A stretch of 64,000 bases of DNA, taken from Sialis fuliginosa (taxonomy: Eukaryota; Arthropoda; Insecta; Megaloptera; Sialidae). Every line of letters begins with the position of its first letter. The first letter of the stretch is position 1. The stretch lies in assembly GCA_961205875.1 (NCBI GenBank), contig OY540812.1, positions 8,184,001 to 8,248,000 of the forward strand, given 5' to 3'. A model generated the notes under the pieces. That model saw only the letters and a program-made list of their open reading frames with translations. It was not told the origin of the DNA and made no database searches. The position numbers were made by a program, and so were the translations under genes. Shown here one piece after another: positions 1 to 64,000 of the stretch.

Positions 1-817
1 ATACTATAATTATAGCTTCAAAATTGGTTAATATCAAATACGTATACAATATACAATACACAGGTTGCCCTTGTTCAAATAACTTTTTTTATACAGCTAT
101 AAAAAGATATAAAACATATTTATTAAAAAAGAGCAAAAAAACATGAAAAATAGCCTTTGTTTCATATCTTTACACCAACCAATTTTATATTTTTAGTTCC
201 CTTTATATATTTTTCTTATTAATTTTTTGCAACTGTACGAAAAACATTTTTTTTTTCAAAAATAAACATTTTTTTTGTTACCATTCAATTAATGATTTAG
301 TATCAATATTTAGAGTGCGCTATATATCATGTTATATTGAACTTAAAAACAAAAATAAATTGCCGCTTGTACACAAAGTTCTGTATGTACACATATAAAT
401 CAAAGATATATATAATTTTACGCAAATTTAATAACATTACAAAGTATATTAAAAACGAAAGCCATAAATCTTTCAGTAATCAATTTGACGTATGCAAAAA
501 AGCAAAAACCAGAACACGCTGATGATCTTCTTAATAAAGCAGGATAGGAAATTACATTAATGTTGTTTTGGTATGAAAATCAACTTGTTATTTTTTTATT
601 TTCCTATCACATTATTGCCTCGATATAATTAATACATTACATTCATTTTCACTAATTACTATGATCGGGCATCAAATACGAACAGTTATTAGGACCGGCT
701 TTGTGCATTTTAATATAGGTACTTCAAAATGTGTTATTTTACTGAAATGGCGATTAAAAAATGTTTATAGGTTTTGTTGACATGACAAAAATACCGTGAT
801 TTTGGTGTAAATACAAA

Positions 818-960
818 CGTGGATCCAGAGGGGGTCATAGGGGACAACCCCCACCCCCAACCTAAATTAGAAAACAACTTTATTAAATATATTAAAGTAC
901 AATTTTTGTCCATATCACACACATGACCCTCCCTAAATTATAAATCTAGATCCGCGCCTG
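818..960. repeat. Short dispersed repeat with GGATCCA / TAGATCC ends, copy 1
   Basis: The unit starts near CGTGGATCCAGAGGGGG and ends in CTAGATCCGCGCCTG, so its ends are roughly inverted. It matches a second copy at 51561-51714, sharing the ATTAAATATAYTAAAGTA core, a TTTTTGTCCA segment and C-rich blocks. It looks like a small non-autonomous transposon; the superfamily is not determinable here. Confidence 0.5.
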
Positions 961-2163
961 TGTAAACATGCCCAATTACATTAAATTCAAAAATATACAA
1001 AATATAATTTTACCTATTTATTTTGAATAATTTTGATTTAGGTATTGAATATTTGAAAAACGAGTAAAAAACAATTTCCTTAAAATTTTCAGGACCTCTA
1101 AAGTTCAGGGGCCCGGGCCATATGGTCCTCTTAGCCCCTCCTTCTTTCTGGGCCTGCTTGTAGGTACAAGTACAATATAAAAAAAACAAAAACTAAAATC
1201 ATAAAATTCCTCATTTACGCCGGCTCTGACGACCACCGTCGTAGAACAAGAAGGAACACCTTTTAAAATTATATATTAATTGATTCAAAAGCCGCGGGCT
1301 AGAAATAATTGAGCTAATCACTAATCGTATAGTACATCCAAAGTATTATTGATTACGTCCTATTATTCTCGAAATTTTGACAACTTAATTGTGCCACTCT
1401 ATCCTTCCATTGCAGCTAATAGATACATTAGTGAAGGGTTCTGATATAGATACATTAATTCAGTTTCACACCAACTGCTATTATTTGATATTTTTATTTT
1501 ATTGTTTTCTTCCTTTTGTTTTCCATATTTACAAACGGAAACGGCATAAAAGAAGTTATTAATTTTATTTGTTGTTATTTATGATAATGATAGTTTATTT
1601 CGTATTCGCCCCCATTGGTTTTTGGGGTTTGAGATATTAATCCCGTCTGGATATTTTAATATGTTGTATAATGACAACTTGATGATCATTAGAATTTTAT
1701 TAGCCATTGTGTGTATTATTAATTTTTAACAGTCATTAAATGTGTGTGCCTAGGTATACGTTTCATTTATAATTGTTGCAGTAATCATAAAGCATCGAAC
1801 GGTTATTTTTGTATAAAGGAAATTGAAATTTTAAATTATATGTTTTTGTTATAATATTATATATCTACGTACTGTACTAAAACAGTTTAGATTTAATGCA
1901 TATGAGCTTTTTAAATTATTGCTTGGAACCAATTTTACGGGATGGATACATCCGTTTTAATTGTTTATTTAAAAAATAATTAATTGAAAACTTTATAACT
2001 AATTGATGTATAATTAAAATATTTGTATGTTTATAACTGATATATTTCTTAGATCGTAATATAAATTTTTATAGAACTACTATAACATAGTGCTTGCTTA
2101 GAATAATTTTATTTTGGATTTGAAAAAAGTATTATCAGGATAATATAATGTAAAGTATCGTAT

Positions 2164-2411
2164 TCCAGCGCCACCTACCGGGTCCGTATTTTGTAAAAAT
2201 ATTTCTTTACACATAACAAACATATATTTTGAATATGAACCAAATCGGATCATAAATACACATTCCAAAAAAAAGATAAACCTAACAGAACACCAAAGAA
2301 ACATATAATATGATCTCACATAAAATGAAACAACGTTTTGATGTATTTTTTATATGGAAAATATACAATTTCTCTAAATATCTTGACCCCAGTGCCACTT
2401 ACCGGATCCAA
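2164..2411. repeat. Dispersed repeat fragment (CAGCGCCACCTACCGGGTCC type)
   Basis: CCAGCGCCACCTACCGGGTC at the left, followed by a TTTGTAAAAATATTTCTTTACAC segment, matches 49157-49212 closely. A third degenerate version of the first block occurs at 2387-2408 (CCAGTGCCACTTACCGGATC). It is probably the tail of a retroposon; only the block similarity is visible. Confidence 0.5.
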
Positions 2412-2839
2412 AAAAATCTATAAACTTATCAGAGCAACAAACGAATATATGGTGTGAATATGGCTTCGATACGTCCGGTGGTTTAGGCTTGATGAGTACA
2501 TAGGTACATACGCATCAACATTTTTATACCTATATTAAAATAGTTACAGTAGCTTATAAAATACTCTACTTTTTCTTGATGAAGCAAATAATTGTTTATA
2601 TTTTTAAATAATTTTATCAATAATTATTATTTTTTAATTGGGGTGGGGAAAGGGGTTTCATTGCACTCTAATGATAAATCCAATACTGATATTACCAAGA
2701 CTAATTAACTAACTGTTTGACTATCACTGTTCATATTACAGTAACATCAGAACGGATTTATGAAATAAAAACGCATTATTGCATTGCTGAACGTTTAACA
2801 ATCAATGACCATCAAACCATGAACAATAAAAAGCTTGCT

Positions 2840-3170
2840 CACATTGGAATATCTAGATACCCATGAATGATAAACAAAAACAACCAACAACTCCACCATG
2901 CACCAACAGCCGTATTTTTTATGTAAATATTTCGATGATGGGTTTCGTTTGTGCGGAGTGATATTTTTCTATGATATGGCAATTTACATAACCCTCTGTT
3001 TAGCCATAATGCGATACACTAAAGAAGGGGTGCGGCACTGTATTGTGTACGCGGTCATTTGGACGACCACCGCTCTGTAATTAAGGCTAATTGGACAACA
3101 ATATCGAATGCACTGGCTTGGTATTTAGCTTACTAATAATGTATACTTAGTACGCAGAGAACCGTATGCT
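2840..3170. promoter_or_regulatory. Candidate regulatory island
   Basis: Base composition here is more balanced than in its flanks and there are no repeat signatures. The stretch contains homeodomain-type cores (TAATTAAGG and CTAATTGG near 3080). A 60-codon frame across it resembles no known protein. An enhancer role is a guess from composition and position upstream of ladybird. Confidence 0.22.
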
Positions 3171-3363
3171 TTATTTGGTGTACTTTATGTCAGTGGTTCT
3201 GGATCGAAGGATGTGTGGAAAGATTCTAAATTAAATTGACATACCTACATATGTACATATATATGCATTCTGAATTATTACATTGTTTTACCTAGACAGT
3301 TCTAAATTCGACAAATATTATTATATTATATTATTAAGGATTCGAAATCACGTACTACAATAC

Positions 3364-4064
3364 TGCTTTGCTAAGCACAAATGTTGTATCTGACAACTTT
3401 GTCAAAATTGAGTTAAGCACAAAATGGCATTATCTATATCTTCCTGCGTCTTAATAGTATAATAAGTATACTTGTTTTTTATAATAAAAATCACCTTTTT
3501 TGTTTTTGTAATTTGCATTTTAGGCTTGAATTACTAGACTATATTGTTGTATCTGCAGTTTACTAAGAATTGTTTTATATTTTCTGTAGATACAATTTTT
3601 AATAATCTATTGACAATATGTGACAAAAATTGGTTCATGTCTTTTAATTAGAAAAATTAATATAGACCAGATTTACGGCAGTTTTACTTAATTTTTAGAA
3701 TGTTTAATGTAAATACAATAAAAAAGCAAAACTAAACAACTATATTTTACTAGGCATAATAATGGTATCTGCGTGCAGATACCATAATTATGTCTCAGTA
3801 AAGAGTAGTTACAGTAAAGTAGCTTAGTAAAATAAAGTGAGTTTACAAATCTGTAAAATGTTAACTGCTTTTTTAATAATTTTAATAGGATTCATTTTAT
3901 CACATATAATTAAAAAAATAAATTTACATAAGGAAAATACTTTAGAAAAAAACTTTATTTATAATTTTTAGCAAGTATTGAATGCAGGGCAAAAATTAAA
4001 AAATACAGATTGCATTTTCTCTACTTTCATCTAAATGCAGATAACATATTTGTACTTAGCAGGG
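3364..4064. repeat. Composite inverted-repeat element with repeated TGTATCTGC-type termini
   Basis: The left end TGCTAAGCACAAATGTTGTA (from 3369) is matched in reverse complement by the right end near 4036-4061. A related motif recurs inside and forms an almost perfect 57-bp palindrome at 3746-3802, centred on TATCTGCGTGCAGATA. Two nested copies of one non-autonomous element would explain five related motifs in both orientations. The boundaries are approximate. Confidence 0.5.
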
Positions 4065-4092
4065 CATAATATTCTATAGCGTGTTCGGCTAG

Positions 4093-4144
4093 AATTGATG
4101 ATTTTGATTGACTGCTTATTAATTGCAGTCAATCAAATCAATAA
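4093..4144. repeat. Short hairpin
   Basis: A 12-bp stem (TTGATTGACTGC against GCAGTCAATCAA) is extended by further pairing outward, around a 9-base loop. It lies just right of the composite inverted-repeat element and may be part of its debris. Confidence 0.5.
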
Positions 4145-5310
4145 TTGCAATGTGGCTGCAATCTTAGTAAAAATCTGACGAAACTACATCTTACTTTAAA
4201 AAAATTTAAATTGCAGGTACGTATATATAATATTTGTAATTATTTCTTTATAAAGATTACTTATCAACGTTATGATACTTTGCTAATTTCTGCAATTCAG
4301 TTTTTAATTAAGTACAAAAATATGTAAGACCTCTTCTTTATTTTATTGCACATGTTCTTCACGGGAAACAACTATTGTTTTTAACAATTTGTACAAACAG
4401 GTTCGCTCATTTGGGCGGAGATGCTGTGAATCATATGAGGTACTTATTTTTAATAATAATCAATGCATATTTGAGACATTTGTTCATATTTAATAACAGT
4501 AATTTACATGTTATTCCAACAAGCCTTGTTGTGAATTAAAGTTTTTGCAAAGCTTAAATCGTTTTGAATAATTATTATAATTCGTAGAAAATGCAGTTAC
4601 ACTTTTTTGCAAACATAATGATCAAGAACATGAAATAATTTATATTGATTGTAAAATTTTAAATATTTTTTAGTTAAAAAAATATAACTGTGATCTATCT
4701 ATCTATCTATCTAAAAATGACGTCATAAATACTGCATTTCATTGAAATTGCAAAAACATGAATAAGTGTTTGTATTGCAATCGGAATTCTTTAGAGAAGT
4801 AGTAGAATAGAAAAATAAAGTGTTCAAATAATCACCAGCTGCATTAAATGAGAACAAACAAAAACATTTTTTAAAATGTTATTTCGAACAAATTGTTACA
4901 AATAATCAATTCTTTTAAAAGTCATGAGGTCACAAAACTAATAACATATAAACATGTTTTCTATAAAGTACAAACAACTGTCGTGTGTATTGTCGTAATC
5001 TATTTTGTCTAAATATAAAGATCAAACCTCCTTGCGCACGTCTGACCAAGGAGTGCCAAATAAAAATATTTCACGAATAATGTGTCTCATTGTTTCAAAT
5101 ATTGGAACCGAACAAAAGGAAATAACAATGGTTACTCCAAATATAAGTGGAGACAATGTTTTAATGAAACAGTGTTGTATTTGTGTTTTTAATAAATCTT
5201 ATTCAATAAGAATGGTAAACTAATATCCCAGATAGACATCTATGATGATAATGAATTGATAAAATAAAGGCTATAGCAATGTAAAATCGGCCTCAACACG
5301 GATTTGGCTA

Positions 5311-5630
5311 ATTTTTATTGTGAATGTTGCTTTTTATGTGAGAATTCTCATGCCCATTTATTAGTCTTTAAAAGTTGATTTTTTTTTTCAAAATTTCACA
5401 AACTTTTTTTTACTTGATAGAGTATGCGCAACTTCATGAAAATATTACCTGATATGCACCTTTTCAACTTCTACATTGTACCATAGTTTGAACTTAATAA
5501 AAAAAATTTCTTAAAAAAAATAATTAAAAAAAATTGAAAATAATTTTTTTTTCAAAAATGATTAACTTTTAGAGGCTAATAATTGGGCATGAGAATTCTC
5601 ACCTAAAGAGCAACATTCACAATATAAAAT
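5311..5630. repeat. Foldback MITE, about 320 bp
   Basis: The left arm ATTGTGAATGTTGCTTTTTA and the following GAGAATTCTCATGCCCA are repeated in inverted order at the right end (GGGCATGAGAATTCTC, then GCAACATTCACAAT). The arms are about 75 bp with scattered mismatches. The interior is A/T homopolymer-rich with no coding potential. Confidence 0.7.
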
Positions 5631-6032
5631 TTATATAATACTATTTTTATAAAATTTATAGCAACATGAGTTAAATTTGTTTGAGTAAATAGATTTACTT
5701 CATGTTTATGAAAACTTTACAGTACACCATTTGTTAAATTATTCATCATTTACTTTATAATTTGTTTGGGTAAAAATGATTAAAATATTACTTAAAAAGT
5801 GCGTAAAATTATAATATGCAGTAAAGTTTACATCCAGGTGCGCACTCATAAGGCACACAACGTTATTGCAAGTCGTGATGAGCGTGAGTTAAATATGGTG
5901 CAAATATGATGTACCTACATAGATGTGTCTAGCTGGAATATTATAACTAGTGATGTAAAATTTCATAAAAATATATTTTTTTGAAAAGTTTTATGCAAAA
6001 TTTCAAATCGGTGAAAAGTTTAGATTATAATA

Positions 6033-6155
6033 CTTCTGGGTGTAAGCCGCGTCGGTTTGGTCGTGTTATCGAAGAGCTCTGAAGATATCCACTGCAATGT
6101 GTGACGAAACGTTGACCGATAACACGACCAAACTGACGCGGTTTACACTCAGAAG
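6033..6155. repeat. Inverted repeat, 39-bp arms, with ribozyme-like core words in the loop
   Basis: CTTCTGGGTGTAAGCCGCGT and onward is matched by a reverse-complement arm ending in CACTCAGAAG. The arms are 39 bp with 3 mismatches. The spacer contains CTGAAGA and GACGAAACGTTGAC on the plus strand. Those words resemble the hammerhead core (CUGANGA ... GAAA), but the intervening stem pairs poorly. Confidence 0.65.
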
Positions 6156-6419
6156 CCAAGATCCATATCAAGATCACCACGGAAGCCTCAAGACTTGTAA
6201 TGTAATACATAATTTATTTTTATTTTTAAATTATGTACAACAAAAAAAAAGCGAACCACAATCCAAGTTAAAAGATTATTTTTTAATTAAGTCCTCAAAT
6301 ACCTACCAATATAAAGAGTCTATTTGATACTTAAACGATCGAAATATTAAATATCACGATCAGTTTTATTTTAATCGTTATAAAGCAGTAGGTACGGATA
6401 CAAAACCAATCATTGATTT

Positions 6420-6650
6420 GTAATTAAGATAATAAACGAAGCCTCGGTCTTCAATTAAAAGTACACGCGCTCTGTGATTAACACAGCACTAGTTGTCGGT
6501 GCGCCCCTGCGAGAGACCTAGCCTCAAAGTGTCGCAAGAGTCCGCAGCTGCCGCGACGTGGTGATAGGGGCGCCGGGCGAGGTGATGACGACATTATGGC
6601 TCTCCCATCACACACTACATATTAATTTCCACGGTTCTTAACGCCCCTGT
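6420..6650. promoter_or_regulatory. Candidate regulatory island (GC-rich)
   Basis: This is one of the most GC-rich stretches in the left third. It contains TAATTAAG (6421), the near-palindrome CTGTGATTAACACAG (6472-6486) and an E-box CAGCTG (6545-6550). It has no reading frame and no repeat structure. The position upstream of a muscle/CNS homeobox gene fits an enhancer, but nothing here proves it. Confidence 0.3.
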
Positions 6651-9017
6651 GAATTATATATCTATTTGCACATTAACATTATACGACATTCATGTGTGGT
6701 TTCTATTTAATATAGGGTGTTCTCTCAATTGGTTTTCATATTGAAATTTTTAGAAATTTTGTTATTAAAAAATTCTTGTAGGTAACAAAAAATACTAACT
6801 AGTTTTCTATATGACTTATTTATACATATAAAAACATTGATTTTAATTCCGATTATTTTGCAATGTAAGACTGTGACCGGGTTTCGTTAATTAAATTTGT
6901 GAGCGCAAAATCAAGAGTCTTTTTCTTGATTTTTTTAAAGAAAGGTATCAAAATTTATTGAAAAAAAAAATTTTATATACGTATTAATTCAAAATTTTCT
7001 ATTTATTTATAATTTAAAAACAAAATGGCGTTGCTGCAGCTACCATAATTAAATCCATTTTTTTATGACCTCCCTGGCCGTACTCATGTAGGTCGCAATT
7101 TTTTATTTGAAACAAAAAACATAAAAGATTCTTAAAATATATGCTAAAACGAAGTGAATGGCATAGAATTTTCTCGAAATATTGTTTTAAAAAATATGAC
7201 GTAGTTTTGAATGAAATTTTTTTCGAAAAAACCTGTCGAAAATCGGATCTAAAATCGGGTATACTAGATCAATCAAAAAAATCTTACGTCCTTACTAGAA
7301 AATGTTATTGTGAAGTTGAGTACGGCCAGCTCAAAAATAATTTCGAGAAAAACGTTATTTAAGTTTGAAAGCCGCACTCGAGCGACTCGAATTACCCGCC
7401 AAACGGTGTTAACTTCTTTCGAAAAGTTGACATTTTGAACCCTTTAAAAAATTTTCTCCCACATAAGACCTTTCGTACATTATTTTTGAATAGTTAATTT
7501 AAACCAATAAAAAAGTTTCAACTTTTTTTTACAAAGTAATACCCCATCTTAAATTGAATACGTATTTTAATATATAATATTTTTTATTAAAATATCTTTT
7601 ACTGTTTCTGTTACTTAAATATGTTGTCCTCTTTAAATTACTTGTCTCCCGCAGGGGACGGTTTTCATCAACACTCAATAAGATATAATCAACGACAGCA
7701 TATGCAATATGCACTTTTTTTAAAACAAATTTCGTATTTTTAATTGTATCAATATCTTGCACGAATACATTAAATAATTTACGTATAATTTTCAATGCTG
7801 AAAAAAAATACCAATATTTATTTTAATAAGTTAATTTACACGTTACTTCAAAAATATTACTTTCTTTAGGCGAAACATGTTTGGTCAAAACAATTACTGT
7901 ACGAATTCATACTTTGTATATGTATATTTATTTGAATATAAACACAAAGAAATTTTAATGTCTTCATGTTGTACTCTGTTTCACACATATGTGCATATTT
8001 CATATATGAATTTTTTAAATAATAATGTGTATATATATTAAAATAATTATGCAGATGTGTTACATATTTAATAGTAGTTTATATGAAACAGTACCAACAT
8101 GTTATTACAATTTGAAAAATAAATGAGATAATCATAATAATTGTATCTAAGTATTTAAAATTAAAACTAAATCCTTATTTTCAATTAAAATGGAATTAAG
8201 TGTAATTTATTTCCAATTTTGTGTACTATATGTTAATAATATTGATAAAGAGTTACAACTGTGTGCAATGTTTTTTTTATTATTACTTTGTTTCATTAAA
8301 AGAAAAACTAAAGTAAAATGTAGCAATAAAATACAAATAACAATAATGCCCGATTTCTTCTATCTGTGTTACCGGTTTGTTTGTATTAACAGCTTGTTAA
8401 ATAGCGAATACTCTGATTGGTCCATTTGTAGATTTACATGATTGATACCAATAAATTTTTTTCATAAAACTGGGGGTAATATTATTAAATTCAGAAATAT
8501 TAAGTTATTACGTACTGTAGTAAACTTTATAATAACTAACTTTATAAACTATATGTACATATCTATTTCTGTAACTCCCTGTAGAAATAGTTTTATATTT
8601 CACAAGCAAATTTAATGTGTTTCTCTCACCACTTTGCAGTGACACTGAGAAAATGTAATTCCAGAAAATTACATATTTCAGAACTATAAACAAATTAGCA
8701 GAACCACTTTGTATTCAATGTTTCTTCGTTGAAAATTTAATTAGTTTTTCATCAGAGCGATGTTTATTTTTCTCCTTATTTTTAATTTATTGCATCTTTT
8801 TGACATAATTATTATCGGATGTAATTATTTATAATATTTCTGATCGCAAGGTATTTATGAAATAAATATTAAGAAATACTTTAGTTAAAAGTAAACTATT
8901 TTGCTATAAACTATTATTACAAGTTATTAAATATTTTATAATAACTTTAAATTAATTTTGTTCAGACCGAACAAGAATTTGATCAATTTTAATAATGATT
9001 ACGTATGCTTCTTTTTA

Positions 9018-9418
9018 GGGTTCCATAGATGTATGTGTATTTTTCCCATTTGATTAACATGGGAAAAATTACATTTTATTTACGCGTGAATAGCCCGTTG
9101 TTTTTTGAAAATTTCTGAGAGCAATATTTTTATTATATTTTATATATATTTAAATCCTGTAATTTTTAAGATATATTTGTTGAAATTTAATAATATGCTG
9201 CTGTGAGAAATTAAAATAAATAATTTTCCAGCGAGCTATTCACGCGTATAAGTAAAAAAGTAAGTTTTCCCATGTTAATAAAATGGGAAAAATACTCGGT
9301 TTGCGCCGTTCACAGGTTTGACCTACGAATCTGAAATTTTTGGATAGTTATCTTTTGATCCAAAGCTAAAACATAGGCCAATGGGACTGAAAAAATAAAA
9401 AATAAATAAAAAACACCC
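9018..9418. mobile_element. Long-inverted-repeat MITE family B, copy 1 (left arm shortened)
   Basis: The right end carries the full family arm: a block with TTTCCCATGTTAATAAAATG, a GTTTGCGCCGTTCACAGG block, GATCCAAAGCTAAAACATAG and the end CACCC followed by TA. The left end keeps GGG after TA and the TTTCCCATTTGATTAACATG block, but about 130 bp of the arm is missing. Full copies are at 13687-14307 and 17106-17621. TA at both borders fits a Tc1/mariner-type origin. Confidence 0.65.
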
Positions 9419-9599
9419 TAATATATATACATAGATAGATGTAGAAAAATCTTATGTCTTCGGTCGTAGTCACCAATATTTTGACAAACGGCGATACTCA
9501 ATTTCCATTGTTGTACAAGAAATCAATTTACGAAATGTCACTCTGTCGTATATCGTACATTACCAAATCGTTTAACTCTCTGGTGCAGGATAAAATTGT

Positions 9600-9830
9600 T
9601 TTCCACTAGAAGTAAATCACCAATTACGTCTAGGGACATTTTTCTTTTGTCACCACGGTTGTATTGGCGACGGCGGCCATTTTGCAACGTTTGTTGGAAT
9701 CCACTTTCACACTTGAAGTGCTTTATAGCTATTGTTGAATTTTACGAGATCGTGAGGAGTTTGTTGTGTGTATATTCCTTTAGTGCTGTAAATGTTGCGG
9801 TGTCTCTTTTTAACTCACATTAAATTTATT
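9600..9830. promoter_or_regulatory. Candidate regulatory island with a double NK-type site
   Basis: This is a GC-richer stretch without repeats. It contains CACTTGAAGTG at 9710-9720, which reads as CACTTGA on one side and TGAAGTG on the other. These match the NK-2 class core (TCAAGTG / TNAAGTG) bound by Tinman-like homeodomains. A 75-codon frame across it has no recognisable features. A regulatory role is inference. Confidence 0.28.
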
Positions 9831-10189
9831 TCTTTTTACCGTCGATTAATTTTACACAACAGAATTGCAATTTATTGGCACACGTTTTTTATGAGAGAAA
9901 GGTTATTTTGATACAAAGGTATATAAAACTTTGCGGCAGGGGCGTTGTATGGATTATAAAATCCACACCGGTGTCATATTAAGATTTATGTATTGGCTTT
10001 TGAAACAATTAACTCCATTTGTTTCAGTTTTGCAACGATTACTTTATTGGCTGTTAAATTGTTTATAACTAGAACAATATGTGTAGCTTTACACATATAG
10101 TGAGATTTTGAATTTGGTACGGATAAGACATTTATATGAGATTTGTATATATAATTTCTGTTAAAGAAGAAACACCTATATTTTATATA

Positions 10190-10602
10190 AGGTACTGGCA
10201 CCAGTCTTGAACTCTTTAAGAGCAATGGTATGTTACTAATAAAATAATTAACTTTTTATTAAATCAATTTAATGTATATTATATATGTTTTTCTCCAGTA
10301 ACAAACAACGTAAAACCAGTAATAAATACCCAGTGATGAACACTTGTTAAAGATTACAAAAAGTCGTAAAATTTAAAACAATGTAAAGCATCTATACATA
10401 AGAAAATAGTGTACCAAACCGCGATAATTGATTGTTCACTGTTTATAAATAAAATGATCAATTATCATCATATTATCATGCTATAAGACAGTTAAATAGA
10501 TTAATATCCAGTAATCAAATATCAATAAATATTTCAAATTCAGTGCATTTCATTTAAAAATCTTCAACACTGAGGTATTGTTCCAGACTGGTACCAGTAC
10601 CT
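10190..10602. mobile_element. TA-flanked MITE family A, copy 1 (413 bp)
   Basis: It begins AGGTACTGGCACCAGTC and ends GACTGGTACCAGTACCT, a near-perfect 17-bp terminal inverted repeat. A TA dinucleotide sits immediately outside each end. The interior shares AATCAATTTAAT, GTAAAACCAGTAAT and TAAGACAGTTAAAT words with copies at 11241-11780 and 50311-50865. There is no coding capacity. The TA target points to a Tc1/mariner-type transposase acting in trans. Confidence 0.8.
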
Positions 10603-10659
10603 TAGTTAAAAAATATCAAACATAATAATATACATATACAAGTAATCATTGCTAACACA

Positions 10660-10950
10660 GACCACTAAACGCCCTATCAACAACGCGAGCTAAATATCGC
10701 GTCGTGATCCGCATGCGCACCGAGAGAACCATTGTTCCGGCACCCTCCGGACTACGGCGACGGCGAAGTTGCAGCGATATTTTCGCGGTAGCACGGACTT
10801 GAGGAATGCTTATTTTCTCATCAGAATTAAATCGAGTGGAAAATAGCAGCGAGCACGGGCTCTCTCGGAGCTGGTGACAGCGGTGGTGTCACATGACCCT
10901 GCGACACAACGACATTGCAAAGCGGGTGTGTGGGGGTGACGGTGTCACAC
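10660..10950. promoter_or_regulatory. Candidate regulatory island (GC-rich, CpG-rich)
   Basis: About 290 bp of markedly GC- and CpG-rich sequence (for example GACTACGGCGACGGCGAAG) lies between two MITE copies. It shows no long open frame and no inverted ends. It could be an enhancer or a promoter-like island; a non-coding first exon cannot be excluded. Judged only from composition and lack of other explanation. Confidence 0.3.
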
Positions 10951-11240
10951 TGTCTATTTATTATTGCAGACAATATTGCTGTTTATATACAGCATTGAAA
11001 TTTAATGCAGTGTGATATGTTTTAGTTGATTTTATGTAGTGGGTAAGGATCAGGGTATTTATTAATTTTATACGTGTGATATATTATGTTGCTAAATTGG
11101 TTCTTTTTTAATGAATACTTTGATTATATTGCACCGTTACAAGTTGTATCGTTTATGTAGTTGAAATATTGTACAAAATTATAACGTGACATTTAATTTT
11201 GGAAATATTGTTACTAAATGAAATTTGGTGTAGGTTAATA

Positions 11241-11780
11241 TGGTAAAGGCACCAGTTATGGTCGCCATAAGAGCAAGTTTTCGTTTTTTTTGATTAATGG
11301 GCTTATTTTTGGTAATTTTCATGTACTGATGTTTCTAATAAAACAAGTAACTCTTTATTTAATCAATTTAATTACCAAATATAGTATGTTTTTTAAATTA
11401 TAGTCTATATTTTGTTCATGTATTTTCTCCAGTAATGGCAAAGGTAAAACCAGTAATGAGCACGCACTGATGGACACTTGCTAATGATTACAAAATGATA
11501 AGTACTACGACACACAAGATATAAAAGAAAGAATCATCAAATTTGAAGCTATGTAAAGAAGTTGCTATGATAATATAATGATTAATAAATAAATTATACT
11601 AATAATTAGTTTAAATGTCCATCATTTTGACACCTATTGGCCGATTGTCATCAAATCGCGTTGTAAGACAGTTAAATGTATATATTGAATTAATATTCAG
11701 AAATGGTAGTAATCAAATATCAACATATATTTCTAATTCAGTACATTTAATTTAGAATTTGGTCCTTGTCAAGACTATCT
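11241..11780. mobile_element. TA-flanked MITE family A, copy 2 (540 bp)
   Basis: This copy shares a long interior with copy 3 (blocks such as AGCAAG, ATGAGCACGCA, AAGTACTACGACAC and ACCTATTGGCCGATTGT). The left end is TGGTAAAGGCACCAGT after TA. The right end has lost about 9 bases of the inverted repeat but still finishes ATCT before TA. It is more eroded at its ends than the other two. Confidence 0.75.
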
Positions 11781-13686
11781 TATATGATTGTACCTTTTTC
11801 AATGTTTACATGTTGAAAAATACGTCTTTAAAAGAAATAGTTTTTATAAATGAGTTTATACGTTATAAAATTTAAAATCTGTTTTTATCGATCTGTCGAA
11901 ACTGCACTTATATAATAAATAAAAGAAAACAATAATTTAACAATTGATGAAAAGATTATTATCATCACAATAATTATACATATTTTTACAATATCATGAT
12001 AATTGGTCATGTTAAGAAAATACATTTATACAATTATCAAACAAAGATCGAGGAAATGAATGTAAGCATGATTTTTCAAAATCTATTCATTGTTTTTTTG
12101 GTTCTAAGATTATTTGTGGTTCAAGTACAGCAACAAATCATTTATTGTTTTGAAGCGAACAAGACATTCAGATAATAGTAAAAAAACATATTTCACAATA
12201 TACACTTTGAAATCTTACTTATTGCTTCGGGCAACTAAATATTTTGTACTTATTTTTGAAACGTAATAAAACCTTCTATAAATCCGGGTATTTTTATTCA
12301 GGGTTCTAAATTATCTGATATATACCCTGTTTTTATTATTCGTTTCGCCAAACTAATACCTCTTTTGACTATACAACTATAGCTAGTGCAACTAAAAATT
12401 TTGGGATTTTACGTAGTTACCAAAAATATAATTTTTATTAAATTTTATATAATAATAATTTCGTTATACCACTTTTATTGGACTCGGTCTTGATCTTCGC
12501 TATATATATGAGACGAGATGAAACTAGCATTAATCTCGTCTCCTCTCGTATGCAGCTCTAAATATAACCTTGGTCTAAAATGCAAGTATTGAAATGAGTG
12601 AAAATGATTTGCATAAAAAGAAATTAAGCATTGATTTAATAAACACATCATAAAAAATACAGCACCGAGAAAAATCTACAGCTAATTCAAACAAATTATG
12701 GTATCCATTATATGTGATTATACAAGCCCCTATTGTGAGATGCCAATATTAAACGAATTCTTAGTGATCAGTAGACCATATGTAGGTTTATGTACATGAA
12801 AGTCATTTATACGTATCAATGTAACAGGGGTGATCATCCCCTCAAAATAACAAAACACCCTTATTTATTGTATCAGTAACACATAAACTACTCTCTATCA
12901 ATGTCAACCCAAAATGGATGCGATGTAACGGTTGTTATGTCTAAACGCAATAAATATACCGCTCAAAGTGCACTCGATTGAACAAGGTTTTTAATTCAGT
13001 TGACTAATAGCGATGTGAGATTTTCTGCTTGAATATTATGGGCTTAATAAAATCTGTTTGTTCAGGTTTAAAAATTAATTTGATTATAACGTTGTTACTT
13101 ATTATATGTAAAAGGGTCACTTTTAATTTTAATTATTTGTTTTTGAGATTTTATTCTGCAGTATCATTAAATATTTAATTAATGAAAGAACCATTTATTG
13201 AAATAAAATAAATATAAATATATTGATTTGAATAGCCAGTAGATAATAAAAAGATAATATAAGTACCGCGTTTTCTTTAGAAAATTAATGAAGCATTAAG
13301 ATTATTTAGTTTTTTTTAATGTAATAAATAAAATTATTGTATACTTTTATCAGAACTAGTGTCGCCTATGGTCGAAATTTGATCAATATTTTACCTGCAT
13401 GATTATGAAATCGTAACTGTAGTTCAAAATGAATTTTAAAAATTACCAAATAATTTGGCATCCTCTACGTTTGAACGATGCGAGGGGAAATAAACAAACA
13501 GCGAGAGAGGAAATCATGTGTGTATATTAACGTTATTTTACCTGTTTTAACGGCAACAAATGATTTTTTTTGCACATCTATGACACAGTACCTTTTGAAT
13601 GATATACATATATTTTATTCACCTCCTTTTATTATAAATACTAAAAAAACGAACGACAATTTTCGATGTTCACGTGTTAATATTTA

Positions 13687-14307
13687 GGGTGTTTTTATTT
13701 TATTTTTTCGGTCCCGCAGGCCTATGTTTTAGCTTTGGATCAAAAGTTAATTGTCCCAAAATTTCAGACTCATAGATCAAACCTGTGGATGGCGCAAACC
13801 GAGTCTTTTTCTCATTTGATTAACATGGAAAAATTACTTTTTTACTTATGCGTGAATATCTCGTTAAAAAATTTATTTATTTTAATTTCTTACAGCAGCA
13901 TATCATAGAGAATTATATTTCTTACAAAAAAGATCGCAAGTGCTCAATTCATAGATCGAATATTTTTAAAGACATATTCGTTTAAACATTATAAAAAGTA
14001 AAATCCAATTTTTATGATAATTTTTGAACAAATATTTCTTAAAATTTATTGGATTTATGATTTGAGCACTTAATTCTCTACAAAATATTCCCCTAAGAAA
14101 TTTTCAAACGAGATATTCACGGGTAAGTAAAAAAGTAATTTTTCCCATGATAATCAAATGGAAAAAAGACTCGGTTTGCGCAGTCCAGAGGGTTGATCTA
14201 TGAGTCTGGAATTTTGGGACAGTTAACTTTTGATCCAAAGCTAAAACATATGTAGGCCTGCGTGACCGAAAAAAAAACAAAAATAAAACAAAACAAAAAA
14301 AAACACC
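13687..14307. mobile_element. Long-inverted-repeat MITE family B, copy 2 (621 bp)
   Basis: It starts TA-GGGTGTTTTTATTTTA and ends AAAAACACC-TA. Arms of roughly 170-180 bp hold, in order, CGGTCCCGCAGGCCTATG, TTTTAGCTTTGGATCAAAAG, CCCAAAATTTCAGACTCATA, a GCGCAAACCGAGTC block and ATTTGATTAACATGG. The interior has its own smaller inverted repeat around TGAGCACTTAATTC / AAGTGCTCAATTC. It is non-coding. Confidence 0.8.
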
Positions 14308-17105
14308 TATATAGATGCTATAATTAATGCTATTGACTCTTTTATCATTTCATGTCATCTTTGCAAAGTGCTAAGTTATTATTCAATACAACTAATAAAA
14401 TATCAAGTGTATACAAACACTGATAAATGATTAAAATCCACACAATCCGCTACTCGCTGTATAGAATGTTACATGCGTTATAGATTGAAGATTACCCGCT
14501 GTCTGAGAGAACGACGCCGAGCTATCTCAAGACGGCATATCCGTTTTAAACGTTTCACGGTTCTAAATATAAAATGTGGTTATTTTAATACGTTAAATTA
14601 GCATAACAGTTGACAGTCAAACTAGTTAAAATAACATACATTTTATGTGGCACGCTGACTGTTTTATACGCGTTTGTTGTGAAAATTACTCTTTCGTGTT
14701 TTAAATGTTTAACGTTTAAAAAACCATTCCACAAATATATTATCGATGTGGTGATGAAAGGCGCACTCTCAAAATTAAGAGATAACTTCATTAAACAAAA
14801 ATGTTCCCCCCAGGTTTGTAATCGTACCTAATGTAACATCTATTTCTCATATTTTTTTGGTCTTGTTACCGTTTAATATGTAAGGTGGAATGTGATTTTT
14901 ATTTTTTAAGAAAACAAAAAAAAAGCTTTTACATTATGGTAATCTAGCCTTGTTGCAATTTTTTTGTGTAGATAATTATTTTTCAACAATCATTTTGCTA
15001 TTTGCAGAATTTTCTGCGGATGTTCCTGCTCTGATATTTAAATAAATCATTTTTTATAGGTTTATTGATTATTTATTACTTATTACAAAGTAATGCTAGA
15101 TAAATAAATATCATATTTTATATTATATACCCCTACCTCAAGAGCAGGAGTAGCTAACTTTTGTAATGTGATCTAATATCTTCTGAATTGTATTGCTTAT
15201 TATTAAAAATTACTCATAAAAAATGTTGTTTATTATCGATCACGATCAACCTGTCAGGCCTGCTATAGAGTTTAGTATAAATATTAACTCCATATTACTT
15301 ATATTAAAGTACTTATATAACGAAATATGTAGATAGATAATATATAAAAAAATAAAACAATAAGACATATTTTATAGGGATATTAAATACTTAATTTATT
15401 TTTAACTACTACTTAAATAGTAAATTTACATGCATGCTTAAGTAGTTATATGTTGGTAAAATAATGTGCATGTAGTAATATAATTTTTATCGGAATCAAT
15501 AAAATGACAAGTTTTATGGAAAATAGTGATATCCAATATAAATATATTATTCGACATGAAAATGATGTAAAATTTAATAATTAAAAACACATTTTATGAG
15601 TAATTATTGTTTATAACATGAACTCAATCATTGAAAATTATATACTTACGTATTATAGAGATCCATTTAAAACTTATGGTAAGATAAAAAATGTATTTGT
15701 ACCTAATTATCTTTTAAAATATCATACAGAAAAGACTCCCTATATTTTATTACCGAAAATACTTAAAAAGATCTGACATTATGTAACACTTTTGTTTTTA
15801 TTGTAAATTGTCTGTATTAAAAAAATGTATTTATCAATTCACTGAGCCATTAAACGAATTACTGACTCGGTAAAAACTTTAGATCTTAACGCTTCATAAA
15901 TTCTCTTGAGAAGTAACGTAGATAGATATATAGTATTGTACAATAATAGATATCAACTTTTAAGATATTATCTTTGTTATTCTCTATATATCCGCTACTA
16001 GATAAGTTTCTGCTACTTTTTTACACACAATACTATTTAGAGTTGATTAAATAATTTTTTATATAAAGTAATAGAGAACTTTAACAGTGCTATGTTTTAT
16101 TTTAATTTTTATAAACCATTCATTATTATTTAGAGCCATTATTTATTTTGAAATATTAAATGTTAAATATTAAATATTAGTTTTTATAAGAAAACATATT
16201 TGTATATTAATAAAAATTGGCTACGTTCCTGATATTAATTTAATCTAATGTAATTTTCTATGCAACATCTATTGCATTATATTTTGAGAAAGTTGAAGAA
16301 GCCCTTTATAACTATATGTTATAATCAAACCGATCTAGAAATTTAGTATCGTATAAATGGGTTTTATGTACTAATTATTATTACTTATGATGTTATTTAT
16401 GTACAACAACTGTAGCATAATTATAATGTATATTTTTTAATGATGTTATCGTGTTTGTCATTGTATTAATAATATATTTTATATCAAACGATTAGTAGTA
16501 CTTATATAATGTCAACTTGAATAAAAATATGTATTTTCTTAGCAAGTTTATTCAATCTTTTCCTTCCTTAATTATCTTATTATAATTTAATTTTAATCGA
16601 CTTTTAGATTGATTCAAACAAAACACTAAATAACTAAATTATTATTTAGGTACCTATCTTTACTGTACCTAATAAAAATAACAAAAATTAATGTATATTT
16701 TGCTATTCTACTTTTTTGTTTGTTATAGGTATCAATCATATGATTTAAAAAAAAAATCAATTGAAATTCGATTAAAGATAGAAAAGGTTTGCATACAAAA
16801 TAAGAAACATATCATTACCTATACATACATAATAATGAACAATTAGTTAAATTGTATTAATATTAATTCATGCCATCTTAACTCATAATCATGTATAAAA
16901 ATTATTGCTCAAGCATTTCTGAATGACCTTAACAGAATTAATTATAAAAATATTCTAATCTACTAGTATAGGACATGAACGCCAATATATTTATTTAAAG
17001 GGTGACTGCGTGTATTACATATTGAACTTATGGGTAGTTTTTGTTTTAATATATTATTAAATATGAGTATATATCTATAAATATGAAAAATAGGTATATA
17101 TATTA

Positions 17106-17621
17106 GGGTGTTTTTTAAATTTATTTTATTTTTATTTTTTCGGTCCCGCAGGCCTATGTTTTAGCTTTGGATCAAAAGTTAACTGTCCCAAAATTTCAGA
17201 CTCATAGATCAAACCTGTAGACGGCGCAAACCGAATCTTTTTCCCATTTGATTAACATGGGAAAAATTACTTTTTTACTTATGCATGAATATCTCGTTGA
17301 AAAAAAGTGCTCAATTCATAAAATCAATAAATTTTAAGAAATGTTTGTTTAAAAATTATCATAAAAATTGTTTTTTATGATAATGTTTAAACGAACATAT
17401 CTTTAAAAATATTCGATCTATGAATTGAGCACTTTAGATCTTTTTTTGTTTTTTTTACCCATAACTAAAAAAGTAATTTTTCCCATGTTAATCAAATGGG
17501 AAAAAGACTCCTCGGTTTGCGCCGTCCACAGGTTTGATCTATGAGTCTGAAATTTTGGGACAATTAACTTTTGATCCAATGCTAAAACATAGGCCTGCGA
17601 GACCGAAATAAAAAAACACCC
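17106..17621. mobile_element. Long-inverted-repeat MITE family B, copy 3 (516 bp)
   Basis: It has the same termini (TA-GGGTG ... CACCC-TA) and the same arm blocks as the 13.7-kb copy, with similar left and right arms. The centre is a second short palindrome (AAGTGCTCAATTCATA against TATGAATTGAGCACTT). It makes a strong foldback and encodes nothing recognisable. Confidence 0.82.
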
Positions 17622-17929
17622 TAATATACATGCATTTAACATGTAATATATCATATTTTTTATGTTATTGTTTTATATTTAATTAGTAAATGTTTATATC
17701 TGAAGTAAGGTAGAGTGGGAGGAAAGATTTCCTCATTTCCCCTATCTATAGGCACCCATGGTGAAGACATAAATAGGTACAGATTTAACGACATAGTTCC
17801 TAGACGTGTTACTTGATGTTATTTCTATATACATCGTTCAAATATACCATATCACTACAATGATGTAGGTAAAAAGCGAAGCATTATAAATATGCACGAG
17901 ATCAGATAATTGTTGGATACATTTATTGT

Positions 17930-18130
17930 AAGCGCGTTGGAACAATTGGGTTCATTATTTGGCTGGTCCAATGTCGGTCTGTTACCATAAAGAATTTGGT
18001 TATTAGTCACACCTGCCATAGTATATAAGTATTGCTATGCTGACTTACTGTTGGAGATTCCTGAATTCATGTATGATACATACGTGGAGGATGTTTTATT
18101 CGATCCTTATTAGGATCGAGTTATGTTTTT
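17930..18130. promoter_or_regulatory. Candidate regulatory island in ladybird upstream region
   Basis: Balanced composition, no repeat ends. It contains GGAACAATTGGGTTC, an E-box core in CACACCTGCC and a hairpin CGATCCTTATTAGGATCG. The reason for listing it is contrast with its AT-rich surroundings; function is unknown. Confidence 0.22.
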
Positions 18131-19249
18131 TTTTGGTATTGTTTAATTAAGTCAGACGTGTTTAAAATGTGATTTTGAGCTGTATTGAAAATTTTACAAA
18201 CAATTATTAATATGTAAAATTTCAAATTACATATTTAAAGGCCTAAACAGGGCCATATTTAAGATCGTGTGGTGCGAGCTCTACCGGGGAAGATTTTTTT
18301 AAAACTAACCTACTAGCATTTTAGAGCAATTTTCTACCTAAAAACCTAAAAAGAAAAATTTGAAGTTTATTATTAAATTTCAGAAAAATTTTACTATACA
18401 GTATCTATTTAGAAGATAATGAATTGATGAAATAAAAATTGAAAGAATTGAAAATGATTAAGGTGTACAAGACGATTTATTAACATTGCTATGAATAACT
18501 ATCTTAACCTAATTGGCTTAATATTTAAATTATCCCTTCTGTCAATAACTATGAACAACCTAAGTCTCATAGTCTAAAATATTATAAATTGAAATACCTT
18601 TTGAAGACCTTTTTTTTGTTCCTTAATCTTGCTGACCCCAATTTTTACGTTGCTGCGAGTCCCCCCTATACTCGGGCACTGTCCCGGTGTTAGTTACGGC
18701 CCTAGATACATATGAACAACTGTTATTTAAAAAAAAAAAAAAGTTGAGATTCATGTCTATGTGCAAAAATCAGTACATATTTAAATATTAAAAATAACAT
18801 ATGTACTTATTTTATTTTAGTCTGTTCAAAATTTTAATTTTTAAATAGTTTTTTTCGGGCCCATAGGCGGCAGTCTAGGTAAACTACGCGTCAATACGGC
18901 CCTAGACCTAAAAAAATATACATACAATGTATACGTAAGTAGAATATAATTTTTGATAGATGTTGCAGTTTTGCAGTGCCCGTGGTTATTCGTAATTATG
19001 TATAATTTATTTATAATAAAGTAAACACAGTTATACTACCTGTAAGCTATTCGTTTATAAACTACATTCATTTTGTTGTGAATTATGCGGAAATTCAGCA
19101 GAAAATCACTAAATGGTTATTTTCTAACAATAAGTCGATGTTGTAAATTTTTCTCAATTGGGTGCATTAAAGCGTTTATTATTCAATAACAAGAAAATTG
19201 GTTAAATGAGGAAAGCGAAATTATAAGTATATAGAAGGTTTGTACTAGT

Positions 19250-19420
19250 ATTCATTTGGCGGCTTGTTCTTAAGATTACAGACCGCTAGACGTAGCACAT
19301 TATTATTTACTTGTACGTAGAGTGTCGGTAGCTTCAGGTTCAATTACAGCTGATTAATTATTTATCATAGAGAGGGAATGTATTTGTAATTTCCGATAAC
19401 CAAGTTGTGATGAAAATGAA
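19250..19420. promoter_or_regulatory. Candidate enhancer about 0.8 kb upstream of the ladybird homeodomain exon
   Basis: The dense cluster at 19341-19360 reads CAATTACAGCTGATTAATTA: two homeodomain cores around a CAGCTG E-box. Further GC-richer sequence lies on both sides. Ladybird is known to be regulated by homeodomain and bHLH mesoderm factors, so the combination is suggestive. Sequence evidence only. Confidence 0.32.
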
Positions 19421-20191
19421 AGCATTATTCATTTGAAGAATTTGAATAAATAATAACTAATTACTTTACTATTTAATCTGTTCTGATTTTTCTATACAAT
19501 ATTTTCAGTAAAAAATCATACAACTATTAATTTATTAATAATAATTTATTCTGATTTTATTTACAAACAACTTAATATTATAATACCGCTTACAGCTTTT
19601 TTTATAAATACTATCGAAATATATAATTAAAAAGCAATACATAAACATTTAATTACAGTAGCAATATTTTAAAGTCTCTATATATTACATATACATCATT
19701 CTCTACGTTTACTCGATGAACATAGATAAGGTAAACCAACGTTGATAAACTGTCTACAAAACATGTCAATAATTTATTGCTTTTTATTTTGAGATGTGAA
19801 AGCATACATAATACACAATTTACTACAAAGTTTTATTTAAATTACTTTCTAGATAATTAAATAGGTATCTATTTATTTGTTTAACCAGTCTCAAGCGAAA
19901 TATGTTTATGTATTATTCGCTAATAAATTATACGTTAAAGTATTTTTATTTATTCGTTGAAAGTGTTTATTTATACATTAAGTACATTTTAATTGAATTT
20001 TAATGTAGGTTTTGTTCAACCTATTAGTTATAGGTATACAATATGAAATAATTATAGCAGTGTTGATTTATAGAAATCATTTATTAGTCTGTAATTTAAT
20101 GTGACTCTAAAGAAATCTTTATAAATTTAAAAGTTGATATTTAAAAACCTGCATATTTTATGAATCTAATAAGTATTGATATTTGTTTCAG

Positions 20192-20576
20192 ATGGTCAAA
20201 ACAGTCACTTGAACCTCTTCAACACCCGACAACAGCCGAAAAAGAAACGAAAATCACGCACCGCATTTACAAACCACCAGATATTCGAATTGGAAAAACG
20301 GTTTCTTTATCAGAAATACCTAAGTCCCGCAGATCGCGACGAAATCGCAGCCTCTCTTGGTCTGAGCAACGCACAAGTGATCACGTGGTTCCAAAACCGA
20401 AGAGCGAAACTCAAGAGGGACATGGAGGAGTTGAAGAAAGATGTAGAAAGTGCGAAAATACTTACAGCTCATAAAAGCTTCTTAGAGAATGTCCAAGATC
20501 TTGGTATTTTAAAGAAAAAGTCTATGGTTAATATACCAGATGACTGTCCGAAGAACTTAGTCATATCTCATGAGAA
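20192..20576 (+). CDS. lb: Ladybird (Lbx-family) homeobox transcription factor, homeodomain exon
   Basis: This exon encodes the DNA-binding domain of a ladybird/Lbx transcription factor, a nuclear protein that in insects specifies muscle, heart and neural cell identities. The acceptor TTTGTTTCAG ends at 20191 and the exon opens in phase 1, so the preceding exon supplies the first base of an Asp codon. Counting from the next residue (Gly), the homeodomain spans residues 18-77 (20245-20424). It starts [20 protein letters not shown], and helix 3 is [17 protein letters not shown] with Trp48, Phe49, Asn51 and Arg53 intact and the Lbx-type Thr47. The linker before it ([18 protein letters not shown]) aligns with the vertebrate LBX1 pre-homeodomain region. 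After the domain come a charged helix ([11 protein letters not shown]) and [15 protein letters not shown]. Upstream coding exon(s) are not in the window. If the intron at 20577 is retained, translation ends one codon later, after HEK. Whether this corresponds to fly lbe or lbl cannot be told. Confidence 0.93.
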
Positions 20577-20789
20577 GTAACTTTAAATCTTTAATATTAG
20601 ATTATAATCGATTATTTTTTGTTACCGTACTGAAATGTAATTGAAACAATTACAATTAAATTTTAATTTTAATTATTTAAAAAAAAAATTCAATCGAAAT
20701 CTAATTTAAATATACTGTAAATATAAATATTGTTTTATTATGTACCCTTCTATTTTATTTACTTACACAGTTTTTTTCTTATCATCTAG
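20577..20789 (+). other. lb: Putative 213-bp last intron of ladybird with a stop codon overlapping its donor
   Basis: The donor reads GAGAA|GTAACT. The in-frame codon AAG followed by TAA straddles it, so an unspliced transcript stops at 20578-20580. The acceptor TTTTTTTCTTATCATCTAG ends at 20789 with a good pyrimidine tract. The phases match: two bases (AA) remain before the intron and one base (A) follows, making a Lys codon. The donor has A rather than G at -1, so it may be weak. Confidence 0.6.
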
Positions 20790-20925
20790 AACTCTACCAG
20801 ACTCCAGATCGTCCTTAGAGGCCGCGGCGATTGCTGCCCAACTGCGGAAGTTGGTTTATAAAGAGACAAGAAGGAAGATCTGGAATCTGCAGAGTCCTTT
20901 GAATCATTCGAATGCCATTTTGTAA
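20790..20925 (+). CDS. lb: Probable terminal coding exon of ladybird (44 residues plus stop)
   Basis: When spliced to 20576, the protein continues from HEK into TLPDSRSSLEAAAIAAQLRK and a further 24 residues rich in Leu/Lys/Arg, ending NHSNAIL and TAA at 20923-20925. The stretch is distinctly GC-richer (GAGGCCGCGGCGATTGCTGC) than the AT-rich DNA on both sides. It sits directly behind a clean acceptor and has matching phase, all of which argue that it is coding. SLEAAAIAAQLRKLV should form an amphipathic helix. I do not recognise it as a named domain. It may be the normal C terminus or one of two alternative ends; an mRNA would decide. Confidence 0.62.
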
Positions 20926-21031
20926 AGAAATTTAAACTGTAATGACCATTATTAAAATGTGATACATACTTATATCATGTATTACTTACATTTTAAAATT
21001 CTAATTTGTTATAAGTAAGTTTGCAAATTTG

Positions 21032-21037
21032 AATAAA
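21032..21037 (+). promoter_or_regulatory. Candidate polyadenylation signal of ladybird (AATAAA)
   Basis: AATAAA lies 107 bp after the terminal-exon stop. A second AATAAA at 21523-21528 would give a longer 3' UTR. Either could serve; in DNA this AT-rich the hexamer also arises by chance. Confidence 0.35.
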
Positions 21038-22075
21038 GCAAAATTTGATTTCCTATTAGTTTAATAAAAAAATGTAAATATTTTGTATAAATAAATTCAA
21101 GTAGAGTTTCTGTAAAAGATGTATAATATTTTAGAATGTCCTCGATATATATTTTATACAATTTTATGATTATTTGTGTAAAAAGAATAAGTTGCAAAAA
21201 CAACATAGAAATTGGATTTTTGTACAGACTTAGTTTTTTCTTTTTCTAATCAAATTAATGCTTACTGTTTATTAATGTTATTATGATGTCATCCTCAATG
21301 TAGATTTCTAATATTAATCAATAATTATTTGTACATATGTACATTTTACTTATATTTAATATGAAAAGATACAATTACTTTTAATAATGAAATTACAAAC
21401 TTACACTAATTTTCCAATTTTTATGCAAATTAATTTGATACTTAAGTTATTTATTTATTGACCTATGTAAATATTTTATATTATTTTTGTAAATACCATA
21501 CGCATAGAATATTAAAAATGTTAATAAAGAATTGTAAATGGTTTATAAATATAATAGTGATATACCGTCTAAACGAACATTATTATCATAGAATGTGTTA
21601 CAAACAAGATTTATTTTTAGATTAAAACAATTAAATTAACTATTTCCGAATCATATTTGCATTGCCAGAATATAGTTTAAGCCCTACTTTTAGTTTTGTT
21701 TATAGATATACTGAAAATGCAGTGAAAAAATAACTTTTTCAATTATTTGTGAGTAATTTCACATTCGGAATTTTTTATTCGGTACATCACTAATATATAA
21801 GTGTCTATGTAAACTAATACTTCAAAAATCACAAGTATTTTATATGTACTATTATAGTATATTTAAAGATGCGTAAGCGTTTTGTGTACTTAAGAATATT
21901 TGCAATATTTCATAGTTATTTAGTACTGGAAGCTTGTAAATTGTCAGTCTATATACATATATGTGGCGAAAATAAAACTGTTGTTATAAATTATGAAGTG
22001 TTTTTATTTTTAACATTTCTATACATTTTCAGTATTTTTTACTTGATTGTTAATAATATACGAGTACTACAGAAC

Positions 22076-22184
22076 ACTCTATTTCATTTAAGAATGCAGT
22101 GGTTGCCGGGATTATGACGGTACGAATCGTACAGTTTACCGTCAAAAACCACGGTAACCACTACGTTCTTAAATGAAACAGAGT
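22076..22184. repeat. Foldback MITE, 109 bp, about 47-bp arms
   Basis: The left arm ACTCTATTTCATTTAAGAAT pairs with the right arm ending ATTTC-type complement AAATGAAACAGAGT. The arms run to GACGGTA/TACCGTC around a 15-base centre (CGAATCGTACAGTTT). Seven or so mismatches between arms. It is too short to encode anything. Confidence 0.75.
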
Positions 22185-23680
22185 ATAGACCAGATTATTG
22201 TTGGCAATACGTAAACTAAATTAACATAAAATTAATTTCTTGTTCTTGTATTGGTATCGAAAGTATATTAAACAAATCTGCCAGATAGGTATATAATAAA
22301 ACAAATCGTTCTGGCTAATTGATAAAAGATATAAAAAAATAATGGAACATAAATTATAGAAAATAAAGTTGTCAACAATTTTTCTTTTAGGTATTTCCTT
22401 AAGAAGTTTTTTTTAGAGATTTTCTCTCCAGATCTTATATAAAAAAAATTTCACGTTTCTATGTGTTGTATTTTTTAATTTCCATAAAAACCTTTTGATT
22501 GTAAAACGTATATTTTTAAAATATCAAATAAAGAAAATAGTAAATAAATACACATGCATCAATTTTCCTGTTTTCTTAATATTTTCTGATCTTCAGTAAC
22601 TAAAAATGTACCGAATAAGCTTCCGCTGTGGCCCGAGGCTTGAAAAACAAACAAGAATTTATTTCCCATCTGGTCAACCTAAACGTATCTGATTTATGAA
22701 TTGACATAATAAACTCCGCTGTCAGAACATGAAAATCAAAGTGAATCTTTTTTAATCTTGACCTATATTTATCTGCAATATGTCAAAGTTGTCATAGATT
22801 AAATTTACAACTAGTGTCAAAGATTTTGTAATGTTTATAAAACATTTATGTGATAATAAAAGTGCTACTAGTTTCCTTTAATACCGCCATCATTCATTTA
22901 TATGTAAAATCAACAAATAATACATTTTTCATTCATCTTTTTCACGTACTAGTATATTTATATACATTTGTTTAAAAATATTACAGTATAAGTTAGTATG
23001 AATCTCCACTCCTCAAAGTTCCTATATCTATATACACAGGCCCTAAGAGAGCTTTAATGGGGTCCGAGCCAAACAACATTTCGGGGGCCCTATACCCCCT
23101 CCACCGTTTCGCGAGCGTAAAGAAATTTTATAAAAAAGTTATAAAAAGTTTATATATAATTTTTTTAATTCAAATTATTTAAAAAAGCTTTTCGCGCTTT
23201 AGAATTCTCAAATTCTTTAATTATTTATGAAAAATCAACTTTTCATGCATAGTCACAATTAATATTCAAGATTGACAAACCATTTAATCTGTCCTGAGAC
23301 ATTGTCGATCTGTTAAAAACATTACTCTTTTCAGGGTAATAAAGCTTCTTTCAGTAGAACTAATAGAAGCGAGTAAACTCAAATATATTCTATGAAAATT
23401 GAAAATTGTAAGATAATATAAATTATAAATATTTTTATAAAATATAAATAACTTTATGGGTGCCGGGGCCCCTGAGGCTTCATTGTAAAGAGGAATTGAT
23501 TTGGAATCTGATTCCGTAAAAATACAGCGTGTTGTGTTTAAGAAAACAAAGTGAAGTATTTTTTGTTTGACAAGTTTTTAATTCAACTTCAATATTTTAG
23601 CAGATATAAGCTGGACAATGAAAAGTCAGACACCCTGTATATACATTTTCTTAAAATACAAAGTAACTTAAAAACAAAAA

Positions 23681-23721
23681 CACCGTGTTGCTGTTTTGTC
23701 TTTCTGGTCTAAACACGGCAT
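23681..23721 (+). repeat. 41-bp hairpin repeat, copy 1
   Basis: Begins CACCGTGTTGCTGTTTTGTC and ends GGTCTAAACACGGCAT. The CCGTGTT and AACACGG ends can pair. An almost identical copy (39 of 41 bases) in the same orientation is at 63090-63130 in the bagpipe first intron. Both are preceded by an A-rich run (AAAAAC or similar). It is perhaps the terminal hairpin of a larger element such as a Helitron or SINE. Confidence 0.6.
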
Positions 23722-24729
23722 AAAACATACACATATCAATCAAATAACAATAAAATGTCTTCTTTAAGTACCGTATCGTTTTTCAGTATGAATTTTAAAT
23801 TCATTGGTTCTCACTCACCAAATCTAATTAACTACGAAATAACGGCTGAAATATGCGCTTGCAACATATTATATACGAAGTAAAAAAATAATAATAATAC
23901 GGTTAGCTAATGAGTTATGATTATTATTACTTTTTGCTTTAATTTCTAGATGTTGAATTTGACATGAAAAATTGTATTGTTCGAATCATAAAAACCAGTG
24001 GCGGACTTTATATAATAAATAATAATTGGAACATATAACATTTATACCTACTTCACAATTGAAACTTAATAGCAAATCAAGTATTGAATTAAGGTTTAAT
24101 AATTACAGGACATATATAATTTCTGCCGATAAATTTAAATAGGTGATTTTGAATATTTTTACGTAATAAAACTCAACAAATTGCCCAAATTGCTTTCCAC
24201 GTCAGGTTTTTAAGATAATATAAACTACCCTCCCTCAAATGACGATTCTGGCAAATTTTAAAAATTTAGTACCATGAAAGTAATTTTTTATAAAATTTTC
24301 GTTCATGATAACAAATAGTACTATTATTCCTTTTTAAATTAAATTTTATGTTTGAAGATTATGGTATTTAAAAAATAGAGTAGGGTAAACACAACGAACT
24401 AGAGTCTAGAGTTATACATACAAATATAACAATATCTTTAAATTAGTATATTTCAGCGTAGAAGAATCGTATAGTAAAATGTAAAAATCCATTTTAAAGA
24501 GTAAAGATAGTACTATTCATTACTGTGAACGAAAACTTAACATTAAATTACCCAGATGATAATAAATTCATATATTGTCGAAACGCAGTTTTGGGGATTT
24601 TTAGGTTAGGTTCTAAAAAACATGATGTGATGAAGCAATTTTGGCAACTGATTCGATTTCATTATGCCAAAAACCTTTTGAATCAACTATTCTGATCACT
24701 AAGCCAGAACAAAAGTATTTTTTGTTGAC

Positions 24730-24984
24730 CAGTGTTGATCAGATCTGTATTTTGAGACAAAATCTTATTTTGTAACTGGTTTTTGATCTATGAAGACCTG
24801 CAAAGATCTACAACGATCTACAAAAATCTCTCGTTTGAATCTCTATCATGATCTGCAACGATCTTCAGATATCTTTGAAAATCGTTGTAAATCTTTGCAG
24901 GTCTCCACAGATCAAAAACCAGTGACAAAATTTGATTTTGTCTCAAAATGCAGTTCTATCATGATCTGATTTGATCACTGCAGA
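24730..24984. repeat. Inverted-repeat element with GATCT-rich arms
   Basis: The left arm holds TTTTGAGACAAAATC, AACTGGTTTTTGATCT, GAAGACCTGCAAAGATC and ACAACGATCT; the right arm has the same blocks in reverse complement and reverse order. The arms are roughly 110-120 bp. ATTACCC near 24547 and GGGTAATAAATT at 25001 may be the real ends, making a 450-bp element. Non-coding. Confidence 0.65.
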
Positions 24985-25384
24985 TGTAATTTTTTTCCCG
25001 GGTAATAAATTGGGTTGTGTACTGGTATAATTGTTGGGTTCTTTCACAATTGCAAACTTGTAATGTTGTCCGCCACTGTAATACGAGTCACACACATAAC
25101 ATATGAGTAAGTTACATGTACTGAGACGTCATTTCCTGTGCATCTTTGTAATTAAGACATTAATCAAAACACTGATTATCATAAATCATAATTATATAAT
25201 TATTGTTTTCAACTTTTTTAATTCTAGTTTTGGTGAACGAATTATGGCCATATATTAAATTATGTTAATGCGAACAAAATAATTTTAAACTTAGGCAGTT
25301 TACACTAAAATTATACGTAGATTCTGTAGTAAAATCAAGCAATATTATTATGGAGTGATGAGTAAATATTTATATATATTTTCT

Positions 25385-25470
25385 GGTGAAAAATTCCGGG
25401 TAGCTCCGCGTTCTGCGTTGTTATTCTTGACGACGTTTCAATCGAATCCTATCGGCCATCTTCAGGTCTG
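25385..25470 (-). repeat. Element fragment with degenerate hammerhead-like words
   Basis: On the minus strand the order is CTGAAGATGGCCGATAGG, then GATTGAAACGTCGTC. The CUGANGA and GAAA core words and a terminal GUC are present, but the segment between them does not form the required stem well. It lies 75-100 bp left of the clear ribozyme-like pair and is probably part of the same kind of element. Confidence 0.4.
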
Positions 25471-25564
25471 GTCTGAACTTAGTTCTTTGAACTTCTACTG
25501 GGGAAAAGGAGAAACTGTGTTTCTAAGTCACTTAGAAGTATACACCTTAACCACAATAAAATAA

Positions 25565-25613
25565 TGTCACTCGACACGTGTTTCGACTTCACAAGAAGTC
25601 CTCATCAGGAGCC
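25565..25613 (-). ncRNA. Hammerhead-ribozyme-like motif, minus strand
   Basis: Read on the minus strand: core CTGATGA (25608-25602); stem II GACTTC-TTGT-GAAGTC; core GAAA (25584-25581); then a self-complementary short stem III ACACGTGT followed by C (25573), which would be the cleavage base of a GUC site. The flanks GCTC and GAGT can start stem I. All invariant core bases are in order. Caveats: one extra G separates the core from a perfect stem II, and stem III leaves no loop, as in short-stem-III hammerheads thought to work as dimers. Confidence 0.55.
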
Positions 25614-25643
25614 TATAAGGTTTGACCAAGACTGGAACTGTTA

Positions 25644-25692
25644 GGCTTCTGACGAGGACTTCTTGTGAAGTCGAAACACGTGTCGAGTGACA
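25644..25692 (+). ncRNA. Hammerhead-ribozyme-like motif, plus strand
   Basis: Core CTGACGA (25649-25655; the variable base is C), stem II GACTTC-TTGT-GAAGTC, GAAA (25673-25676), short stem III ACACGTGT and the cleavage-site C at 25684. The pattern is the same as in the minus-strand copy. Stem I pairing is weaker here (GCTT against GAGT, with wobbles). It has the same extra G before stem II as its partner, so this is a feature of the family and not random damage. Confidence 0.52.
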
Positions 25693-27759
25693 TTGTTTTA
25701 TTGTGGTTAAGGTGTATATTTTTAGTTTAAGTGTCTTTGAACTTCGTTTGACTAGTGACTGCTGTTCTGTGCGTTCTCTCTCGTTTATATACCAATCTGA
25801 TTGGTCGGTATAGTATCAGGTGTTGTGTTTATGCAGTCTGTGGTACGTTGCATAACTCTCGTTTGTGAATTACTATCATAGATCGAACACATTCGGATTT
25901 TGTCGTGTCTTCCGAAAGGGTAATTCTCTGCGCTACGGAATATGTCGAACGTGTCTGATTTAAACATAAACCGTCACTGGACTCACATAAATATAGCTCG
26001 CGCACCGCCACTGTTATATATATGATATATTATATATAGTGATAGGTATTGAAATTTTAAAATTAATTTTTGAAGTAAATTTAATACTCGTAGTTTCCTA
26101 ACTAACCTAAGTTTTAGCTCAAGAAGTGAGGTGCCTATATAACTATAATAATTATAAAACATTTCATTTTGATTTATTTCGACGTGAAAATTTATTTAAA
26201 AGATGATTACGATAAAAATAATAATTTTCCATAGCCATAATTTTGAAATAGGTAAATAAAATAATAGAAACATTATTAATAACGACTTACATACATAGAT
26301 AATAAAAAATTCAATTATTGAATATTCGGTGAAGTGTGCCATTCAAAAGTCTTCACTTATTGTTCTTTAATTGCATGAAATCATAGAGAAACGAAAATAA
26401 AAAGGTCAGATCGTGATTTTAGTTATTATAGAATTTATAAACACATTTTAATGGCTCTTCTTCACTATAAACGTTATGTATCACATGCAAACGGATGTTC
26501 GTTATAATATTTTATATAGTGTGATTTATCGTGTATTAATTTCATACGTATCGTTAAAATTGTAATTTATAACTACAGTCGTTAATTTCCCGCAATATAT
26601 ACATACTATATTAAAATAATTCTTAAATAAATATACGTACGATATTTATCATAGTACTACAAAAATACTCCATAAACCACCGATTCCTTCTCTTTTATAT
26701 ATGAGATCAGTATTTGATAGAACCAAAGATCATATCCATAAGTTATCGTTTTTTTTTATGTATCCATGGTAGATTTGAAGTTTCACTGCATGTATGTATA
26801 GTTGTATTGGTAAGTCCTCGTTTGTACTTGGTTATTTAAGTTGATAAAATACAATATCGGTTTTCATAAATTATGAAACATTATTTTATAAAATAACAAA
26901 ACCCAAAATAGAATATTAATAGTTCTAAGATTTAGCTACTTTGTAGAATTAGGTATTACTGGTTCAATTTTTTTAAGTTGTCGCTTTCTAAATAGTTATT
27001 TTTAAAAGAAAAAAATCCCCGTTGGGTAGACCATATCAAAATTATCGAGATAACTTCTTTTTCTTTTTTTTACGTATACATTTTTTTCTCTCTCAAATAA
27101 AATCGTTATTATAAGGATCAGTAGAGTTAAAAAAAAGTTTATATTTTTCAATATTTTCAGTATGTCAACCTGAAAAATACTATTTTGTAATTTTTATTCG
27201 ATTTACTATATGAAATTCAATTTGTCATTTTTTAAATACATATAAACTGTTACCATAATGTAGTTTTTTTGTAAATATGATAAATATTGAAATAAGGTTT
27301 AAGAAAAATAATTTTTTATCATACAGTTGGAAAAACCTGTAAATATATATGTATGAACGAAACATTACTTTTTTACTTCAATAAAACTATAATTTTTTTT
27401 TATACAATCTAGTGTATGCGTATAACGTATATTAAAAGTAATAATACACTGTCAAAACATGTTGAATTTGTAAATAAAATATAAGCTACCTAATGAGTAA
27501 CATTTTATATTTTATGACTAATGCTATTTCCCGTCCACAGGCGCTGGGAAAAATAAAGCCTCCTTAATCATAATCATAAAATACGGACATACAATTTTTA
27601 ATTCAAAATCTACCACATATACTTACACAGATAGGTACAAACCGATGTGACAATTAGTCAAATTTAACGTCCAAAGATTGTAATCAAAACCGTGACATTT
27701 AAATTAGATATAATACGATCGCCATAGGAATTCCGGATATTCAAATCAGAGTTATATCA

Positions 27760-27965
27760 GAATCGCTTTTGGTGGTCTCACACGGAATATCTGTTAGCGC
27801 TTATGGCGGCGTGGATCATAATTAGGACCCAACACCTTTTTAACGACCTTCAGATCTAACGAGACAGACCCAACGCTTCTGTGCGCGAAACATATAACGG
27901 CTATAGTCGCTAAAGACGGACTTGCACTGTGTTAACCGAGTCCTAGCCATTTCTTGTAGAAACAT
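27760..27965. promoter_or_regulatory. Candidate regulatory island
   Basis: Balanced composition in an AT-rich setting, without inverted ends or reading frame; includes TTATGGCGGCGTGGATCATAA and GTGTTAACCGAGTCC. Listed because this is the kind of sequence that stands out in conserved-noncoding comparisons of homeobox clusters. Confidence 0.25.
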
Positions 27966-28231
27966 TACATTCCTTTGAAGATATTTAATTTGTATCACAA
28001 GGAGAGATCTTTTAAAATGTATTTATGAGATTTTGAATTTTTAAATAATATTTTAGATACTTACATATTTTTCTTGATTCACTGACCAAGTAAAATTTTT
28101 GTTTGTTTATTTTAATATCAAAAATTTTAGTATCAAAAATAATGCTTTACTTTCATATTATATACTTTCAACTCGAGATATTTTCTTACATTTCAGTTGC
28201 CTATCTCTGTAATATTTTATTTACTACTGTA

Positions 28232-28452
28232 TAATCCATACTTCTGTACTAAGACTGATATTATAAATGCGAAAATAACTCTGTCTGTTTATTACTTTTT
28301 CACGGCTAAATAGCTAAACCGATCTTGATGAAATTTAGCAGGGAGATAGCTTGTATCCTGAGGAAGGACATAGGATACTTTGTATTCTGCAATATTGATT
28401 TAAAAAATAAATACAAATTTCACGAGGACAAAGTCATGGGCAACAGCTAATA
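28232..28452 (-). mobile_element. Lepidopteran-type retroposon tail, minus orientation
   Basis: On the minus strand it reads GCTATCTCCCTGCTAAATTTCATCAAGATCGG in outline (only partly quoted here), then a GTTTAGCTATTTAGCC block, ACAGACAGAGTTATTTTCGC and a degenerate ATAATATCAGTCT end. This is a very common insect, especially moth, interspersed sequence and matches the copy at 53421-53707. It is a truncated, inactive fragment. I believe it is the 3' end of a non-LTR element or SINE; the exact family is not certain. Confidence 0.65.
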
Positions 28453-28639
28453 ATTATATAAATAAGTGTATTATTCAGTAGCAATATCATTCCAAGTGAA
28501 AAAACAATTGCTTACTATAATTTTGAATAAACTTATTTTTAGATGCCATTTAATTCATATAGAAAAGCTATATCAAAAATTATAGTAAAATATTAATTTA
28601 ATTAATTAATTATAACTACGTAAACATGCATCACAAATC

Positions 28640-28880
28640 GCTTATAATTAATTACGACTCGTTCAAGTCACTCGGCCGAGCTGTTCAGGTTTGAAAACCG
28701 GCCCTTAATGGGGTGTTCTCTTAACGTTCTAAACTACTACTTGTAACACGAATCAAAATCGCTTGTAATTTCGATGCCGCCAAATTACCCCAGGCTCTGC
28801 TCGACGAGATGAATAAAGCGGCGTTGTGGAGGAATAGCCAGCGTATATTTGGATGCATGTAATAGAAGGAATGCGGTTCT
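28640..28880. promoter_or_regulatory. Candidate regulatory island
   Basis: CpG-containing, balanced sequence (TCACTCGGCCGAGCTGTTC, GACGAGATGAATAAAGCGGC) with TAATTAATTAC at its left end. No reading frame, no inverted ends. Enhancer role only inferred from contrast with its flanks. Confidence 0.25.
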
Positions 28881-29123
28881 CAACATTTTCATTTTTATGT
28901 CGTTTTTGTGAAATATGAATTTAGTTATTATTGAATCATTGAAATTAAAATAATTAGATTATTCAAAATCTCTCAGCATGTATTTTATATTTTATTGTTT
29001 TGTTTAAATTTTCAATACGCTAATATAAATTATTAAATCAGTTTAAACACTTCTACAATAAAAGTAAATATTAGCATTTAATATTAATTTACATGCTCAA
29101 TTATAAAATTACAATATAATACC

Positions 29124-29870
29124 TCTACGTCTTATTTTCTTGTATTTTAGTCGATATTTGTATGACGAGTTGAAGTCCACTGCAGGAAATTTCACTAAAA
29201 AATTTCGAATTTTTGATTTCGTTAAAAATATATTTATTATATAAAAAATGGTGCGAAAAGTTGAAATTTTCAAACCGCAGGTCAGTATCTCAAACCGTTC
29301 TCGAGATATAGCCTCTCAAAGTTTTAGTTTTTTCAAAATTTTGGAGAAAAATGGCCCTAACTTTTGAACGTGTGGTCGGAATTGATTTTAGTTGACGGAT
29401 TTGGAATCAGCGTGTCAAAATCTATGACATGTATAATACCTAAAACTAAAAAAAAAAAAATTTCACGAAAAATCAAAAAAATTCAAAGGGGTATATCTTA
29501 AAAAAATGTCGATTTTTGGCCAAAATTTTTTTGTCGGATTTTAAAGTATTATACATGTCATTATATAGATTTTGACACGCTGATTTCAAATCCGTCAACT
29601 AAAATCAATTCCGACCACGCGTTCAAAAGTTATGGCCTTTTTTCTCCAAAAATTTGAAAAAACTAAAACTTTGAGAGGCTATATCTCGAGAACGGTTTGA
29701 GATACAGACCTGCGGTTTGAAAATTTCAACTTTTCGCGTCATTTTCTATACAACAAACATACTTTTAACGAAATAAAAAATTCTAAATTTTTTTATGAAA
29801 TTTCCTGCAGTGAACTTCATTCAACTCGACATACAAATATCGACTAAAATACAAGAAAATAAAACGTAGA
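29124..29870. repeat. Very long palindrome / foldback element, about 745 bp
   Basis: The ends are TCTACGTCTTATTTTCTTGT and the complement ACAAGAAAATAAAACGTAGA. The two arms of about 340 bp match along nearly their entire length, including ATTTTAGTCGATATTTGTA, AACCGTTCTCGAGATATAG and AATTGATTTTAGTTGACGGA. Only a short centre around GTCGATTTTTGGCC is unpaired. No coding capacity. A diverged fragment of one arm occurs at 40330-40430. The superfamily is unknown; no clear target duplication was seen. Confidence 0.85.
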
Positions 29871-29929
29871 ATCATTTATTTTATTTACTATATAAACAGT
29901 AATAAACACTATGTAATTGCAGATAAAAC

Positions 29930-30455
29930 CAAGGTTAGTATATGTATAGGTTGCCTTATAACTTTTTGACCAATCAGCGGCTGCGTGTGATGACGTCACC
30001 CTGAGGAACCTTTAAACGTTGTTTCATATATTAAGTTTTTTTTCAAATTATTTCGAATTTTTGGATATTTGTATTTAAAAAAAGTAAATATTATTGTTTA
30101 TTACAGAAGCACAAATTATTACATATAATATTTCTTCATAAAAACTTTAAAATGATGTCAGAAATCAATGCTTAAAGAAAATACATTTGTTGGTTACACT
30201 TAAAAAACACTTGTTTAAAACTATAATTTATAATAATAAAATAATAAAAATTTAGATTTAAAACTCAGTACACTATCAATATCAAATGAAAATATTGAAA
30301 AACAACTTACAATAAATCAGCTTAACTAAAATAAAGAGTAAATATAGTTTGACAGCCATTTATAATGTCAAAGAGTTCCTCACGATGACGCGTTCTCCCC
30401 TCTCATGCCACTCCCCGCCAGAGTTACGAGGCAACCTATTACTTTACTAACCTTG
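29930..30455. mobile_element. MITE with 9-bp target duplication (Mutator-type candidate), 526 bp
   Basis: It begins CAAGGTTAGTATATGTATAG and ends CTATTACTTTACTAACCTTG, a terminal inverted repeat of about 32 bp that continues into GGTTGCCT/AGGCAACC. Directly outside are identical 9-bp duplications AGATAAAAC (29921-29929 and 30456-30464). Nine-bp duplications are typical of Mutator-like transposons. No coding sequence inside. It sits 60 bp from the 745-bp palindrome. Confidence 0.8.
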
Positions 30456-30839
30456 AGATAAAACCATTGGCGAAGCGTTCATGGAACCAGGGATCTGCTC
30501 TATCATGTTTATTTTTATATTTGTAAATGTAAATTTAATCTCTCTTTTATTTATTTAATTAAGAAAAGAAACAAACAAAATGTAAAAATTCGTAGGTATG
30601 TACTACTTATAAAAATACTGATGACATATTTTTTTAATTTTCTTATTTAAAAAAAAAATGTTTTTAACAGGGACCCCAAATATTTATTCTCCCTAGAGCC
30701 CTCAGCTTTTAAAACGCACCACTGCTCTATATGAAAGAATACTAACTCTACACACACAGATTTACTATGCTTGCTTAATCAGTTTACGATTGTTTCTAAG
30801 AACGCATCCTTATCGATAATCGAGTTACAACTGTATCCT

Positions 30840-31095
30840 TAAGCTCATGTAAAAGAACACAAACTGTTTTTAAATACAGCCATAGAGTGTGTTGGGTCAA
30901 TCAGCGTACAGCCCTTGTTTCTCCGTTTCGATTCGCTCAATGGTGTCGCATTTGTACAGTGGCTGGACAATGAGGTACGAGTGTTATCTGCAACCGAGAT
31001 CATTGCTGTGCGGTGATATCAGTTGCAATTATTGTACTGTATTCGTTTAAATATTTGCAATTGTTATACGGTTGCGGCCCCACACACGATGTGTT
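30840..31095. promoter_or_regulatory. Candidate regulatory island
   Basis: About 250 bp of balanced composition (for example CAATCAGCGTACAGCCC, GCGGTGATATCAGTTGC) between a MITE and AT-rich DNA. No repeat structure or reading frame. Function unknown. Confidence 0.25.
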
Positions 31096-31288
31096 TCAAG
31101 TTATTGTTTTAAATATTATTTATATTTAATTTCTTCATTAATTGCAGTAGAGAAATTAGATAATATAAACAGTAATATATATGTGTAGGGTAAAGACAAA
31201 AAGCTTAAGGTAAGTCGAATGTCAATTGTTCTTATGAAATAAAATTTTTATCATGATATAAATTCAAAATTGATATGTATCGCGATTA

Positions 31289-31546
31289 GGGTGACCAGAT
31301 TTTAGTTTTGGTAAACCCTGAGATGTAAATGAAGACCCCTTTTTTATTTTATTTTATCTTTTTTATTTTTATTTTATTCTTTTTATTTTTATTTTCATAA
31401 AATTTGTTAACATAATCTGCACTGTTATGTCCCCTGGCATTTGTCATTTTTTGCAAAACCCGGAAAAATTGCACTCAAACCCTGAGCCCGGAGATCCAGT
31501 GTGCAAACTCTGAGACTCCGAGTTAAAACTGGAGACCTGGTCACCC
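31289..31546. mobile_element. TA-flanked MITE with GGGTGACCAG termini, about 258 bp
   Basis: It starts TA-GGGTGACCAGATTTTA and ends CTGGTCACCC-TA; further inner matches are TTTTA/TAAAA. The TA borders fit a Tc1/mariner-type element. Directly outside, TATCGCGAT on the left and ATCGCGATA on the right are also inverted, so either the terminal repeat is 21 bp long (31278-31557) or the insertion hit the centre of a perfect palindrome. Confidence 0.7.
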
Positions 31547-32339
31547 TAATCGCGATAGTAGCGACGCGTTCAGTTGTAAAAATCGAAACTAACACAATCG
31601 GGTCTATCCTAACCTAACCGATGTTTAGTAAACAATTGTGTAAATCACTAATTATATACGTTTAACAATTAGAGTATAATTTAATTTCTTTTATAAAGAA
31701 AATAAGTATAACTAATGAAAAATATGAAAAATACCTCGGAATTGGCTGGTGTAGGATTTTCTTAGAAAAAAAACTATCCATAAAATGTATTGTTGTGTAT
31801 AGGTTACGTTATTTTTCTAGTTAGTAAAACACTTAGTTCTTGATAACTAATTTAATTCTTTAAATAAACATAAGAATATTATTCATGCATAATACATAAA
31901 TAGGTACTATTTAACAATAAATAAGTGAATTAACAATAATATTGATTTAAGAGTTTAAGTGCTTACAATAGTAGAAGAAATCAAAAACTACAGCTAAAGA
32001 AAATCTCTAGAGCCGTATAGTTTTCATTTTTTCTTTTTTCACTATACATGGTGACGTACGATCTAAGACATATATCAATACAAAGATATATTTTTTATCA
32101 CAGGACTGATTGTAACTTTTTGCCGATTTGCTTAGTGATGTATGTATTCTTTAGAAAAAAAATCTTCAACCATTTCATTTACTTGCTAATAAACATTTTT
32201 GGTATTTCCCATTTAAATATCTTTTAGTAAGTAATATATCTATTTTGATAATTTCAAATGTTGAACATATATTTTATCGATCAATAAAAATGACAAATTA
32301 ACGTATCAATTAATGGTATGATTAATGTACATACATGTC

Positions 32340-32480
32340 AGCACATTCGTTTTCGATTACCCGCCAACACAGAAAATGCGGTAAAATATTGAAACGCCGT
32401 CTCTGATAATTTTCATTAGGGCTCAGATTTATGTGTCGGCGATCACAAAAGCGACTCCGAGGTGTTACTAAGAATATTTA
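32340..32480. promoter_or_regulatory. Candidate regulatory island
   Basis: Short balanced stretch with GATTACCCGCCAACACAG and GTGTCGGCGATCACAAAAGC in AT-rich surroundings. Nothing else explains it. Low certainty. Confidence 0.2.
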
Positions 32481-33714
32481 CTCCATGACAAAACAGTACA
32501 AGCTAATTTACTGGTTCCAGAAAGAGTGACATATAAGCTCTCTGTCTTAATCCTCGAATATGATTCAACCACGTTTACATTATTAGATACGAATCGAAGT
32601 ACTTACCCAATATTTAAATAGCATATTCCTCAAAAAAATATTTATTTGTCATCTATATGTATTATCTTGCACTATTTATTTTACTATATTCATTTATTTC
32701 GAATGGATATTAACAGAAAATGATAAAAATGGTTCGATTAGAAACTAATATGCTTAAGTTCTTTCTGTTTTAAGCAAATAAAGCATTTTTGTGTGTTTTT
32801 TCTGGTTGTGTAATGAATGGTAAAAAAGTTAAATTTATAAAATAAGTCAAAAAGGTAAATTGAATTTAAGATGAGGCATTATGATAATATAATTTAGTAG
32901 GTTAATGTATTAAAAATCAATAGCAATTATTTACAGATTAATCTAACTTGAAATTACTATTAGTATTCATTCCAGTATTAATTATAATTAATATTGGAAT
33001 GAATACTATAAATCAAAATAGATAAATAGATGATAAATATTTTTGAACGATTCACATTGGATCAATGGCGCCAGGCGCGTTACACAATTTAGGCAATTGC
33101 TTAGATATCCGAGGTAATGAAGGGAAGGGGGGTTTGAAGAAAAAACTTAAAAATTGTATGTATGTTTGAAGTCCTTTTTTTAAATTGATACGAATTTATT
33201 ATTTTTTATTTGATAAAAATAGGGGGTTCGAATATCCATTCTGCCTGAGACCCTGACTATTAGATATATGTGAAATCATGTATGTAATTAGATTATTCAT
33301 TCTGATCTTTTTGTGGTATAATCACACACAAGTAAATACTGTTTTACAGAAATCTGACAAATTATTTTCATTAATGTAAACGTGCCTTTATTCCTTTATA
33401 AACAGACAAGTGCTGTCATGTTAAAAGTACGTGAATCTGGTTACAACGTCACTAATTATAATGTATATGTGTCGAAATCCATATATTGGCGATTTTATAT
33501 TTTTTGTATTGTGTTAAATATTATGGTCATATTTTTACCACTTTCTGTTTTTTAATCCATTAACTTTAATCTTTCATTTAATATAAAATTATACATACAT
33601 AAATATCTTCGAATGTAAATACTTGCTTAGTTATGATTAAAATTATTTCAAATATAATTCTATTATATATATACACATATATAACTAATTGTAAGTAAAA
33701 TTACATATGTAGGT

Positions 33715-33895
33715 AGAGCCGCATGCAGAAGTGGTCGACCAGTTTTCATTCAAATTCACTTATCACAAACTTAGTAGGTTCTTCCCAATTGATTATTATA
33801 ATAACATATTTAAATCATTTCTCCATGTACCAAACAAAGATAGATATTGTGAAACTTATTTACTAGATAAAAAACTACTCTTCGTTTATAGTACC
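33715..33895 (+). repeat. 180-bp dispersed repeat, copy 1
   Basis: Shares AGTGGTCGACCAGTTTTCAT, ACTTATCACAAACTTAGTAG, TCCATGTACCAAACAAA and CTACTCTTCGTTTATAGTA with 55201-55375 in the same order and orientation. There are no inverted ends. It could be a SINE-like or LINE-tail fragment. Confidence 0.6.
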
Positions 33896-35834
33896 GAATT
33901 TTAGTATTTAAATATGTTAAACTTGATATAAAATTAATTAATGAAATGGACGTATATTTGTGTTTTTATTTAAAATGATGAAACTATATAAACTACACCG
34001 TAGAAAAAGATATCCGATGATGTTTGTCTTAATATTTTGGAATCTGTTGTAAGCAATTCTGACCTTTAGGGTGGCCGACGACTTCTGAAGCCCATAGTAC
34101 TTAACTATTTAGTACTTCAATGTAACATTGCTACCGTTATTAAATATCGCATTAAAATCTACAATATTTATATTATTTTTTACTTCAGAAATAGTAATAG
34201 ATTCTAAGTTCGTTGAAGCATAAAATCAAGAATAAAGATAATCAATGATTTGCTTTTTGGTAGTCATTTTTCAATCTACTTAAAGAGCTTATAAAGAATA
34301 AAACAAATCAAATAATGTAGTGTTTCTTTACGATCGAGATGCTTGAAATGAACTTCTAAGAAATTGGTTATTTGAATGCGTTGTTTTATACGGTACTATA
34401 CATAAGTATTTATATAGAATATTACCAGGAATTACCAAAATATTTTATTAAAATATAAAGTCGTTTTTGTTTTTATACAATAGATATAGTCATTATCGAA
34501 TTTGGAAAACATTTGAGCTATAATATAAGTATAGTATAGGTATGATATAATGTTTTTTTAGCACTACACGCTCCTTTAAAGTATATTTTATAACGACGAG
34601 TTTTTATGAAAAAATCATCAATCATTTGTATTGAATCTAGGATGTTTAAAAAAATAACTAAAATTACTTTTTGAAACGCTTAATAGTATACATATTATTA
34701 TCAGATGTTTCTGATTATAAATTCCTCTACCTTTTTAACAGTGTATATTCATATTTAATTTTAATGTAATTAATAGATCCTAGATGTATGTACAATTGTA
34801 CATGTTACATGCATCTCAAAAAGTGATACAAGATTGAGATTGTATGGTTGTCTTTTACTAAATAATTGTTAATGACATTTGTTGCGTATTCTTACAAAAA
34901 AACAAACTATGACATACGTAAACTCTAGCAACGACCGTATAAAATGTTAACAAGAATCGCAATGATATTTTAAATAATGAAATACTTTTTATTATTTTCA
35001 TTTCTAAGAAATTTTAACGATTCTTATTATTTTCATGTTTCGTGTGACTTCTTTACCCGAGTTTTAAATAGATTATGCATATCAGGAGCGTATTTATACA
35101 TTTTTAATCTAAAAATATCTTTTTAACTAAACTTTTATTTGAAAAAAAATTTCATTAGAAGTTAATCATAAATATATAATTTTTGAGCACTTGGAAATTT
35201 TTACTAAGATTTTGGTGTTATCATTTTATTCCCCTACTTCGTAGAAGTCACCAAAATGTAGTCTATTTGGGTATAATTGAATTACAGTTGATGTAACTAT
35301 TAAACACTGTATTATAAGTGGAAATGTAATATTTGTCTCATTAACGTAAATTAGCCGTAGCATATTATCTATGATTATATACAAATTTATTTTAAATATT
35401 ATCCTATTCATAAAAATTAATACACTGTCAGATATAATTATATTGAACACCGCAGGGTATTTTTTATAACTAAAAATAACATACATAACCACAAAAATTA
35501 CTTACAAACAATAAAATTTCCATAATGGAACTAACCGAATAAATCTCAACATTTTTTACTAAAATAAACACGATAGCAGAGAAAATGTAATATGAAATAA
35601 TATACTTAAGAATAAGTTAGCACCACGAAGTCATAGGCGGCTTAGATCAAAGAGAAGAGCGACAGAGACGGTTGCCGTATCCATTTAAATATGAGAAGGA
35701 TGGTACTCGCCCGTTATATTAGCGTAAGTAGATTCTTTTATTAATAAGATGAGTTTCAAGTGATAGACCATTCAAGGTATGTTCACATCGTTCTTAACGT
35801 ACATACAGGATATTTGATTCCTGGGTTCTGGTCA

Positions 35835-35874
35835 CAAGTCGTGTCTTTTTGGTCGACCGAAACGACACGACTTG
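35835..35874. repeat. Perfect 11-bp-stem hairpin with SalI-type centre
   Basis: CAAGTCGTGTC pairs perfectly with GACACGACTTG; the 18-base centre contains the self-complementary GGTCGACC. It lies in a small GC-richer island (35.62-35.88 kb). It could be a regulatory palindrome or a tiny foldback remnant. Confidence 0.6.
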
Positions 35875-38826
35875 GTTTTTTATTAAACTAAATGTATACG
35901 TCCCCTAATAAGGAACATATATTTAATTTAAGTAAAAAACGAATAAATAATTCTTTTTATTCGTTAAATAGATTCGGAGATCATATCTTCACTATTTTAA
36001 ATAAAATAATAAGATCTACTTATAGACAACTTGTTTATAGATACTTTTTTATACGAGCTATATTTTTTAAATTTTAATATAAAAGTCATATTATTATATA
36101 TTCTATGAAAATAAAAAGATACCTTAACGTTCACTGCAACGTAAGACAAATAAAAAAAAATGTTTAATCTTGAATACTTTTAAGTTTTTAGTTTATAAGG
36201 AACCAAAATTCCGTTTTTGAGACGAAGAAAGGAATTTATAGCGTTACATGTGTAATTTTTATATATTTATATTTCAATTGAAATCAGTTTCTGGTGTTAA
36301 AATTGATTTTTCATGTGTTTTTTTTTTAAATTAATGCTAATATATAAATAAACAAAAAAAAACTTACGTAAGAAAAAGGTGGATAACATTATACTTATAA
36401 ATCCTTATAAGGGGAATAGGAGGGAGGGGGAGTAGTGAAAATTTCAAATATCATCTTCGCTAATGTCGAACATAAATATCAGAGGCTTTAGTATAAATGG
36501 TGTGCTGGATGCCCTTATTTTTTTATTATTTAATTATTATCATTAATAAAAAGGAAATAACTTTTATATTTAGTTATTTTAAACTATATTTAAAAAAAAA
36601 TTATAAACGAAATTTGTGGCTATAGTTAAACATAGAAGGAACTCGTTGATATAAAAAAACAACATATTTTTACCATGTAAACGAATCACAAAGTTTTTCT
36701 TCGCGCTCATCAAATATGAGATGCTGATTTTGATTGTTAATGTTTAGTGAGAATACTCACTGTGTATTAAGATAATTAATTTTTTGTAAGATACAAATTT
36801 CATCTCTAGATGAGGTTCTTTAAAAATTATATTTAAGCATTGAAAGCGTTGCAACATTATAGCCGGAATAGTATAAACCAGTTGTTTATTAAGCGTAACT
36901 GTAACCAAATTTATCTAATAGTCTAAATTTACTTTTGCATAGAGCAGTTTTTAATTTTGATCGTCATTACCTGTCTGAACGTATTCTAGTATTTTGTGTG
37001 CGGTTTAAATTATGACAATAATATATTATTCCTTTCAGATTTTCGCAAATGAGTTCTGGTTGTAAATTATGTGGTGAACATTTAGTTGCTCGGCATATGA
37101 TGATGAATTTAATATAGCACATCTTTTGTAATAAAAAAAAAATCCGATTTTTTTTTCGTAATATAATCTTTACTATCTTACATTATTGATTGATTTCTTA
37201 CACAAATATGTGAGTACCACAGGCCTACTTTAACTATAATAGTTAATAGGGTTATAGCCCTAGAGCGTGGAGCTTCCAGGATCGCTTAAAATCCTATCTG
37301 ATTAATCAAGGTATTTTTTTTCGAGAAAGATAAAAAAATTTCTTCGTTCATTATTAAGACAGTTTAAACTGAATGATTGAATATTTTTTTCTATTGAATC
37401 AGATTTTTTGGAAAACAAATGTAAAAAAAAATATTTTAACCCTTTTTTATGTTTAATATTTCGTTTATAGGTATACAGATACAGTTAAAGTATAGATACA
37501 TTTGTAATAAAAGTACTGTAACCAGTTCGGAATTAACAATATATTTGTAGATATATATTTTGTATTTTTTGGGTAGTTTATTTTTTACAAGAGCGCGGCT
37601 GAATTTTGGTAACCCAAGGTGCTAAAATGTCTTAAGATGGCCCAGTAAGTACTTATATATATATATCAAATATCTAGGTATTATAGAATCAGTAATATGG
37701 CAAGAAATCTTTATTCAAACGATACTTAATACATACCTACTAGAAAATCCTACTGTGTATTATCACATCATGCAATATATAGAGACACAAAAACAAAATT
37801 TTAGAACCGAATTAGTTATATATTAAGAGTTACCCAAACTTCAGTTATATTAACCTTAACTTTCTTCAAACCTAGCCTCCCTGCACATTAAAACCTGCTA
37901 TGATCGGCCCATAAGCAATATTTTACTTCTTATGGCCTTGTGTCCCTAACACATAATACAAAGGAGATAAAGAAAAAGTATAAAACAATTACATATAAGT
38001 ATATGTTTTTTTATTTCTCTGTTATGTACAATAATATACATAATTATGTTTAATTTTCTTTTCAGATCCACGAAAGAGAAATTCGCAGCTGAAAACAAAA
38101 ACAATAATAATTTTATTGAACAGAAAAAAAACATGAATAATATTTTCTATTAGTTTTTTCTCCTCGATGTAAACGTACTTGTATAGGAAGAATATCCAAC
38201 ATCAATAGTAATTAAAACCAATTAAATTCACACGTGCGCATTAGAAATCACATATATAACACGTCATTTTGGTATATTATTACAAATATACATTAGAAAC
38301 TACCGCACATTTGCATATAATTACAAATTTTACATACGCATATTTTTTATCAGAACATTGTTAAAGTTAATTTATATCAATGTGGTGTTTAATTAAATAC
38401 AATATCAAAGGTTTCATATTTGCGTGTTTTCTTATAAATGTTGATTTAAAGTTTCTGTAATTGTGGAGGCTCAGAAAAATTATATCGCTTATTCTCAATT
38501 GCAATAAAAAAATCCACGGGCTAGAAACGAAAGTACCAATAATCATTAAATGATATAACGCAATTTTAACAAATAACATACAATTTAATGTCATTAGTAC
38601 TGTAATGTACAAGCCAGCATTTCTTTATCTTTAATGCATGAAATTAAATAATTTTCAATTGATGTGGACATAGCCAATTATCATGTGTGCACGTATTTTT
38701 TTTGAAATAATAAAACTGTCGTTCTAGAACCAAGGAGATATAATCTAAAGAGAATGGTTATCGTGCCTCTTTATTATAATTATCGAATCGGTTATGGTAT
38801 ATGCCATATGCAATCGGTGTTCTTGT

Positions 38827-38858
38827 TCTCTGTACATATGTACATATATGTACAGAGA
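38827..38858. repeat. Perfect 12-bp-stem hairpin
   Basis: TCTCTGTACATA pairs with TATGTACAGAGA over an 8-base loop. It is built largely of TACATA simple sequence, so slippage is a sufficient explanation. Confidence 0.5.
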
Positions 38859-39074
38859 TATAAATGCATGCATATGTCATTGCTATAAACACAGATGCAA
38901 TTTCATCGATATCGAATTTTCGTTATTCTTCGTTGCATTGAAATTCACTTGTTTCTGGAGGCTTTGAAATTATTTTATTTTTACAAAATATGTACAATAG
39001 ACGTTCCATACTATTAACCTGTTAAGAGTAGGTGCGTAAACAAATTCACAGTATGGAACGGAGGGGATTTATAT

Positions 39075-39540
39075 TATACTATTAGTATAGGAGCCAGCTG
39101 CAAAATCGGTGTATGTTTAACAACCGTTACTTTGAAGTACTCACTCAGACAAAGTTCGGAGGATGAGTCCGGTCTACCAGCTTGTAGGGGTTTATTAATA
39201 GATAGGGCCCACGAAAAATACGCAAAAAAACGCGTAACAACCGTTTGGATGTGACGGTTACTTAAAGTAGATCCCAATTAAAGATGTTTTGGATATACGG
39301 CAGAATTTTTTCCTATAGGTGTTTAATTACAGGGCCCCTCAAAATTTCAGAGAGCAACCGTTACTCGATTTTTTTGCGTATTTTTCGTGGGCCCTATCTA
39401 TTAAACCCCTACAAGCTGGTGGACCGGACTCATCGTCCGAGCTTTGTCTGAGTGAGTACTTCAAAGTAACCACAACGGTAGACGGTTGTTAAACCTATAT
39501 ACACTGATTTTGCAGCTGGCGCCTATACTATAGGTATATA
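39075..39540. mobile_element. Foldback MITE with arms of about 170 bp
   Basis: The left arm carries, in order, AGTATAGGAGCCAGCTGCAA, ACTTTGAAGTACTCACTCAG, GATGAGTCCGGTCTACCAGC, TTGTAGGGGTTTATTAATAG and GGGCCCACGAAAAATACGC. The right arm has all of these inverted and in reverse order, with a few mismatches and small gaps. The centre (about 39240-39350) is unique. Open frames of 65-67 codons across the arms are by-products of the inverted repeat. Confidence 0.82.
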
Positions 39541-40329
39541 TGCGGCTTTGTTCACAATATAGAAATTTTGATTTAGAGTATAGAACGTTTACTATATTTT
39601 GATGTAATCCTACATAACTAGTAAACAGATGAGTTGCGTAACTAGCCAAACGTGACAATAAGAAGACATTCCACGCAATGATCTAAATCAGTAGTTTTTT
39701 GTTTTTCTAAACCCTCTCCTGCTTTTATAAACTAACTGCAATTCTGCCTAATGATTTTTGGTCTATCAATATACATTTTTTTGGTTCATTGACCAATTTC
39801 AGCTATATCTGCGCATATGATATTGAAATATTTTGTCTGTGCGGGGAAATACTATTATGTTATAATTAAATATTGAAATAAATGGATTTTTATCTGTTTT
39901 AATTTATCATTTTAAAAAGACCCCTGAAAATTTCCACTGAAATGGCTGATGAATCATTAGTCAAATAGAGTTTAATAGAGAACCAGAACAAACATGGCTT
40001 AGGTGTCGAATATATAGAGATAGGTACCATTTTGCTTTCTTATATAGCTCTTTTACTTACTTATAAGTATGTACAAAAGCAACTAGGGCTGAATACGAGC
40101 TTCAACAGCGGCCCGAGCAAAAAGTAATGGATGGCACATATTATAAAGTTTAGACTTAATTAATTACTATGCCCATAGGCGCCGACTCAAAAAGAGAGTG
40201 ACCGGGGCGATCACTCACCTTGGTGTGATACCAGTTATGATTTTCCTTTATTATCTTCTTATCTTTAAGTTGATATTTCTATGAAAATTTCATGTTTGAT
40301 GCATGAAATATTATCTAAAAATTTTGTAT

Positions 40330-40430
40330 TTTCGATTTTGTTAAAATGAAGTGAAAAGTTGAAATTTCAAACTGCAGATATGTATCTCAATTCGTTCTCG
40401 AGATATGGCTTCTCAAAGTTTTAAGATCAC
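40330..40430. repeat. Diverged single arm of the 745-bp palindrome family
   Basis: GTGAAAAGTTGAAATTTCAA, CTGCAGATATGTATCTCA and CGTTCTCGAGATATGGCTTC match the left arm at about 29255-29320 with scattered differences. It shows that the large palindrome belongs to a repeat family and is not a unique sequence. Confidence 0.6.
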
Positions 40431-40839
40431 TGTGGAAGCCTTATTTTTTTAATAAATGGGTATAGTAGATACTTAGATTTATCTTGTATAAAACATTTTC
40501 ACTTTGTACATTTTAACAAAATTTTTTCATGTTGAACAGTACTGAATATGTATCTGTATGAAAACAAAAATAGGTAGGTATTTATTATATTTCAAAAACT
40601 TAAATTTAGTCTGTCTTTACTCTATAACTATAGTTATAAAATACAAAAATAAAGCCATATATCAACATAAAACTAAACAAAAAATATCCACAATAATATA
40701 AATTATCCTTCGATCCATTATCCTTAATTCGCTATAAAAACATCAAAATCCATGGCATTATGGGAATGCATTCATATATACGAAAAATCTGTCAAAAAAA
40801 GTCATCATTATACATGATAAATACATTGGTTTGGCTGTG

Positions 40840-41050
40840 TGGTCGGGCGAGCCGGCAAAGGACAGGTTATAGCGCGGTGAGTGTTATAATATAGGTGTTC
40901 GAGGCGCGGCGGTATTCTTTGTGTTACCTTATAAGGTAAGTAATTACCACAGTTGCTGGTAACCGACACAATAAGACGACCGGGGCTAACGCGATCTGGG
41001 ATCCTCGACTCGGTTATTCCTGGGTAATTAAGACATTATTAACATTCCTT
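40840..41050. promoter_or_regulatory. Candidate regulatory island with a 16-bp palindrome
   Basis: GC-richer stretch (GTTCGAGGCGCGGCGGTATTC) with the perfect palindrome TTACCTTATAAGGTAA at 40924-40939 and GGGTAATTAAGAC near its end. No reading frame. Possible enhancer; not provable here. Confidence 0.28.
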
Positions 41051-41409
41051 TCAATTCGATCGGAATATTGGTTAGATTTGAGGTTAGTTTTCACAATGAC
41101 TTATTAAAATATAAAACTTATTAATTTTTTTTTGTATACATATACAAATCGAAAGGGCTTTAAATTTAAAAGATATTAAGTGTGAAATAAAAGGTGAAAT
41201 AAATTATGAAACTAATAACAATTATACCTAATATATCACATTAAATATTTTTTTTTTATATTTAATCTATGTCAAATGGATATTTATATTATTATATATA
41301 GATATGTTTTTATGTAATGTATGTAATAACAATTGTTTTTATTTATTTTACATTACATATATCTAATCAAAATAATAAATTAGTTTTAAATATATTTACA
41401 AAAAAAAAT

Positions 41410-41735
41410 CATTTAGATGCAAACAAGTTGTAAGAGAATTTTGAGTCAAGGATCCCGATGTGTTGTCGGCATTTGTTTCAACTCACATATTGGGTGGGCA
41501 GAAGGCAGCTCTTATACAAAACAAAAAAGAGATGAATCGCGCAAGCCAGCGATCGAGGCATGCTATGGGACGTCACTAAAACACCTGAACACCTCGTTGC
41601 ATAGGTGTGATGGAAACAATCTTTGGGTGGTAGAAAGAGACAGACTTATGTACCTATGGTCTGCGTTAGAGAGAGATGTTCTTATGTGGGTGTTTAATTG
41701 AACGTTCACACGACGGTATAATATAACAGGTTGTA
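41410..41735 (+). other. Balanced-composition island with an unassigned 94-codon frame
   Basis: A frame from 41417 to 41701 encodes 94 residues rich in Cys, Trp and Arg, including CYGTSLKHLNTSLHRCDGNN. I recognise no domain, there is no signal peptide or membrane segment, and no convincing splice partner. The opposite strand also stays open for 60 codons, typical of a chance result in GC-richer DNA. It may be an enhancer or a degraded element; coding status is doubtful. Confidence 0.2.
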
Positions 41736-42945
41736 ATTTTGACATATTGTAATCATTAGGTTATGGTTAGTATATAATTTTATCGGTCATAGATAGATAG
41801 ATCTGTATCGAGACTTCTAAATCTATTTATGACTAAATTATCTTTTTAGAAAGTTTAATGACAATTAAGGACTTGATAAAATTGTAATTGTATTTTATTG
41901 AAGCTTCGAATCAAAAGATATCTCGTAGTTTAAAAAAAAATTAAAATAAAAAAAAAATCCATGTTGTTATACATAGAATATATTATAAATTCATAAAAGT
42001 ATATGTTATTTATATTATTATTATTAAGTTAAAAAATAAATAGTATCTTATTAAATATTTACAAGTTTAGAAACTGAGTTACCACGCGGTCGTGAACTTC
42101 AAAATAGTGAAGCGGGGTGAACGATTGTGGACTCAAAATATAGTAAAATTATTCTTATTGAAGATATATTCTACGTATAAAAACATTCATGATTCTAATA
42201 ACGCTTTCTGAATTTATAATTGTACACCACTGTTTTGTAATCCACGACCGTGATTGACGCTTAGGTAATTGTGTCGATTTTAAAAATTACTTTAAATAAC
42301 ATTAACATCCTGTTCATATTATGTATCTGCTTCAGGTAGGTACCTAATATGTTTTTTTATAAAAATTAAAACAAGGAAGATATTAAACATTTAAAATCTT
42401 GTTACGCCTCTGGTAAAATGTAAATACTATAATATTTATTAAAATTGATTGTCAACTTACGAATATAATTAATAATGAAATACTAAGTATGCAATTATCC
42501 GCTAAAATTATATAAAATTGTTTTATGAACTTAACATCTAATAGCTGTAAATTTAGATTTTTTTAAATAGTCGTATATGTTGAAAATTTTGTTCGTGGGT
42601 GTTCAGTCTATTGCTTTATTATAAATTATATCTTTACAGTAATTATATAATCTATTGTATGCCGTTTCCTACGAGCGTAGGTCTTTACAGAACCATAATT
42701 TATTTTTTAATCAAACCTGTTTTTAGAAGAATGCATATTATAGTGAGCATTTTTAACTGTAGTTTTTCACTATATAGATAACACAGCCCCACAAATCTAT
42801 GTTTTTCTTAAGTATTTTTGGGCGCTGAAAATGAATTTGACCAGGGATACCCGAGATAAAAAAATACAGTATCCCAGAGTATTCCAACGAGAGTCTCCCA
42901 TGGGTATTCCGTATGTCACTCAGGGAGACTCGATGGGAGACTCTT

Positions 42946-43029
42946 GAATGAGAGACTCTAGTCTCTGAATGGGAGACTCTAGTCTCTGAATGGGAGACTC
43001 TAGTCTTTGAACGGGAGACGCTAGTATTC
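42946..43029 (+). repeat. 21-bp tandem repeat, four units
   Basis: Units of the form GAATGGGAGACTCTAGTCTCT repeat four times, the last diverging to GAACGGGAGACGCTAGTATT. This is the most regular part of the left flank of the word-repeat element. Confidence 0.75.
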
Positions 43030-43743
43030 CAAAGAATGATCCAGATTTATGGGTCTATAGTCTCTGTATGGAATACTCGAGTCTCTCTGAAAATGCATAA
43101 AATTAGGTAGTATAAAATTTGAATACACAAAATTTTCTAGATACAATATTTATTTATTTTAAATTAATTGAGAAGAACATAGAATTATTATTATTGCTGT
43201 AACTATGAGTTGTGAAAAAATTCGGCTTTTATAGACTTACATATGAATTATAAGTCTATAAAATAGTTTTCAATATCGCATTTGAATATTATTAACAGGA
43301 TTGTGGTGATTATGATAGTAATTATAAAAATAATTACATTTACTTGATCATTTTTCTGTTTGTTGCTGGTTGATTTTTTGATCATTGAACCTGAAAAAAT
43401 AAATAGGGCAAAATAAGTAATTTGTTAGACTCTAGCAGCTAGAGTAATGAAATTATGTTAGAGAAATCATGTATATAAAATAAATACTCACATCAAGTAT
43501 ATAACACATTCAGAAATGATGAGAATTTTTGACTTTTTGACATTATCAGTTCAAATACTGTGTGTATTTTTACCAAGTAAACGCGACCCATGTGCATTCC
43601 TTCGACAACTAGATACAACTAAACATACTTACAAACACATTTGTGAAACATGTGTTAAACAGTACACGTTGTGTCCTTGTTTATTTAGAAGAAACCTAAG
43701 AAATATTACCAGTTCAAAAATCTTCTAAGTCCACCAACTTTAA

Positions 43744-43826
43744 AAGACTCGAGTATTCCTATGGGAGACTCAAGTATCCTATAGAGACTCGAGTATTCCT
43801 ATGGGAGACTCAAGTATAAGCAAGGA
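43744..43826 (+). repeat. About 41-bp tandem duplication inside the right flank
   Basis: GACTCGAGTATTCCTATGGG plus AGACTCAAGTAT is present twice in succession. It combines the GGGAGACTC and TATTCC words in a longer unit than on the left side. Confidence 0.65.
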
Positions 43827-45435
43827 GTCGCCGGAATACTCTGAGAGACGCTTTGGAATACTGTAACGGTCGCTGGAATACTCTGGGAGACGCTGGGATA
43901 CTCGAGGGAGACTGAAAATTTTATCTCGGGATTTGAACCGGAATTTATTTATGGTTCGGGTTCAAATATAAATTTTGGTTTGGGTTTAGACTTAGCATGG
44001 TGTAAACTATTTAGGTTCAAAAACCGTTATATTTTTAGGGTTCAGGTTCGGATTCCGGTTCAAATTTGTAATTGAAAGAAAATGATTTTATTCGAAAAAA
44101 AATATATAGTTAACAAATAAAACATTTTCTGAAGAAGAAAAAAACATTAATCGTTTTTAAAATATTGCTAGAAAAAGAACAAAAAATAAAATTACATTTT
44201 AAAGATTGAAATATCTACTTTTCAGTTTTTTTTGTAAATTGAAATGTACCTAATTCAGTTATAGAATTAAAAAAAAGTAAAACTGTAACGGACGCTGGAA
44301 TACTCTGGGAGACGCTGGGATACTCGAGGGAGGCTGAAAATTTTATCTCGGGATGTATCTTTATATTTTTTAATTAATAAACACTAGTCAACTAGTGTAA
44401 GTGCTCTATATTTTTTTTTCGAATTTTTATTTTCACTTGCGGAACACAGTTTGAAGACCACTGCTATAAATGCATCTAAACATTTTTAAATTGCTCTGTT
44501 CTAAATATTAGTTTTAATACTTAAAATATATAAGTGAATATTGAATTTCTATATACGACTTAATTTATTACACCGTGATTTAACTGATAGACTTGTTTCA
44601 GAATTTGATTTTTTGAAATAATGCTTCTTTTATTTTTACACTTATATTTCTTTCTCTGTCTTCTACGCTAGTGCGAATATTTTGCATTCCACCTTAAGGT
44701 CGTTTATCTTTTTCTTGTCGTTTGTGTTATATTAATTGGTTTTATGCTTCTCTTCATGATTTAGATTTACTTTCTTTGATTCCCGTTGTAATTGTAAAAT
44801 TAATGGCGTTTTTTCGCTAAAGGTTAGACAGTCTGTTAATTAGTTTTAGCATTTAGACGTTAAATTCTATGACTCATGATGCAATTTCAAATAATATATG
44901 TTATACAGCTGGTAAATTGTTTTTAGTTTTTTTTATCTATTAATATAATGATATATTATTATTGCAGAAAAGTTAATTTTATTGCTAACGTAAAAATGTT
45001 TACTGTAATTTAAAAAATAACCGAAGGTCTACGAAAAAAACTATTATAATAATTTATTTTTGCATATATAACGTGCATAAAACTTAACCATTTAACCTAA
45101 TTCAATATTTCAAACTTGAAAACTATTGTTCCTATTTTTAATAAATATGTATTTTAAATAACTTTCCGTGCCGTCATCTGTCGACGTTTCGTTGAAACTT
45201 AAGTGGTTTTGCACTTGACTAACATAAAGAACTCGACATTCTAGTGTTTCTACTCAATAGTAGATGGCGGCATAAGAAATTAATCAAGGGTAACAACAGG
45301 ATAAATAAAATTGATACGGAAAATTATTTAATAATTATTGAAATTTTTAACAACTGGATCAATTTACATAATAATCACTCTAACATAGTAACAAAAAAAT
45401 TCTCTAAACGCTGAAAATATAATTAATTTAGTTTT

Positions 45436-45752
45436 ATGTCCGGTATTATAAAGGAGCTAACTTTGCTAGCTAGCACGCACTCTCAAATGAGGTATTAATC
45501 TGTGATAGTATCTATAGATTAGTTATAGAATTTAGAGCAGTGATATTTCAATTTATTGTAACACAGTTGGCGACTCTGACCGTACAAAATAATTTTCATA
45601 ATATCGTCACTGTTTTAATACCATTGGTGTTTACTTTTTTTTTGTCAAATATTCCATGAAACTTCAAGAGAACTGTCAGATAAGTTTGAAACCTCATTTG
45701 AAAATGCTTGCTAACTTGCAAATTTTGTTAGCTCGTTTATAATACCAGACAT
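45436..45752. mobile_element. Inverted-repeat MITE with ATGTCYGGTATTATAAA ends, about 317 bp
   Basis: The left arm ATGTCCGGTATTATAAAGGA followed by GCTAAC and GCTAGC is matched at the right by GTTAGCTCGTTTATAATACC and AGACAT. The arms extend to about 60 bp with gaps (CTCAAATGAGGT / ACCTCATTTGA). Non-coding; exact borders not fixed. Confidence 0.7.
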
Positions 45753-47253
45753 TAGAGAAACAGAAAAAAAGTCAATCTTATTGCTCTATCGCACACCGTG
45801 CGTGTTGCTGTTTTATATTTTTGGTATATATTAACGCAATAAAAGGTTGTTTGATAATACCATTTGTATATTATTACAAAAATATGAAAGTGAAAAACAA
45901 AAAATATATTGATAAATTGGAATTGGTAATACGAAATCGTGAATTTGATAAGCTATAGTTTAAAAGTTCAAACAGATAAAGAGGACTCAAGAAATACTAC
46001 ATAATTAAATTTTAAATGTCTTTAACACAATAATTCTAGCACTTATCTAGTAGCTCAAACTTCGATACTAACTCGTCAAATATATATTTATATGCATGGC
46101 CTGATTAGCTAGCTTTTCAGTAACCAATAAATGACCTTAAGGTACAAGAAAGTTCCACACCTTTGACTAAAGATCATATTTAAAATCTAGTCAAATATAT
46201 TTTTTCAAAAATTAATGAATCATAATTACGTACTACAAGTACTTACTACTAAAATATTGCAGTGAAAAATATTTAACATTCAAAATGAAATTAACAGCCG
46301 CAACAAATAGCAACTGTTGGAACTCGAATAATCAAACACTCTAGACATAAATTAACTAGTAGTCATGAAATCCTCTTAAACCAGGCGCTCAAACAAAAAC
46401 ATACATGCACGTATTTCTAGAAAAAGATATTATATACTTTATTATATGCAAATTTAGCACTAACTCTCTTCAGCATTTATCTATCTTAAACATTATCCAT
46501 CATTTAATGTATAGCATAAAACAAAGACGAGCATATGACTCTATCATAACATAAAGCATTTCTATCTTTTTCCGTTTAACGACATCGATATAATATCAAA
46601 CTTCTCTCTAAACATTTATTCACAAAACTATTTCAAAGTAATTAAAGGAAACGTAAAACCTAATAATATCTTTTATTAACTGTTCAGTTAAGTTTACATT
46701 ATTCATATATATTAATGGTTCATTGAAAACAAAGAAAGATAAACCATTATATGTATAAGTGAGAAAAGAATGTAAGCATCTTAGATATGACGGGGAAGTT
46801 TTCACATCTCCTGATTTGTTGTAAAAACAATCAGTCAGTCATCTGTCTTTACTACTTACACTGTAAATAAAGATGCAGATTATATTGATTAAATAAAATA
46901 AAAAACTTTGTTCACTGTTGGATGTATATCATATAATGAATTTTGTAACTAAATGAATTTCAAGAAATGGGTTTAAATGAGTTACTGTTTATTTCTTTAA
47001 CAAATCGCTAAAGTTGATTTTGGCAGAGGAACAAAAAACGTTTTAAATTCTTTATAGATATCTACAATCAATTGGATATATCAGTTGAATTCTATAATAT
47101 AATATAACAAAAAAAAATCTAAAAGATTGTTTTTTGATATAATTTTAATTGACTGATTTATTAGTGGATGGCGTTTAAAGTCAATAATTTATCTACAAGT
47201 ATCTATTGTTTTTAACTATGATAAAAATTAAAATAAATTAGCTACCTTATTAC

Positions 47254-47484
47254 TAGAGATTGAAAAAATAGTTGTTATTTTCAATAAAATAGTTACTAGT
47301 TGAATTTTTTTTCGGAAAATAGTTGATACATAGTTTTTTTACGATTTAATAATAATTAGTGCAAACGAAGCAGTAAAATTGTGTTCAATCAAACCAGTTT
47401 TCTGAAAACGGTGGAGATATGTAATGAAAATTACAATAAATGCATTTTTACGCAATAGTTGAAAAACTATTTTTCCAATCTCTA
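47254..47484. mobile_element. hAT-type MITE, 231 bp, exact 8-bp target duplication
   Basis: Ends TAGAGATTGAAAAAATAGTT and AACTATTTTTCCAATCTCTA form an inverted repeat of about 20 bp. Identical CTTATTAC duplications flank it (47246-47253 and 47485-47492). An 8-bp duplication with TAGAG/CTCTA-like ends is the hAT pattern. No transposase remains. The intact duplication suggests fairly recent insertion. Confidence 0.85.
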
Positions 47485-49140
47485 CTTATTACATATTATT
47501 AAATAATAACAATACTATTTTCATCAAATTTTGGATACATTGAATTACTTTTGAAGTTAAAACTATGTACATTTTATAATATACATAATTCACCACAAAT
47601 ATAATATAAAATTTATACCTGTTTTTTTAATTTCTGAATCAGTTAAATTAGTATTTCATACTTAAATGCAAAATTGAATAACACATATACATCAAATACT
47701 TTCAAGAGTGAGAGGTATTCATTATTAACAGTGTACTAAAATATACAGACATAAATGTTTGTGTGTTTAAGCAGCATTTAATGTTTAAAAGCTCAATACA
47801 ACTTCCTCACTTTGGTCATTATGCCGTGGGCGTGCGATGATATATACATACACACATATGTATAAATGCACATACATAATACAAGTGTACATATACTTAC
47901 ATACATTATACCTAAATATAATATGTATTTAAACATTTAAACTAGAGATCATTATCTACCATCTTGTTTATATAAATATAATATGTAACTTCCAACTACC
48001 TACACATACGTACAATTTTTACAGACGATATTTCTAAAGGTGTTTGTAAATCTCAATTGAGGTCTTATCATCTAAATCTTATATAGGAATTAAAACTGGG
48101 GGTGAAGTTTTTGATATTTTTTTTGTATTTAATATTACCTAAAATTTGCATTACTTACCATTAGTACTTGCATAATTCAATTTATTAAAACACGATTGAA
48201 TCAAATATATAATGCTTTTATTATCGACATTTGTAGAACAAAGATTGTAAGTAAAATCGTTTAATTCATGCATGCACATGTTAAACAAAAAAAATCTGTT
48301 AGTATTTGAGCTAAATTTAAAATACACTGTTTGAAATAAATATAGGTGATATTCTTCAATGATAGCCCCTAATAGTTACAGAGATTTTTAATAGGAGACT
48401 GTGGGCGTCATTGTATAAAATAAAGTTTGTGAAGTTACAAACACAATTAACTTTGTGTCTTAATGCCCTCTTTGATCCACAACGTCAAAGAGAACTTGAT
48501 AAATTTTATTTTAGTGGTCTGATTCTCTCCATTAATTCGAATGTTGCCGACGGTGTTTTGTCAATTTAGTGGAATTTTGTTTATTTGATTTTTGTATTCG
48601 ATTAATTATTTCCTACGATTAAATACATATATTTGCTTTTATATTCTTGTTTGATCCAAAGGAAGTTCACTAATGCTGATAAATATAAACTATTGATTTT
48701 TATTTCACATATTGAGTTTTTCAAAAAGGACAGTAAATATATTTTGTATGTAAATATCTAATTGTGTTCGTCAATTTTATTTTTAGATATAACTTCAATG
48801 ATTAAACACACTTTGGTAGAAAAATACAATTATTTATAAAATAAACCTATTCTTGAAATTATAAAGTAAAATAATTTCTAAATTAAATAAGAAGTCTATA
48901 ATAATGAATCAACGAGTACATATTTTAGGAACTGCTGATTTCAGCTGTCATATTATAGTATTTTTAAAATTTCAATGACTTCATCAACACGTGCGTTAAC
49001 GGAAATATTTGATATACGAAAAGAAAAAAGCTAACAGTTTCAGTTGTATTTCAAATATTAAAAATTGCAATGTATTTATAAAATAATAAAAATGATTCAG
49101 TGACAATTAGGTAGATTCTTCTTCTCAAAAAACACATATT

Positions 49141-49212
49141 TTCGTAAATATCTCGACTCCAGCGCCACCAACCGGGTCCATTTTTTGTAGAAATATTTCT
49201 TTCCACGTAATT
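49141..49212. repeat. Dispersed repeat fragment (CAGCGCCACC type), second copy
   Basis: AAATATCTCGACTCCAGCGC followed by CACCAACCGGGTCCATTTTT and AGAAATATTTCTTT matches the block at 2164-2218. Probably a retroposon tail. Confidence 0.5.
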
Positions 49213-49929
49213 GACATTAGTATAGTCAAAATAACTCAAAAAACACATCGAGCGGGAGACATTGTAGTTTCCTTACCCAAAAGTCCCACGAGCTAAACCT
49301 TGTGCTGACTCGGGAAGTCCCATTCAAAGTAGGATTTTGTGCAAATATTTGTTCATTTTCCTAGCTCATAAAAATACTATCTCGAGAATCAAAGTAGATA
49401 CCTATCGAAAAAAAAGTTGCTGTTTTAGAATTGCTATATAATACAATACCCAACAATATGACAGATATTATTAGAACTTACACTCAAACGTTTAGGTGTC
49501 AAGTTCATTTGTTTATCAAAACATTATTAAGTATGAAAAAAAAAAGTTTTCTATTTTTTGTAATTTGCATTTTATTCTACGTTTAATTTCCTTTAAAAAA
49601 CCTTCATAGATTTTGATCTAAAAAATTGTGTGAGCATGTAATAAATTTTTTTTAAAAGTATCATTTAGTTTGCAAATTAAATGAAAGTTAATGTAACTGT
49701 ATACGGTTTCTCTTCTCTTAAAATTTTTGTTATTTCTATGATATACAATTTCAGATATTAAGAACTCATGATTCATCTATAGTACACTATATGAACCGAA
49801 ATTTAAGTTAGGTAGGTAACTCGTATATAAAAACCTAAGCAATAATTAAATAATTAATTTATCATCAAACTAATGAGATAAAATTAATTGAAAACTACGT
49901 TCGAATGTACTTTAACAATTACGTATATA

Positions 49930-50165
49930 AAAGTAAAGCGACTGAAGAAGCTGAATCGTGCAATCTTGCTTGCGGCGTCGATTCACGCAGCGGTAATTTG
50001 AGTTAACCACAGCTTATAACAGCCCCTAATAGAGGCGCTGGGGTGCTCCGATCGAACGCGACCGATTTTATTCGAACCCAATTCAATCAAGCGACTATCC
50101 TCGTGTACCCCACACCCGACATACGGCAGACGACAAGGATGGAATGTACTTTGTTCGTATATGTT
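49930..50165. promoter_or_regulatory. Candidate regulatory island (GC-rich)
   Basis: One of the clearest composition islands of the intergenic region, about 9 kb downstream of the end of bagpipe. It includes GCGGTAATTTGAGTTAACC, ATCGAACGCGACCGATTTTA and GACATACGGCAGACGACAAG. No frame, no inverted ends. Possible enhancer of bagpipe or ladybird. Confidence 0.3.
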
Positions 50166-50310
50166 CGACTTTTGTCGTTTGTCACATAAAAAAGTTAACT
50201 AAATAATATTTGGTGATTTATAGCTATCTACAATATTTAATTAATTTTTTACTAATCTAGGTACTTTAAGTTTTTCAATTAAAAAATTATATCTTGTATA
50301 AAATAAGCTA

Positions 50311-50865
50311 AGGTACTGGCACCAGTTATGACCGCTATAAGAGCAAGGTTTACTGTTTTTGTGATTGACGGACTTAAATTATTTTTTTGTAATTCTCATG
50401 AACTCATGTTACTAATAAATCAAGTAACTCTTTATTTAATCAATTTAATTACCAATGTCCGCAAATATTGTTTTTTTTTTAAATTATAGCCTTTTATTTG
50501 GTTTTTGTTTTTTCTTCAGTAATGGATAAAGTAAAACCAGTAATGAGCACGCAGTGATGGACATTTGCTAATGATTACAAAATTATAAGTACTACGACAC
50601 AAAAGATAAAAAAGAAAGAATCGTCAAATTTGAAACAATGTAAAGCAGTTGCTATGATAATATAATAATTAATAAATAAATTATACTAATAATTAGAAAT
50701 GTTCACAATTTTGACACCTTTTGGCCGATTGTTATCAAATCACGCTGTAAGACAGTTAAATGTGTATAGATTAATATTCAAATATCAACAAATATTTCTA
50801 ATTCAGTACATTTAATTTAAAAATTGCCATTACTAGGGTCACATCCAAGACTGGTGCAGGTATCT
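50311..50865. mobile_element. TA-flanked MITE family A, copy 3 (555 bp)
   Basis: It starts AGGTACTGGCACCAGTTATG and ends ACTGGTGCAGGTATCT, with TA directly outside each end. It is the longest and best-ended copy and shares its whole interior with the 11.2-kb copy. The 10.2-kb copy is shorter by about 140 bp. Confidence 0.82.
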
Positions 50866-51560
50866 TATAAAGCAAAGAAAATGTTCATCATTTTATACGC
50901 AGACTGTAATTAATTTAAATATAAAAGTGTTCCACAATAAATTAAATTTGTATTGTATTTTTAAATGTGTCACCAAAAAAATCTTCAGATTTTAATAAAA
51001 AAATTGAGAAGAAAATCAGTGTTGATACTAAATGTTTTATTATGGGTCTGATCTTAACATTTGAAATAATATTTTGGAAGAAACATAGTAACTATTTCAC
51101 AACTCTTGCAAACTTTTTGTTGGCCAATCAAGAACGATTTAGCTCTTACGGTACGATTCTGTATTTGAAAAGAACATCTTATTTGAGTTGAAAAAGTCCC
51201 CTCAGAATTAGGTACCATTCACGAATGGAGATGCCGGCATTCATTGCTATCAAAAGATGACATAATGGCTTGTAAGAATTTCTTTGGAAGAGGTAATTTC
51301 TTTAATAAAATTATTTGAATAATGTGTCTATTGAATAACGAGGTATTATATATTTTTAAGTTCCAAGACAATTGTCTATAATTTAAATGTTTTCATCTTT
51401 CGAAAATGATTTAAAAAATTTGTTTACCTTTTATATTTTTATTGCATTATTTATGGTAATTTATTTGTATTATTGCAGAATTTATACATTCAAGATTTTA
51501 TGCAATATTAAAATTTTAATTTTGACGAGCTTTAGAATAAATTATTTATCTTAGTTCAAG

Positions 51561-51714
51561 AGCGGATCTATGGGTGTTATTTGATGCATGACCCCCCACT
51601 CAAACCGCTAAAATTAAAGAAAATTAAATAGAAAAATGCTTATTAAATATACTAAAGTAACTTTTTTGTCCAAGAACCCCCTCCCACCAAATTGTAAACC
51701 CAGATCTGCGCCAG
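51561..51714. repeat. Short dispersed repeat with GCGGATCTA / AGATCTGCG ends, copy 2
   Basis: Starts AGCGGATCTATGGG and ends CCCAGATCTGCGCCAG. It shares the interior TTATTAAATATACTAAAGTA and TTTTTTGTCCA with 818-960. Same small transposon-like family. Confidence 0.5.
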
Positions 51715-53420
51715 TCTTAGTTCATCATAATATAAATTAAATTCTGGATTTTTTTCATTATATAAAATATACTATTCATTTTTAATTTTTTTTGATAAAG
51801 GCTGATTTTAGTGTGTATAAGGTTATTCGATTTTTTTTCTATCCACCCCTGATTCGATAGCAAATTCATTTGAACTGACAACCACCAACACTTAGTATTC
51901 TTTTCAACACTAATCAGTTCTATTATTCTGATTCCCTTTATGTTTGAATTGTTCAATTGAACAGTGTCATTGAATAGATATATATTTTTAGAATATATTT
52001 TATTTACAGTTGGTTATTGTTAAAATGTATATTTAAAAAAAATTGATTTATTTTAACTTTAGTAAAAATGATTTTAGAGAATATTAATTTATAATAAATA
52101 CAGTCAAACTTCTATGGATCGTTTATGAAGGGATTTAATCAACTAAACGATAAAATAATAAATACGGAGAATTTTTATAGGGCATTATTTTTAGAGTCAT
52201 ATCAATAAAATAAACGACATATGCGATCGATTGAAATTTCACTGTATAATCATTTAATGCACGTATAATAATCGAAGAAATATACATATATTGTAGATAA
52301 ACTGCGAAAATGTAAAAAATAATAATAAATATTTTATATACGACCATAAATTCCATTTCTTATTTAATTATCAAAATAATTTTCTATAGAGACTACAGAA
52401 ATGTATCCAGATAATTGAAAGCATATTGTACCTTTATCGAGTTGTTATATGATTATTAGATATAATCGCTTTATTGACATGTTCGTATGTATATAATAGA
52501 TAAAACGGTATATGCAGTCAATATTTTTGTGGATACGACGGTAACGCATATAGAAGATTTACTAGTGCATAAGATCATACTTACACATCAACACATCTTA
52601 AGGCCCTAGTCGTAGGTTTTATTGTTTTTTTATTTTTTTTTTCAGCTACCAAAAAAAATTGATTAATCATCCCTCCACATGGTCCCTACATTTATCTTAG
52701 AAGTCCTAGTTTTACTTAGTTTACGAGTATAATGCGCTACTGTCTCGAGGCCCCCATCTAACGCCTCATGAGCAGGTTCGTAAGTACGGCTCTGTTTCAC
52801 TGTATATAAAATTAATTTTTCATTTTCCTTTGTCCTGTATATAAGGATCTATTCTTCAAATAAATATATTAATTGATATAATTTGAAGTAATGTATTTGG
52901 AAAACATTATTAAAAATAAAATTGAACGCGGCAATTCTAATGAGTCTTTTTTAAACAATAGTTATTTGATCTTTTATTTTCAATGCACTCGTTCAGTTGT
53001 TTACTTTACTAAACCAACTAATCTTAACTAACTAAATATTTAGTGATATTAAGTATTTTATTTGTACAATACAAACGATTCCTACCTACGGACGAAACGT
53101 TATAAGGATATTTACTGTTCAGGAACATTAACGAGGGTAGTGTCTAAAACTATGCAAATGAGTAACTGATAATGTTGTCTTCGAAATTGAGTGTGTGAAA
53201 TAATGAAAAGGGAGGAGAATATTTGCATATTACCTATAGTGTTTATTTATCGAATATTTTAAAGAAATTCGATATTATTGAAGTAAATATAGATATCTAA
53301 TTTCGCAAAAAGATATAATAAAAATTTATGTATATTGTAATAATTTTATTCTTAAATATATCAATATTTACTCGCCCAAAGTATTTTTTTAATAGTGTAG
53401 AAATAAACTATTACATAGTT

Positions 53421-53707
53421 GATACCCGCGACTTCGTTCGCGTTATATATACAATAATAAGATGTATATGATTCGCGTGGAATTTAGGTTAGGTATAGGA
53501 GCTGTCACCCATGAAGAAGAAGAATAAGGTTGAGAAATACAGATTTCTGTTATGATAGTCGATAAAACAGGTCACTTATGCTATGTACTATGTACTTTAT
53601 CTGGATATAAGCTATCTCCCTGCCAAATTTCAATAAGATCGGTTCAGTGGTTTAACCGTTAAAAGGTAACAAACAGACAGACATATTTTCGCATTTATTA
53701 ATATGGA
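53421..53707 (+). mobile_element. Lepidopteran-type retroposon tail, plus orientation
   Basis: Opens ACCCGCGACTTCGTTCGCGT, then TGGATATAAGCTATCTCCCT, TTTCAATAAGATCGGTTCAG, a GGTTTAACCGTTAAAAGG block, ACAGACAGACATATTTTCGC and TTATTAATATGGATG. This arrangement is abundant in lepidopteran introns and is the strongest hint to the host order. Truncated and non-coding. Confidence 0.7.
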
Positions 53708-55200
53708 TGTATGTTAACTAATATAAAAATGATTTATAAAAAAAGTTTACATGAGAATGTCTTAAATATAATACCCCTACAAAGAAGTACACATTGAAAA
53801 TTTTTAACAACATATATATATACTTATTTATTAATTTAAGCCTAATGGATTTTTTTGTGTATATCGGTTTCACGAAAATCGTGAAATTACGTTTACCAAC
53901 ACTTGAATAAAGTGGTTCTCGTAAACTGTGCATTACACATGTAAAATATCTATACAAAACGTTTTACAGACACTCAAACATAGAACATAGTGTACTATTT
54001 ACATAGCGAAATACTCTACAACTAAATATGATAGAATTTTATGAAATGATTCGAGTAGGTACGAGGTATTAAATTATTTAAAATTATAAAATAATAAATA
54101 TTACTGACCATTTGCAATATGAAATAATTATTTCCTAAAAATATTTTTTAAATTATGATTCATTTGATCTTGTTAATACATACCTATTAATAAAATAATA
54201 TTTTTATGAATAATAATTAATTTTTAATGCTCTTATAAATTGTATTCAGCGGCAGTTTTAGGAGAGGGGGGGGCGAATAAGGGCTACCACCCGAGGCGTC
54301 AGGCCGAGAGGGGTGGCACACAATGGGGCTTAAGTGACTTTTTGTTTCAAATCAGTGTACACATACAGGCTGCAATTTTTGAGTAAAGATAATTTAAAAA
54401 AATCTTTCTAGTTAAATTTTGTATTGATCTGTTAAGCTCGATTTTGCAAAAAAGATTGCTAAAAATATAATATATTTAAGTCCTATTTGTTCTTTTTTTT
54501 GGCAATAAAATTGTATTATTTTCAAAAATATATTTTTATTATTAGAGTAATGTATTTTTACGGATTGACATGATGAACTGCTCGTCTCAAGAAGGAGGGG
54601 AGGGGGATAAATCTCACCCTGGGCGCCAGACTTACTAAGGCCGGATCTGACTGTATTAACCAATATAAATTGAAAATGAATTATATTGCAATAAGTATTT
54701 GAGTTAATATCGACAAACCATCATCCAGTTACAAAACACATTTAAAACAAGATGTGCTGTTAGTTCTTAAATTAGCATATAAACATAGCAACTATCAATG
54801 GAGCAACTAATTCATAAATCAGCTATTGAATGATCATGACGCAATAGAATAAGTGTGTATAGTGGTTACAATCAATTTACAACTCTTGTACTGGAATATT
54901 AAAGCAATACATTCTTAGTCTCGAGTGCCACCTGAACGGTAAGTGCACTTTAGACTGTATTATGTCAGACCCTGAAGCTAAGGTTAAATAATTTATAATA
55001 CATTTCAATGATATTCTTCACATACCATATTTTTCATTTCCTGCTGTGCGAATGGAAGGAAGATGGTAATTAAGAAAAAATAATTTATTTGTTTTGTATA
55101 AGATTTAACCGAAAATTTGGTTTATTTTATACAATTTACTTACATTTCTTCTTCATTTAGTATAGTTAAATATAGATATGTATACAATACAATATCTATC

Positions 55201-55375
55201 TAGAGTCACATGCAAAAGTGGTCGACTAGTTTTCATTCAAATTCGCTTATCACAAACTTAGTAGGCTCCTCCATTTGATTATTATAATATTTTAATAATT
55301 TTTCCATCTACCAAACAAAAACAGATCTTTTGAAATTCATTTGCTAAATAAAGAAGTACTCTTCGTTTATAGTAG
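55201..55375 (+). repeat. 180-bp dispersed repeat, copy 2
   Basis: AAAGTGGTCGACTAGTTTTC, GCTTATCACAAACTTAGTAG and ACTCTTCGTTTATAGTAGG match 33715-33895 in order and strand, with about 15-20% differences by eye. Confidence 0.6.
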
Positions 55376-56389
55376 GTACTCATATATATTTGTGTGATTA
55401 AATTATTATGTATTTTATTTAAAAATATATAAGTAAATTTTGTAGCAATAAATATTTGATATTCCGAATTTGTATAAAAGACAAAATTATATATCTTATA
55501 TAGATTTTGTAATTTAATTATTATTTTTACTCGATTTCTTAACGATTTTTAAGAATAGAACGGAGAAGTTTTCGTTGTCAATACAAACTTTGCGCATTAT
55601 AAACGGGATCTTTGAGCGTTAAAAACGGAAATATTTATATATTAATTTACTGCCAAAAACTCATCCGTCGGATTTATGATTAATATATTTTCAACCATAT
55701 TTATTTTAGGTAAGTAACTAATATTATATATTTTTGTGTTATATGTACGAATTTACGTATGATTATTGTTATTCAAGTGTGTTACAATGTAAATTTTTAT
55801 TATTATTCGTTAAAAAAATCATGCATCTTAAATACCGATAACTTATTAATGAAGCAGTGGTGCCAACACTCATAAACCCAATGAATTATTTTGCTCGTTA
55901 TTTTTTGTGTAATTTAAAAATAATAAATAATTAAATTAAATTAAACATAAGTCGCTTTATTAGATACTATTACAGTTTTAGCCTACTCCAAAATTTTCAA
56001 ATTATTTCTTAAAATAGTATCAATACATGTGGATTTAAGACACCTGGCGCCACTACTAATTTCAGGAGGGTTAACGTTTGCAAAATACATATAAATATAG
56101 TGCCAATATTAAAATCAAAACTTTAAGTTTAAGGAACTTGAAGGCTCGTGCAAACAAATGAAAGTGGGGATATAAAGGGCCCCTCGATCACTTGCTGTCT
56201 AGGGCTCTAGAGCCTCTAATTACGGCCCTGCTTATAACAATAGTACATCCAAGTTGTGTGGTATATACACTACACATATTAGTTTTGTTCCCAGGCAAGG
56301 ATTATCGAATAGGGTTTTAATGCAATTAAACGTGTTAAGATTGATATGGCCACTTATTGTCGACTAAAATAGTTGTTCATGAACGTAAA

Positions 56390-56525
56390 CATGCATAGCT
56401 CGTAAGTAGATCGTCCACTTGACGTGAGTGGAGATGTACTTAAGCAGCCTGATGGTTTGTCTTAACATGCCCTCTTACGTCAACAATGTTGTGGCGCGAC
56501 CAACCCCGAACACCATGTCGTATTT
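56390..56525. promoter_or_regulatory. Candidate regulatory island with an NK-type site
   Basis: GC-richer stretch about 2.8 kb downstream of bagpipe. CACTTGA at 56416-56422 matches the NK-2 class core bound by Tinman, a known direct activator of bagpipe in flies. The site lies in a loose palindrome CCACT-TGACGTG-AGTGG. One site can occur by chance, so this is only a pointer. Confidence 0.25.
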
Positions 56526-58959
56526 GTAAATAAATATAAATTTATAATATTCGTGTCTGGAACAAGATTCCAGTCGTTGGGCAAGCATTCGGTGTACTCT
56601 AAAAAATTAGCCATATACAGAAGATAAAGATATGTGAATCGATTAAAGTTATTGTACTTTTTTTTAATAAATATTATTTTTATAAGACAGTGTGATAGGT
56701 TCTTTAATTTATTAGAATAAAATACGTGAACAATTTTTGTTATTATAAAAACGAAAAAAAGTGAGTTAGTTATGTTTAGCTTTTTAAAACATAAAATGTT
56801 AATGTTAAGGCATATTTTTTGACATAAAACTTTTATTAAAAAAAATTTTGAAAATTTCTGGGTATAAAGTATAATACTTCTATAATCTCTTTACATTCAT
56901 ACGCCTTAATTAATAAAACATACTGGCGTGTAGATAGAAAAATCAAAATAAAGACTATATATAAAAAAAAATTGTTTTATATAATATCTCATATTTCCTT
57001 AAAAACCCTAAAAACTAAATTATGTACTACGCCATGTAAATAAAACAATAAACAGTTTTAAAAACAAGAGGAACATAGTGTTTTAAGAATCTGACAGGAT
57101 AATCTAAATAAGCCAAGTATTAAGTTACTCTTGAAAGAGGAAACAACCTAACATACCACCCATATACATACATTATGATAGATATAGTGCCCTTGTTGGA
57201 GATCATAAGTTCAAGGTCACTGAAGTAGTATAGTATAATCATTGAATTATGTTCTAATCTATCTATATTAGAATTTTTTAAATTAGTTTGATATTTTGTT
57301 CTTATCTAATACATACATATATAAACTTGCTATAAGCACTTGTAAATACCTGTAAAGAGTCTAAAATACATTGATATCTTAATGCCGGGTAATATTCCAG
57401 TATGAGAATCTGAGTGACTTTATAAGAGATACAGATTTGGTTAAATAAGATGAATTATTTGTAAAGAAGGGGTAAGTATAACTACATGTGGTTTTCTTGG
57501 TACACCAAAAAAATCGAATTTCTTTTTGGCTATAACATTTTTGTCAAAGTAAATAAGTAGATACTTTTTGTTTGCGGTTTCATAAGAAATTTTTTACGTA
57601 GAATTGATTAGTGCTTTAAGAATTTTTATATTATATTTCGTTTTCAAATTACAAGCCCTAACTTTAGGTTTTCATATAAGCTACTATGTCACTTGTAATA
57701 CTTATTTTCGAAAATTAGACGATGAACTAAATATTAATGGTATTTGTAAAGTGTTTTATTATAAACGTTAAAGTTGGTCATGAAAAACAAAAATTGTTAA
57801 ACAAAATTAATAATAAATAATAAACTATTACAAAAAATGGATAGATGGCTGCGGCCCGCAGACTCCCTTTACTTTTGGTGATCCGTGTTTGTTGTTAGAT
57901 AATAAAAAAAATCCTATAACAAAAAAAATTGAATTTTACTTTTCACGACAGTTAATCCAAATAAGTATAAATCTATATCCAACGACAATGTAACTAAACA
58001 CTACATTAACTCTTGTATAGCACGCATAAAATCTTATTATAATATCTAACCTTAATACTTTCATAGTGTTTATTCTATGATATCTACTTCCAGTTGTCTG
58101 AGTATTAACACATGTTTTCATCTTGTCTTAGTTTACGTTAACGTAACTTAACACTTAAGAGATAAGCAGACAAAAACATGGTTATTAAGAAATTATAAAC
58201 ATTTTATCAGCATCTAGTATCTCAACGACTACAGTTTATGACAAATAATTACTTAAATTATTGTATCTGTGTACTGTGTATTGTTTACGTTTAATCTTGT
58301 GGAGTGTAAAGAACATGTTGGAATGATTTTAATAAAAGACATGTGAGTTTACAGTATAATAATCCATATAAAGCTTGTATACAGCATCCTGTTAGTAATC
58401 ATAGGATTTTATCTTGTGTTACCCTTAATTTATCGGAATCTTTATTTGAAACTTTTTAAGAATTTTACTTACCTACTATTATTATAGTCCAGTGCTTAGA
58501 CAAAAAAACTCTGGAATAGAATAAAAAAAACAATCCAAGCGAATATCTGGGGAATCAATTAGGTTCATGTATGTACATTAAAATAAAATAAAAGTATACA
58601 ACGGTAATAAGGGACTTATCATCTAAAAATTGGCCTAATAGTACAAAAACGATTTATTTTTTAAAATTATTTCCAATAATGTTATGGATACGTCTACGTA
58701 AAAGAATTAATAATTCGATGATTCAATTGTTACATGTAAATTTTAAGAAATACAATTAGGTTTCGTATAGTCAACAAACACTATAGAATATTAAATGCTC
58801 ATATTTCTGGAAAGTATCGCAGGAGCGTCGATAGTGAGTTTATTATTGGATTCTACTAAAAAATAACTTTAAATAACAAATATATATTTCTACTAATAAT
58901 ATTTTTCCCTATAGGAATGAAAAAATACAAATAATACAGAAGATATTTTAAAACAATTT

Positions 58960-58965
58960 TTTATT
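58960..58965 (-). promoter_or_regulatory. Candidate polyadenylation signal of bagpipe (AATAAA)
   Basis: On the minus strand AATAAATAAA lies about 340 bp after the stop codon. Another AATAAA nearer the stop (about 59080-59085) is an alternative. Chance hits are common in this composition. Confidence 0.3.
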
Positions 58966-59301
58966 TATTCATTTCTGTGCATACATCAAATTTTTTATCT
59001 TACATTTTTCATAAAACTATTATTTTCCAACGTGATTTTTTGTATTTACATTTACAATATTTTAACTGTGCACAATTATTTTATTTTAATACAATCTAGA
59101 ATGTCTTTTTATCTACAAAATTTTCTATAGAAAAAATTACAATTACATAATAATTGTTTTTATATACATGTAGAAATGAAATGAAATATTTTGTTGAATC
59201 AAATAAAAAGAGAACGTAAAATGTGCACATATTTTTGAAAATATATTAATTTACATCAACATTAAATAGAATATATACATTTCAAAACAAAAACACAAAT
59301 A

Positions 59302-59805
59302 TTACTGATCAGAAATATTAGAAGCTTGTGTTTCCATTGCATTATCATCTTCTTTAATAATGGATTGAGGACTTGCTAAATTATGGCCAAGCATAGCAGG
59401 ATGATAACAATTAAAATATGATAAAGGCAAAGGTACGCCTAACGTCCCGCTATTGTACTGCTGTTGATAAATATTCAATACTGACTGTTGGAAAGATTTG
59501 TTAGGAACTTTGGAATCGTATAAAAAGTTTTTATTTTGAAACTGACTTAAAAGATTTGCTTCGTTTTTAATAATCTGTTCATAAACTGATTTCTGTGAGA
59601 GATAATCATTCTTTTGATCATTGTAGTAACTAGGCTTTGGGTGAATGGCGTTATATTTCTGATGAAGAGCAAAGAGCGGTATGTCATCTTTGACTAACAC
59701 TTTCACAGCAACTTTCCGTGCATTTTGGTTGATCAAACTACTTTCTTGCATTTGCATTTGTTTTCTTTTAGTTTTGTATCGTCGATTTTGATACCAAATT
59801 TTAAC
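59302..59805 (-). CDS. bap: Bagpipe (NK3-family) homeobox protein, last exon
   Basis: The acceptor CTTCTTGTTACAG precedes GTT at 59805 and the stop TAA is at 59304-59302, giving 167 residues. The first 16 residues, VKIWYQNRRYKTKRKQ, are homeodomain positions 45-60 and complete the domain begun in the upstream exon; an intron between positions 44 and 45 is common in NK-type genes. Tyr54 is the NK hallmark and Asn51/Arg53 are intact. Position 49 is Tyr where NK3 proteins normally have Phe. Then RKVAVKVLVKDD matches the conserved NK3 motif after the homeodomain (as in vertebrate Nkx3-2). The remainder is Asn/Gln/Tyr-rich and low in complexity, ending in SNISDQ. It is a nuclear transcription factor that, in flies, drives visceral mesoderm (midgut muscle) fate downstream of Tinman. 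Confidence 0.93.
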   Translation of the reverse strand, partial: VKIWYQNRRYKTKRKQMQMQESSLINQNARKVAVKVLVKDDIPLFALHQKYNAIHPKPSYYNDQKNDYLSQKSVYEQIIKNEANLLSQFQNKNFLYDSKVPNKSFQQSVLNIYQQQYNSGTLGVPLPLSYFNCYHPAMLGHNLASPQSIIKEDDNAMETQASNISDQ

Positions 59806-60302
59806 CTGTAACAAGAAGAAAAGTATTTGTAATAGTACATACATGTGATATTACTTTTTAATGGGTTTATCCACTTTCATATATACACTTAGTTACAGCT
59901 ATATGGATTATTCACGTACCGTATCTAATTGCTAAATGAAATACAGGAAAATAGGTATAAGTACTACTGTAATTTATCTCAAGTAAGTATTATTTGAAAC
60001 TATCAGAAAATTCTACCGATTCGCATATGTAAATAATTTTAATTATGTACCTCAATTTATGCATGTGTATTAATGGTAAGTACTCGTTTTTGTCGGCAAG
60101 ATATATGCATTGCAAATTTCCATTTAAAAAGCTCTTAAAATGTTTAATTTTACTTTAAAATAGTTTGCAGGAATGAGGATTTTTTTGCAACTTAAGACCT
60201 TTCTTTGGTTAATCAGGCCGTAAAATGGAAGAAGAAATTTAATACATTTAAAAATGCCATCAATGAGTTTTTTCGAAGTCATTCTTAAGAATTTTTAACT
60301 TA

Positions 60303-60463
60303 GAGTGTTATGAATAAAACGGAGTATAAGCTTATATTTAAGAAATGTGTAGTTTCTGCTCAGAATCAAATAAATAAAAATTTTATAAATCATATGATTC
60401 TAAGCATAAACTCAAAATTTCTTGAGCATAAGCTTATATTCCGTTTTATTCATATACCACCCT
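60303..60463. repeat. Foldback MITE in the bagpipe intron, about 160 bp
   Basis: TATGAATAAAACGGAGTATAAGCTTATATT on the left (quoted in part: ATGAATAAAACGGAGTATAA) is mirrored by TTATATTCCGTTTTATTCAT on the right, and GTG/CAC extends the pairing outward. The arms are about 40 bp; the centre is unpaired. The 61-codon frame across it is a by-product. Confidence 0.75.
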
Positions 60464-61015
60464 TATTTTCGGTAAGTAAACAGATTTACAATTAACATGG
60501 ATAGTTTAAAAACGAATGATTAACTAAACGAATAATTTAATAAATGTATTAAATTAATTTATTCCAACTAAAAATTTATAATTTATCAATTTTCAAGTTT
60601 TTTATGTTCAAACTATTTTCAAACAATCTTATAAAAAGTTCCTCATTCCTAGTTAAAAGTAACATTTAAATTTTGAATAGTTAAATCAATTGATGAATTA
60701 ATTGTCTGGTAAACTTTGGTTTTTATGAGGTAATATTAACTTTATTCATAAGTCTCGTCGAAACTTCTCGCCGATAGTTTCGGTTTTAAAATATTGCCAA
60801 CAATTGGTATTCTGGGTTCGGTGTTGACACTTCGGTACAAAATAATAAATACATTTCTTGTATTTAAATTTAAAGAATTTCCGGATGTATAAAACTGAAC
60901 AATTGAACATATATAAGACGAAACATGCTTATGTCTCATTTCTTGCAAAGCCTTACATTTAAGCGGACCGATACAGCAAATATTTACGGTTTACTAAAAC
61001 TCTGTAGTACGTATA

Positions 61016-61596
61016 TGGGCAAATCCACAGAACGTGGCCGCATTAGCTTTAAATTAAAATACTCAAATGCTTCTTAAAAATGGAGCATTGAACGCACACT
61101 CTTCTATGTCGTCTCAAAATCTTCGTAACAAAGAGAAGAATAATTGGTCTCAATTTCAGGAGTGTGCTTCGGATGTTCCAAAAGTTACAGCAAATAAACC
61201 AAATAAAAAACGCTGAAATTACCGTTCGCTGGATAAAACAATCGCGCATATGAAATGTAAGAGGTGTGCGCCTTTGAAACTCCGGGAAAAGGTTCATTGT
61301 ACCAAAAAACATGTCCAGTAAAAATTTCAGATTCATTGGTTTGAATCTGAGAAAATTGCGGTGGTATGAATTTTTCTTTTTTTAAAAGTTCCATTCTGAA
61401 AACGTGAAAATAACCGATTCTTCAATGCAAATTGTGCTGCAGTTTTTATATGAATCAAGCAATCGACTTGTAACTCCATGTTTACATCCACAATAAAGTA
61501 TACTTTGAGTTCGTGTACTTATGGGTGGGTAATATACATTCCCACACGCGCACTATTGCCGTTCCCCAAAGCGGCCACGTTCTGTGGATTTACCCA
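61016..61596. mobile_element. TA-flanked MITE in the bagpipe intron, 581 bp
   Basis: It starts TGGGCAAATCCACAGAACGT and ends ACGTTCTGTGGATTTACCCA. The terminal inverted repeat is 26 bp (through GGCCGC/GCGGCC) with one mismatch, and TA flanks both ends. The interior is GC-richer than the intron; minus-strand frames of 69 and 95 codons show no transposase motif. The near edge is about 55 bp from the splice donor at 61651-61652, so it could affect splicing. Confidence 0.82.
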
Positions 61597-61652
61597 TACA
61601 TACATACCTATTAGCCATGCTTTATATACTATACAATAAATTAAAAATTCAC

Positions 61653-61948
61653 CTGCGTTTCTGTAAGTTTCAAACTATGTGCCAAATCGGCTCTTTCCGG
61701 GCCGCTGAGGTACCTCTGCTGATTAAACCTTCTCTCGAGCTCGTACACTTGTGCATGGGTGAACGCGGCCCGCGATCTCTTCTTGCGCGCCGTCGTGCCG
61801 GACGCCGACGTGTCTGTACTATTGTTAGTGTCCTGGCTGTGAGAGCGCTGGAACGCCTCCGGGAGATGCGATGTGCTCTGGAGGAACGCCGGACTCGGCG
61901 ACGGGGAAGAGTATACTGTCGTTGGGGATATCGAGCCGTCGTCTGTTT
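61653..61948 (-). CDS. bap: Bagpipe (NK3-family) homeobox protein, middle exon
   Basis: The acceptor TTTATTTGCAG precedes AAACAGAC at 61948. The exon is 296 bp and opens with two bases that complete a Glu codon with the G left by the upstream exon. It encodes a Ser/Thr/Pro-rich linker ([19 protein letters not shown] and on) of 54 residues. Homeodomain positions 1-44 follow: [20 protein letters not shown] then [20 protein letters not shown] and TETQ. The arm [18 protein letters not shown] and [12 protein letters not shown] are diagnostic of bagpipe/Nkx3. Codon use is strongly GC-biased compared with the surrounding DNA. Frames on the opposite strand are shadows. Confidence 0.95.
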
Positions 61949-62459
61949 CTGCAAATAAAAAAATATTTATTGATCTCTAGAATGGAAGCTCTTGGACAAG
62001 GCTGAGAATATCGAATACCGATTTTAAATTGAAGTTCCACTGTATTTTAATAAAAAATAAATATGAACAAGTCTACAAATTCGACAAACCGACCTTTTCT
62101 ATAAACTTTTCTGAAAAGTTAATTGGTTCTTTGAAATATCGGTTCCACAGTTCCAAATATTAATTTGTTTGTCTTCCTTATAAATCATAATTATTATAGT
62201 TTCTGCAGGTCTGCATGGGCCTTATATTTCAATATTTACCTTGTTAAATAACATTATACCTAAAAGACATTCAAGGCTGACTGATAATTTCAGTATTTAA
62301 TATACTTAATGGTGTTATTTAAATAAAGAGGAAATGGTATGATTAAAATACCAATTACTTAAAATTTCATTCAATCTGTATCTATATGTACTATATGTAT
62401 GTATATATAACAGTACTTGATTTTAATATAACAATTTGTTATATCTATTATCAGCTAAA

Positions 62460-62705
62460 TTGTGGGGTGAGCGTATAAACCAATTAGTTAATTTAAAGTT
62501 ACGCCTATCAAGGCAGCGTTTTAATACATAAATTGCTTTTAACTTAAAAGGACGATCAGAGTTGGCTGGTACAAGGTAGGACGAAGTCACTGATGTTCTT
62601 ACGTCACGCCATTGTCAGATATTGTAGCGGTGGACAAAAGAGTGGCTCATTTATAATAATGAATGATGTGGCCAAAAAGTTATAACGGGTTTATAATGAT
62701 ACCAG
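62460..62705. promoter_or_regulatory. Candidate intronic enhancer of bagpipe
   Basis: Non-repetitive, GC-richer sequence (CAAGGTAGGACGAAGTCAC, GTCACGCCATTGTCAG) with a homeodomain core in ACCAATTAGTTAATT at its left side. No frame. It is the only such island inside bagpipe, so it is a reasonable enhancer candidate. Confidence 0.3.
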
Positions 62706-63089
62706 ACGATTTAGTCTAATACTTTATAGTGATAAGTTTTTGTTGATCGTTTGTGTAATTCTGATTTGGCGTTTTACAATGTACGGTATATTTAAAATTA
62801 GATTGGCTTACATATAATGTTTGGTAAAAAAAATATTTAGGTTTCTGTAAATATATGAAGTATGAATTTTACAGAAAACTTGACTTATCATAAAAAATAT
62901 ATCATAAAATACGAAAGAGTGATAAATGTTTCAATTATCTTTGTTTGAAAGATTTATGTCTTTATAACACATAATATAGGTATTAAACTTTTCAAAATTT
63001 AAAAGTAACAAAAATCTTATGTTGTGTAGTTTAGACAAACTAGCAACAAACCCTATACATTTTTAAAAACATACGAAGTTTTTTAAAAA

Positions 63090-63130
63090 CACTGTGTTGC
63101 TGTTTTGTCTTTTTGGTCTAAACACGGCAT
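63090..63130 (+). repeat. 41-bp hairpin repeat, copy 2
   Basis: CACTGTGTTGCTGTTTTGTC to GGTCTAAACACGGCAT; two differences from 23681-23721 and the same orientation. A-rich run before it as in the first copy. Confidence 0.6.
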
Positions 63131-63933
63131 TACAATACAGTATTTAAAATTGTTACTGTAACTTTTTTTACATCGAAATTAAAATGAATAATCATATTAT
63201 TTATATACACACCAATCTTATTTTTTATTGGAAAAGGCCTACCTATTTTTTAATGAAATACTTATACAGGGTGATTTAGAACTAGTGTAAAAAATGTAAC
63301 AATAGATCGAGGATGTTATTTGTTCCTGAGGGAGCTACAGTTTTCCAGAAATTTTGCCCAAAATTAATGTTTATTTATTATCTAGAGAACACATTGTGAC
63401 AGTTATGAAATTTGATAACCGCGGTGTATTATTAATAAGTGTTATCGATTTTTAATATTAAACAATAATAATTTAGATCGGGGGTGCATGAAGCCAGTTG
63501 GTCCGCCGATTTTTATCAAGTATTTTTTTGTTCTTTAATTTTTTCCCGAGTTCGGTTCTTGTAGAAGATTATATGGCACAAAATACACAAAAATATACTG
63601 TACATTTGTCATAGGATCACCCATTTTTAAGAAATATCGGCAAAAAGAAAGTATTGCAGAGTTTTACTTAATACGAATGCTTCAAATTGTACAAAAAGAG
63701 TTTATATTCTTGTTGTGATTAAAAGTTAATATAAATATACCGCCAAACTGCATTTTTATCAACAAATAGCCATTTATAGTCATGTTAGTAAAGTTTGTAT
63801 AAGTACAATAACAGTAATACAAATGAAAAATTTACGAATAACATATCATTTTAACCTGAATAAAGTACCTATCAAAACTATCTAACTATAGGCATAAATA
63901 TTTTGCAACTGAAGGGTATTAAACTTAATTTAC

Positions 63934-64000
63934 CTGAATATCTTCGCCTGGCTGTAGAAACCCCACTTTTAGACATATCTATCGCCGTTTCTTCGCCGTG
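63934..64000 (-). CDS. bap: Bagpipe, 3' end of an upstream coding exon (cut by window edge)
   Basis: On the minus strand the last 67 bases read in frame as HGEETAIDMSKSGVSTARRR then YS and a leftover G, followed by the donor GTAAAT. The one-base remainder plus the two bases at the start of the next exon make a Glu codon, so splicing restores one frame. The frame is open to the edge; the internal ATG may or may not be the start. NK3 proteins usually carry an engrailed-type repression motif in the N-terminal exon, so I expect coding sequence to continue beyond 64000. Confidence 0.72.

What the first reader, a model, noticed from the sequence alone, without database searches (positions are those of the whole stretch)
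25539..25718. Pair of divergent hammerhead-ribozyme-like motifs in a 75-bp inverted repeat
Both arms carry the ordered invariant blocks of a hammerhead: CUGANGA, a stem closed by a TTGT loop (GACTTC/GAAGTC), GAAA, a minimal self-complementary stem III (ACACGTGT) and a C in the GUC cleavage position. Short-stem-III hammerheads are known from Penelope-like retroelements and retrozymes, where they act in pairs. Here two copies sit back to back 30 bp apart, so either strand of transcript could contain one motif plus its complement. Both copies have the same extra G before stem II, which suggests an inherited family feature.
Basis: partly seen in the sequence, partly recalled or inferred. Interest (0 to 1): 0.75.

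Follow-up and report, generated by a model that had tools for sequence, protein, structure and literature searches.

The report
Inverted Penelope retroelement ends with hammerheads
Beside a homeobox gene in what looks like an animal genome lies a small decayed scrap of jumping DNA, probably two back-to-back ends of a Penelope-type retroelement, each carrying the short hammerhead self-cleaving RNA motif known from such elements; it is an ordinary relic whose layout resembles insertion products already described.

Summary
Arms 25533-25615 and 25642-25724 form a 94% inverted repeat. Each carries every invariant hammerhead word in order, and Rfam Hammerhead_1 matches both arms over its full length at 18.9 and 16.9 bits, below the curated cut-off of 34. 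A third, decayed hammerhead-like motif lies on the minus strand at 25465-25429; a loose word pattern finds 3 places where about 0.015 are expected.

Best reading: a 238-bp insertion (25496-25733) of two 5'-truncated pseudo-LTRs of a Penelope-like element (PLE), head to head. It is flanked by a 12-bp direct repeat (candidate target-site duplication), with a 33-nt "tail" on the left copy only. Published PLEs show inverted pLTRs, short target-site duplications, an optional 30-40-bp tail and an ORF start at stem II. No PLE protein was found in the 10 local frames scanned, no second copy was found, and no host genome is held, so the assignment is inferred (about 0.7).

The motifs lie on opposite strands. 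A transcript across both is predicted to fold into a long hairpin, so this is not the tandem pair described for PLEs. Cleavage here is doubtful. New member of a known kind, of modest interest.

The parts
25496..25733 (.). Proposed insertion: two 5'-truncated Penelope-like pseudo-LTRs, head to head (238 bp)
   Evidence: Inverted repeat, hammerhead motif in each arm, candidate 12-bp target-site duplication outside. PLE identity is inferred from layout.
25484..25495 (+). Left copy of candidate target-site duplication TCTTTGAACTTC
   Evidence: Exact 12-bp direct repeat with 25734-25745. A common substring of 12 or more in 60+60 flanking bases occurs at 59 of 20000 random places in the window.
25734..25745 (+). 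Right copy of candidate target-site duplication TCTTTGAACTTC, flush with the proposed end of the right pLTR
25496..25528 (-). 33-nt extension of the left copy only, proposed optional PLE 'tail'
   Evidence: Lies between the shared end (AAGTG) and the direct repeat. Length compares with the 31-bp tail of Pen2a_Av (PMC3846280) and the 30-40-bp tail in PMC11167929. The fold of 25496-25540 is not unusual (z -0.43).
25529..25615 (-). Left pLTR arm, sense strand minus
   Evidence: 94% complementary to the right arm over 25533-25615, weaker gapped match out to 25529.
25642..25733 (+). Right pLTR arm, sense strand plus, without tail
25567..25614 (-). Hammerhead motif, left arm; predicted cut 3' of C25573
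   Evidence: Rfam Hammerhead_1 (RF00163) 18.9 bits, model 1-45 complete, cut-off 34; rule search.
25643..25690 (+). Hammerhead motif, right arm; predicted cut 3' of C25684
   Evidence: Rfam Hammerhead_1 16.9 bits, model 1-45 complete, cut-off 34; rule search.
25603..25605 (-). ATG at the start of stem II, possible remnant of a PLE ORF start (12 codons, then stop; ACG in the right arm)
   Evidence: Translation. Position compares with the Anolis PLE PAc, whose ORF begins at stem II.
25616..25641 (.). Spacer between the arms where the two 5'-truncated copies meet
   Evidence: Outside the paired arms.
25429..25465 (-). Third, decayed hammerhead-like motif of different sequence, just outside the insertion; probably an older PLE-like relic
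   Evidence: Word pattern hit. No Rfam hammerhead hit up to E 10 in 25340-25560. No significant alignment to the arms (p 0.067 and 0.649).

Best explanation
The locus is a small insertion of a Penelope-like retroelement: two 5'-truncated pseudo-LTRs joined head to head with no coding region between them. Inferred course: a PLE protein cut both strands of the target and reverse-transcribed its own RNA from both ends. Synthesis started at two internal start sites, one giving the copy with the 33-nt tail and one the copy without it. Both cDNAs stopped shortly upstream of the hammerhead and were joined, leaving a 12-bp target-site duplication. Each arm keeps the minimal type I hammerhead that PLE pLTRs carry near the start of their ORF. 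At this locus the motifs are probably passive remnants: a transcript across both is predicted to fold into a long hairpin rather than two ribozymes. Shown: the inverted repeat, the motifs, the direct repeat and the one-sided extension. Inferred: PLE origin, priming from both target strands, lack of present function. The confidence of 0.7 is for a PLE inverted-pLTR insertion; the both-strand priming step alone is about 0.45.
For: (1) Rfam Hammerhead_1 matches both arms over the whole model at 18.9 and 16.9 bits. Divided by the 4227 families, the E-values are about 2e-5 and 8e-5 for that one family in 451 bases (my arithmetic). (2) Core words with stems: 2 places in the window, 0 in 100 random windows (rules partly post hoc). 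(3) Short palindromic stem III (ACACGUGU); PLE hammerheads are minimal type I motifs with little or no helix III (PMC6155905, PMC7761336, passages). (4) For rotifer Penelopes, head-to-head inverted pLTRs, TSDs of 8-10 bp in some copies, and a 31-bp tail optionally present on one of the inverted pLTRs are described (PMC3846280, passages). Here: head-to-head arms, 12-bp direct repeat, 33-nt extension on one side only. (5) The Anolis PLE protein cuts and extends both strands, the most common start of reverse transcription lies 111-118 nt into the ORF, and the 30-40-bp tail lies between two start sites (PMC11167929 section 3). Here the ends lie 110 nt (left) and 82 nt (right) from the ATG position, counted. 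(6) ATG at stem II in the left arm, 33 nt to the cut site, against 26 in PAc. (7) A third hammerhead-like motif 143 bp further along the minus strand.
Against: No reverse transcriptase or GIY-YIG match in 10 of the 109 open frames of 30 aa or more in 22500-29000 (the other 99 were not scanned). No second copy in the window, and 0 exact-pattern matches in viral or prokaryote collections, where an animal element is hardly to be expected. The Rfam scores are well below the cut-off of 34, and five microRNA models gave better E-values in the same search. The direct repeat is flush on the right only, and there the arm's end was set by a weak gapped alignment. In free flanks of about 240 bases such a direct match is not rare (p 0.04). 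Ten other self-inverted stretches in this window show that palindromic elements are common here. The frame from the ATG stops after 12 codons. The tail shows no notable fold, so the AC-rich stem-loop of PAc was not matched. Some rotifer copies have no TSD, so a TSD is not required either way.
Confidence: 0.7

Rival explanations
1. A palindromic miniature DNA transposon (MITE), for instance of the Tc1/mariner kind with a TA duplication (TA-TACACC...GGTGTA-TA), in which the hammerhead words are coincidental or were picked up.
For: The outer ends read TATACACC / GGTGTATA, so a TA duplication can be drawn. Ten other self-inverted stretches lie in the window, and the one at 24736-24961 has CAGTG/CACTG near its ends.
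Against: The complete hammerhead geometry occurs in 0 of 100 random windows. All 3 loose pattern hits in the window lie within 25429-25684 and none in the other palindromes. A weak similarity continues past the TATA to AAGTG, and a 12-bp direct repeat lies outside.
Confidence: 0.17
2. A fragment of a metazoan non-LTR retrozyme (non-autonomous retroelement with type I hammerheads) inserted in inverted form.
For: Retrozymes carry type I hammerheads and are reported in many invertebrates, insects included (PMC7229834, passages).
Against: Retrozymes are described as small tandem repeats, about 150-350 bp, mostly with canonical hammerheads. Here there is no tandem copy and the motif is of the minimal kind.
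Confidence: 0.08
3. The same PLE relic, but the palindrome arose by self-priming on an antisense template (as proposed for rotifer Penelopes) or by later inverted duplication, not by priming from both target strands. This is a variant inside the 0.7 of the best explanation, not an addition to it.
For: PMC3846280 favours self-priming for head-to-head junctions. The 26-nt spacer could be the snap-back loop (inference).
Against: The two outer ends differ by a 33-nt tail, which suits two separate starts of reverse transcription better than one copied molecule (inference).
Confidence: 0.25
4. Chance or assembly artefact.
For: The Rfam score is below the cut-off. AT-rich DNA with many palindromes makes hairpins easy.
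Against: Random expectation 0.015 for the loose pattern against 3 found. Arms with 5 substitutions and unlike flanks.
Confidence: 0.05

Closest known systems
Penelope-like elements with inverted pLTRs (Pen2a_Av, Pen2_Av and others of Adineta vaga; PMC3846280, passages seen)
   Same: Head-to-head inverted pLTRs, short target-site duplication in some copies, optional tail of about 30 bp on one inverted pLTR, 5' truncation.
   Different: Pen2a_Av also has an ORF and a second direct pLTR, and its pLTRs are 181-218 bp. Here only two arms of about 90 bp meet with a 26-nt spacer, and no ORF was found. Solo pLTRs, some enclosing unrelated DNA, are also described there.
Minimal type I hammerhead of PLE pLTRs (PMC6155905 and PMC7761336, passages; PAc of Anolis, PMC11167929, section 3 read)
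   Same: Little stem III, short stem I, ORF start at stem II, cut site about 30 nt into the ORF.
   Different: PLE hammerheads are described in tandem and may cleave as dimers, and that of PAc cleaved only when protein was added. Here they are divergent, stem III has an 8-nt palindrome, and one extra G lies before or in stem II.
Rfam RF00163 Hammerhead_1
   Same: Full-length match in both arms, CGAAAC and an 8-nt stem III segment as in the model.
   Different: 18.9 and 16.9 bits, below the gathering score of 34.
Non-LTR retrozymes of animals (PMC7229834, passages seen)
   Same: Type I hammerhead in a non-coding repeat.
   Different: No tandem array, minimal motif.

Membership tests
Hammerhead ribozyme | Invariant core CUGANGA ... 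GAAA ... A-U pair ... H17 with three stems | tested here: met
   Both arms. One extra G, which can be placed as a bulge inside stem II.
Hammerhead ribozyme | Covariance-model score at Rfam's gathering threshold | tested here: not met
   18.9 and 16.9 bits against 34; no gathering-level match in the window.
Hammerhead ribozyme | Self-cleavage of the RNA | not testable with these tools
   In silico the hammerhead fold is not the MFE of either monomer (-8.2 and -6.1 with a 2-bp stem III, -9.1 and -7.3 without, against MFE -11.2 and -12.0).
Penelope-like element | Reverse transcriptase plus GIY-YIG endonuclease ORF | tested here: not met
   No match in 10 of 109 local open frames scanned against Pfam. 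Expected for a pLTR-only fragment, so it lowers the membership claim without excluding descent.
Penelope-like element | Minimal hammerhead in pLTRs near the ORF start | tested here: met
   Motif. ATG at stem II in the left arm and in the third motif. That the arms are pLTRs is itself inferred.
Penelope-like element | Inverted or tandem pLTRs with short TSD and optional tail | tested here: inconclusive
   Inverted arms, 12-bp direct repeat (59 of 20000 random places do as well), 33-nt one-sided extension. No empty site available.
Metazoan retrozyme | Small tandem repeats with type I hammerheads | tested here: not met
   No further copy in the window and no tandem array at the locus.
MITE / DNA transposon | Terminal inverted repeats flush with a target duplication | tested here: inconclusive
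   TA can be drawn at TATACACC/GGTGTATA, but any 2-bp duplication in AT-rich DNA is weak evidence.

The most novel reading that the evidence does not exclude
The palindrome is not a single accident but one copy of a non-autonomous, pLTR-only PLE derivative that propagates as a hairpin: its RNA of either strand carries one hammerhead and its antisense, so it could be mobilised by PLE protein priming on both target strands, a 'Penelope MITE'.
Probability: 0.1. Interest if true: 0.5.

Novelty: new member of a known kind. Interest (0 to 1): 0.28.

Why it matters
If the reading is right, this is a compact natural product of PLE insertion in which both ends are start sites of reverse transcription and nothing else was copied. 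It fits the in vitro result that a PLE protein cuts and extends both target strands and starts internally at sites separated by a tail of 30-40 nt. A survey of such pLTR-only palindromes could help decide between priming from both target strands and self-priming, an open question about PLE replication. As a single decayed locus it settles nothing by itself.

Tried and rejected
Host genome search: none held. Exact-pattern scans for relatives of the arm: 0 in viral contigs and 0 in genome contigs; these are collections of viral and prokaryote contigs, so this says little. Scans for relatives of the third motif: 0 in viral contigs and 1 in genome contigs. That one was a GC-rich (68%) bacterial sequence, rejected as chance.

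Rfam microRNA matches over the palindrome (MIR8562, MIR2646, mir-76, mir-3045, mir-576) were rejected although their E-values are better than the hammerhead's: all are far below their cut-offs, and a long hairpin can score on such models (inference). A tRNA-derived SINE was not supported (0 tRNA genes in the window). An extension of the inverted repeat beyond AAGTG was rejected. Alignment of the third motif with the arms was not significant. A stem-loop in the tail comparable to the AC-rich stem-loop of PAc was not convincing. A reading of the left extension as a splice acceptor (pyrimidine-rich stretch ending in CAG) was considered and left open; nothing here tests it. The bacterial promoter and terminator scan found 0 and 0 and is not informative for an animal genome.

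Papers on PLE hammerheads and PLE structure that I wanted but that are not held: Cervera & De la Pena 2014, Lunse et al. 2017, Craig et al. 2021. I know them only through citations in other papers and recall.

Full report
What was checked. The window is AT-rich (28% GC). It holds homeodomain exons: 20173-20580 plus strand (E 1.4e-22), 61641-61976 minus (E 3e-13, model positions 1-45), and 59302-59850 minus (E 0.00073, below the curated cut-off, model positions 43-57, so probably the second exon of the same gene). From recall of such proteins these look like ladybird/Lbx and bagpipe/Nkx3, so the window is probably from an invertebrate NK cluster; no call tests this. No host genome is held. The finding lies about 5 kb past the first of these exons.

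Observation. Arms 25533-25615 and 25642-25724 are 94% complementary with 26 nt between. They differ at 5 of 83 positions, all transitions. Two of the five fall in the hammerhead region: one at the free position N7 of CUGANGA and one turning a stem I C-G pair into U-G (read). Rfam Hammerhead_1 matches the left arm on the minus strand (25567-25614, 18.9 bits, E 0.074) and the right arm on the plus strand (25643-25690, 16.9 bits, E 0.34), both over model positions 1-45. In the same list five microRNA models have better E-values; all are below their cut-offs and are taken as the effect of a long hairpin. The E-values are for 4227 families in 451 bases. For the hammerhead family alone they are about 2e-5 and 8e-5, and scaled to 64 kb about 0.0025 and 0.011 (my arithmetic). 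No family reaches its cut-off in the whole window, and at whole-window scale with E up to 0.5 no hammerhead is listed. A rule search (core words, stem II of at least 4 bp with at most one extra nucleotide, palindromic stem III, stem I of at least 3 bp) finds 2 places in the window, these two, and 0 in 100 Markov-1 random windows. The rules were made after seeing the motif.

The motif. 5'-...CUC-CUGAUGA-G-GACUUC-UUGU-GAAGUC-GAAA-CACGUGU-C-GAG...-3'. The extra G can be drawn either between A9 and stem II or as a bulge one pair into stem II, with G10.1-C11.1 kept. Stem III is the palindrome ACACGUGU; a single molecule can close about two pairs, while the co-fold of two same-sense molecules pairs all eight. 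The monomer minimum-energy folds are not the hammerhead (-11.2 and -12.0, against -8.2 and -6.1 for the hammerhead with a 2-bp stem III). In the papers seen, PLE motifs are minimal type I hammerheads lacking helix III or the tertiary contacts, found in tandem, and may cleave as dimers; the role is called unknown (PMC7761336, PMC6155905, PMC6466107, passages). The hammerhead of the Anolis element PAc cleaved only with protein added, and ribozyme mutants did not affect insertion in vitro (PMC11167929, section 3).

A third motif. A loose pattern (CTGANGA, 8-30 nt, GAAAC, 0-6 nt, GTC) gives 3 hits: the two arms, and the minus strand at 25465-25429. The mean is 0.015 per random window (3 hits in 200 windows). 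The third motif has stem I GAC/GUC, an extra U after CUGAAGA, a stem II GGCCGA/UCGAUU with 5 of 6 pairs (two of them G-U), and a 2-bp stem III (ACGU), all read by eye; its free minimum-energy fold is not the hammerhead. Rfam does not report it, and it does not align significantly with the arms. It is best taken as an older, different PLE-like relic into or beside which the palindrome inserted (inference).

The insertion. A direct repeat TCTTTGAACTTC lies at 25484-25495 and 25734-25745. A common substring of 12 or more within 60 bases on each side occurs at 59 of 20000 random places; over freer flanks of about 240 bases the direct alignment score has p 0.04. The gapped alignment of the two arms extends, weakly, to AAGTG on both sides. 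That makes the right copy end flush with the repeat at 25733 and leaves 33 nt (25496-25528) on the left only. [quoted passage not shown] head-to-head is called the most frequently observed arrangement; some copies have no TSD (PMC3846280, passages). In the Anolis PLE, the protein cleaves and extends both strands, the most common start of reverse transcription lies in an AC-rich stem-loop 111-118 nt into the ORF, the tail of 30-40 bp is the stretch between two start sites, the ORF begins at stem II, and the cut site is 26 nt further (PMC11167929, section 3). Counted here: ATG at 25605-25603 (minus), cut site 33 nt on, left end at 110 nt with the tail and 77 without, right end at 82 nt. The agreement was found after the fact and in one locus, and no AC-rich stem-loop of note was found in the tail.

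Mechanism. Most likely two cDNAs were started from the two target strands at two internal start sites, stopped early and joined in the middle (inference). Self-priming, favoured in PMC3846280 for rotifer Penelopes, remains possible. At present the locus is probably inert: a transcript across both arms is predicted to fold into a hairpin (-151.7 and -138.5 kcal/mol for the two strands of 25496-25733), and the motifs cannot form a same-sense pair in cis. An outward transcript starting inside one arm would carry a single minimal motif.

Against the reading. No PLE gene was found: 10 of 109 local open frames of 30 aa or more were scanned, with 0 reverse transcriptase or GIY-YIG matches and one weak hAT-transposase match at 23287-23577. 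No relative was found by exact patterns in the collections at hand, which are viral and prokaryotic. The window has 10 other self-inverted stretches, so palindromes are common here, and a MITE with a TA duplication can be drawn. Mainly the hammerhead words and the one-sided extension speak for a PLE.

Novelty. The papers seen through searches show that PLE hammerheads and inverted, head-to-head pLTRs are both in print. These searches did not bring up a paper on pLTR-only hammerhead palindromes as a family, but their lists were judged by titles and abstracts, only passages of 9 papers and one section of a tenth were seen, and key papers are not held. I file this as a new member of a known kind.

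Noticed in passing
20173-20580 (+); 61641-61976 and 59302-59850 (-): Homeodomain exons (Pfam; the last one below the curated cut-off). By recall they resemble ladybird/Lbx and bagpipe/Nkx3, so the window looks like part of an invertebrate NK homeobox cluster.
   Followed up: partly
25429-25465 (-): Third, decayed hammerhead-like motif with an ATG right after CUGAAG and one extra nucleotide before stem II, different in sequence from the arms.
   Followed up: partly
29124-29870: 747-bp palindrome with long arms (pieces 93%, 96% and 78% complementary), related to 40237-40423 at about 70% identity; probably a foldback or MITE-type element.
   Followed up: no
24736-24961: Palindromic element (arms 87%) with CAGTG/CACTG near its ends, perhaps a Tc1/mariner-type MITE; microRNA-family matches below cut-off lie on it.
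   Followed up: no
9037-9441, 13680-14317, 17091-17635: Three related, internally inverted repeats (pieces about 75-95% alike); the second and third share a translated segment reading like AYVLALDQKL.VPKFQTHRS.LW.AQTE; a repeated mobile element family.
   Followed up: no
11239-11761 and 50309-50826: Dispersed direct repeat of about 520 bp, 83% identical.
   Followed up: no
23287-23577 (-): Open frame with a weak match to the hAT transposase dimerisation domain (E 0.0026, below the curated cut-off).
   Followed up: no
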